Positions 1 to 35,286 of a stretch of 35,286 bases of DNA are shown here, one piece after another. The notes beneath the pieces are model-generated. The model was not told where the DNA came from, did no database searches, and saw only the letters and a program-made list of their open reading frames with translations. This DNA comes from a virus, in IMG/VR virus record IMGVR_UViG_3300032309_000989, positions 1-35,286 of that record; one strand, written 5' to 3'. A program made the position numbers and the translations under genes. Position 1 is the first letter of the stretch. Every line of letters starts with the position of its first letter.

Positions 1-12
1 AGTCAAGGAACA
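1..12. repeat. 12-bp terminal direct repeat, left copy (cos-like or assembly overlap)
   Basis: AGTCAAGGAACA at 1-12 is identical to the last 12 bases, 35275-35286. This either closes a circular contig or represents filled-in 12-nt cohesive ends of a lambda-type phage. The second reading is attractive because the repeat sits about 50 bp upstream of the small terminase gene, where lambda has cos, and because the large terminase is of the GpA type. The sequence alone cannot separate the two readings. A small hairpin (CTAAAC-AAGC-GTTTAG, 19-34) lies next to it. Confidence 0.7.
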
Positions 13-133
13 TGCGTTCTAAACAAGCGTTTAGGAGACTCCTTGCGCCGGGGTGTGTGCTGGTCATGTTTATATGCCCCGCCAATCTCTCCACGTTGCC
101 TTGTGCGCCCGTTTTGCCGTGTCTGCCTGTCAT
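1..133 (-). CDS. Small hypothetical ORF (44 aa) running through the genome end
   Basis: An ATG at 133 overlaps the stop of the preceding gene as ATGA, the coupling style used throughout this genome. The frame runs MTGRHGKTGAQGNVERL... to MFLD and meets the window end at base 1. If the ends are joined through the 12-bp repeat, the next bases complete a TAA stop. I recognise no family. If the ends are cos termini, this ORF would be cut in the linear virion DNA and read only after circularisation. It may also be chance, because it is short and rich in G, R and H. Confidence 0.3.
   Translation of the reverse strand, partial: MTGRHGKTGAQGNVERLAGHINMTSTHPGARSLLNACLERMFLD
19..34. other. Small hairpin beside the genome end
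   Basis: CTAAAC (19-24) and GTTTAG (29-34) are a perfect 6-bp inverted repeat around AAGC. It may be part of a terminase recognition region or a weak structure without function. The sequence shows only the symmetry. Confidence 0.35.
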
Positions 134-411
134 TGTGCCATTTCCTTCCTTGCCACGCTTAAATCGCCCGTCACTGGTTGCCAAGGCTGATACCCGTGCG
201 CCTGCGCCATGAGATCAGCGTCGAGCGGTATGGCCCCATGTCCCAGCAGATGCATCACTGTGACCGTTTCTCCTGTCTCCTGTGTCCCTATCAGCCTGCC
301 CCTCGTGTCATAAACCGGCTCTGTCTCTTTGCGTTGAATAACCTCGAGCACTTGGAATCGCATCGAGCTAATGAACGGTTGCTCGTGATAAACTTTCAGG
401 AAGGTTCTCAT
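130..411 (-). CDS. Hypothetical protein, 93 aa
   Basis: A soluble protein of 93 aa starting MRTFLKVYHEQPF, with a central segment rich in T, V and E (around residues 28-52) and a C-terminal stretch with HGYQPWQPV. I recognise no family. Its ATG at 411 overlaps the stop of the 53-aa gene upstream (ATGA), so the two are probably translationally coupled. It is the second-last gene of the early string before the genome end. There is no signal peptide or membrane segment. Confidence 0.65.
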   Translation of the reverse strand: MRTFLKVYHEQPFISSMRFQVLEVIQRKETEPVYDTRGRLIGTQETGETVTVMHLLGHGAIPLDADLMAQAHGYQPWQPVTGDLSVARKEMAQ

Positions 412-569
412 AGCTTTATTTCATACTTAGGACATGGAACATCCAACCAAAACGCCGCCTGGTTGACAAGCGCAATCCACTGGATCGCCGTTTCGTAGCA
501 ATTCAGCGTCACGACTAGGCGATTGCCCTCGTATATCCTTGCAGGCGTATCGGTGATGGTTTTTTCCAT
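408..569 (-). CDS. Small hypothetical protein, 53 aa
   Basis: An ATG at 569 opens a 53-aa frame (MEKTITDTPARIYEGNRL... ending PKYEIKL) that stops at 408 and overlaps the next start as ATGA. The coupling and the ordinary amino-acid mix (W, C, N, Y all present) support a real gene. It lies directly behind the CACNN repeat leader: the sequence CGACATTTATTTTAGC comes just before its ATG, with no Shine-Dalgarno sequence. No family is recognised. Confidence 0.6.
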   Translation of the reverse strand: MEKTITDTPARIYEGNRLVVTLNCYETAIQWIALVNQAAFWLDVPCPKYEIKL

Positions 570-576
570 GCTAAAA

Positions 577-828
577 TAAATGTCGTGTAGTGAAGTGTCG
601 TGTGGTGTCGTGAGGTGCGGTGTCGTGACGTGTCGTGCGGTGTGATGTCGGAAATCTATTGTTGCGTTGTGTTGTAGCGTGACGCGTCGTGTTGCGTCTT
701 GTCGTGGGTTGAGGCGTAATGGAGCGCGGTGTTGTGGAGAAAAATAAATGTCGTGTCGTGGCGTGAGGTGTTGTGTGGTGAGGTGTTGTGGCGTGAGGTG
801 TTGTGCCGTGGCGTGACGTGTAGAAAAT
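577..828 (-). repeat. CACNN pentanucleotide leader array (two blocks)
   Basis: Read on the minus strand, this gene-free stretch is made of tandem 5-mers of the form CACNN. One block spans about 750-824 and a second about 575-650; a degenerate CA-rich stretch lies between them. Each block starts near an ATAGATTTTC or ATAGATTTCC sequence and ends with CGACATTTATTTT. The period of five is visible by eye (on the plus strand: TCGTG, GCGTG, AGGTG, TTGTG and so on). It has few G residues on the transcript strand and so would be an unstructured mRNA leader for the 53-aa gene. No long protein with a start codon is encoded. Confidence 0.75.
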
Positions 829-1332
829 CTATTTCTTGAAAAGCGTCGCCATGTCCCCGATCTTCAAATCATCGGACTGTCGCGCTTTCTGTTCGGCAAG
901 CAATCGCACTTTGCGCGATCCGCTGCTGGAAAACAAGCCAAGAACGGTTTTTGTGGTAATGGCCTTGATCTTGGTTTCGGGTGACATCTTTGCAATGTCA
1001 GCGCAATTCATTTTTGCCATGCCGTTTTTCGCAATGCGACGGCTCCGTTTAATTGCGGAAATGCCTTCGTCCGGGATCTCATCGTCGGATAGTCGCTTGA
1101 TTCCTATTCCCATGATGGTTCCGAAAACCATGCTTTTGTCGCGTTGAGCAATTCGTCGAGCGGTCTGCAAAACGTAGTTGCGCACTTGCACGTCGCACTT
1201 GGCGGCGCTGTTGAGGTCGCTGTAGGTAAGCACGTCGCCGATTTGCGTTGCGATAAGTGCCTTGGACAATTCAATTGCTTCGACGCTTGCGCGTCCGATT
1301 GTCGGTGTTGGATTGATTTCTGGTGTGTTCAT
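829..1332 (-). CDS. Hypothetical phage protein with winged-helix-like N-terminal part
   Basis: A 167-aa soluble protein. Residues about 25-90 (IATQIGDVLTYSDLNSAAKC, then VRNYVLQTARRIAQRDKSMV and FGTIMGIGIKRLSDDEI) have the pattern of a small helical domain followed by a beta wing, and I associate this with a phage protein family of unknown role. The C-terminal half is basic and helical (RRIAKNGMAKM, SRKVRLLAEQKARQ). A DNA- or RNA-binding job is a reasonable inference but not shown. The ATG at 1332 follows ATCTAACATTTAAAAAT and no Shine-Dalgarno. The gene is flanked on both sides by CACNN arrays. Confidence 0.7.
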   Translation of the reverse strand: MNTPEINPTPTIGRASVEAIELSKALIATQIGDVLTYSDLNSAAKCDVQVRNYVLQTARRIAQRDKSMVFGTIMGIGIKRLSDDEIPDEGISAIKRSRRIAKNGMAKMNCADIAKMSPETKIKAITTKTVLGLFSSSGSRKVRLLAEQKARQSDDLKIGDMATLFKK

Positions 1333-1344
1333 ATTTTTAAATGT

Positions 1345-1490
1345 TAGATGTTGTGAAGTGTTGTGTGGTGTTATGCAGTGAGGTGTTGCGCGGTGCAGTG
1401 ACGTGTTGCGACGTGTCGTGAAGGAAAACTATTGTCGTGTTGTGTCGTGTGGTGGTGTGAAGTGCTGTGATGTGCAGTGGTGAAAATCTA
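1345..1490 (-). repeat. CACNN pentanucleotide leader array upstream of the 167-aa gene
   Basis: Minus-strand CACNN 5-mers again fill the space between two genes (plus strand: TTGTG AAGTG TTGTG TGGTG and so on). Two blocks are separated by an ATAGTTTTC element near 1414, and the array begins right behind the upstream stop with TAGATTTTC. It has the same architecture as 577-828, so it is a repeated module and not random low complexity. Confidence 0.75.
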
Positions 1491-2066
1491 TCAAGCATCC
1501 TCCCATGTCATGTCATCGCCGACATGGAAACGACCGTAAAAGCCACCGTTGCGCGGACGGAAACGCCCCACGCCGATGAACTTGCCAGCTTCCACAAGGT
1601 AACGCTCAAAAACGTCCTTTGTGATGGTCTGGTCGAGGATGTAAAATGTTGCCGTGGCTGTCCAATCGTGGATGACGGGGAACTTGCGAGGAACGCGCGT
1701 CCCGCTGCTGCGTTTGCCGTCAGCGTGGCACATGAAGGTCTCGCCTTCCGTCTGGTCCTTGTGAACGCCAAGCATAACTGGGTCAGTGACAAGCAATCCC
1801 GCCGTGAAGTGCTTTGTCCAGGTTGCTTGTCCCTTGCCGGGGATTTTTTCGCCAAGATATTGAGCGCATTCCATCAGCGCGTTTTTCAACGCCATCGGAG
1901 GGATATAAACGATTCCGGTTTTCCGGTCGTAGTGTTGGTGCTCGCGCCAGTTTCGAGCGTCGTAGTCGCCGGATGATTCCTTTTCCAGCTTCGGGATTTC
2001 CGCTGCGTAAAGGCGCGACTGCGAATAAGGACTCGCACTTGTCAATGTAACTGTTGCTTTTTTCAT
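1491..2066 (-). CDS. Hypothetical phage protein, 191 aa, with RAMP-like glycine-rich C-terminus
   Basis: A soluble 191-aa protein. It contains GIVYIPPMALKNALMECAQY (residues about 50-70) and ends with FIGVGRFRPRNGGFYGRF near residues 163-180. The layout, a helix entry motif with IPP..ALKNAL and a late glycine-rich G-x-G-R-F-R-P loop, resembles the RAMP/Cas7-type RNA-binding fold, and I associate similar unannotated proteins with phage early regions. This is a pattern impression, not a family assignment. The start at 2066 is preceded by a CA-only leader and lacks a Shine-Dalgarno. No CRISPR array or cas neighbours are present. Confidence 0.7.
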   Translation of the reverse strand: MKKATVTLTSASPYSQSRLYAAEIPKLEKESSGDYDARNWREHQHYDRKTGIVYIPPMALKNALMECAQYLGEKIPGKGQATWTKHFTAGLLVTDPVMLGVHKDQTEGETFMCHADGKRSSGTRVPRKFPVIHDWTATATFYILDQTITKDVFERYLVEAGKFIGVGRFRPRNGGFYGRFHVGDDMTWEDA

Positions 2067-2113
2067 GTTTTGTGTGTGTTGTGTTTGTGTTTGTTGTGTT
2101 TGTGTTGTTCCCG
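2067..2113 (-). repeat. CA-rich low-complexity leader
   Basis: On the minus strand the 47 nt before the 191-aa gene consist almost entirely of A and C (repeats of CACAAA and CACAACA). Like the CACNN arrays nearby, it offers an unstructured ribosome landing zone without a Shine-Dalgarno. Confidence 0.55.
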
Positions 2114-2136
2114 CGTCATGCGGAGAAATTGTTTTT

Positions 2137-2448
2137 TTAGTCGCATGGTTTCAATGTAGCCAGTGCCTCTATCGCTTGCTTATACCAGCTTTCGGTTAAT
2201 GGGTAAGCTGTGGCGAGTCGCAACGCCTCTGCCAGCCTGTCGCGCTGTGCGGTTAACTCACGGCAAACTGATGACATCCTCCATTGTTCACGTTGCTCAA
2301 GAAGCCTGTCCCGTTGCTTTGTGACCTCGGTTAGTTCGCGTTCGAGTTGACGAGCAAACTCAGTCATTTCTGGAAAACTAGAAACAGAATTACTCCAAGA
2401 TTCGCAAATAACTTCGTGTTTCTGATCTGTTCTCGGTGTGTCGTTCAT
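2137..2448 (-). CDS. Small coiled-coil protein, 103 aa
   Basis: I take the ATG at 2448, which overlaps the stop of the upstream gene (ATGA), rather than a longer in-frame start. The protein begins MNDTPRTDQKHEV and has a long heptad-like helix (ARQLERELTEVTKQRDRLLE, about residues 30-75) ending in ...AIEALATLKPCD. It is the TPRTD...QLERELTEVTKQRD type seen in many uncultivated phages, of unknown function. The following 140-aa gene product has a similar tail (KQRDALAEALRKLAD), so the two may be distant paralogues. Confidence 0.65.
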   Translation of the reverse strand: MNDTPRTDQKHEVICESWSNSVSSFPEMTEFARQLERELTEVTKQRDRLLEQREQWRMSSVCRELTAQRDRLAEALRLATAYPLTESWYKQAIEALATLKPCD

Positions 2449-2867
2449 AGCTCGTTCGGGGTTAGGGATTGGATGGCTTCGTTGGCGATAGTCCTTACTG
2501 CGTCCATCCGATCTGGCAGTGTAATTACCCAATCACAATCAGCTAGTTTTCGGAGTGCCTCTGCCAGCGCGTCCCTTTGCTTCTTTGCCTCGTCGCGCTC
2601 TTGCTCTACTTTTTCCAACTCATTTCTATGGACTTCGTGCATGATGTTTCCATCGCGCCACATTTCTAATTCAGTTTGCATCTTGTCGCGTTCATCCCTT
2701 GCCTCGTCCCGCTCGCGTTGCAGGTCAATCACTCCATTGACGCTAGTCCAGCGTTTGAGTTCGTCGCGGTCGCGGTAGTGCTTGCGGGCGAAGGATGCAG
2801 GAACTACTTGAAGTCCGCCGATTCCCCAGCCGCACCAAGATTCTGTCTCAGGTGTGTCGGTGTTCAT
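2445..2867 (-). CDS. Coiled-coil protein, 140 aa
   Basis: The ATG at 2867 overlaps the stop of the MSGGHFDY gene (ATGA) and gives MNTDTPETESWCGWGIGG. The middle is a charged coiled coil (LQRERDEARDERDKMQTELE, then VEQERDEAKKQRDALAEALR). The N-terminal half carries W and C residues that look like a small folded module. Function unknown; it probably oligomerises. It lies in a tight string of small coupled early genes. Confidence 0.65.
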   Translation of the reverse strand: MNTDTPETESWCGWGIGGLQVVPASFARKHYRDRDELKRWTSVNGVIDLQRERDEARDERDKMQTELEMWRDGNIMHEVHRNELEKVEQERDEAKKQRDALAEALRKLADCDWVITLPDRMDAVRTIANEAIQSLTPNEL

Positions 2868-3172
2868 GGTATTTGTTGATTGTCGTTTTTTTTCCAGTAT
2901 TCTCTGACTTCTTTTTCCCATCGGCGAAAAAATGAATCCTCGGAATCATCGCCGCTCAATAGCCAGTCCACACGTTGTGCCATTTCTGACGCTTGCCGCA
3001 GGGTGTGCGCTGCCTCTTTAAACTTTTCAATGATTTCTGGAGAGTATTCGTTTCCTTTCTTTCCTCCCCACTCGTTTGGTGTTTGGTCATTATTGCTTTC
3101 AATGACTTCATCTATTTCAAGTGCAATGTCATTAATTCGGTATTGCGCGTAATCAAAATGTCCTCCGCTCAT
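2864..3172 (-). CDS. MSGGHFDY-type small phage protein, 102 aa
   Basis: The ATG at 3172 gives MSGGHFDYAQYRINDIALEI, a strikingly conserved N-terminus (SGGHFDY..YRI..IA..IE..I) of a small protein family common in phages and prophages, with unknown function. An upstream in-frame TTG at 3181 is less likely, because the conserved sequence begins exactly at this ATG. The rest is acidic and helical, ending WEKEVREYWKKNDNQQIP. It starts 1 nt after the stop of the zinc-knuckle gene and overlaps the next gene by ATGA. Confidence 0.8.
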   Translation of the reverse strand: MSGGHFDYAQYRINDIALEIDEVIESNNDQTPNEWGGKKGNEYSPEIIEKFKEAAHTLRQASEMAQRVDWLLSGDDSEDSFFRRWEKEVREYWKKNDNQQIP

Positions 3173-3173
3173 G

Positions 3174-3425
3174 TTATTCAATTTCGTTTTGGTTGTTGTC
3201 GTCCTGTGCTGGGGTGTTCTGCTGAATTATTTCACCGAGGTTCCAAGCCGCCATTGCTAAAGAACACTCTGGTTCATGTCCTTTCGAGCAATGACCATAG
3301 CATACGATGCACCGAGATTCTTTCTCGTTACCTTTCCATTCGACTTCTCGCAAGACATCGCGAGCAAGAATCAATGCAGAACAATTCGTAAGAGGCAACG
3401 CCTCGGGGTTGGTTGGTTCGTTCAT
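3174..3425 (-). CDS. Small Cys/His-rich protein, 83 aa, probable zinc knuckle
   Basis: The 83-aa product has CIVCYGHCSKGHEPEC at about residues 39-54 (CxxC, then HC...H...C), which looks like one treble-clef or zinc-knuckle site. The ends are acidic or low complexity (DDNNQNEIE). The ATG at 3425 is preceded by an A-rich leader without a Shine-Dalgarno. Possibly a small nucleic-acid or protein adaptor; the role is not known. Confidence 0.65.
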   Translation of the reverse strand: MNEPTNPEALPLTNCSALILARDVLREVEWKGNEKESRCIVCYGHCSKGHEPECSLAMAAWNLGEIIQQNTPAQDDNNQNEIE

Positions 3426-3437
3426 ATTTATGGTTGT

Positions 3438-3812
3438 TTATGGTTGTTTTTCTGCGATAAAATTGCAAAGTTGCCGAAAATCCGGTTCGGTTTCATACCG
3501 TTGCGCTGCCCGGCGAAAGATGTAAACGCATGTCCCTTCTTTCATCTTAAAGCAGTCTGCCGTGGTTTTATGCGAAAATCCGTGGCATCCCAGGACGTAG
3601 ATCAATGCTTGGCGATTATTCAGTGCCTCGCTCGATCTGTTTTGCAGGTCGAATAATGACCGAGCATGCATGTTCCTTGTGCTTGCTGGATATTTTTCAA
3701 GCAATGCCCTAAAGAACTTTGTCGCAGTTGCCGCGATTTCGCCTTGGTCACATTCTTTCTTCGGCCCGGCTTTTCTGACGGGCGGGATTAGTATTGTTTC
3801 TGTTGTTTTCAT
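3438..3812 (-). CDS. Small helix-turn-helix protein, DnaA C-terminal-like
   Basis: A 124-aa basic protein. Residues about 68-105 (RQALIYVLGCHGFSHKTTAD, followed by CFKMKEGTCVYIFRRAAQRY) resemble the R-Q-x-A-x-Y-L...S...I...F....T-V......I helix-turn-helix seen in DnaA domain IV and in some small phage regulators. It could bind the phage origin or regulate early genes, which is an inference from the motif. The upstream sequence AAAACACAATG is the A/C-rich start context typical of this genome. Confidence 0.6.
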   Translation of the reverse strand: MKTTETILIPPVRKAGPKKECDQGEIAATATKFFRALLEKYPASTRNMHARSLFDLQNRSSEALNNRQALIYVLGCHGFSHKTTADCFKMKEGTCVYIFRRAAQRYETEPDFRQLCNFIAEKQP

Positions 3813-3877
3813 TGTGTTTTATAGGTTATTCCAAACAGGTCGCATCAGTCAATCCTGCGGATGACTGTGCTTGGCTG

Positions 3878-4066
3878 TTAGCCATGACAATAATTCACGA
3901 CTTTCCCGCTTTCGTCGCGGTATAGAGCATAAGCCCATGTCGCGCTACAAGAGTCCTCGTTTTCCTCCCATACTCCAAGCTTTTCTTGCAGGTCGTGCAT
4001 TGCCTTTACATACTCTTCACAAGCTGCTTTCGCACTCGCCTTATCTTCGTAGATGATGTCGCTCAT
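3878..4066 (-). CDS. Small acidic hypothetical protein, 62 aa
   Basis: Starts MSDIIYEDKASAKAACEEYV and ends GKVVNYCHG. Soluble, with a short N-terminal helix and two aromatic strands (TWAYALYRDESGKVV) that look like a beta-hairpin. No family recognised. It sits 15 nt after the helicase loader gene and follows TTTTTTAATT, with no Shine-Dalgarno. Confidence 0.55.
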   Translation of the reverse strand: MSDIIYEDKASAKAACEEYVKAMHDLQEKLGVWEENEDSCSATWAYALYRDESGKVVNYCHG

Positions 4067-4081
4067 AATTAAAAAAGAAGG

Positions 4082-4828
4082 CTAACAAGACGCGCCATAC
4101 AACGGCGTGGGCGTCTCTGATTGATTCGATTGTCCTGCGCCGCCGTGGATGCGCTCTGCGTTCCTAAAACTCGGCCAAGTAAATTCGAGCAATCCGCCAT
4201 CCTCGTTGCAACGATCGCAGATTGAGGGGCCAAGAGTTGCTTGAAAGGCCTGCGGGTTAAGGTTGGCAATTAGTATCGTCGGTAGCTTGTGCCGATATCT
4301 GTCGTCAATAATGGCTGTAAGCTTTTGCGCTTCCTTTGCCGTTCCGGTTTGCTCCTGCACTTCGTCAATTACCAGCAAGCGGCAAGTTGTCAGTTTGTTC
4401 ACAATATCAAGTTGCGTTTCCTCGTTTGCCCATCGTGATGCAGCTTCTAATTCCAAAAATATGCGTGGTGCTGTTTGGTAAATGCGCTTCGGTTTCGACT
4501 TACCGCGTGGCAATACTGCCCTTTGCGCCAGTTCACACGCCATGCGCGTTTTGCCGCCGCCGCGGGTTCCGCATAGAAGAACATTCCCCCCGCGCTCTAA
4601 GACGATCCTAGCGCGGCAGAACATGGCAAACCATTCGTCATGCGTCAATTCCTCATCGTAGCGCGTGGGGAATCCGTCAATGCCGGTGTATATGATCGGC
4701 GCAATCCTGTCGATCCGCGACAATGGCCGCTGACATTCCGCGCCTTGGATCCTCTCTGAGTCATCCGGCATTTCCGCAATTCTGCGGTCTAAGGACGATA
4801 ACCAGTCGGGTGTGATTAGGTTGTTCAT
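4082..4828 (-). CDS. DnaC-like AAA+ helicase loader
   Basis: A 248-aa AAA+ ATPase that probably loads a replicative helicase on the phage origin, like DnaC or lambda P in role. The Walker A motif is GTRGGGKT (residues 87-94) and Walker B is LLVIDEVQE (151-159, with D155/E156). A sensor-like LPTILIANLNPQ follows. The N-terminus (MNNLITPDWLSSLDRRIAEM) is a probable partner-binding region. The ATG at 4828 overlaps the stop of the 58-aa upstream gene as ATGA; an in-frame ATG at 4846 is less likely for that reason. The replication-initiation-like gene lies just upstream and no phage helicase of the DnaB type is present, so it probably recruits the host helicase. Confidence 0.85.
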   Translation of the reverse strand: MNNLITPDWLSSLDRRIAEMPDDSERIQGAECQRPLSRIDRIAPIIYTGIDGFPTRYDEELTHDEWFAMFCRARIVLERGGNVLLCGTRGGGKTRMACELAQRAVLPRGKSKPKRIYQTAPRIFLELEAASRWANEETQLDIVNKLTTCRLLVIDEVQEQTGTAKEAQKLTAIIDDRYRHKLPTILIANLNPQAFQATLGPSICDRCNEDGGLLEFTWPSFRNAERIHGGAGQSNQSETPTPLYGASC

Positions 4829-5001
4829 GAGAGTTCGATTTCCCATTTGGCAATTTGTTCCTTGTAGCTGGCGATGGTGGCGTTGCAGTTGGCGACGTAT
4901 CCTTTTTGCCAGCAGCGCATCCGAATCGTTGCTTCGAGACGGCTGATGTTTTCTTGGAGGCGGGCGATGACTTCGACAATTTGTTGGTTGGTGTTGGACA
5001 T
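4825..5001 (-). CDS. Small helical protein, 58 aa, coupled to helicase loader
   Basis: A 58-aa frame (MSNTNQQIVEVIARLQENIS... to KEQIAKWEIELS) fits exactly between the replication-initiation-like gene and the loader, with its stop overlapping the loader start as ATGA. It is predicted to be one long amphipathic helix with two cysteines (RMRCWQKGYVANCNA). No family recognised. Position suggests a helper in replisome assembly or only an operon passenger. Confidence 0.65.
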   Translation of the reverse strand: MSNTNQQIVEVIARLQENISRLEATIRMRCWQKGYVANCNATIASYKEQIAKWEIELS

Positions 5002-5054
5002 GCGCGTATCTTACCAGCTATTTGATACTTGTAAATAACTTTTTTCAACTATTT

Positions 5055-5816
5055 TCATTTCACGTCCATCAGGTTTCTGACGACGATCGTTTCTTGCGTT
5101 CCTTTGTGTGGGTAGCCGTTTGGTTTTGCTTGTTCTGGCTCAAATATCCCCGTCCATCCGTTTGCAAGCGAATTTTTCAATGCCGCTATTGCCCGGTGTT
5201 CTCCCATGTCCTTGAGCTTTTCAAGCTGCTGGTTTCGAGCTGTCGGCGTGAGCTTGGCTTTTTTCTCTTTCCGGTGCTGTTCCCAGTTTGACCAGAATAG
5301 TTTAAAATCGGCAGAATCAAATGGAAGCGGTGTATCTACGTTAGTAGATACTAATACCGAAGTAGAAGATGAAGATGAAGATGAAGGGGTTGGTTTTTGG
5401 TTAACCTTGTTTTTAGTCGCAAGGTTGGTTTGATGGTTAACCTTGCCGTTAACCTTGCCCTTAACCAAAGACGGGTTTCCGCCTAGCTTTCCGCCACTAG
5501 CCCTAGCGTTTCTTAGTTTTTCATCACGGATCATGCGTCTTGACATAATCTCGCCTTCTTCGCCCCTGTCGAATACTCCGGCAGACTCAAGCTCATTCAG
5601 CCAACCTTCTGTTTCTTGCAAGGTTGCCCCTATCATGGCGGCAAGGTTGGCGGCAAGGATAACCTTCTGGTTAACCTTTAAAACGCCGTAAGGATTGCCT
5701 TCGTGCATGTAACAAATCATATCGATCCACAATCCACGGGCAGCAACGGAGCATGTTCGCAACGCTGTATCGCGCAACCAGTCGGACGGGTAAAATTGAA
5801 AAGACGGGCGTTTCAT
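5055..5816 (-). CDS. Replication initiation-like protein (phage O/DnaD-type, DUF1376-like N-terminus)
   Basis: 253 aa from the ATG at 5816 (MKRPSFQFYPSDWLRDTALR); an in-frame TTG 12 nt upstream is not needed. The N-terminal domain (FYPSDWLRD...CSVAARGLWIDMIC, residues 7-36) matches the winged-helix 'phage replisome organiser/DUF1376' pattern. A basic K/N-rich linker and a run of seven serines (near 140-148) lead to a C-terminal helical region (FWSNWEQHRKEKKAKL...AIAALKNSLANGWTGIFEP) of the type that contacts a helicase loader. The loader is encoded just downstream. The start lies right behind the T-tract of the Y-shaped RNA element. Confidence 0.75.
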   Translation of the reverse strand: MKRPSFQFYPSDWLRDTALRTCSVAARGLWIDMICYMHEGNPYGVLKVNQKVILAANLAAMIGATLQETEGWLNELESAGVFDRGEEGEIMSRRMIRDEKLRNARASGGKLGGNPSLVKGKVNGKVNHQTNLATKNKVNQKPTPSSSSSSSTSVLVSTNVDTPLPFDSADFKLFWSNWEQHRKEKKAKLTPTARNQQLEKLKDMGEHRAIAALKNSLANGWTGIFEPEQAKPNGYPHKGTQETIVVRNLMDVK

Positions 5817-5829
5817 AAATTTGAACAAT

Positions 5830-5917
5830 AAAAAACCCTCGATACCGTTGCCAAGTTGAAAGCATCTGTGATGAAGCAGATGTCCGCGTAATAGCGGCTT
5901 GGCAAAGGTATCGAAGG
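5830..5917 (-). ncRNA. Y-shaped structured RNA candidate with terminal T-tract
   Basis: On the minus strand, a 20-nt arm (5917-5898) pairs with a second arm (5855-5836) over 19 of 20 positions, with one G-U and one mismatch. Between them lie two perfect hairpins: CCGC-TATTAC-GCGG (5897-5884) and CATCTG-CTTCATCA-CAGATG (5882-5863). Six T residues follow the closing stem (5835-5830). The G-U pair exists only in minus-strand RNA, which supports transcription in that direction. It could be a terminator with an elaborate head, a small RNA, or a cis-acting leader of the replication-initiation-like gene. A 63-codon frame crosses it but looks non-biological. Confidence 0.6.
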
Positions 5918-5975
5918 CTGTTTATCTTTTGAGTTCATCATTTTTTCCGCTTTCAACGGTGTCTTTCGACGCGCC

Positions 5976-6004
5976 ACTATTGCATAATTCCGGTTGATTG
6001 TCAA
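5976..6004 (-). promoter_or_regulatory. Putative sigma-70-like promoter before the Y-shaped RNA
   Basis: TTGACA (6004-5999) overlaps the stop codon of the 66-aa gene and is followed after 17 nt by AATAGT (5981-5976), 4 of 6 matches to TATAAT. The sequence TTGACAATC is shared with other candidate sites near 24.8, 30.5 and 32.9 kb. A transcript from here would run through the Y-shaped element after about 50 nt. Confidence 0.4.
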
Positions 6005-6201
6005 CTTTCACATTCGTCAGCCGCGTCTTCTTGAATTGCCGTTTCGAGCGATTCTAAAGCCTCCTCAAATGTTTTTCGGTATTCGCTAACTACTGGAAGT
6101 CTATTTTTCCAAGATACCGCGGCCCGATAGCCACGAATGTATTTTTGACAGTTCAGGTGCGCCCCGTGTTCGATGGCTGTTGTTATCCAGGTGTATTTCA
6201 T
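6001..6201 (-). CDS. Small hypothetical protein, 66 aa
   Basis: Begins MKYTWITTAIEHGAHLNC and ends AIQEDAADECES. It contains a basic strand-like centre (KYIRGYRAAVSWKNRLPVV) and an acidic helix (FEEALESLETAIQED). Starts 6 nt after the stop of the helicase-methylase gene, in the context GAAACACTATG, the recurring start sequence of this phage. No family recognised. Confidence 0.6.
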   Translation of the reverse strand: MKYTWITTAIEHGAHLNCQKYIRGYRAAVSWKNRLPVVSEYRKTFEEALESLETAIQEDAADECES

Positions 6202-6207
6202 AGTGTT

Positions 6208-8850
6208 TCAATCTGCTATTGCAATTTCATTGCTGTAATCGTATCCAGCAATCTCTTCGATTTTTTCGGCGGAATAATCATCCTGGCCTTGATCCTTTTC
6301 CAATGATTCTAAGTCAAACAAATCAGGAATGCTAATTTCTGCTTCCATCGCAGCGCACCATCCTGCGCCGTCCGCAAAGTATGATTTGTTAAGTTCAAAC
6401 GCTATTCCTTTACGTTTGAATTTCATGGCACGATATGGCACTGTCATAATCCCACCGAACGGGTCAAATACCGTTTCGCCCTTGTTGGTGAATTGCAAAA
6501 TGCAACGGTCAACAATGTCGAATTGCAAGGGGCAAAGGTGCATTTCTTGACCTTTACTGTGTTGTTGAGAGTTCAGGGTCATCATGCGCGTTACATCCGT
6601 CCAGACTTCCTCGCTCCATGATTGCGGGTGAAGAAGCATAAATCCAGTGGGAAGCATTTGCATTTCGTCGCACCATTGCGCACAAGCAACGTGATTTTCT
6701 AAGCTGTAAATCTGCGTCTCTGAGTGCCTCTTAAAAAGCTGATAGATTTCAGCGTGGCTCAAGCCCTCTAAGTCTGACTTTTTCAACAAACGATTTCCGC
6801 TCGACCTTGTGAAACCTTGCGCATCTGCTTGCCAGCGTGATCTTGCGTATTTCTGTTTCGACTTGATAACAGGCTCATCAGCGTAGCCCTTTGTCGAATC
6901 AGTCTGAGGCTTGCGAAACATGAGCAAGTATTCTGGCATTCCAACGCCCATTTTCGTGCCGTCCTTACATTGCTCCGTCCATCCTAAACGGTATGTCTGC
7001 GCGTTTTCCCTAACAACGTCGGTCACAATTGTTTTCATTCCCATGTATGCAAATCCATGCTTCAAGAAATGATTCATCGTGTGCATGTGAAACGGGTAAA
7101 CTGTTTGGAATCCTAGGCCCGTCATGCCGCCAGGAATAATCCTGTCCTTTACGTGGATGCAGGCCAGTCGTCCCGGCTTCAATGCTCGCAGCAAGTTGGG
7201 AGTTAAAAAATCCATCTGGTCAAAGAACTCCTCGTTGCCCTCGCTATGTCCAAAATCAGCGTAGTTGGGGCTGTATTCGTATTGAGTTGAGAAAGGTATG
7301 GATGTGACAATCAAATCGACACTGTTTTCTGGCAATGTCGCCGTCTCAATAACTGTATCATTGTTAACGATGCGGTAATGCTCGCCTTGAATTTCTACTC
7401 GATCCATGCCCATGCCTCGCGCTAATGTCCCCGCCATCGCTTGCGCTGATAGCCCAAATGTCTTAATAATTTCGCTCATTTTTTTAGTTAGTTTTTCATG
7501 TTGCTGCCATTTTCTTTCGAGTTGTTGGCGAACTCCTCTTTCTGCTTCGGAAAAGATAATATCGACACGCACGGGTTTCTTTTGCCCGAAACGCTGAACC
7601 CGGTGAATTGCTTGGATGAAATCATTAAACTTGAACCCGATTCCAAGAAAAATTGACCAGTGGCAATGTCTTTGAAAATTGCACCCGCTCCCAGCAATGC
7701 GCGGTTTTGTTGAAAGTTCAGCATATTCCCCGTTAGAGAAATCAATGATTAGCTTCTCTCTAATTTCTAATTCCTGTGTTCCAAAAACCGCTTTCGATTG
7801 TGGAATTGCTTGTTGAATTGCGTGGCGCTCATCTTCTAAATCGTGCCAGATGAGAACGTGATCGTCTGGAAACTCATTGCGAATCTCTAGCATTTTTTCG
7901 ACTCTCTTTGTAAGCGATTCTCGCTTTTCACGGCTAGCGTCTTGGATTCCGATAGCTGCGTCTTTTAGCAGTTTTCCTTGCCCTAGCTTATCGTATCCAG
8001 CATTTTTATGATCCGTCTGAACTTCATGCCAGCGCACTTGCAATGGAGGCATTGAATATCCTTCATCCGAAAATCCAAGGTCGCTTGGCCGTTGCACAAA
8101 TAGCGCCCAACTGCTGACCCATAACCAGAACTCTTCTTCTTTGTGAGCATGCAATGTCAGCTTGTCCGCCTTCGTGCTATCGCGCTTGAAAAAACGCGTT
8201 TTTGCTTGTGACACATCCATGATGCCCAAGAAATCAGCGTAAGCCAAAAGCTCAATGTAATCGTTAGGTGATGGCGTGGCCGTTGCTACAAATCGAAATT
8301 GCACGGTTTTTCCGTCTTTGCGATGATTGCGGCTAGGGCCACCATCTCCGGTAAATAGTCGCATGAACTCTCGAAAGGTCTTACTGCCGCCAAATCCGCG
8401 CAAGACACTAGCCTCGTCAAGTGTTGCAACTGTAAATTCAGCTGGATCAAGTTTTCCGTCACGGATCGTTTCATAATTTGTCATGTAAATTCCGTTCGGG
8501 TCTGTAGCCTCTTCGATTCTGCGAATGAATTTAGGTGCTTGCTCCCATTTAAGAATCTGGATGCTGTCCCGCACAAACTCTTGCCTCACTCCTAACGGTA
8601 TGACAATCAATCCCATGCCGCTGGAAATTTCTCTTGTGATGCGAACGGCTTCAAGTTGTATGATCGACTTGCCAAGTCCGAAACTGGCAAAGCAAGCTCG
8701 TCTGCCTCCTTTTACCATCCATTCGACAATCGCTTTTTGATGAGGTTTTAGAATCGGATTAATGCCGCTTGCTTGTATCTCATGCCCTTGCTCTTTTTCA
8801 ATCTTGATTTTTGATTGTAAAAATTTTTCGTATTCCGTTTGTATTTTCAT
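6208..8850 (-). CDS. SNF2-type helicase fused to DNA methyltransferase
   Basis: An 880-aa fusion. The N-terminal half is a superfamily 2 ATPase: Walker A SFGLGKS (56-62), DEAS box (145-148), motif III-like TATPSPNDY (about 190-198) and motif VI QAIHRVQRFGQ (413-423). The C-terminal half is a beta-type amino methyltransferase with catalytic motif IV TSIPFST (516-522) and, later, SAM-binding motif I FDPFGG (795-800). This circular order (IV before I) is typical of N4-C/N6-A methylases. Known phage relatives are helicase-methylase fusions thought to modify phage DNA against host restriction; the helicase may move the enzyme along or expose DNA. Motif IV reads SIPF rather than SPPF. ATG at 8850 follows AAAACAACT, without a Shine-Dalgarno. 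A hairpin (GCCGC..GCGGC) lies about 25 nt upstream. Confidence 0.85.
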   Translation of the reverse strand: MKIQTEYEKFLQSKIKIEKEQGHEIQASGINPILKPHQKAIVEWMVKGGRRACFASFGLGKSIIQLEAVRITREISSGMGLIVIPLGVRQEFVRDSIQILKWEQAPKFIRRIEEATDPNGIYMTNYETIRDGKLDPAEFTVATLDEASVLRGFGGSKTFREFMRLFTGDGGPSRNHRKDGKTVQFRFVATATPSPNDYIELLAYADFLGIMDVSQAKTRFFKRDSTKADKLTLHAHKEEEFWLWVSSWALFVQRPSDLGFSDEGYSMPPLQVRWHEVQTDHKNAGYDKLGQGKLLKDAAIGIQDASREKRESLTKRVEKMLEIRNEFPDDHVLIWHDLEDERHAIQQAIPQSKAVFGTQELEIREKLIIDFSNGEYAELSTKPRIAGSGCNFQRHCHWSIFLGIGFKFNDFIQAIHRVQRFGQKKPVRVDIIFSEAERGVRQQLERKWQQHEKLTKKMSEIIKTFGLSAQAMAGTLARGMGMDRVEIQGEHYRIVNNDTVIETATLPENSVDLIVTSIPFSTQYEYSPNYADFGHSEGNEEFFDQMDFLTPNLLRALKPGRLACIHVKDRIIPGGMTGLGFQTVYPFHMHTMNHFLKHGFAYMGMKTIVTDVVRENAQTYRLGWTEQCKDGTKMGVGMPEYLLMFRKPQTDSTKGYADEPVIKSKQKYARSRWQADAQGFTRSSGNRLLKKSDLEGLSHAEIYQLFKRHSETQIYSLENHVACAQWCDEMQMLPTGFMLLHPQSWSEEVWTDVTRMMTLNSQQHSKGQEMHLCPLQFDIVDRCILQFTNKGETVFDPFGGIMTVPYRAMKFKRKGIAFELNKSYFADGAGWCAAMEAEISIPDLFDLESLEKDQGQDDYSAEKIEEIAGYDYSNEIAIAD

Positions 8851-8909
8851 AGTTGTTTTCTGTGCCGCCGCAATCTAAGCGGCTAATTGATAAAAGTAAA
8901 TCATTTTTT

Positions 8910-9278
8910 TCAATCTCCGTAATAAGGCAAAATCTCCAGTTCCACAACTGGCCCTTTGTCGCGCCGGGTGTCGTCTTGTCTGCCGTTAGTCCAGACGATA
9001 TGTTTCGGCGAGTCGTCAACAAACCAGCCGATTGCGACTAGCGCATCTTCGATTTCCTTCCAGTTTCCGCGCAGGATTGACGACGAATCCCACAAGCGTT
9101 CGCCCTTCCCCAGAATGCGCGTTACAGTGACAGTGACCGGCATTGCAAACGGTGATCTTGCCAGTCCTAGCTGGCGCAGTTTTTTCTCCACTTTGTCACG
9201 AAACGCCGCCGACGCTCCCCAATGGTGTCCGCGTCCACTATTGGAATTTGTCAACTTGATTGGTAGGATGATTTTCAT
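8910..9278 (-). CDS. RusA-like Holliday junction endonuclease
   Basis: 122 aa. The segment LRGNWKEIEDALVAIGWFVD followed by DSPKHIVW (residues 69-96) fits the RusA core D/N-x-x-N-x-x-K-x-x-x-D-x-L...DD..I, with N72, K74, D78 and the pair D88/D89. RusA enzymes cut four-way DNA junctions as dimers; in phages they debranch DNA before packaging. The N-terminus (MKIILPIKLTNSNSGRGHHW) fits the usual first strand. It stands between the exonuclease/zinc-finger genes and the helicase-methylase, as expected for a recombination set. Confidence 0.75.
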   Translation of the reverse strand: MKIILPIKLTNSNSGRGHHWGASAAFRDKVEKKLRQLGLARSPFAMPVTVTVTRILGKGERLWDSSSILRGNWKEIEDALVAIGWFVDDSPKHIVWTNGRQDDTRRDKGPVVELEILPYYGD

Positions 9279-9297
9279 TTGGTTTTAACTGATCGCA

Positions 9298-9567
9298 TCA
9301 GGAAAGGCTCGAGCCTTCCTGTGCTTTGCTGTTCGCTTGATGAAGTTCACGCCGCAGTTGTCCGCAGCCAGCGCGGCAACATCCGTTGTCGGTGCCTGCC
9401 ACATATCCGGCGTGATGTTCAGTAATTTCCCACCACCCTTCGTCGTGCTTGCAGCATTGCTCGCAAGGCTTCCCGTGGTTGTGGTCATACATGTAGTAAC
9501 CGTTTCCGCCACAAAGAGAACAAGGCTCCGGCATGCAACCGCTCTGTTCAGGTGGTGGTGTTTTCAT
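9298..9567 (-). CDS. Small zinc-finger protein, 89 aa (DnaJ-type CxxCxGxG repeats)
   Basis: From the ATG at 9567 the protein reads MKTPPPEQSGCMPEPCSLCG. It has CSLCGGNGYY and, 20 residues on, PCEQCCKHDEGW, a pair of CxxC sites like the DnaJ cysteine-rich domain, then a second C/H cluster (HHAGYV...CCRAGCG). The gene overlaps the end of the YqaJ exonuclease gene by 20 nt in another frame. Such one-finger proteins are frequent between phage recombination genes, with unknown role. Confidence 0.65.
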   Translation of the reverse strand: MKTPPPEQSGCMPEPCSLCGGNGYYMYDHNHGKPCEQCCKHDEGWWEITEHHAGYVAGTDNGCCRAGCGQLRRELHQANSKAQEGSSLS

Positions 9568-10306
9568 GGCGTGGCTTCTCTTGGGCGTTCTGTGCAAGTT
9601 GTTTCATAACGCTGGAAATACTCCAAAACCGTTCTTCATACATTTCTCGGAAGTCTTGCAACGAATCGCCTAGTTTTTCGGTAAATCCATCTGCTTGAAC
9701 GTGGACGTAAAACAGCGGCTTTCCCTTGAAATGGGCGGCAAAATGCCACTCGTCAACCTCGCAAATTGCCATGCCCGCATGGCACTGGAGCTTGTATTCG
9801 TCGGGTAGTCCGCCGTCGGCAAGGTAGCCGTAGAAAGTCGCTAGTGTAGGGCATTTCACTTCCGCACCGGCCACAAGTATGCCTTCATTGTAAATCAACC
9901 CATCCGGTGAACATGAGACAACGCCGTTCGGGTCATCTCCCATGATGCACATGCCCACGGGGTCAATCTGCATCCCGATGTGTTGCTGCAAAGCCGCCAG
10001 CGCGTCCGGCTCTAGGTCATTGCCGCGCCTGGTGTGTTTGTTGCCGGCAAACTTTTCCCCCGTGTAATGTCCGATCCATTCTTGAATCTGCCAGTCGTCC
10101 ATCCCGGCAATCGAGTCGGGATTCGTGCGGATCTCATTTGCCGCGTCGAGTCCTGCAATCAGCTTGTCGATTGCAGCAATGGCCGCTTGTGACTTCGACA
10201 GCTGGCCCGTAGCGGTGATGTTCGATTTAAGCGCGGATCCAGTCAAACGCCATAGCCGCGCCGTCAGCCAGTCGAGGCTCCCTTGTTCGGTGTCAACGAT
10301 GATCAT
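9548..10306 (-). CDS. YqaJ-family phage recombination exonuclease
   Basis: 252 aa from the ATG at 10306, which overlaps the upstream stop (ATGA); a longer in-frame start is less likely. It is a PD-(D/E)xK nuclease of the YqaJ/lambda exonuclease type: EQGSLDWLTARLWRLTGS (7-24) is the usual N-terminal signature, R93/R94 and E99 (TRRGNDLEP), D135 (SCSPDGL) and E149-V-K151 (AEVKCPT) are the catalytic positions. It would resect double-strand ends to give 3' tails for the RecT protein encoded just upstream. Together they form a phage single-strand annealing pair. Confidence 0.85.
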   Translation of the reverse strand: MIIVDTEQGSLDWLTARLWRLTGSALKSNITATGQLSKSQAAIAAIDKLIAGLDAANEIRTNPDSIAGMDDWQIQEWIGHYTGEKFAGNKHTRRGNDLEPDALAALQQHIGMQIDPVGMCIMGDDPNGVVSCSPDGLIYNEGILVAGAEVKCPTLATFYGYLADGGLPDEYKLQCHAGMAICEVDEWHFAAHFKGKPLFYVHVQADGFTEKLGDSLQDFREMYEERFWSISSVMKQLAQNAQEKPRHENTTT

Positions 10307-10575
10307 TCTTCCACCTCCACGAATTTTCTGAGCTTTCTTCCAAATGGTGGCGTATATTTTTCCCGACTGCAAAAATGCGAGTTTTCATTGTCGTTGAAAT
10401 CAGCGTATAATACGCACGGTTCCTGCTTGGCACGGTAGTCGTATGAATAAAAATCCCAAGCGGGGCCGATTTTAGTTGTAACCTCTTTCCATAAACCTCC
10501 GTCTTTACTTTTGTATTCAACCTTCCCGCCGTTTTTGTGGTGCGTAATCACAGCAATCATTTCGTCGTGTGTCAT
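10303..10575 (-). CDS. Small phage protein, 90 aa (MTHDEMIAV family-like)
   Basis: From the ATG at 10575 (overlapping the upstream stop, ATGA) the protein starts MTHDEMIAVITHHKNGGKVE and continues with a W-x-x-x...P-x-W-x-F-x-x-x-x-Y-R module (GLWKEV..., AWDFYSYDYRAKQEP). Many phages carry a small protein with this MTxEEMIAVI...W.F..YeYRvKp pattern; its function is unknown to me. It is coupled on both sides, to the ABA-sandwich-like gene upstream and to the YqaJ exonuclease downstream. Confidence 0.7.
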   Translation of the reverse strand: MTHDEMIAVITHHKNGGKVEYKSKDGGLWKEVTTKIGPAWDFYSYDYRAKQEPCVLYADFNDNENSHFCSREKYTPPFGRKLRKFVEVEE

Positions 10576-10904
10576 AGTTTTGTTTCCTCCCATTTGTTTA
10601 TTGTTCTTAAAAAGGCTTCTGCTCGTTGCGCTGCGGTAGCATCCAACAAATCAAGTCCAGATTGTTGGTAGTGTCCACGCGTCGGGCTTATGATGCGGGC
10701 TAATTTATCGACAAAATCATGCCGACTTGTCCAATCTTTTTCCCACAATGTTTGCTCCGCTTCGTGCATCGCGTTGAGATCGCGTAGAGGGTCGCCAACG
10801 TGGAAATCTTTTTCTGGCAAATAATACATTGCGTCATTCCTTACGTGGTCAAAAATCCACCCACACGCCTCAGCAATCGCTATTCTTTGTTGTTCTGGTT
10901 TCAT
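10572..10904 (-). CDS. Phage ABA-sandwich-type small protein, 110 aa
   Basis: MKPEQQRIAIAEACGWIFDH... followed by DPLRDLNAMHEAEQTLWEKD and, near the end, LDATAAQRAEAFLRTINKWE. This I-A-x-x-C/A-G-W ... D-L-N-A-M-H-E-A ... A-T-A-x-Q-R-A-E-A-F-L-R-T...W pattern is a widespread phage accessory family (ABA sandwich fold). The biochemical role is unknown; it often sits beside replication and recombination genes, as here after RecT. ATG at 10904 overlaps the RecT stop (ATGA). Confidence 0.75.
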   Translation of the reverse strand: MKPEQQRIAIAEACGWIFDHVRNDAMYYLPEKDFHVGDPLRDLNAMHEAEQTLWEKDWTSRHDFVDKLARIISPTRGHYQQSGLDLLDATAAQRAEAFLRTINKWEETKL

Positions 10905-11686
10905 GGCTCATCAGCTCCTTCCTGTTGTGTTGCGTCGAGGATGACCGTGGCGGCGTTTTCCGGCGTTTCCGGTGTCGATAGCGCAAACGGGTTGATCGGC
11001 GGCTGTGGAAGCGGCGTAACGTTTCTAAACTCCGTTGCCTCATCGCGCCGGATAACGTCTTGGATTTCCGGTGACAACGGTAGCCACTTGGAAGCGCGGC
11101 GGAACACTGTCTTTTTTGCCATTTCGTCAAAGTCCGTCGCCCAGGGCCCGGAGCTTCCAGCGCGTGATCGTTTGCGGATCGCCTCGCATTCGTCACGGGT
11201 CATAACTTCGCTTTTTTCGGTGCCGTCCTTGAAGGTGATCAGCACATAATAAGCGTAGCTGTTGCCGCGTGGTGCTTTGTAATCGACAACGTGCTTTTCG
11301 ATCTTGCCGCGATTGCTGACAAACTGGTCATTTTCGCAAACCTTGTCGGCGTGAATGCTACTTACCGTGCCGCTGCGCATGACAAGCTCGGCAATGCCTT
11401 TGTAGTCCAGAATCAAGGTGCATTCCTTGCCGTAAGGGATCAAGTGCGCCCTGCGTCCGTCCGGTTCGATTCCAAGTGCGGACAAGTCAAGCAGGCATTT
11501 CATGAAGCTCTCCGGTGTGCATTCTTGCAGCTTCGGAGTCCTGGTCAGTGCCGTTATCGCCACCCGTGCGAATCGGTCTGCGTTAAGATGTTTTGGCAAG
11601 GCAAGGGCAAATTGCGCCTTGACGTTTTCTTCCGACAGCAAGCCTTTCAACGTGCGCGGTTTCTTTGTTTCGGTAATTTCGTTCAT
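10901..11686 (-). CDS. recT: RecT-family single-strand annealing protein
   Basis: 261 aa. The core ALPKHLNADRFARVAITALT (28-47), LLDLSALGIEPDGRRAHLIP and LILDYKGIAELVMRSG are diagnostic of RecT/Bet-type annealing proteins; KKTVFRRASKWLPLSPE is the usual C-terminal core. It coats 3' single strands and pairs them with complementary DNA, working with the YqaJ exonuclease encoded two genes downstream and the SSB-like protein encoded upstream. The C-terminal tail (from about 220) is P/E/T-rich and flexible. ATG at 11686 lies in the context AAAAACACTATG. Confidence 0.9.
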   Translation of the reverse strand: MNEITETKKPRTLKGLLSEENVKAQFALALPKHLNADRFARVAITALTRTPKLQECTPESFMKCLLDLSALGIEPDGRRAHLIPYGKECTLILDYKGIAELVMRSGTVSSIHADKVCENDQFVSNRGKIEKHVVDYKAPRGNSYAYYVLITFKDGTEKSEVMTRDECEAIRKRSRAGSSGPWATDFDEMAKKTVFRRASKWLPLSPEIQDVIRRDEATEFRNVTPLPQPPINPFALSTPETPENAATVILDATQQEGADEP

Positions 11687-11703
11687 AGTGTTTTTGCGTT
11701 AGA

Positions 11704-12060
11704 TCAAAAAGGGATCGAATCGTCATCATCAGTTGTTGTCCGCTTCGGTGCCGATGATTGCGGCATGTTCCTATCGGGAAACACGAACGTCTTGGCATTG
11801 CCGACAATAGGCGTTTTTTCCTTGGCCAGCCGTTGCTCCTTCGTTGGCGAGATAACCAGCATGTGAGTGTTTCCGTATTGATCCTCGCCGTCGCGGTTTT
11901 CGCGCATGTCGATGTCGAGATAAAGCGCAGTTTTGCCTTGGAATAGCTGGCTTTCTTCAACGTCGATTATTAGGTATGTCCTGCCGTTTTTGCCCGGTTT
12001 GATTGCGGCAGATGGTATTTTTAGTAGGTCAATTTTCAGTTTGTGTAGTTGGTTGCTCAT
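11704..12060 (-). CDS. Single-stranded DNA-binding-like protein
   Basis: 118 aa. The first 80 residues have alternating strands with aromatics and lysines (KPGKNGRTYLIIDVEES, TALYLDIDMRENRDGEDQYG, GNTHMLVISPTKEQ), consistent with an OB fold. The end, RTTTDDDDSIPF, matches the acidic C-terminal tip of bacterial SSB (DDDIPF), which recruits partner enzymes. It is shorter and divergent compared with E. coli SSB. It lies right before recT. The ATG at 12060 overlaps the upstream stop, as ACACTATGA. Confidence 0.75.
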   Translation of the reverse strand: MSNQLHKLKIDLLKIPSAAIKPGKNGRTYLIIDVEESQLFQGKTALYLDIDMRENRDGEDQYGNTHMLVISPTKEQRLAKEKTPIVGNAKTFVFPDRNMPQSSAPKRTTTDDDDSIPF

Positions 12061-12356
12061 AGTGTTTTGATTTCGATTTCTTTGTATATTTGTTCAAGTT
12101 TTCTGATCGTCTGTGTAATTTCCCGCTTTGCGCTGGCCAGCTTTTCCCGTAGCTGATTGATTTCGTCAGCTGCGGCAATGATAAGCTCGGACGGCAACGT
12201 TAGCTTGTATGGCTCTAATTGCTGCGCGTCCGCCGCGATGTATAAAAACAAGGTCACCGGGTTTCCCGCTGCCGTCGTCGCCTGAACAGTTGACAACGAC
12301 AGCGGGCCTGTTGTTTCCCGATCCGCCACTTGGCGGGGAGAGTGTTCTGGAATCAT
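12057..12356 (-). CDS. Hypothetical protein with C-terminal coiled coil, 99 aa
   Basis: MIPEHSPRQVADRETTGPLS at the N-terminus, a short hydrophobic strand (NPVTLFLYIAAD), then a long helix (AAADEINQLREKLASAKREI... ending YKEIEIKTL) that should form a coiled coil. No family recognised. It overlaps the 52-aa gene before it and the SSB-like gene after it by ATGA, so it is probably made in fixed ratio with them. Confidence 0.6.
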   Translation of the reverse strand: MIPEHSPRQVADRETTGPLSLSTVQATTAAGNPVTLFLYIAADAQQLEPYKLTLPSELIIAAADEINQLREKLASAKREITQTIRKLEQIYKEIEIKTL

Positions 12357-12511
12357 GACAATACGATCCCCCTTTGCTTGAGTAAAGATTTGATAGCATT
12401 TATCCGGCCAATGTCCCAGCGGTCGTGCTGGTTTTTCTTTTGCAGGTCTCGGAGGATTTTTACAAGGCTGTCGGTGCTGTAATCCCGCAATGCGTTTTTA
12501 TGGTCAATCAT
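12353..12511 (-). CDS. Small basic helical protein, 52 aa
   Basis: An ATG at 12511 overlapping the upstream stop (ATGA) opens MIDHKNALRDYSTDSLVKIL... ending LLKQRGIVLS, whose own stop overlaps the next ATG. It is basic and helical with the pattern L-x-x-Y-S-T-D-x-L-V-x-I-L-x-x-L. The double coupling makes it a credible gene despite its size. Function unknown. Confidence 0.65.
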   Translation of the reverse strand: MIDHKNALRDYSTDSLVKILRDLQKKNQHDRWDIGRINAIKSLLKQRGIVLS

Positions 12512-12792
12512 GCGCCCTCCTTTCTTGCGGCGAGCATTTTATCAGCCAATGCGTAACACGCTTCTGATAATTCCTTGCCAGTTTGCTCTGGGTTGCGTCC
12601 TAATCCTGCTGCCGCTGTAATTATCGCGCTCACAAGCCCCTGCAAAGCCGCTGCCGCGAAGTAGTCGCGCAAGGATAATCCTCCAACAGATTTCACTACG
12701 TCTTCTGCAATTACGTTTTCCGCAACATGCCGCTGGCATATCAGATCCGCTGTGACGCTGCCGCCGTCGTTAATTTGTTTTGGTGTTGTCAT
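12508..12792 (-). CDS. Small phage protein with LRDYFAA motif, 94 aa
   Basis: The motif GGLSLRDYFAAAALQGLVSA (38-57) and the C-terminal ACYALADKMLAARKEGA occur in a common phage accessory family (G-[IL]-[ST]-x-R-D-[YW]-F-A-A-x-A-[ML]-x-G-L...YxxADAMLxxR). Its function is unknown to me. The centre is hydrophobic (LVSAIITAAAGLG) but probably a buried helix rather than a membrane span. It begins 1 nt after the stop of the 54-aa zinc-knuckle gene. Confidence 0.7.
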   Translation of the reverse strand: MTTPKQINDGGSVTADLICQRHVAENVIAEDVVKSVGGLSLRDYFAAAALQGLVSAIITAAAGLGRNPEQTGKELSEACYALADKMLAARKEGA

Positions 12793-12793
12793 A

Positions 12794-12958
12794 TCAGTCG
12801 TTTTCGATTGTTAATTGTTCAATGTCCTCATTCCAAACGCCGTCCGTAAAGTTGCCGGGGCGACAATTAGGGCAGTCGTCAGCACCGCATAGACCGTCAC
12901 GGCAGCGGTAGTAACTGGTGACTTGCTCTCGGTAGTCGTCGTCTCGATCATCCCACAT
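12794..12958 (-). CDS. Small acidic zinc-knuckle protein, 54 aa
   Basis: MWDDRDDDYREQVTSYYRCR, then DGLCGADDCPNCRPGNF. The cysteines (C-x5-C-x4-C-x2-C) form one likely zinc site, and the CGADDCPxCxPG signature appears in small proteins of many phages. The start at 12958 overlaps the end of the 51-aa membrane protein gene by 11 nt. Function unknown. Confidence 0.65.
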   Translation of the reverse strand: MWDDRDDDYREQVTSYYRCRDGLCGADDCPNCRPGNFTDGVWNEDIEQLTIEND

Positions 12959-13103
12959 AACGGCTTGCGTAATAGGTTGCTACGCCGATTGCCAGTGTCG
13001 TGGCAATGCGAGTAAGGATGGTTTTCGTGCGGGTGTGCCGCTTCCGGTTTCTGTTTCTGTTCTGGCTGGTAGTCAGCGCGTATTGTTCGATGTATGTTTT
13101 CAT
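12948..13103 (-). CDS. Small basic single-span membrane protein, 51 aa
   Basis: MKTYIEQYALTTSQNRNRNR... then TRIATTLAIGVATYYASRYV. A very basic N-terminal half (R/K/N/H-rich) precedes one hydrophobic segment at the C-terminus, suggesting a tail-anchored inner-membrane peptide. ATG at 13103 overlaps the stop of the RHH gene (ATGA). No family recognised; it might target host membrane functions early in infection (speculative). Confidence 0.5.
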   Translation of the reverse strand: MKTYIEQYALTTSQNRNRNRKRHTRTKTILTRIATTLAIGVATYYASRYVG

Positions 13104-13279
13104 TTGATTTTCATTTCGATAAATTTAGAAGGCGAAAGTTCCTTGCGCTTGCTTTCGATCATCTGCCAAGTATCACGATGCAACGTGATACTTCGAGCAA
13201 TCTTATTCCGCGCTTTTTTTATGCCGGGTTTTCTCCCGGCTCCGATGCGTTTGCCGCCGCGTTGTTTGGTTTGGTTCAT
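13100..13279 (-). CDS. Small ribbon-helix-helix-like DNA-binding protein, 59 aa
   Basis: MNQTKQRGGKRIGAGRKPGI, then RSITLHRDTWQMIESKRKEL and SPSKFIEMKIK. The R-S-I-T-L-x-x-x-T-W-x-x-I...L-S-P-S-x-F-I-E pattern fits a CopG/Arc-like fold, preceded by a basic R-x-G-A-G-R-K-P-G-hook arm. A regulator of early genes is the likely role. The gene contains a perfect 10-bp inverted repeat (AAGTATCACG/CGTGATACTT, 13168-13193) that could be its own operator. Its leader is an almost exact copy of the one upstream of the 75-aa gene. Confidence 0.65.
   Translation of the reverse strand: MNQTKQRGGKRIGAGRKPGIKKARNKIARSITLHRDTWQMIESKRKELSPSKFIEMKIK
13168..13193. promoter_or_regulatory. 10-bp perfect inverted repeat inside the RHH gene
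   Basis: AAGTATCACG (13168-13177) and CGTGATACTT (13184-13193) are separated by 6 nt. It may be an operator, or an RNA hairpin in the message. On the protein level it encodes part of the DNA-binding strand (RSITLHRDTW). Confidence 0.4.
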
Positions 13280-13304
13280 TTTGGTAAAATTATGCGCGTT
13301 GCAG
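13270..13304 (-). repeat. 35-bp direct repeat, copy 1 (leader of RHH gene)
   Basis: 34 of 35 bases match 13564-13598. Each copy lies just before the start of a small gene. On the minus strand both contain the -10-like CATAAT followed by TTTTACCAAAAT. Confidence 0.75.
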
Positions 13305-13315
13305 CCCTCTAAGGC

Positions 13316-13543
13316 TCATGCGTCGGATTCGGTGATGGTAGCGATCACGTCTTCGTTAGTTTCCGCTTCATCGGCGGCGTCCTGAGTCATCCAGACCAGT
13401 GTTTGGATATCGTCATTTGACCATGTTCCGAGTTCATCGGCTTCGGTGCGGAAGTTTTTTGCAACGTATTCCAGCGCCTCTTCCATGGTGTCGAAGGATT
13501 CGGATTTTCCGCCGTCGTTGAGTTCTGCAAGGTATGTTTTCAT
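13316..13543 (-). CDS. Small acidic protein, 75 aa
   Basis: MKTYLAELNDGGKSESFDTM... ending TNEDVIATITESDA. Strongly acidic, with a beta-strand start followed by the helix MEEALEYVAKNFRTEADELG. Its first residues (MKTYLxEL) resemble those of the 51-aa gene (MKTYIEQY), perhaps by leader duplication. I choose the ATG at 13543, preceded by CAACACCAACACAAT, over the upstream in-frame start, which would add a sequence encoded by the 35-bp leader repeat. Confidence 0.6.
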   Translation of the reverse strand: MKTYLAELNDGGKSESFDTMEEALEYVAKNFRTEADELGTWSNDDIQTLVWMTQDAADEAETNEDVIATITESDA

Positions 13544-13563
13544 ATTGTGTTGGTGTTGATTAG

Positions 13564-13598
13564 TTTGGTTTATTTTGGTAAAATTATGCGCGTTGCAG
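13564..13598 (-). repeat. 35-bp direct repeat, copy 2 (leader of 75-aa gene)
   Basis: Second copy of the leader repeat; the single difference changes the ATG used by the RHH gene into ATA, so here translation starts further on at 13543 after an A/C-rich stretch. Confidence 0.75.
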
Positions 13599-13614
13599 TC
13601 GCGCCCCTGTTTTG

Positions 13615-13860
13615 TCATTTAATTGATTGAAGTCTCCATGCGCCCATAAGCGGATTGCGAACGGCACGATTAGCGCGAGTTGTGTGTCCTTTGAAATACA
13701 CGTCAACTTCGACGTGATTAATTTCGCTGGATGCGCGAACTTGGCTGATGTGTGACCAGTCTTTGCAGTTAATAAGCCTGCCGATTAGATTGTCACGATC
13801 CGCTCCTTGATATGCTTTGAATGTTGCTGTCATCATATTGTTGTTATTGGTTTGGTTCAT
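13615..13860 (-). CDS. Hypothetical protein, 81 aa
   Basis: MNQTNNNNMMTATFKAYQGA... with strands EINHVEVDVYFKGHTTRAN and a C-terminal MGAWRLQSIK. The real start may be MMTATFK at 13836, because the preceding codons (AACCAAACCAATAACAACAAT) look like the A/C-rich untranslated leaders seen elsewhere. No family recognised. Confidence 0.55.
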   Translation of the reverse strand: MNQTNNNNMMTATFKAYQGADRDNLIGRLINCKDWSHISQVRASSEINHVEVDVYFKGHTTRANRAVRNPLMGAWRLQSIK

Positions 13861-13870
13861 TGTGAAATAA

Positions 13871-14167
13871 TTAAAAATTTACTGATGGAGCTGTGATTGT
13901 AGTTGGCTGATTGTATCCGTGCACAATAATTTCCGCTCCTTCTTCAACATTGTATTGATTGACCAGCTCTTGTGCCGCTTCATTGTCGCTATCACCGGAG
14001 GCTCCGACAATGTAAACATTTCCGGCGAAGCATTGCCAAACTCCGCGCATTTGACGATGGCGAATGTTGATCTTTCCTTTGGATGGTAGCGGTAGGCGCG
14101 TCGTGGTCATGCGCTCATCATAGTGTTTTTTTGATTGTTGTAAATATCTTTTTTCATAATTCTTCAT
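13871..14167 (-). CDS. Hypothetical protein, 98 aa, first gene of the early block
   Basis: MKNYEKRYLQQSKKHYDERM, then strands KGKINIRHRQMRGVWQCFAG and NVYIVGASGDSDNEAAQELV, ending ITAPSVNF. The body looks like a small alpha/beta domain. An alternative start is the internal ATG at 14110 (MTTTRLPLPSK). It is the first gene after the structured 14.2-14.8 kb region and so the likely first target of any control there. No family recognised. Confidence 0.55.
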   Translation of the reverse strand: MKNYEKRYLQQSKKHYDERMTTTRLPLPSKGKINIRHRQMRGVWQCFAGNVYIVGASGDSDNEAAQELVNQYNVEEGAEIIVHGYNQPTTITAPSVNF

Positions 14168-14235
14168 TTTTCTTTATTCTACAAGGATTCCACGGCGAAA
14201 AAATAGTTGCTTTTTTCTGAGAATATGGCATTTTT

Positions 14236-14294
14236 CTGTTGTTCACCGCTACAACCGTGTGACAACAGATTTTCGCTAGGTGTCAAAGCCTAGC
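14236..14294. other. Two hairpins next to the terminator, one with a kissing loop
   Basis: Hairpin 14236-14268 has a 10-bp stem with one bulged base (CTGTTG..TCAC / GTGACAACAG) and loop CGCTACAACCGT. Hairpin 14275-14294 is GCTAGG-TGTCAAAG-CCTAGC. The loop sequence GCTACAACC (14248-14256) is exactly complementary to GGTTGTAGC (14311-14319) in the terminator loop. Confidence 0.65.
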
Positions 14295-14333
14295 AAAAAA
14301 GCCGTTCAGTGGTTGTAGCCTGAACGGCTTTTT
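14295..14333. terminator. Strong bidirectional intrinsic terminator
   Basis: GCCGTTCAG (14301-14309) and CTGAACGGC (14320-14328) form a perfect 9-bp stem around a 10-nt loop. AAAAAA precedes and TTTTT follows it, so the minus-strand transcript ends in TTTTTT. It separates the late operon from the early one. Its loop is complementary to the loop of the hairpin at 14236-14268. Confidence 0.85.
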
Positions 14334-14779
14334 CCTTTTGTAACCACTGGACAAGTCACATAGCAAGCCATGAGTCCGATGATGCAAGTTGGATAGTGCC
14401 GCTGGTTACAATGGGGAAAAGTTCACCGCGACTTTTCTGAAATAGTATGTGACTTCTCATTCGTTTGATTCCGCCTTACAGCTACAGCCCACGGATAGAA
14501 TGAGATGCGATTGAAAAATCGTTGCGATCTGGTTATGCGAACTCGTTTATGAGGAAGTAACAAGTAAGACAGTCTGAGCCTAACAATTAGGCGGATTGTC
14601 TTTCGGTTGTCGAATCTGTTTGTAGGAAGATTACAAGTGTTGATCCTGATTGAATACCATTTTGTTAGCGTCAACAATATGGTCAAAAACATCGCTAATC
14701 GTTGTAAATGACAGTCAACTCGCCAAGAATGACGAAAGTCAGCACAAAACGCCGGTAAGTTGTTTTTTTTGCCTACTTA

Positions 14780-15793
14780 TCAATGCACCTTGCCGTTGAT
14801 AATCATCAAATTGTATAACGAAAAATTGCCATCGGCCTGCATGTCCTGAATGGCAAATCCATGCGTCCAGTTGTTCGAGATTGCATACTCGGGCGAAAGG
14901 TCACAAAGACAGCCGGTAGTCCAGCAGCTTGTAACTTTCTTGTCACTCGCGCTTATGATGCCGATAGCGTCGGTATAATTCGAGTGCTGGTGAAAGTGGC
15001 CGCAGATGCTGGTCGTCCTCAGTCTGTCATATAACCGCTTGGCAGCACATACCGGATTGGCAAGTCCCTTTGGAAGCTCATGGCCGTGTAAGACTAGCAA
15101 GTTGCCGCTTTTGATGACCTGCTTGGATCTCACAACTTTGATCTTTAGCTCATCCAACTTCAACAAAGACTCAAGAGAACATTCCGGCACGTCGAGCAAC
15201 AACGGTGCGTTTTTCTTTAGGTATTGCTCCAGGCGGTCGTCGTGGTTGCCAAACTTAAAGTAAATGTCAGCCTTCGGGAACGCTGAGCGTATCATTGCAA
15301 TGCCTTCCCGGCACGTTTGAAGCTCGTGCTGTAGGTTTCTCCGGCGTGGATCCGGCTCCCATCTCGAAACGCCGTAGTTTTCGATGGTGTCGCCGTTGAG
15401 GATGACGGTATCGCATTCTTCTTTGTAGCCGTGTTCCAAAGCCACCATCAGCGCGGCCTCGTCGTGGAATGGGAAGTGGATGTCTGACAGAATCAGCACC
15501 TTGCGCTTGCCGGAAATGACAACTGGTTCCGTCACTTCAGCCGTCGATTTCGGCATGAGACTTTGCCACGGCGTGTCGCGGATGAACCTGGGGACTGGAG
15601 AAACGCCCGTCCCTTCGTATGTTTTTTCCCCGACGTTTCCTAGCGCGCCACGAATTGCTCGAACCATTGTCCTAGCGTTTTCGATAGATGTAAACAATGC
15701 CGGATATGACTGGTGCAATTTCTTTGCCATCATGTGATTAGAAACGTTCGGCATTCGATCCATTTCTTCCATTGCAATTTCTTTTTTTGTCAT
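14780..15793 (-). CDS. Calcineurin-like metallophosphoesterase with N-terminal helical domain
   Basis: 337 aa. All metal-binding motifs are present: SDIHFP (D104, H106), NGDTIEN (D135), FGNHDDRLE (N183, H184), VLHGHE (H236) and GHFHQH (H266, H268). The enzyme should hydrolyse phosphoester bonds in nucleotides, nucleic acid or phosphoprotein; the phage substrate is unknown. The first 60 residues (MTKKEIAMEEMDRMPNVSNH...) look like a helix-turn-helix-type extension. It follows the lysis block and is the last gene before the structured intergenic region. Confidence 0.85.
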   Translation of the reverse strand: MTKKEIAMEEMDRMPNVSNHMMAKKLHQSYPALFTSIENARTMVRAIRGALGNVGEKTYEGTGVSPVPRFIRDTPWQSLMPKSTAEVTEPVVISGKRKVLILSDIHFPFHDEAALMVALEHGYKEECDTVILNGDTIENYGVSRWEPDPRRRNLQHELQTCREGIAMIRSAFPKADIYFKFGNHDDRLEQYLKKNAPLLLDVPECSLESLLKLDELKIKVVRSKQVIKSGNLLVLHGHELPKGLANPVCAAKRLYDRLRTTSICGHFHQHSNYTDAIGIISASDKKVTSCWTTGCLCDLSPEYAISNNWTHGFAIQDMQADGNFSLYNLMIINGKVH

Positions 15794-15805
15794 GGCGATG
15801 TTAGG

Positions 15806-16360
15806 TTATGCGATGCCCGTCAAAACGTATGGTATCACGCTCTGTTCACAGCGATCCATGAGCATGTAAACCGTGCTGCGGAACGATTCCCATTGTGCTG
15901 GCGGGATCGTCTGACAGCCTAGCGAGCTAGTGCCGTTCACGCCGCCCTTGTGGATGTTTATTGCCACTCCGAAACTAGGCTTGCCGCTGCGTGTCACTGG
16001 CAATTCCTCGTTAGGCGTTGCTGGTCTGAATGCAGCGTAACCAAGCGGCGACGCGATCTTGTGCTTTCCTTTTTTGTAGAGGTGAACGCCAGGGGACAGC
16101 AAGGCAACGTCTGGCTTTTGTTTGTCAGAATAGCTGGGGTCGGTATTTGCATTCCAGCTCCCAAAGAAATCAGGAGCAATGATAAAAATCGCGTCGTCGT
16201 AAATTCCGCGGTCGTTCTTTCCGACCTCTCCCATCGAATCCCGGTAGTAGCCACGGACTCCGACTAAAATCAGTTTGTATTTCTCGATTACCCACATCGG
16301 CACCTTGCCAAGAATCTCATGCCGCTTTGCTTGTGGCCTGCTGGATGGAATGTTGCTCAT
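15806..16360 (-). CDS. L,D-transpeptidase-like protein, putative lysin
   Basis: 184 aa. It contains INIHKGGVNGTSSLGCQTIP (residues 134-153), the H...S-[SHT]-G-C signature of the YkuD/L,D-transpeptidase fold, with H137 and C149 as probable catalytic residues, and a preceding RGYYRDSMGEVGKNDRGIYDDAI typical of phage homologues that I associate with lysis genes. Such enzymes act on peptide stems of peptidoglycan; in phages they may hydrolyse rather than cross-link. There is no signal peptide, so export would need the holin-like neighbours. The start overlaps the stop of the 54-aa gene (ATGA). No other endolysin candidate is visible in the genome. Confidence 0.7.
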   Translation of the reverse strand: MSNIPSSRPQAKRHEILGKVPMWVIEKYKLILVGVRGYYRDSMGEVGKNDRGIYDDAIFIIAPDFFGSWNANTDPSYSDKQKPDVALLSPGVHLYKKGKHKIASPLGYAAFRPATPNEELPVTRSGKPSFGVAINIHKGGVNGTSSLGCQTIPPAQWESFRSTVYMLMDRCEQSVIPYVLTGIA

Positions 16361-16521
16361 GGTATCTGTGTAAATACTTCCTGATAGGTGGTCTCATCGC
16401 CACTGTCAAAGTCGTCGTCGTCTTTGTTGAAGCGTTTGCGCAGTTCTATGGCAGCGGCAAGTATAAGCGGCTTGTGGTCATCGCTGGCGGTGTCGTCACT
16501 GTAATATTTTCCCGCAATCAT
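16357..16521 (-). CDS. Small acidic protein of the lysis block, 54 aa
   Basis: MIAGKYYSDDTASDDHKPLI, then LAAAIELRKRFNKDDDDFDS. The start overlaps the lipoprotein stop and the stop overlaps the lysin start, both as ATGA, so it is doubly coupled. It is acidic and soluble in appearance. Together with the lipoprotein it could form a spanin-like or regulatory pair, but it shows no membrane segment. Family unknown. Confidence 0.6.
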   Translation of the reverse strand: MIAGKYYSDDTASDDHKPLILAAAIELRKRFNKDDDDFDSGDETTYQEVFTQIP

Positions 16522-16652
16522 TTGTTTTCGAGGATTGTAATGATTGCAGGAATGACTTCCTTGTCCACGGTAAAACTCGCATCCGGAGTTGCGATGGTGC
16601 AGCTTGATAGGATTGTTCCTAGCAAAATGAATGCAATGTATTTGATTTTCAT
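16518..16652 (-). CDS. Small lipoprotein, 44 aa (Rz1-like candidate)
   Basis: MKIKYIAFILLGTILSSCTI, followed by about 25 soluble residues ending AIITILENK. The N-terminus is a textbook lipoprotein signal: positive KIK, hydrophobic core and the lipobox L-S-S-C, with C18 as the lipidated residue. Small outer-membrane lipoproteins in lysis blocks are often outer spanin subunits (Rz1). It lacks the usual proline-rich stretch, so this role is an inference from place and form. Confidence 0.65.
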   Translation of the reverse strand: MKIKYIAFILLGTILSSCTIATPDASFTVDKEVIPAIITILENK

Positions 16653-16658
16653 AGCAGT

Positions 16659-16820
16659 TTATTTTTTTAAGATTTGATAAAGACTTACCAGACCGACGAT
16701 CAGGCCGACTACAAGGCCGCTGATTCGTAGCGAGTATTCGATGTTTTCCTGCAATGACGTCAACACTCCCAGCATGGGTGTGATGGTGCCAATCGCGCTG
16801 TGATAGAGGTCTTTATTCAT
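16659..16820 (-). CDS. Small membrane protein, 53 aa, holin-like
   Basis: Start at ATG 16820, 1 nt after the stop of the 50-aa gene, rather than the longer in-frame start. MNKDLYHSAIGTITPMLGVL... then IEYSLRISGLVVGLIVGLVS LYQILKK: one clear transmembrane helix near the C-terminus followed by KK. With the preceding 50-aa protein it makes a likely holin or holin/antiholin pair. Confidence 0.6.
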   Translation of the reverse strand: MNKDLYHSAIGTITPMLGVLTSLQENIEYSLRISGLVVGLIVGLVSLYQILKK

Positions 16821-16821
16821 G

Positions 16822-16974
16822 TTACTTAGCGTCAGCGGCTTTGATGAGTCCTGCACCAGCCACGACGGCAGCGAAAGCTGCGGCAAGGTCTGGGTTGTCG
16901 CCGGTCAGTAGCTGTATAGCTACGTTGGCAACTGTGGCAACGATGGTTAAAATTCCGAGTAGGGTAGTCTTCAT
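16822..16974 (-). CDS. Small hydrophobic protein, 50 aa, holin-like
   Basis: MKTTLLGILTIVATVANVAI, a short polar turn (LLTGDNPD), then LAAAFAAVVAGAGLIKAADA K. Two hydrophobic segments separated by an acidic turn suit a small type II holin or a related pore former. The ATG at 16974 overlaps the upstream stop (ATGA). Similar 50-aa proteins occur beside lysis genes in other environmental phages as far as I know, without a named function. Confidence 0.6.
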   Translation of the reverse strand: MKTTLLGILTIVATVANVAIQLLTGDNPDLAAAFAAVVAGAGLIKAADAK

Positions 16975-17423
16975 GGTTCTGGCTGTGGTTCTGGTTCTGG
17001 AGAAGGTTCTACGGTCAAAGCGTCAAGTTCAGCTTGTTTCTGTGCGATTTCCGCTTCAATTTCCAACCGTCGTTTTTCAATTGCTGGCAATTCAGCAATG
17101 GCGACAACCTGAGCGATGGTCGCGACGGTTGCGGTATCGTCAAGACTTGCATCTGCGATTGCTCCTTTAATTGCGTCCTTGGCGGATTCGATCAATGCCT
17201 CGCGTTCTGCGAGTTTTGTTTTGACGGCCTCCAACTCTGCGGCAGCGGTGGCAAGTTCTGCCGCATTTGTAGCAAGTGCCGCCGCATTGATAGCCGGCGC
17301 GATTGCGGCAAGATCGTTTTGCGTGATCGGCCTTGCATCGCCGCCCGGTGTGTCGATTGCATGACAACCAGAAAGTGTGCCGTCTGGATTGCCTCTGATA
17401 AGTATCTCGTATGGTATTTTCAT
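16971..17423 (-). CDS. Alanine-rich coiled-coil protein after the tail fibre, 150 aa
   Basis: MKIPYEILIRGNPDGTLSGC at the N-terminus is a compact beta unit (K-[IY]-P-Y-E-I-L-I-R-G-x-x-D-G-x-x-S-G) seen in proteins next to phage tail fibres. It is followed by a long Ala/Glu coiled coil (residues about 40-135) and a P-E repeat tail (PSPEPEPQPEP). It overlaps the fibre stop by ATGA. It may be a trimeric fibre accessory, chaperone or host-contact protein; the role is inferred from position. Confidence 0.6.
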   Translation of the reverse strand: MKIPYEILIRGNPDGTLSGCHAIDTPGGDARPITQNDLAAIAPAINAAALATNAAELATAAAELEAVKTKLAEREALIESAKDAIKGAIADASLDDTATVATIAQVVAIAELPAIEKRRLEIEAEIAQKQAELDALTVEPSPEPEPQPEP

Positions 17424-19069
17424 AAAACTGCTGTTACAATTTTTGCGCTGCCGTTATACATTACTTTGCACTTTGCCGATCCTCCAGCCGATACTGCCGC
17501 GCCGGCGCTTGGCGCGAGCGCGTCTGTCACGACAGCTTCAAGGTAAGTCGTTGACGGGAAGGTGCCGACTGTAAACGTGCCGTAAACAATGCCAGCGGTT
17601 CCGGTGATTCTGCCTGTGACCGAAAGGTTTGTTGCGCCTGCGTCTGTCGTGTTTCCGATAGATACCCCTCCCGCCGCTGAAATATACATGCGGACATTGC
17701 TTGCGCTGGTCGTGTAAAGGTTCAACGCTGCTGCCGTGTTTGTGCCAAGATACATTTGATTCGGATAAAAACCCGCAGTCGAGTTTCCTGTGCCGAATGC
17801 CGCTAGTTGCGTTCCTGCGTCTCCGAATAGCTCAAAGCCTGTATATCCGCTTGCTTGCGTGTTCTGTGCGCGGAAAACACCGCTTGCGCCCGCTGTGACG
17901 ATGTGCAGAGCGAGCGCTGGCGTCGTTGTGCCAATGCCGACAAATCCGCCGTTTGGCTGCAAAATGACGTATGAACTTGTTCGCGTCGCGTTTGTCGTTC
18001 CTTGAAGCGTCAAGTCGTCATTTGCCGCTGTGCCGCCGTTGTGCGTTGATCCGGTGATTGTCGAGCTTGCCGTGATCGTTGTGAATGCGCCTGTTGTTGC
18101 TGTTGTTGCCCCGACTGTGCCATTGATATTGATTGACGCGGTTCCTGTCAGGTTTGTGACGGTTCCACTGCTAGGTGTGCCAAGTGCGCCACCGTTGACG
18201 ACAAATGCGCCTGCTGTGCCGACGTTGACCGCTAGAGCCGTTGCAACGCCTGTGCCGGGTGTGGTCGTGGCAAGCGCGCTTAATCCCCCAACATCACCCA
18301 CTTCAATAGCAAGCGTGTTTTTCATGTTCGCCTTTGATAAAGCGTCCATGGTAAAACTTACCGTATCGTAAGTGACGGTAGTTCCCGATTGAAAATTAAA
18401 ATTTTGACCCGATACGCCAAAAGTAGCGATTGAGGTTCCTACGCTGTTGAGAATTGCCGATCCCGTCGAAAAATACGCCTTGAAATTTGACGATCTAACC
18501 GATGCGCCGGGATCAACCGTTCTTATGTCTGCTGTTGCTCCATTAGTTTCGATGGCGCCAGATGCTCCGGTTGTGCGTATGATTCCCGTAATCTCCGCCG
18601 TTGCCGCCGTCAAATCGTCAAAAGCCGCGCCACCAGAAGCGTCGCGAATTACAACCTTGCTTGCCGTCGCCGCGCTTGTAGCGTCTGAAATATCCGCGCT
18701 GACAATCGGGGAATAGTATGGAATGTTAGTCCACGCGCCGGAATGGAAAACCCTGCGAATCGTTGTTCCTGAGCGCGTGTAAGCCGTGCCGCCGATTGTT
18801 GCAGTGCCGTTGCGGATAAACACATCGAAACCTTTTCCTTCCACCGGAGACGGGTCTGTGACGGTAAGCGTTGCAACGACGGAATATTGTCCGTCATTTT
18901 CAGCGGTAAATGATGAGCTTTTGACTTCCCATGTCGCGCCTTCTCCTGCTGGCCCTGTTGCGCCGACTGCCGCTTCGTTAATCACAATCGTAACTGCATC
19001 CTCGTTCAGCGTCGCGCTGACAACTACGTCAGGATCGTTTTCGGCAACGGTAATGGTGATTGTGTCCAT
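17420..19069 (-). CDS. Tail fibre / receptor-binding protein
   Basis: 549 aa, rich in G, A, T and S. A short collagen-like stretch (GATGPAGEGATWEVK, near residue 36) follows a small N-terminal attachment domain. The middle is a long array of short strands (TGTASININGTVGATTATTG) typical of fibrous trimeric beta structure. The C-terminus (SAKCKVMYNGSAKIVTAVL) probably forms the tip. It sits at the end of the tail block, where receptor-binding fibres usually are. There is no intramolecular chaperone motif that I can see. Confidence 0.75.
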   Translation of the reverse strand: MDTITITVAENDPDVVVSATLNEDAVTIVINEAAVGATGPAGEGATWEVKSSSFTAENDGQYSVVATLTVTDPSPVEGKGFDVFIRNGTATIGGTAYTRSGTTIRRVFHSGAWTNIPYYSPIVSADISDATSAATASKVVIRDASGGAAFDDLTAATAEITGIIRTTGASGAIETNGATADIRTVDPGASVRSSNFKAYFSTGSAILNSVGTSIATFGVSGQNFNFQSGTTVTYDTVSFTMDALSKANMKNTLAIEVGDVGGLSALATTTPGTGVATALAVNVGTAGAFVVNGGALGTPSSGTVTNLTGTASININGTVGATTATTGAFTTITASSTITGSTHNGGTAANDDLTLQGTTNATRTSSYVILQPNGGFVGIGTTTPALALHIVTAGASGVFRAQNTQASGYTGFELFGDAGTQLAAFGTGNSTAGFYPNQMYLGTNTAAALNLYTTSASNVRMYISAAGGVSIGNTTDAGATNLSVTGRITGTAGIVYGTFTVGTFPSTTYLEAVVTDALAPSAGAAVSAGGSAKCKVMYNGSAKIVTAVL

Positions 19070-19070
19070 G

Positions 19071-19415
19071 TTATGCGCGTGTCGGGTCGTCTAGGACTTC
19101 CAATGTTCCGGCAAGGTAGGTTTTGATAACTCCAGCCGCCGATGTCGTTTCAATGCTCCAATACCACATGCCAACCTCCAAAGTTAGCGGCGTAATCGGT
19201 GACACGGTAAAGTCGTAAGTATTGGCATTGTTGATTACAATTCCTGCCGATGATGTCAAAGCTAGTCCAAGTGTCCCGTCTGTGTCACGAAACGACATTT
19301 TTACCGTAGCAAGATCGCTGTCGAATGTGTTACCGGTCGATGAATAAACGGCAGAAAGTCCGTTCCAGGTGTCGCCGTAAACTACTGGGGTCAGATTGAA
19401 TTTGCCGGGTCTCAT
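19071..19415 (-). CDS. Distal tail beta-sandwich protein, 114 aa
   Basis: MRPGKFNLTPVVYGDTWNGL..., with VKMSFRDTDGTLGLALTSSA, INNANTYDFTVSP and MWYWSIETTSAAGVIKTYLA. The pattern (polypeptide with 'F-R-x-x-D-G' and 'Y-W-x-I-x-x-T' strands) fits the small immunoglobulin-like baseplate or fibre-adaptor proteins (BppU N-terminal style). It precedes the fibre gene with a TAA-C-ATG junction, so it may link the fibre to the tail tip. Confidence 0.6.
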   Translation of the reverse strand: MRPGKFNLTPVVYGDTWNGLSAVYSSTGNTFDSDLATVKMSFRDTDGTLGLALTSSAGIVINNANTYDFTVSPITPLTLEVGMWYWSIETTSAAGVIKTYLAGTLEVLDDPTRA

Positions 19416-20272
19416 GTTGATTTGCCGATGACGGTTACGGTTAGGTTTGTTGCCGCAGCGGCAGACGTTAAAACCAAATCGCCTGTTAGAGTTGTGCCGG
19501 TTATTCCGCTGCTATTCCAGAATTTAGCTGGCAATTTGTATGCCTCGCTTGCTGTTGCGTTTGCTGCCGTAGCGGATCCACTTGTGACGTTGATCTCAAG
19601 TCCATACATTGTGGCCATGCTGACCAAAGTGACGCCTTCAAAATCCTTGCCGTCCCCATCGGTAATGCGGACGCCGGATGATACCACGCCAGCAGTCGTG
19701 TTTGCGCTTGTCGGTGCCGCGGTGATTCCGAGTCCGCTTGGAATTGCTAGATTAGTTCCGCTTTCGTTTGCGTATTTGTAGCCGTTAGCGTCCGACTTGC
19801 GCGTCATGATTATGTCCGCTGCTGAGCTTGTAACGGTCCAGACGGCTGCGATTGCGGTGTTTGCCGCTAATCCTGCCGCTAATGCCGCAGCGACCTTGGT
19901 GGCGGTGTTGCTGGCCGTTGTAAGCGGGACAACCACAGTTAGCGGTGATCCTGTCACTGCCGCGCTGGTAAACGTCAACGAACAGTCACCGGCAGACGTA
20001 GCGCCGCTTGCCGCGACAACCGTAGCCGTTTCAACCTGCGCCGTCCCAGCCACGTATGCAGCCGATCCGGTCGCTACGCCCGATTGTAGGTCGATTGTTG
20101 CGGTCCCACCTGAAGCGACAAATTCGATCCCGATTGCATAGCCGATGTCTGCCGTTGGAAATTGCACTGCCGTTTGACTTGCGCCAATTTGAACAATTCC
20201 CGAGACAAGTGCCGATGTCGCCTGTCCTTGGCAGTTGCTCCCCGTAATCGTTTGTGCCGCTGAAATTGCCAT
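19412..20272 (-). CDS. Structural (tail/virion decoration) protein, 286 aa
   Basis: Extremely rich in A, T, S and G (for example ATATVV-like strands, LAAALAAGLAANTAIAAVWT around residues 130-150), which fits an all-beta virion protein. The N-terminal QATSALVSGIVQIGASQTAV resembles subunit interfaces of fibre or decoration proteins. No enzyme motif. It has its own predicted promoter right before the ATG, so it may be expressed at higher level than its neighbours. Confidence 0.6.
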   Translation of the reverse strand: MAISAAQTITGSNCQGQATSALVSGIVQIGASQTAVQFPTADIGYAIGIEFVASGGTATIDLQSGVATGSAAYVAGTAQVETATVVAASGATSAGDCSLTFTSAAVTGSPLTVVVPLTTASNTATKVAAALAAGLAANTAIAAVWTVTSSAADIIMTRKSDANGYKYANESGTNLAIPSGLGITAAPTSANTTAGVVSSGVRITDGDGKDFEGVTLVSMATMYGLEINVTSGSATAANATASEAYKLPAKFWNSSGITGTTLTGDLVLTSAAAATNLTVTVIGKST

Positions 20273-20278
20273 GTCGTC

Positions 20279-20307
20279 ATTTTATGTTAGATTCCCTGCA
20301 TTGTCAA
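20279..20307 (-). promoter_or_regulatory. Strong sigma-70-like promoter before the 286-aa structural gene
   Basis: TTGACA (20307-20302), 17 nt, TAAAAT (20284-20279). The spacer contains ATCTAACA. Transcription would start about 7 nt on, at or next to the A of the ATG at 20272, so the message would be leaderless or nearly so. It sits in the only real gap of the tail block. Confidence 0.65.
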
Positions 20308-21053
20308 GGTGCGTTATAGTATGCGCCCTTGTCCGCTCCTGCTGTAATCGAGTTATCAACGTCCGTTGAAACAAAGTGCAAATCATCAGGAATTACAACA
20401 TTTCCAACTGTGATGTCCGATTTTCTCCACTGCTTCACGGTTGATTCTCCAGCTGATCCGGTTTGAATCTGTCCAATGTAAAAAATAGCTTCTCCAACAG
20501 TTAGTCCACCCATTAAAGTTGATGCGTAGGTTGCCGCATCTGTGTATGATGTGTATGTGCTGCTAATTTTAACGGTTGCCCCACCTGCGCGGTAATCGTC
20601 TACCTTATCGTAATCATCCTGTGTGCTTCCATATCCGGGTGCTTTTGCAATACCGCTTGTCACCCACACGCCGTATGTTGTGGATTTTGACAACGCCATG
20701 TATCCAAGCGTGTTTGTGTCAAAATCATCACCGCGGAATGCCCCCGCGCTGGAATCGTAGGCCAATTCTTGATCCGCGGAAATCAGCGCAAAATTGCCAG
20801 AAACGCTGATGAGCTTCATCACGGTGAATCGGCCAATCTGCATTTGCATCGAATAGTCTGAGCCGTCGTAGTTGACGAAAATCTTGTAAGGATGAACGTA
20901 GCCTTTGCCAGATGTAAAAACGCGGTCAATCGTCCCGCGATTTTTCAAGCGAACGACGGCATCCCTTAGTTGGTTCGCCCATTCTGCCGTAATTGCATCC
21001 CCTCGCTTTTTGACAGCAGGAACTACAATTGGAATATTGCTAGGTCTTCCCAT
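20304..21053 (-). CDS. Distal tail / virion protein, 249 aa
   Basis: MGRPSNIPIVVPAVKKRGDA, ITAEWANQLRDAVVRLKNRG at the N-terminus is a helical attachment segment of a kind found in small phage structural proteins; the rest is beta-rich with many Y, T and D (SSTYTSYTDAATYASTL, AGADKGAYYNAP end). No enzymatic motif. It starts on the stop of the preceding tail gene (TAATG overlap). Probably a component of the tail tip or a side fibre. Confidence 0.6.
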   Translation of the reverse strand: MGRPSNIPIVVPAVKKRGDAITAEWANQLRDAVVRLKNRGTIDRVFTSGKGYVHPYKIFVNYDGSDYSMQMQIGRFTVMKLISVSGNFALISADQELAYDSSAGAFRGDDFDTNTLGYMALSKSTTYGVWVTSGIAKAPGYGSTQDDYDKVDDYRAGGATVKISSTYTSYTDAATYASTLMGGLTVGEAIFYIGQIQTGSAGESTVKQWRKSDITVGNVVIPDDLHFVSTDVDNSITAGADKGAYYNAP

Positions 21054-21892
21054 TACGTAGGCTTGGTGTAAAGTTTAGTGTTCCACTCTTGCCCCGGTGG
21101 GCTCATCGTCCATGTGATCGAATAATCGCTGGTCGTTTCCTTGCCTTGTTTAGTTTGGCTATCGCTGATTGCGGTTAGTCTCCAATTCCTGCCTGCAATT
21201 ACCGGAGGATCGCCGTCTGGGTCAGGGTCAATCCATCCGAGCTTCCCTAGATATGAAGCGTCAACGCCGCCTTGATCTGTCGCGCTGTGCGTCCATTCAA
21301 CCTGTGAAACTTGCCATGTCTCTTGCCGTTGAGTAACAATGATTTCAAACCATGCCAAAGCGGACGCAAGTGTGATGGTTCCTACTGGATCGCCAAGCAA
21401 ATCCTCAATGTAATATGTCGCCTCGCTGGATGTCAGTAAGTTCTTTTCAAGCCTTCCGTCCAAACATCCTCGGATCAAATCTTGATCCTCTTGCGAAACA
21501 GTCGTTAAAAAATCAGGATGTGTCATAATCGGCACTTCCGTAAGCGTGGCATTGTATGCGTATGTCCCGCTGTCGTCGTTTTTGTCAAACTCCCAATCAG
21601 CAGAATAACCAGTGTAGGCAACGCGTATTTTTGTTAGTCCTCCTGGCTCATGTTCATGGCTAACGGAATCAACAGTTAGGAAATTCCACTTTGCCGACAA
21701 GTTAGGATACAACACGGTTGCAGACTGGCCTTTTTGAAATGCCGTTTGAATCGGTGTAGAGTCAAAATCAAACTTGCGGCAAGTGAATGTTTGCGTGCCT
21801 GACCATTTCCCTTTGTCGTCGAATCCGGCTTGGAAGTCAGGCCCAGGAATCCACGTGTAAGGCGCGATCCCGTATACGTTAGAAATGCTCAT
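21053..21892 (-). CDS. Tail protein after the tape measure, 279 aa
   Basis: MSISNVYGIAPYTWIPGPDF ... contains FTCRKFDFDSTPIQTAFQKG and ends TWTMSPPGQEWNTKLYTKPT. It follows the tape measure directly (overlapping stop-start), the usual place of the distal tail or hub proteins. It is a beta-rich soluble protein, with LTEVPIMTHPDFL in the middle. I cannot assign it to a named family; distal tail/hub adaptor is the positional inference. Confidence 0.6.
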   Translation of the reverse strand: MSISNVYGIAPYTWIPGPDFQAGFDDKGKWSGTQTFTCRKFDFDSTPIQTAFQKGQSATVLYPNLSAKWNFLTVDSVSHEHEPGGLTKIRVAYTGYSADWEFDKNDDSGTYAYNATLTEVPIMTHPDFLTTVSQEDQDLIRGCLDGRLEKNLLTSSEATYYIEDLLGDPVGTITLASALAWFEIIVTQRQETWQVSQVEWTHSATDQGGVDASYLGKLGWIDPDPDGDPPVIAGRNWRLTAISDSQTKQGKETTSDYSITWTMSPPGQEWNTKLYTKPT

Positions 21893-23064
21893 TTGAAATA
21901 TATTGGGTTAACGTTTGTTTTGTAAATCAATTTCAAAACGTTCAAAATTGCCTCGTTATATCCTTCAGGTGGATTGTAGCCAAATGCCCATTGTGGCTTT
22001 GTTTCTTCTTGTTTTTTCATTGTGTTTGCGAGATTGGACGGCGGCCCCGCAAATGCGACAGGCGACGGTTCAAACATGCTTTGCAATGGAGTTCCTGCGA
22101 CTAGGCTTTTGATCGCGTCTTTGATTGCTTGTCCGATCTTTGCGCCGATTTCTTCGGCCCATCCGACAAATCCGGATTTTAGGTCGTCAAATACTTTACC
22201 GAATCCGACTTGCCCGATGTATTCAAATGTGTTTCGCAATGTTGCTCCTGCACGTTCCAGCCATTCTGCCGCTTTTCCTACGCCGTCAAAGATTTCCTTT
22301 AATGATTTTGCTACGATTTGTCCGGTGTTTCCACCTGTTAACCCTTTTACAAATGCGCTAGAAAGTTGTAGTTGTGCAAGTTTAAATCTTCCAGTTTCGT
22401 CTCCGACAGCTTCCAATCCGTCAATATATTTGTCGGTCATTTTCAACAATGGCCCAAGATTATTAATTGCCGTTTGTCTGATTTCAGCCATGCCGTCAGC
22501 AAATACTTTGCCATATTTCAAAAGGCCCTTGCCGCCAAATAGCTTTTCAATGTATGCGTTCGCCGTTTCTCTAGGAAGATTATTTACGCTCATCGCCTCA
22601 AAGATAGAGTTGATTCGCTCCGCTGGTTTCATCCGCATCAGGTCGCCAAGCGACAAACCTAAATCGCTAAAGATATTCCAAACGTCATCCTTTTCGCTTT
22701 TCTTGGCAGCTTCAACTGATTCGTAAATTGCCTTTGAAAAAGTCAAAAGCTGTTTACCTGATTCTCCAGAATCCGCGCCTGCAAGTTTCAGCTGCTCATT
22801 CAAAATCATAAGTTCTTGCGCTGACTCGCCAGTAAGCGCGGCAAGGTCTTTCAATTCCCCTGCAAAGTCAAAAATTGCCGTCGCGCCTTCGACTAGAAAT
22901 TGTATCGACTTGCCTACCCAGTCAGTTCCAAACTCCCCAACCTTCCGAGCCGCGCCGATGCCGACTTCCTTGGAAAACTTGCCAAACATCCCGCCGATGT
23001 TTTTCAGTCCGGTTTTTACCGCCGTCCCGTCAAACCCTACTTTTACTGTGGTGTTAATCGACAT
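21889..23064 (-). CDS. Tail tape measure protein (short)
   Basis: 391 aa. N-terminal VKVGFDGTAVKTGLKNIGGM is the usual opening of tape measure proteins; residues 60-250 carry helix-rich repeats (LAALTGESAQELMILNEQLK, GADSGESGKQLLTFSKAIYE) and a hydrophobic stretch follows (KIGQAIKDAIKSLVAGTPLQ). By the rule of about 0.15 nm of tail per residue, the tail would be near 60 nm, short for a siphovirus. It follows the G/GT chaperone pair, as in lambda-like tails. A lytic transglycosylase domain is not visible. Confidence 0.8.
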   Translation of the reverse strand: MSINTTVKVGFDGTAVKTGLKNIGGMFGKFSKEVGIGAARKVGEFGTDWVGKSIQFLVEGATAIFDFAGELKDLAALTGESAQELMILNEQLKLAGADSGESGKQLLTFSKAIYESVEAAKKSEKDDVWNIFSDLGLSLGDLMRMKPAERINSIFEAMSVNNLPRETANAYIEKLFGGKGLLKYGKVFADGMAEIRQTAINNLGPLLKMTDKYIDGLEAVGDETGRFKLAQLQLSSAFVKGLTGGNTGQIVAKSLKEIFDGVGKAAEWLERAGATLRNTFEYIGQVGFGKVFDDLKSGFVGWAEEIGAKIGQAIKDAIKSLVAGTPLQSMFEPSPVAFAGPPSNLANTMKKQEETKPQWAFGYNPPEGYNEAILNVLKLIYKTNVNPIYFK

Positions 23065-23658
23065 ACTTAAAATCCTTTCTTGCTAGATCATCGAAGCGTT
23101 TTTCCATCTTAGGATCAAGTTCCATGTTTGCCACCCACCGATACCGATTGCCTAACGAAATTCCGTTTGCCATCATTATTTGTAGTAGCTTGCTCATGTC
23201 CGTTTCCCATATCAAATGTTGCGCGCTTACGTTGTGCTTCATTGCAAACAACTCAACCGACGCTAGCCAGTGGGGATTTGCGCTTGGCCCTCCTGCTTTC
23301 CCCCGCCCTCGCTTTCTGCCGCGCTGAGTTTCGTCGCTGTAATCCGTTCTACCAGCCCTTCAATGACTGCGGGTAGTTCTTCTTCAAAATCCAGCATGAA
23401 GTCCACTACGGCCTTGTGACGGTCATCAGCGGTCATCTTGCGGAGTTCCACGATCATTGCCGAGCTTGCGTAGCACAACAACGCGACTTCGTGCATTGCG
23501 TGGGTTTGCGATTGCTGGCTTTCTATGTCGCTGAATAGGACATTGCCCCACGACTTCAAAAGCTCGTAGCGTCCTGCCGTCAATACCAGTTCCCGCCCTG
23601 CCAGTGTGAGCGGTGCGCCTGTCCACGCCGTAGCCAAAATGTTGTGTCGTGTTTTCAT
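23054..23658 (-). CDS. Tail assembly chaperone, -1 frameshift fusion (gpGT-like)
   Basis: Ribosomes that slip -1 at GGGAAAG (23302-23296) leave the short frame after codon 121 and read GKAGGPSANPHWLASVELF... into a second frame. That frame stays open without a stop from the slip site to the stop at 23054. Its coding part (KHNVSAQHLIWETDMSKLLQ, ANGISLGNRYRWVANMELD) has no ATG until late and lies exactly where lambda T would be. The predicted product is 201 aa. The longer form normally bridges chaperone and tape measure during tail assembly. Confidence 0.75.
23263..23658 (-). CDS. Tail assembly chaperone, short form (gpG-like)
   Basis: 131 aa: MKTRHNILATAWTGAPLTLA ... VVDFMLDFEEELPAVIEGLV... 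The protein starts with a small beta part and continues in helices, as in other tail chaperones that bind the tape measure. It lies between tail tube-like genes and the tape measure gene. Near its end the frame carries G GGA AAG, the lambda slippery heptamer, and terminates at TAG 23263 if no shift occurs. Confidence 0.75.
   Translation of the reverse strand: MKTRHNILATAWTGAPLTLAGRELVLTAGRYELLKSWGNVLFSDIESQQSQTHAMHEVALLCYASSAMIVELRKMTADDRHKAVVDFMLDFEEELPAVIEGLVERITATKLSAAESEGGGKQEGQAQIPTG
23296..23302 (-). promoter_or_regulatory. Programmed -1 ribosomal frameshift site GGGAAAG
   Basis: The heptamer is in the X-XXY-YYZ register of the upstream frame (GGA AAG codons, 360 nt from the start codon to AAG). 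It is the same heptamer as in lambda G-T. It is embedded in a G-rich run on the minus strand. Confidence 0.75.
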
Positions 23659-24227
23659 CCTTGAAGTCTGCTTAAAAATTCGTTGCGCTCATGCCGTGGC
23701 AATTTGATATCGAGCAATACCGATGCGTGCTCATTTTCCATGAAAACGCTGCGCTTGGCTGTGTGAAATAGGTCAAAGCATGTTTTCCGATTCGCCACAA
23801 ACGCTAGGATGTAGCTTTCGGGATTTGACGGGAATCGTGAAACAAACATTGGAATATCAGAGATTCCACGCAATCCCGGCAATTCGATTCCACGCGCTTT
23901 TAAGTAGTCAACCGCGTAGTCGAGCCAATTACTGATTGACATGGAACTTACTGGCCGCGCCGATATGAACGTGCAGATTTCCGCAAACGGATGAGAATCG
24001 ACTAGCTTTTTAATTCCTGTCCAGTGTTCGACACAAGCCTGTGATGTGTGCTTGCCGTCGTCACTTGCTGGTTCTAGCGAGAACCTGGCGTATTGCCGCC
24101 CGTTCGACTCGCTGTTGATGAGATCCAACGGACAATCCTTTTTAAGCGGAATGGCGCAAGCCATTAATGCGCTGACAAGATTGATGTCGCCCGATTGCGT
24201 TGCGTTGTTGCCGTTGTAGTTTTCCAT
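23655..24227 (-). CDS. Hypothetical tail-block protein, 190 aa
   Basis: MENYNGNNATQSGDINLVSA, then VSALMACAIPLKKDCPLDLI and WTGIKKLVDSHPFAEICTFI. Soluble alpha/beta protein without a motif I recognise. I use the ATG at 24227 rather than an in-frame TTG at 24242. It lies between the putative tail tube gene and the chaperone gene and overlaps the latter by ATGA. A tail-assembly or virion role is inferred only from its place. Confidence 0.55.
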   Translation of the reverse strand: MENYNGNNATQSGDINLVSALMACAIPLKKDCPLDLINSESNGRQYARFSLEPASDDGKHTSQACVEHWTGIKKLVDSHPFAEICTFISARPVSSMSISNWLDYAVDYLKARGIELPGLRGISDIPMFVSRFPSNPESYILAFVANRKTCFDLFHTAKRSVFMENEHASVLLDIKLPRHERNEFLSRLQG

Positions 24228-24243
24228 TTTCTTAGGTGTCAAA

Positions 24244-24678
24244 TCAGGTTAGCGCGACAACAGTTCCAGCGGCGACAAACGGACAATAAATGCCGGCCAA
24301 CGATCCTTCTTCGAAGCCGGTTGCGGTTGGCTTAATGCTGTTGCCGGTAATAATGATGCTTGCTCCTGTTGCCGAGGCGATGCTCTCTCCGAGTCCTTCG
24401 TTAAGCCGTGTGCGCGAATTGCTCGTCGTGTTCGCCAAGGTAATCACGCTGCCGATGTGATCGACTAGTCCAGTTCCTTTGGTTTTGATAATGCCGTCAA
24501 CGCTGATGTCTTTTTTTGGATTGTAAACGGCAAGTCCGACGTCGCATCCGATGTGATCCGGTGCCATGACGGTTTCACTTGTGCCGTCAAAGCTAACAGA
24601 ACCGACATACAAGCCGGTAGCTGTAGCGTCATCTGCTAGTCCAAATTGTGCTGTCCCGTAAACTGTGGCAAGGCTCAT
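24244..24678 (-). CDS. Putative major tail (tube) protein, 144 aa
   Basis: MSLATVYGTAQFGLADDATA... then YVGSVSFDGTSETVMAPDHI and a beta-rich body (DISVDGIIKTKGTGLVDHIG) ending VAAGTVVALT. Compact all-beta protein following the tail terminator-like gene, in the position of the tube protein in lambda-type tails (terminator, tube, chaperones, tape measure). Its length is on the short side for a major tail protein. No signature motif confirms the call. Confidence 0.55.
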   Translation of the reverse strand: MSLATVYGTAQFGLADDATATGLYVGSVSFDGTSETVMAPDHIGCDVGLAVYNPKKDISVDGIIKTKGTGLVDHIGSVITLANTTSNSRTRLNEGLGESIASATGASIIITGNSIKPTATGFEEGSLAGIYCPFVAAGTVVALT

Positions 24679-25133
24679 GTCGATTGTGGTTGCTGATTGT
24701 TAAGGCAAGCGGTTATGACTAGGTCATAGGATGTGATTCGTCGCTCGTCTCTAACAGAAATAATACCAGAACTTGTTAGATTGTCAAACACCTGCAAATT
24801 GTTAGACGCGTTTAAGAAATCCAAAGATTTACGGTTTCCAAGGATTTCAAACAATCCTGACTCCATTGTTACCGCGTCGGCATATGTTGTGCCGGATTGC
24901 GTGGATTCCTCTGGCACGGTGTGAAGTTCTACCGTCAAACCAACTTCCATCACCCCGTGTAACCTTACCCCGTTCTGCTCAACTACGTTTGACGACCCGT
25001 CAATCACTACAATCAGCGGCATGACTACGTCCTCTTGTTCTCCGTTCATGACAACAGGAACGTCCTCAAGCAATGGGTAGCTTCGTTTCTGGTCGTCAAT
25101 CCACGATTTTACAGCTTGCTTTACTTGGTTCAT
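24675..25133 (-). CDS. Tail terminator / minor tail protein U-like, 152 aa
   Basis: MNQVKQAVKSWIDDQKRSYP, LLEDVPVVMNGEQEDVVMPL: a helix, then strands with an acidic loop, followed by VEVGLTVELHTVPEESTQSG-like strands. This order (helix, strand pairs, terminal hairpin) and the place between head-tail completion and tube genes suggest the tail terminator. The gene contains a copy of TTGACAATCTAACA with a TATTAT box. It overlaps both neighbours by ATGA. Confidence 0.55.
   Translation of the reverse strand: MNQVKQAVKSWIDDQKRSYPLLEDVPVVMNGEQEDVVMPLIVVIDGSSNVVEQNGVRLHGVMEVGLTVELHTVPEESTQSGTTYADAVTMESGLFEILGNRKSLDFLNASNNLQVFDNLTSSGIISVRDERRITSYDLVITACLNNQQPQST
24760..24787 (-). promoter_or_regulatory. 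Internal promoter-like copy of the TTGACAATCTAACA element
   Basis: TTGACA (24787-24782), 16 nt, TATTAT (24765-24760), followed by TTCTGTTAGAG. It lies inside the terminator-like gene and 80-90 nt upstream of the tail tube-like gene, whose high expression it could support. The in-frame peptide is DNLTSSGIISVRD. Confidence 0.45.
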
Positions 25134-25807
25134 GATTTTTTATCTGCTTCTTTAAGTGCTTTGCGATACCATTTAACTGTTGATTTTAACGCTTTTTCGA
25201 TTGAATCGGTAGTATGTAAAGTAGATAAAACATACTCGTCACTTACCCATGGAACTGTTGATACAAGCGTTGATTGTGATTTAAAGTCCGATGATCCGGC
25301 TTTTCCTTTTCCGAGCTTGGCCCACTTTTGCGCATATGCCAAAAAGTTTTTGCCGATGTTGATTCGTGCGGTTCCGGTTTGCTTTTTGGCAATGTCCATT
25401 GATGCGCCCAGCCATGATCCTTTTGCCATGCCTGCGTTTTTGTTTTTAATTGACATTGCCTTGTCAAATGTTCTACGTCTTGCGCTTTTCCAGTTTTTGA
25501 TACGCTTGTTTTTGTATTTTAAATTAGAATTGATCCAAACTATAATTTCTTCTGCCGTGTTCAAATCTACTTTTACTTTTGGATTATCTAAAATTCCAAC
25601 GAATTTAAGGCCGTCCCTGCGTATGTTTTGTATTTGTTTTTTGCGGGTTCCTGTTTTTCCATAAATTTGTGTAGAAAATGCGAGTTCCCGCCCAACTTGA
25701 ACACCCCACCGTGTGACCGCTTGCCCGGTATTGTCTCCAAACATCTTAGAATATTTTTTTAAAGACGCTTGGAGTTTAGCGTTGTCATTTTGTATTTTTA
25801 GCTTCAT
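25130..25807 (-). CDS. HK97 gp10/lambda Z-like neck protein, 225 aa
   Basis: Strongly basic (many K and R): MKLKIQNDNAKLQASLKKYS, TRWGVQVGRELAFSTQIYGK, KSARRRTFDKAMSIKNKNAG. An N-terminal helix followed by a 'G..V...A...P.... ' type basic body is like minor tail proteins of the gp10/Z group, which complete the tail before joining heads. It lies directly upstream of the terminator-like gene, the usual order. Not a certain family match. Confidence 0.55.
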   Translation of the reverse strand: MKLKIQNDNAKLQASLKKYSKMFGDNTGQAVTRWGVQVGRELAFSTQIYGKTGTRKKQIQNIRRDGLKFVGILDNPKVKVDLNTAEEIIVWINSNLKYKNKRIKNWKSARRRTFDKAMSIKNKNAGMAKGSWLGASMDIAKKQTGTARINIGKNFLAYAQKWAKLGKGKAGSSDFKSQSTLVSTVPWVSDEYVLSTLHTTDSIEKALKSTVKWYRKALKEADKKS

Positions 25808-26136
25808 GCCTTCGTCGGGTCTTTAAGTCTAACGGTTACAAACGATGCGCCTACGTCTACGCCATCGACACGGAATGACAAACCACGCGCCGTTGCCAGT
25901 TTGCCGACATAGAAAATACCCGCTTCCGTATATGCCGCCGTCCAATCGGACAATCTAACAACGCAATCAAGATTCGTGTCCGTGTCCATGCCGATTTCCG
26001 CATATTGCCGCGAATTAGCAACGTCGTTCATCACGGCATTTACCGCACTCCCGCCATTAACCGTTAATGGTTCACTCCCAATTACCGCAAATCCGGTTTC
26101 AGATGCCGATGACAGAAATGCGGTTAGCTGACTCAT
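25804..26136 (-). CDS. Head-tail joining-like protein, 110 aa
   Basis: MSQLTAFLSSASETGFAVIG, NGGSAVNAVMNDVANSRQYA... then LDCVVRLSDWTAAYTEAGIF and DVGASFVTVRLKDPTKA. Compact beta-rich protein; the sequence of events (strands, then 'G-x-x-F-x-V-x-x-x-x-D') is like small FII/head completion proteins. The start sits directly behind a TGTTAGACTAACGAC palindrome. It overlaps the glycosyltransferase by ATGA. Confidence 0.55.
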   Translation of the reverse strand: MSQLTAFLSSASETGFAVIGSEPLTVNGGSAVNAVMNDVANSRQYAEIGMDTDTNLDCVVRLSDWTAAYTEAGIFYVGKLATARGLSFRVDGVDVGASFVTVRLKDPTKA

Positions 26137-26714
26137 GTCGTTAGTCTAACAGGTTCCGGTGCTGCTGTCAATTCTGCGTCGTGACGGTAAGTGCAAAGCA
26201 CCTTGTCAATGTGGAATCCAGATCGGATTTTCTTCCGTGTTTGCCGCGCCCAGATAATGTCTTCGCCGTAATTGCATTCCCCAAATTGGCATGATTTGAC
26301 AAGCTCGCGCTTCCATACACAAACGTGCCACGGTGCGCGGAGTGTAATTGCGTTAGGTTGAAACGGTTGATCCTGATTGTTTAGTCCGAAAACCACCTTG
26401 GAAAATGCGCCGTTGTAATAGCTGTTTTGCTCAAACGTAATCACATCAGCTTCTAAGCGGATCGCGTCCAGGATGGATGCGACGTAATCCGGCTCGATGT
26501 CGTCGTCGTCGTCAACAAATGCAATGTATTCTCCAAGCGCAATGTCTAGCAACGCTTGCCGTTTTGCGCCGATTGTGCGCGTCTGGTTGTCAGAAAACGC
26601 CAAATGCTCAACTGGCAAATCACCGATCTGCTTTGCTATTTTTTCTGAGAGCTTTGCGAGTTGTTCTTTTCTGCTTGGAATCGTCGGTGTTAGGATGCTG
26701 AGTTGGATTTTCAT
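26133..26714 (-). CDS. Family 2-like glycosyltransferase, 193 aa
   Basis: MKIQLSILTPTIPSRKEQLA is the N-terminal beta-strand/loop of GT-A enzymes, and GEYIAFVDDDDDIEPDYVAS (61-80) is the DxD metal/nucleotide-sugar site in an unusually long D run. It ends with a KVLCTYRHDAE acceptor-like strand. It would transfer a sugar from an NDP donor. It is short for a GT2 enzyme. It follows the 741-aa glycosyltransferase/methyltransferase gene and the KGD protein, and is followed by head-tail genes, so the acceptor is possibly a virion protein or the capsid. Confidence 0.75.
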   Translation of the reverse strand: MKIQLSILTPTIPSRKEQLAKLSEKIAKQIGDLPVEHLAFSDNQTRTIGAKRQALLDIALGEYIAFVDDDDDIEPDYVASILDAIRLEADVITFEQNSYYNGAFSKVVFGLNNQDQPFQPNAITLRAPWHVCVWKRELVKSCQFGECNYGEDIIWARQTRKKIRSGFHIDKVLCTYRHDAELTAAPEPVRLTT

Positions 26715-26796
26715 GTTTTCGGAATATTAGATCGTAGTTGTTTTTGTATTTTGCGTGATCGACTGGTCTCGGTGTGTCTCCTTTTCCTGCGCTCAT
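26620..26796 (-). CDS. Small KGDxPRPV-type phage protein, 58 aa
   Basis: MSAGKGDTPRPVDHAKYKNN, then YDLIFRKHENPTQ. K-G-D-x-P-R-P-V-[DN]-x-x-x-[YF]-x-x-[NQ]-[FY]-[DE]-x-I-F is a highly conserved short phage peptide signature whose role is unknown. The ATG at 26796 overlaps the stop of the large fusion gene (ATGA), and the last 95 nt overlap the glycosyltransferase start in another frame. The C-terminal part is basic and low in complexity, as expected when two genes share DNA; other members are often only about 25-50 aa. Confidence 0.65.
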   Translation of the reverse strand: MSAGKGDTPRPVDHAKYKNNYDLIFRKHENPTQHPNTDDSKQKRTTRKALRKNSKADR

Positions 26797-29018
26797 TTCC
26801 GTTTCCAGTAGTTGTTATGCGTCACAAGCTCCCATCCGTTAACGTCGGAATGTTCCTTGACCGCTTTTGATACTTCGCCCCAAGTCCAATCGTGTCCGGA
26901 AAAAATACCGTCTGGTTTTATTTTTGAATACCATGCCGCAAGGTCTTTGACAACCGAGTCGTAATCGTGCGCCGCGTCAATCCAAACGCCTGCAAGTGAA
27001 CTATCTCCAAACGCGCTTTTTGCTTCCGCGCTGTTTTGGCAAAGTGCCGTAATCATGCCGTCCACTTTTGCCGCTTTGATGTTGGCAAGGAATTGTTTTA
27101 AGATGCTTCCGCCGTGCGCTTCGACTATTGCAACGTGCGCCGGCTGATTCTTTTCGCCTTCCCATGTGTCAACGCAAACCAGATTCACGCCGTGCTTGCC
27201 AATGTCCTGCAATCGTTGAGCAAGGTAAATAATTGACTTTCCAAGCCAACTGCCAATTTCGACAAACGTATCGCCGTCGTTCAGGTTTTTGGCGATGTTG
27301 TCGTAATGATCCCGGTAGTCGAGCCAGCCGTGAATGTCTTCACTGACGGCGATTCCGTCGTTGATTCTTTGCATGATTCCTTGCCCCATGCGATAACGGT
27401 AATCCTCGTTTGACCTAGCATAGATTTCATCCATCGGAGCTTTGCCAAAAACCGGGTGTAAATGCTCGAAAACAATGTCCCGCGCTTCGATAATAACGTC
27501 GTCGTCATACGCTTTTTTCGTAAAATAGTCATCGGAATACACGCTGAAAAACTCAGGATGGAACATGAATCCTTGCTGCTGGTAACGCTTGCGCGTCAGG
27601 ATTGCCATGCACAACAGATTGTCTGTCCGGTGTCCATCGCTAATGGCTAGCACCTTTGATTTGCTAGTGTCGCCGATAGCGTTCAGAATGATTTCATCCC
27701 AATGCATAGGCGGATCCCAATCGTCGGAAAGCTGAATCAATACTTGCCCTTGCGCCTTTTCTGCCGCCGCGTTCCATGCCGCCACGCTTCCCGCGCTTCC
27801 ATTTGTGACAACGTGGTTGTGAACTGACAACAACGCGCCGTGAATGTCGTCCGAGTCTAGCCCGAAAATGTGCTCGATTGCGTCGGGATTCTTGGCTTTG
27901 TTAAACCACAAACGCCTTGCTTCGACAGCTTGCTTGCATCGTCCGCGTGTGGCGTGAATGAGCGAAATTTTTGCTCCGCTGCGGATAAAATGGTTTGTTT
28001 CCACCGCGTCAGCCTGGTCGTGAAATCCGTTTGCCCGTAGTGCCATGCCGTGCAGTTGATATCCGAGATATTTGCTGTATTTCTTGCGGACGTTCCACGC
28101 GCTAGAACCACCGTCCTGCGCCATCATTGCCGTTGTAATGGCTAGTGCTTCCTTGTCGCGTCCGAGGCCGATGTAGCACAAACAAAGCTCACCGTATGCC
28201 TCCTTGCGCGAGGGATCGACAGACAACGCTTGCAGGTTCATTTGCAAGCGGATATCCACATTGTCGGCCATCTGCCCGGCGGCAATGAAAAGCTCGTATT
28301 TCTCTGCCGTGCCGATATTCTCGTCGTTGCTTTTCAGCAGTTCACAAACGACGGTTGCCGCTTCGTTGATTCTACCGACAGCGCGGAGTGATTGAAACAT
28401 GTGGAATCGTTGCGAAACAGTAGGGTGTTCGATGCTTTCAAGAATGCAAAGATTTCTTTCGTCGTTGCGCTTCCGTGTGCCTTCCGGCCTGTGCAGAATG
28501 ACCGCGCCGTTGACGGTTGCTAGCTTCGGTTCATTGTGAAATTGCAGAAACTCATGGATTGGCGATGTCCATACGGCGCGTCCTTTGCGAATGATCCTTT
28601 CCCGATTGACAGTCAATTGATCTTCCGGCACGTGGTAAGCAAACTGGATGCCGTCGAAATCCTCTGGCAATAAATCAATCGTTTCACGGATGCGCTTAAT
28701 TGACTCAGGATCGATCACGTCGTCAGTGTCGGCCCACATAATCAATTCATGCGCGGCGTTGTCAAAAGACTGCTGGCGAGCTGCTGCGAAGTTGTCAACG
28801 TGTGGCCAAAAGCAACTGTCTATGTCATTGCAATACTCAAGTGCAATTTTTGCACCTAGTGATTCCGCAATTTCTACGGTTTTGTCAGGCTTTTGATTGC
28901 CGATAGCTCGGACAATTACAATCTCATCAGCCAGCGGCTTGAAGGATTCAATAAAACGGGCAATGTAGTTTTCCACATTGCCCACGATAACGCACAAACT
29001 CAGCTTTTCATTTTTCAT
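26793..29018 (-). CDS. Glycosyltransferase-TPR-glycosyltransferase-methyltransferase fusion
   Basis: 741 aa with four parts. Residues 1-170: GT2-like (LSLCVIVGNVENYIARFIES, DxD site WADTDDVID at 95-103). About 180-320: helical TPR-like repeats (EAYGELCLCYIGLGRDKEAL). About 350-520: second GT-A-like domain (KISLIHATRGRCKQAVEARR, and QLSDDWDPPMHWDEIIL as metal site). About 570-741: class I SAM methyltransferase (GDTFVEIGSWLGKSIIYLAQ, then WIDAAHDYDSVVKDLAAWYS; GHDW near the end). It likely builds and methylates a glycan. Its place right after the capsid gene suggests a virion or capsid target. The ATG at 29018 follows an A-rich leader without a Shine-Dalgarno. Confidence 0.8.
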   Translation of the reverse strand: MKNEKLSLCVIVGNVENYIARFIESFKPLADEIVIVRAIGNQKPDKTVEIAESLGAKIALEYCNDIDSCFWPHVDNFAAARQQSFDNAAHELIMWADTDDVIDPESIKRIRETIDLLPEDFDGIQFAYHVPEDQLTVNRERIIRKGRAVWTSPIHEFLQFHNEPKLATVNGAVILHRPEGTRKRNDERNLCILESIEHPTVSQRFHMFQSLRAVGRINEAATVVCELLKSNDENIGTAEKYELFIAAGQMADNVDIRLQMNLQALSVDPSRKEAYGELCLCYIGLGRDKEALAITTAMMAQDGGSSAWNVRKKYSKYLGYQLHGMALRANGFHDQADAVETNHFIRSGAKISLIHATRGRCKQAVEARRLWFNKAKNPDAIEHIFGLDSDDIHGALLSVHNHVVTNGSAGSVAAWNAAAEKAQGQVLIQLSDDWDPPMHWDEIILNAIGDTSKSKVLAISDGHRTDNLLCMAILTRKRYQQQGFMFHPEFFSVYSDDYFTKKAYDDDVIIEARDIVFEHLHPVFGKAPMDEIYARSNEDYRYRMGQGIMQRINDGIAVSEDIHGWLDYRDHYDNIAKNLNDGDTFVEIGSWLGKSIIYLAQRLQDIGKHGVNLVCVDTWEGEKNQPAHVAIVEAHGGSILKQFLANIKAAKVDGMITALCQNSAEAKSAFGDSSLAGVWIDAAHDYDSVVKDLAAWYSKIKPDGIFSGHDWTWGEVSKAVKEHSDVNGWELVTHNNYWKRK

Positions 29019-29039
29019 ATTTTTTTTAGTAAAGATTTT

Positions 29040-29067
29040 CGGGAGCCGCTATTTCTAACGGCCCCCG
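29040..29067 (-). terminator. Hairpin after the capsid gene (terminator or processing site)
   Basis: In minus-strand RNA, CGGGGGCCGTT pairs with AGCGGCTCCCG over 11 bp with two G-U pairs, loop AGAAAT. The wobble pairs exist only in the transcript of this strand, which supports an RNA role. The tail GAAAATCTTTACT has few T in a row, so it may attenuate rather than fully stop, keeping capsid mRNA abundant and the downstream glycosyltransferase low. Confidence 0.6.
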
Positions 29068-29095
29068 ATGCTATGAATACAACACAAACAAGAAA

Positions 29096-29992
29096 TCAGG
29101 TCGTCGGAGTCGTGAACACTTTGAGAGCGTTCGTGACGGCGACGGAATAGCCGTAAAGCATGTGCATGTTGGCAAAGTAAGTGCCGGATGCGCGTGAATA
29201 GTGGCGAGTGTAAAGAGCGGTCAGTCCGCTTTCTGGATCGGTCATTTCCTCGATTGCTTCAAAATCAGCGTTGGGCAGATATTGACCCAGTGCGCGGGAA
29301 GCAAATGCAATACCGTCTTGACCGCAGGCAAAGCCAACAATCGAAGCGGAGTTAGCGGGAATGATGTCCGATGCGTAAACATTCATTCCAAACAGTCGGC
29401 CAAGGTCGCCCTCCTTGATTGCGGAAGCGTCGCCCCGGTTGAAGTAATTTACTAGGTTTGTGTCACCAAGCAATGCGCCTTCTATAACCATGTTTCCTAC
29501 AAACGAATATTCGCCACGTGCGCCAGCTTGTTTCAGAACTTTACGTGCTTCGATCAACTGCGCTTTGGTATAGTTAGCCGATGCGGTCGTGATGATCGCG
29601 CTGCCAAAATTGGAAGTTGTCAGCAAGCTCCAGATGTCAGCAAGAACAGTTGTTCCCATCGACTTGCCAAGTTGATAAGCCCACTTGTCCCACCGTCCTG
29701 CATTGCTGGATTCGGCAAGTTGTTGATGCGTTAGGCTGATCGGGGTGATTTTGCGCTTGTCGAGCGTTACAGTGATCGCGGAAAGCAATCCTCCGGTTTG
29801 CTCCATCACAGTCGTGGACTGCGTAAAAGTGGTGGTCGTTGCGTTGCCGAAAAGTGGAACAACAACGGCGGATCCTTGCGTGTTTACGTCCGAAGAAATA
29901 TCGGTTGCAAATGCGCGGATAGGTGTGAGGATTTCCACAAGTTGCTGGAAAGCGGTTTGTGCGAAAATGGTGTCATTGAATACGGTAGCCAT
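29096..29992 (-). CDS. Major capsid protein (HK97-fold-like)
   Basis: 298 aa: MATVFNDTIFAQTAFQQLVE, then LTPIRAFATDISSDVNTQGS, VVVPLFGNATTTTFTQST and QTGGLLSAITVTLDKRKITP. These parts (N-arm, E-loop with basic K-R-K, spine helix with SNAGRWDKWAYQLGKSMGTT, and a C-terminal A-domain including SGTYFANMHMLYGYSV) are in the order expected of a small HK97-type coat protein. It follows the protease/scaffold gene directly and is followed by a transcription hairpin. ATG at 29992 is in an A/C-rich leader. Confidence 0.85.
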   Translation of the reverse strand: MATVFNDTIFAQTAFQQLVEILTPIRAFATDISSDVNTQGSAVVVPLFGNATTTTFTQSTTVMEQTGGLLSAITVTLDKRKITPISLTHQQLAESSNAGRWDKWAYQLGKSMGTTVLADIWSLLTTSNFGSAIITTASANYTKAQLIEARKVLKQAGARGEYSFVGNMVIEGALLGDTNLVNYFNRGDASAIKEGDLGRLFGMNVYASDIIPANSASIVGFACGQDGIAFASRALGQYLPNADFEAIEEMTDPESGLTALYTRHYSRASGTYFANMHMLYGYSVAVTNALKVFTTPTT

Positions 29993-30020
29993 GATGATTA
30001 GTTAGTTGATTGTTGAAAAA

Positions 30021-30470
30021 TTATTTGTTGCGTTGAGCTTTGATCTCCTTTTTGTGCTTGTTGAAATACGCGGTGCGTTCAGCAGGAGAAAGGTTTTTCA
30101 TGTGTTCAAGGTGATCGACTGGTTGCGAGCCGTTTTCGATGTCCAGAGGCTTAGTGATACCAGCAGTTGCAGCAAGCGCCACGGCCTGTGCAGGAACTGA
30201 CGTTTCCAATTCTGTCACCTTGGCTTTGAGCGTTTCAATTTCGCTATTTGCGAATTTTACAGCGTCAAGCGAAGTAGCAAGCAAGTTTTGCGTGGTAGTC
30301 AAATCTTGTTTGACGGTAGCAAGTTCCGTGATTGCGTTCCGCGCTTCAAGCAATTCAGCCTGATACGTGCCAAGCTCGGTTTCGTGAGTGGCAATTACAT
30401 TCTCAAGTGCGGCGATTTTATCAATCGACTCTTGCGCGGATGGATTCGTGAGGCGGTCGAGCAAGCTCAT
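30021..30470 (-). CDS. Nested in-frame scaffold protein (Nu3-like)
   Basis: The internal ATG at 30470 (codon 197) starts MSLLDRLTNPSAQESIDKIA and runs in the same frame to the stop at 30021, giving 149 aa made mostly of coiled coil and an acidic, A/P/Q-rich linker before the K-rich end (NKHKKEIKAQRNK). This is the layout of lambda C/Nu3. A TTGACAATCTAACA element lies just before the ATG. Separate synthesis of the short form is inferred from the family, not shown here. Confidence 0.6.
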   Translation of the reverse strand: MSLLDRLTNPSAQESIDKIAALENVIATHETELGTYQAELLEARNAITELATVKQDLTTTQNLLATSLDAVKFANSEIETLKAKVTELETSVPAQAVALAATAGITKPLDIENGSQPVDHLEHMKNLSPAERTAYFNKHKKEIKAQRNK

Positions 30471-31058
30471 GCCCGAAACTCTAACAGAATTTGTTAGATT
30501 GTCAATCATCCGGTTTGCAAAGCCTAGATCAATGCATTTTTCGGCATTCATCCATGTTTCATCCTTCATCATTTCGCGGATATCATCGACTGGCTTGCCT
30601 GTCCGCGCTGCGTAAATTGCCGCAATCTCTGAACTAAGTTCTTCGCACATGTTTGCCGCTTTGGATAGTTCTTTAGCATTTCCGAACAGGCCCATGCTGA
30701 CGTCGTGAATCATCATCCGGCCAGTTGGCAGCATGATAATTTCATCGCAAGCCATGCACATGACGCTTGCCATTGACGCGGCAAGGCTGACCGTAGCTGT
30801 GACGTAAACGCCTTTTGCTCGGAGCTGCATGATCTTTGAATGGATCAGGTAGCCGTCAAATACGTTTCCGCCTGGTGAATGCACGTCGATGTTCAGCGTA
30901 TCGACCGGTGTATCCATGCTGTTTGTGAATCGACCTTCCGCGTCAACAATGTTGAAAGCGTAATCAATTTCGCTCATCAGTTGCCGACGTGAATATTCGT
31001 CAATCTGATCGTCTAATGTAAGCGACGCCGCCTTGTTTTCAATCGTCAGGAATTTCAT
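30021..31058 (-). CDS. ClpP-like (S14) head maturation protease with scaffold extension
   Basis: 345 aa. Residues 1-190 are a ClpP-type serine protease: the sheet segment DTLNIDVHSPGGNVFDGYLI (53-72), the nucleophile in TVSLAASMASVM (S95), the catalytic His in MMIHDVS (H118) and the third triad residue probably D166 in MKDETWM. Residues 197-345 are an extended acidic coiled-coil scaffold (for example LENVIATHETELGTYQAELL). The start overlaps the end of the portal gene by 20 nt. It should cut the scaffold and possibly the capsid N-terminus during head maturation, as lambda C does. Confidence 0.85.
   Translation of the reverse strand: MKFLTIENKAASLTLDDQIDEYSRRQLMSEIDYAFNIVDAEGRFTNSMDTPVDTLNIDVHSPGGNVFDGYLIHSKIMQLRAKGVYVTATVSLAASMASVMCMACDEIIMLPTGRMMIHDVSMGLFGNAKELSKAANMCEELSSEIAAIYAARTGKPVDDIREMMKDETWMNAEKCIDLGFANRMIDNLTNSVRVSGMSLLDRLTNPSAQESIDKIAALENVIATHETELGTYQAELLEARNAITELATVKQDLTTTQNLLATSLDAVKFANSEIETLKAKVTELETSVPAQAVALAATAGITKPLDIENGSQPVDHLEHMKNLSPAERTAYFNKHKKEIKAQRNK
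30477..30505 (-). promoter_or_regulatory. TTGACAATCTAACA element before the nested scaffold start
   Basis: TTGACA (30505-30500) and ATCTAACA precede the internal ATG at 30470; TCTGTTAGAG follows, so TCTAACA and TGTTAGA form an inverted repeat around AAATTC. The -10 position reads AGAGTT, which is weak, so this copy may be an operator or RNA element rather than a promoter. Confidence 0.4.
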
Positions 31059-32565
31059 TGGTGTTGTTGGTTTGAGTTTCCTCTTGTTTGCTTTCTTTCA
31101 CTTCGTTTGGCGTAAGCATTGCCATTTCTCGATCTTCGATTTCAACTTCGTAACCGGATTGTTTCGATACCTCCTCCGCTACTTGTGCGGCAATCACTTT
31201 CCGCATGGCGACACTATGAGCGCGGCGAGTGTAAAACTCCTCCTCGGTCATGCCGTAACGTGCTTCCGTAATGTCTGCCGTGTTGCGTAGTCCGACGCGC
31301 CATTCTTCGACTTCCATCCCGCTTTCCCGTCCGTCGTCAACTGACAAACGTGCAGGCGTTGAAAATGCCCATGCAAACGGATGATCCAGCAATGGCACAC
31401 GCCCGACAGCTTGAAAACAAGAATATGCCCACGAAAATGCGTTCAGCGCGGCACGTTTTAGCAGTCGTTGACGTTGAGAAATGAATCGGCGGCATTTGAC
31501 AATTTCAGCTCGTGCATCGGTTCCTTGTCCTGATCCTTTCCAGATTTGATAACTCCACACGGGAATTAGCGACATGCGTATCATCCGATCTTGAAAAGAC
31601 TCCCAAATCTCCCCCGGCGTGTCGTGCTTCAATTGCTCGATCTTGTCGCCGCTGCCAGATTGCATGTAAACGATGCCAGGAGCCGGATTGTTCAAAACAA
31701 ACCCACCGTCAACGCCGTTTCCGTTTTGTGCGCCGTTTTGATTTCCATACATGACAGACGGATCATCCAAGTCTGGCCCTCCGGTGTCGTTAAAAACAGT
31801 TAGATGCAGGCGTGACACGATCTGCTGCCGGATGCGCTCATCCTCGGTGCTGGCAAGCGTGGCGGTGATGTCTAGCAATGCGTGAGAAAATGCAGGAACT
31901 CCGCGGGACTGGTCGCAAAAATCCGGGTCGTAAATGTGAATGACATTCGCCGCGTCAACGTCGTAAAACGTATCCATGTTTTCGCCAGTCAGGATTCTAT
32001 AAGCCGCTGGTTTGCCGTTGTAAAACTGTATTACCCCGTCGTTGATCTTGAAGCCCTTGTATTTGCCTTCGCTTACTGTCTTGTAATCTCCGCAGTTCCC
32101 GACGCGATGAGCCGGGACAATCTGCAATTTCGGGAATCCATCGGCGGATTTTACCTTGACCCAGAAAATATCCCCGTCTCGGTCTAGCGCGATGCTGGAA
32201 AGCTCTAGCAGTTTATGCCAATCAAAAACCCCGCCGCGCTCGGTGCAGTTTGGAAACCATGCCTTGCGCATGAATGTGGCAATCGACTTGCCGTCCGCAA
32301 AGTCCGATTCGCCGACGTAAGCAGGCAAGAACGCATCGCCGACGCTGTAATCAGCTTTCTGATCGACCGCTCCCTTGATGACTCCGACGTTGCTGTATAG
32401 CCGCGACGACAAGCTCCGCAGGCGTTTGTTGTCCAATGGACTAACAAGCTTGTCAAAATCATCCGTTTTAATCGGATAAACGACCCCACGTGTGCGGTTG
32501 TATTCCGCAGCGTGCATGTATCGCTGTGGCGTAAATGGTTGCCCAAACTCGTTTAGTATTGCCAT
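31039..32565 (-). CDS. Portal protein (lambda B family)
   Basis: 508 aa. Typical portal features: N-terminal stem region (AAEYNRTRGVVYPIKTDDFD), LQIVPAHRVGNCGDYKTVSE, and a long helical crown near 330-470 (IWESFQDRMIRMSLIPVWSY, FISQRQRLLKRAALNAFSWA), ending in a flexible EEVSKQSGYEVEIEDREMAM tail. It forms the dodecameric DNA channel at one vertex. The order gpW-like gene, portal, protease is exactly that of lambda. It begins in a context AAATTATGGC with no Shine-Dalgarno. Confidence 0.85.
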   Translation of the reverse strand: MAILNEFGQPFTPQRYMHAAEYNRTRGVVYPIKTDDFDKLVSPLDNKRLRSLSSRLYSNVGVIKGAVDQKADYSVGDAFLPAYVGESDFADGKSIATFMRKAWFPNCTERGGVFDWHKLLELSSIALDRDGDIFWVKVKSADGFPKLQIVPAHRVGNCGDYKTVSEGKYKGFKINDGVIQFYNGKPAAYRILTGENMDTFYDVDAANVIHIYDPDFCDQSRGVPAFSHALLDITATLASTEDERIRQQIVSRLHLTVFNDTGGPDLDDPSVMYGNQNGAQNGNGVDGGFVLNNPAPGIVYMQSGSGDKIEQLKHDTPGEIWESFQDRMIRMSLIPVWSYQIWKGSGQGTDARAEIVKCRRFISQRQRLLKRAALNAFSWAYSCFQAVGRVPLLDHPFAWAFSTPARLSVDDGRESGMEVEEWRVGLRNTADITEARYGMTEEEFYTRRAHSVAMRKVIAAQVAEEVSKQSGYEVEIEDREMAMLTPNEVKESKQEETQTNNTNEIPDD

Positions 32566-32568
32566 AAT

Positions 32569-32847
32569 TTAAAAAACGGTTGTATTGGTTGAACGCAACG
32601 CGCCGCCGTTGTCGTCAAATTTGACAATCAGACTAAGCAACGCAAGACGCTGGTTTTGCGTCATGCCGCCGCCGTCTGCAACAAAGCTGTTTCCGTTGCT
32701 GTTGCCCTGGATAATCTTCATCCCGGCGTTAGGATCGGTTGCAATCGCAAGTGCAAGCGACGTGGCCTCTGCGCGGATTTGCGCCAAGGCTTTTTCATTG
32801 CTGGCCAGCAAATTATACGTTCTACGGGCCTGTGCATAAACGGACAT
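32569..32847 (-). CDS. gpW-like head-tail joining protein, 92 aa
   Basis: Small protein between large terminase and portal, the position of lambda W. MSVYAQARRTYNLLASNEKA starts with two helices; a low-complexity Gly/Asn linker (QGNSNGNSFVADGGG) precedes a final helix (QNQRLALLSLIVKFD). gpW is about 68 aa, so this one is longer. The assignment rests mostly on size and order. The start is 7 nt behind a -10-like box. Confidence 0.65.
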   Translation of the reverse strand: MSVYAQARRTYNLLASNEKALAQIRAEATSLALAIATDPNAGMKIIQGNSNGNSFVADGGGMTQNQRLALLSLIVKFDDNGGALRSTNTTVF

Positions 32848-32854
32848 GCCGAAT

Positions 32855-32883
32855 ATGTTAGACCCGTTTCGTTAGATTGTCAA
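32855..32883 (-). promoter_or_regulatory. Promoter-like TTGACAATCTAAC element before the gpW-like gene
   Basis: TTGACA (32883-32878), 17 nt, TAACAT (32860-32855), then 7 nt to the ATG. It fills the whole gap between the terminase stop and the next start. TCTAAC is repeated around it on the minus strand (32876-32871 and 32862-32857), and TGTTAGA lies just upstream (32892-32886). Confidence 0.5.
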
Positions 32884-32893
32884 TTTCTAACAG

Positions 32894-34657
32894 TTAGTCG
32901 GCCATTTCCAACTTGAGAATCCCCTTAACCGACGCGCCGACGATGCCCATCACTTCGCAGTCCCACAAGTGATTGTGCTTGTGCGCCTTAATTTTCTCCC
33001 ATCTCCAACGGCCAGGACTGATTTCTTTCTTTGCCTCGCTGGTCATTTGCTCTTGGTAATTCTTGGAAACATCCTGCGGTATGCCAAACGCACCGCCATT
33101 CATAACCGCCGCAAGCGCATCCTTGGCGCGTAGGTTACTAAATCCAATCGTTCGGTATTGCAAGCCGTCGCTGGTTTGCGAGTATTGGTAGCGCGAATAA
33201 ATGCGCCACACTTTGCGCGGACGGTTCTTTGTTCCTACGTCAAATTGATAGCCTTTGTCGTTGTCGTGGCCGATTAGGATGTTCCAATGATTGCCGATGT
33301 CCTTTCCACAATGCTGGTAAACTTGCCGCACAATCTCATCCGGGCCATATCGTCCGTCGATAAAAACGTCCCGATTGCCAAGTGAAAACCGCTCCTGCAG
33401 GTCAAAAAGAGTCTGCCAAGTATCGACAAATCCTTCCCACAATAGCCGCGATGATACGCCGTCACCCACTTTCCACGCCCGTATTCTTACCCAAAAGCCG
33501 ACTTTCTGATTGTCGATCTGCATGTCCCGCCAGTGTTCGCCGTCCCATTTCTCCCCGGCGTGGTATTGGTTTTTAAAATAGACTTCTCCGTCCGTGTTCA
33601 ATGTAGGAGCGTCGTTAGGTGCTTCCCAGAACTGGCCGAGCTCTTTGTTGATAAACTGCCGCAATGGTTCAAGGTTGCCGTGTTTGATCTCATTGTTTGC
33701 CATGATCCAGAGCTTGACGATCTCGCTCCAAGTCTTTGTCCAAACGGTTAAAAACGTCCAAGAATACGTCACGCGATCCTTAAAATGCTTGTTGCCGTTC
33801 CATACGGGTTTACAGATTGACCACTTGCGGCGGTTGCTATCGGTATCTTCAAACTCGGTTTTGCAGTTAGGGCAAACGAGCCGCACCGATTCGTTGATTG
33901 CTACCCAGTCGAGTTCTCCGTTTAAATCCGTGGTTTTTTCGTAGCTCATCATGTTCATTGTCACGGGCTGGTATTCGTGGCACTCAGGGCAAAGGTGATG
34001 CCCGTCATGCCATTTCCCGTTCCGGCAAAACTCATGCCATTCCGTTCCCTCATTGCCGCCCTGCGATTGCAACAGCATCTTGCGGTTTAGTCGATTATGA
34101 TGCCGACGTAAAAACTCGCCAATCATTCCTTCTTCCCATCTCCAGTTTTCGTCCCCGAAACAATACCGCATCGACGCTTCTTGCGTGTTAGTTTCGTTAG
34201 CACCACCGGTGAACAGGCTCATGTGCTTGAACATGACTTGATCTTTTTTCATGTCGTGCCGCCGGATCCCGGTAGGAATAAACTCCTTTGTCCACGGCGA
34301 TTTTTTTAGCACTCGGAGAAATCGGGACTCCATCCATTTGCGCGTTGTCAGGTTTGTTTGTCCTAGAATCAGCGTGTCACCGGGGTCTTGCGCCACAACG
34401 TAGCTGCCGCAAACCTCGAAAATGGTTGTTTTGCCGAATCCGGTGACGGCAACATTGGCAATCTCCTTTACGGTGCCGTCCGTAAACGCGTCGAGAATAA
34501 ATGCGTGCGCAGGAATCGCCGTCGGGTCATACTTTGCGCCGTATTGAGATCCAGCAAGATATACGTTGCGCCCTGCCAACTCGGACAATGAGAGGCGATC
34601 TGGCGGCTTAGTTGCCGTCAAAATGCCCCAAAGATATGGCGATTCATTGCGGGTCAT
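32894..34657 (-). CDS. Terminase large subunit, GpA type
   Basis: 587 aa. The packaging ATPase has Walker A VTGFGKTT (71-78) and the acidic pair D169/E170 (CFGDENW) as Walker B/coupling residues; CPECHEYQPV and CPNCKTEFE (C223/C226, C262/C265) make a zinc site typical of GpA-like terminases. The C-terminal half carries the nuclease region (VFIDGRYGPDEIVRQVY near 440). It cuts concatemers at cos and pumps DNA into the head. The start overlaps the small-subunit gene by 14 nt. It is shorter than lambda A (641 aa). Confidence 0.9.
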   Translation of the reverse strand: MTRNESPYLWGILTATKPPDRLSLSELAGRNVYLAGSQYGAKYDPTAIPAHAFILDAFTDGTVKEIANVAVTGFGKTTIFEVCGSYVVAQDPGDTLILGQTNLTTRKWMESRFLRVLKKSPWTKEFIPTGIRRHDMKKDQVMFKHMSLFTGGANETNTQEASMRYCFGDENWRWEEGMIGEFLRRHHNRLNRKMLLQSQGGNEGTEWHEFCRNGKWHDGHHLCPECHEYQPVTMNMMSYEKTTDLNGELDWVAINESVRLVCPNCKTEFEDTDSNRRKWSICKPVWNGNKHFKDRVTYSWTFLTVWTKTWSEIVKLWIMANNEIKHGNLEPLRQFINKELGQFWEAPNDAPTLNTDGEVYFKNQYHAGEKWDGEHWRDMQIDNQKVGFWVRIRAWKVGDGVSSRLLWEGFVDTWQTLFDLQERFSLGNRDVFIDGRYGPDEIVRQVYQHCGKDIGNHWNILIGHDNDKGYQFDVGTKNRPRKVWRIYSRYQYSQTSDGLQYRTIGFSNLRAKDALAAVMNGGAFGIPQDVSKNYQEQMTSEAKKEISPGRWRWEKIKAHKHNHLWDCEVMGIVGASVKGILKLEMAD

Positions 34658-35225
34658 AAGTCGATTCGCTGGAAACTTCTTTCAATATTGCGTATGCGTA
34701 GTCCTCGCATCGCTTGACGGCTTCGGCGTATTCCAAGCCAATTATCATCTGCGGCAATTCAGCCGGAATCTTCAAAATCATCTGTTTGAACACGTGGCCA
34801 ACTCGAAGCGCGTCACGTTCTACGGACTCTTTCGCGATGTATTGCCCCATTTCACAATGCAGCCGAAAAGCGTTTTTCAATCCTGCCAGCTTCGTGCTAA
34901 TCGTCCTGGCCGTCTCGAAATCAGGTGCGGCAATCAGCGCGGATTCCAGCTTGCTAATCTCTGCCGGGATTTCTTCGGCTGAAATATCAGTGATGTCGGC
35001 AGCAAAGTTTTCATCGTCGTCGTTGGCCGTTTCCTTTTTCGGTTGTTGCCTCCGCTGCCTCAATTTGTGCCTCAATCCATCAATGTCGTCTAAGTTCCAT
35101 CCGCGTGAAATCCAGTCCGTTACGTGGTCTCGGTTAATTTTCATGCCTAGAGCTTCGGACAATCGGGCAGCAATCGCAGCTTGCGAATCAGGTTTCTTAG
35201 GTCGGCCTCTTTTCGGGGTGGTCAT
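34644..35225 (-). CDS. Terminase small subunit (Nu1-like)
   Basis: 193 aa. N-terminal GRPKKPDSQAAIAARLSEAL followed by GMKINRDHVTDWISRGWN makes a small DNA-recognition helix-turn-helix; then an acidic linker (KKETANDDDENFAADITDIS) and helical dimerisation/terminase-contact segments (EISKLESALIAAPDFETART). First gene after the genome end, next to the 12-bp repeat. ATG at 35225 after CACAGAAAAAC, no Shine-Dalgarno. Confidence 0.8.
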   Translation of the reverse strand: MTTPKRGRPKKPDSQAAIAARLSEALGMKINRDHVTDWISRGWNLDDIDGLRHKLRQRRQQPKKETANDDDENFAADITDISAEEIPAEISKLESALIAAPDFETARTISTKLAGLKNAFRLHCEMGQYIAKESVERDALRVGHVFKQMILKIPAELPQMIIGLEYAEAVKRCEDYAYAILKEVSSESTYDPQ

Positions 35226-35274
35226 GTTTTTCTGTGAAAGTATTGTAACAAGTGTTTCGTAAATAAATCCCGTT

Positions 35275-35286
35275 AGTCAAGGAACA
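35275..35286. repeat. 12-bp terminal direct repeat, right copy
   Basis: Second copy of AGTCAAGGAACA, ending the window. It lies upstream of the small terminase start at 35225, the expected place of a cos site in a lambda-like genome. Confidence 0.7.

Follow-up and report, generated by a model that had tools for sequence, protein, structure and literature searches.

A predicted kissing-loop RNA element with a terminator-like hairpin at a phage early-late gene junction and in the leaders of phage replication-initiator genes

Three hairpins (A, B and C) follow one another between the late and the early genes of a phage represented by a 35,286-base IMG/VR virus record, and the question they raise is whether they act together as one RNA and what such an RNA would do. 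The whole record, here called the window, was analysed. All genes of the window that can be named lie on the minus strand. The terminase, portal and major head protein genes are followed by a metallophosphoesterase gene (14780-15793), the A-B-C junction and the early genes, which encode RecT, a YqaJ/RecE-type exonuclease, a DnaC-like loader and a helicase. This order resembles that of the Verrucomicrobia phage P8625, and the large terminases of the two are distantly related (23%); a Verrucomicrobiota host is therefore possible, but it has not been shown. Beside the major head protein gene, a minus-strand gene (26793-29018) encodes a 741-aa protein whose first part matches glycosyltransferase families and which matches a DNA methyltransferase family near its end. 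An 880-aa protein (6208-8850, minus strand) matches DNA helicase families, with DNA methyltransferase families in its second half. A GC-rich hairpin, GCGCGACTGCAACGCGC, is found just before a gene at 13588-13604 and recurs in the related loci L004 and L007 near 11.4-11.6 kb; the sequence after it is similar in the relatives (ATAATTTTACCACAATGAACC or close).

The first-pass annotation had described tandem hairpins A and B and a terminator-like hairpin C, with loops in A and C that are perfect reverse complements. Their placement is correct (span 14236-14328; Table 1), and the complementarity is exact over 9 nt. Extra closing pairs are possible in both loops and would leave loops of exactly 7 nt, CUACAAC and GUUGUAG. 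The 105-nt stretch has a predicted folding energy of -45.9 kcal/mol (z = -7.8), which was equalled by none of 200 shuffles, and on either strand a T-run follows hairpin C (AAAAAGCCGTTCAG / CTGAACGGCTTTTT). No tRNA or tmRNA was found. Each of the two 9-mers (GCTACAACC, GGTTGTAGC) is single-copy in the record. Kissing pairs were sought with an energy-based hairpin scan: both hairpins had to be stable (dG <= -8) and no more than 120 nt from each other, and their loops had to match over 7 nt or more. A/C was the only pair of the window to pass, on either strand. In 120 dinucleotide-shuffled versions of the window, 7-nt pairs arose fourteen times and 8-nt pairs twice, but a 9-nt pair never did. The view that a 9-nt loop match is unlikely to arise by chance is borne out by these shuffles and by the compensatory loops of the relatives described below.

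Table 1. Positions of the hairpins, loop segments, flanks and early promoter at the junction (window coordinates)
Feature	Position	Strand	Remarks
Sigma-70-like early promoter, TTTACA-16-TATGAT	14117-14144	-	Divergent from A-B-C; consensus match only
Left flank	14165-14235		95.8% identical in L003; includes early-operon promoter-associated element (minus strand)
Hairpin A	14236-14268	+	Interrupted stem CTGTTGT..CAC / GTG..ACAACAG; apical loop CGCTACAACC
Loop-A segment, GCTACAACC / GCUACAACC	14248-14256	+	Exact reverse complement of 14311-14319; compensatory change in L003
Hairpin B (linker)	14275-14294	+	Different hairpin at L003 counterpart, by inspection
Hairpin C, intrinsic-terminator-like	14301-14328	+	Loop TGGTTGTAGC; full inverted repeat 14296-14333
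Loop-C segment, GGTTGTAGC / GGUUGUAGC	14311-14319	+	Pairs with loop A; L003 counterpart GGUAAGAG pairs with CUCUUACC
Right flank	14334-14640		98.0% identical in L003; apparently non-coding; no significant own structure

The nearest phage, L003, is a single contig that contains the whole junction. On this comparison the A-B-C cassette varies much more than the DNA on either side of it, whether through rapid change or through exchange: the flanks are 95.8-98.0% identical in the two phages, whereas the cassette is 63.5% identical and the apical part of C only 41%. The L003 loops, CUCUUACC and GGUAAGAG, differ from those of the window, yet they are complementary to each other, and three positions of the 7-nt loop core are changed on both sides. 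Hairpin A is kept despite its differing stem and loop sequence, and by inspection all three hairpins can be formed in L003 with other stems. Homologues that lose the complementarity without compensation had been named as the finding that would refute the kissing pair; in L003 the flanks are retained and the changes in the two loops compensate for each other. The predicted best fold of L003 is an alternative long A-C helix, so that a refolding switch, which rests on the folding model, is not excluded in this phage.

The 307 bases at 14334-14640 are 98% identical to L003, against about 87% across the wider aligned DNA, and this conservation is unexplained. A large pseudoknotted RNA was considered for this flank and dropped, since the flank folds like shuffles (z -1.1 and -0.7) and its crossing helices were matched by 20 of 100 shuffles. 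An 89-aa minus-strand ORF (14423-14692) was also rejected; it has no family match, and by inspection of alignment A1 the substitutions are not biased to third positions. We found no kissing element in the relatives L002, L004, L005, L007 and L040. L005 retains 44 nt of the conserved flank (11135-11178) at 98% identity and then diverges, with the element absent and an ORF that reads like an HNH endonuclease after the retained segment. Short tandem repeats, TAGGGTTAGCA and TAGGGTTTGAC, lie directly after the phosphoesterase gene in L002 (2290-2380) and L004 (11010-11150), both of which lack the kissing element. Upstream of the early-gene promoters, the window has a conserved minus-strand element, ATCCTTGTAGAATAA..GAAAAT (14160-14190), which is also present in L003 (11607), twice in L004 (11242 and 11856) and in L007 (11058); it is probably a promoter module common to these phages.

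The same hairpin scan, applied to other loci, flagged two distant relatives by phosphoesterase, L032 and L033, in which a gene is directly preceded by hairpin A, a small hairpin and a terminator-like hairpin C. The N-terminal domain of the encoded protein is of the Lin1244 type, and the protein matches replication initiators of phages. A protein search gave 73 loci, 72 of which were counted. The element stands upstream of the Lin1244-type gene in 71 of these 72, and the sole exception is L136, where no element was seen by eye. In 58 of the 71 element-bearing loci it lies at most 130 nt from the start codon, and when upstream regions were read without selection the element recurred repeatedly. 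The leaders share one architecture, hairpin A, a linker and hairpin C with a T-run, and the T-run is retained in L003 as well as in the type I and type II leaders defined below. A promoter-like TAnnTTTG or similar motif is found just before hairpin A in most of the leaders inspected, and the A and C loops are spaced by 51 to 63 nt. All element-bearing relatives are uncultivated contigs. The element was absent from the isolates P8625 and Flavobacterium phage 1/32 and from the part of Porphyromonas phage005b that was scanned for structure. Sequence matches of the region and the leaders to the phage collection were short chance pieces only, and the region had no sequence match in plasmids. A match in a Ferrovum bin (L121) has only 25 nt in common and is unrelated.

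A covariation search in related phages had been proposed as a check of the A-C contact, and a separate set of about 70 leaders gives strong loop-loop covariation. In the type I leaders (alignment A3, 32 sequences) the loop helix is 96.5% paired, with three pairs changed on both sides (in 10, 8 and 2 sequences), and stem A contains nine covarying pairs. The whole type I structure is 97.5% paired, against 36-47% in slid controls. In the type II leaders (A4, 16 sequences) the loop helix is 100% paired and five of its eight pairs are changed on both sides, while slid controls of the whole structure reach 25-48%; the unsupervised RNAalifold consensus fold of type II is the loop-loop helix itself. 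Sequences entered A3 and A4 on the strength of complementary loops, so that the fraction paired is inflated, and the count over all loci (71/72) limits this selection bias without removing it. Nine different loop pairs occur in the leaders, all of them complementary. With the window and L003 included, 10 of 11 loop pairs follow the rule GU-N3/4-AG versus CU-N3/4-AC. Cognate loop duplexes have an average energy of -12.9 kcal/mol versus -2.8 kcal/mol for non-cognate ones, among which 9 of 110 are fairly strong. On a quick tree of the replication gene with many open forks, the loop type changes at least 20 times, and a minimum of 8 switches between types I and II is needed; pairs of phages with more than 95% identical genes bear different cassettes. 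As far as sequence comparison can decide, the maintenance of loop-loop pairing by compensatory changes is strongly supported.

The window meets the leader architecture, with A, a linker, a terminator-like C with a T-run and loops complementary over 7-9 nt, and its loops CUACAAC/GUUGUAG obey the leader loop rule. No replication-initiator gene follows its element on the plus strand, and no TAnnTTTG-type promoter was found by inspection upstream of its hairpin A. The window's copy thus resembles the leaders in structure; common descent is not shown, because the type I and type II leader covariance models R1 and R2 gave no match to the window. Searches with the Rfam 15 families at the gathering cut-off gave no match for the window or 16 related loci, and the best sub-threshold matches were at chance level.

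The first-pass annotation had spoken of a minus-strand RNA. The strand is better read as plus, a reading favoured by the order A-B-C-T-run and by wobble pairs. In the leaders the strand is fixed by the promoter-like motif, the gene and the T-run. In the window, hairpin A precedes terminator C on the plus strand only, and in stem C of L003 a G-U pair of the plus strand corresponds to A-C on the minus strand. For type I, stem A shows 10 G-U versus 3 A-C cells, and the wobble count of type I stem C (14 vs 14) is uninformative. The evidence for the plus strand is modest, and transcription is inferred, as there are no transcript data.

We propose that the element is a plus-strand RNA of about 100 nt, in which hairpin A, linker hairpin B and terminator-like hairpin C with its T-run would be joined by base pairing of loop A with loop C (kissing, 7-9 bp). 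Hairpin B is probably a spacer, since it is not evident in the type II leaders. The pairing in RNA, already suspected from the window and supported by L003 and the roughly 70 leaders, is the best-supported step; we regard it as highly probable, in the absence of probing data. Three roles had been suggested for the loops. Control of the terminator fits best, because C is terminator-like with a T-run in every case; stabilisation of a small RNA remains possible; neither an origin nor a loop contact in single-stranded DNA found support. Docking of loop A on the terminator loop may set how often RNA polymerase stops at C, an inference from the layout. In the relatives, the element between the promoter-like motif and the replication-initiator gene is inferred to be a leader attenuator, and attenuation is the most likely function there because the terminator-like hairpin that contains the partner loop sits at a replication gene. 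In the window it may be a stand-alone terminated RNA, since no plus-strand gene follows hairpin C, either insulating the early-late junction or acting in trans; hairpin C could insulate late from early transcription. Taken as a whole, a kissing regulatory RNA that is an attenuator in the relatives and stand-alone in the window seems to us a probable explanation, held without great assurance, with its function and the direction of docking inferred. The link from docking to termination is only a guess, because kissing alone does not open the terminator stem. It is not known whether docking takes place within one RNA or between two, and what effect it has on termination.

The closest parallel is the attenuator of plasmid pT181, in which repC is the replication initiator. 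The repC leader has a first hairpin, a downstream intrinsic terminator and a kissing contact that sets specificity (PMC4878617), features that recur in the replication-initiator leaders of the relatives. In pT181 the kissing partner is a separate antisense RNA, whereas here it is the terminator's own loop. In pT181, formation of the terminator stem is also contested by an antiterminator arm. An alternative pairing of the A and C arms is predicted in L003 and visible in the window (GTTCA/TGAAC); judged by eye it does not extend to the leaders in general, and conservation of such an arm was not evident. A terminator-like hairpin in the leader of a replication-initiator gene, as in pT181, occurs in 58 of the 71 relatives at no more than 130 nt from that gene; the window, where no plus-strand gene follows hairpin C, lacks this placement.

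The alternative that survives best is recognition in trans, in which a terminated RNA would pair with a second copy, its A loop with the other's C loop and its C loop with the other's A loop. A resident phage would then silence the same-type leader of a superinfecting phage, and the cassettes would be specificity types, much as in plasmid incompatibility or P1/P4 c4-type immunity. The c4 antisense RNA of P1/P4-like phages is a small phage RNA with immunity-type specificity. It is listed as RF01695 (PMC2864571); it differs from the present element in structure and genes, and its Rfam model matched neither the window nor the 16 related loci. In favour of recognition in trans, loop types change often and are swapped between phages with similar flanks and near-identical genes, cognate pairs are strong and non-cognate ones mostly weak, and loop variants decide compatibility in kissing-controlled plasmids (PMC10724649). 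The gene-less stand-alone copy of the window is also easiest to understand in trans. However, intramolecular loop pairing would mask the loops, no experiment exists, and compensatory drift with recombination could yield the same pattern. We consider this alternative unlikely, though still a possibility.

Control of translation, in which pairing of the first and third hairpin loops would expose or hide the start region of the replication gene, is proposed by analogy with the ColIb-P9 repZ leader and is improbable. In the repZ leaders of the I-complex plasmids (ColIb-P9/IncB), a long-range pseudoknot is formed and loop variants of the antisense RNA decide compatibility (PMC10724649, PMC9977716). 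The likeness lies in the loop-based long-range pairing in a replication-initiator leader; in most leaders only a short distance separates the end of C from the start codon, and the downstream gene is a replication initiator. Unlike the present element, the repZ system, in which translation is controlled and blocked by the antisense RNA, has no terminator T-run. Against control of translation, C is immediately followed by a T-run, as terminators typically are, and the window's copy has no gene to translate.

It is very unlikely that the loops are inverted DNA half-sites of a repressor whose location in hairpin loops is secondary. An inverted repeat would covary if one protein of changing specificity bound both copies, but the complementarity is confined, or nearly so, to the loops, the stem that carries the A loop shows covariation of its own, and the spacing varies (51 to 63 nt). 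The packaging RNA of phi29 has complementary loops in two hairpins of one RNA, and by this principle an architectural RNA might multimerise through intermolecular A-C contacts. In phi29 the loops of separate RNA molecules make contact, in the service of DNA packaging, whereas the window carries an ordinary large terminase and the element of the relatives stands at the replication gene and not at packaging genes, which leaves this analogy hardly credible. An ordinary bidirectional terminator with a chance loop match, in which C alone would insulate late from early genes, is practically untenable, being contradicted by the absence of a 9-nt match from the shuffles and by the compensatory loops of L003 and nine leader loop types.

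The element apparently represents an undescribed RNA; no description was found in literature searches, whose coverage left out preprints and most subscription papers. It is near-universal at one phage replication gene among the sampled loci, its loop-loop contact shows unusually clear covariation, and it unites an intrinsic terminator and a kissing partner within one RNA. Its loop types form a naturally occurring collection of pairs that are largely orthogonal, and selection for specificity is suggested by how often cassettes are exchanged. That the loop types are self/non-self specificities is an inference. A phage RNA code of this kind, by which a resident would shut the replication leader of a same-type superinfector and stand-alone copies would act purely in trans, is a doubtful and speculative extension; if true, it would consist of exchangeable hairpin cassettes with matched loop pairs in about a dozen largely orthogonal types. 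The finding raises a testable question, namely whether these phages use RNA loops for the control of replication or for mutual exclusion.
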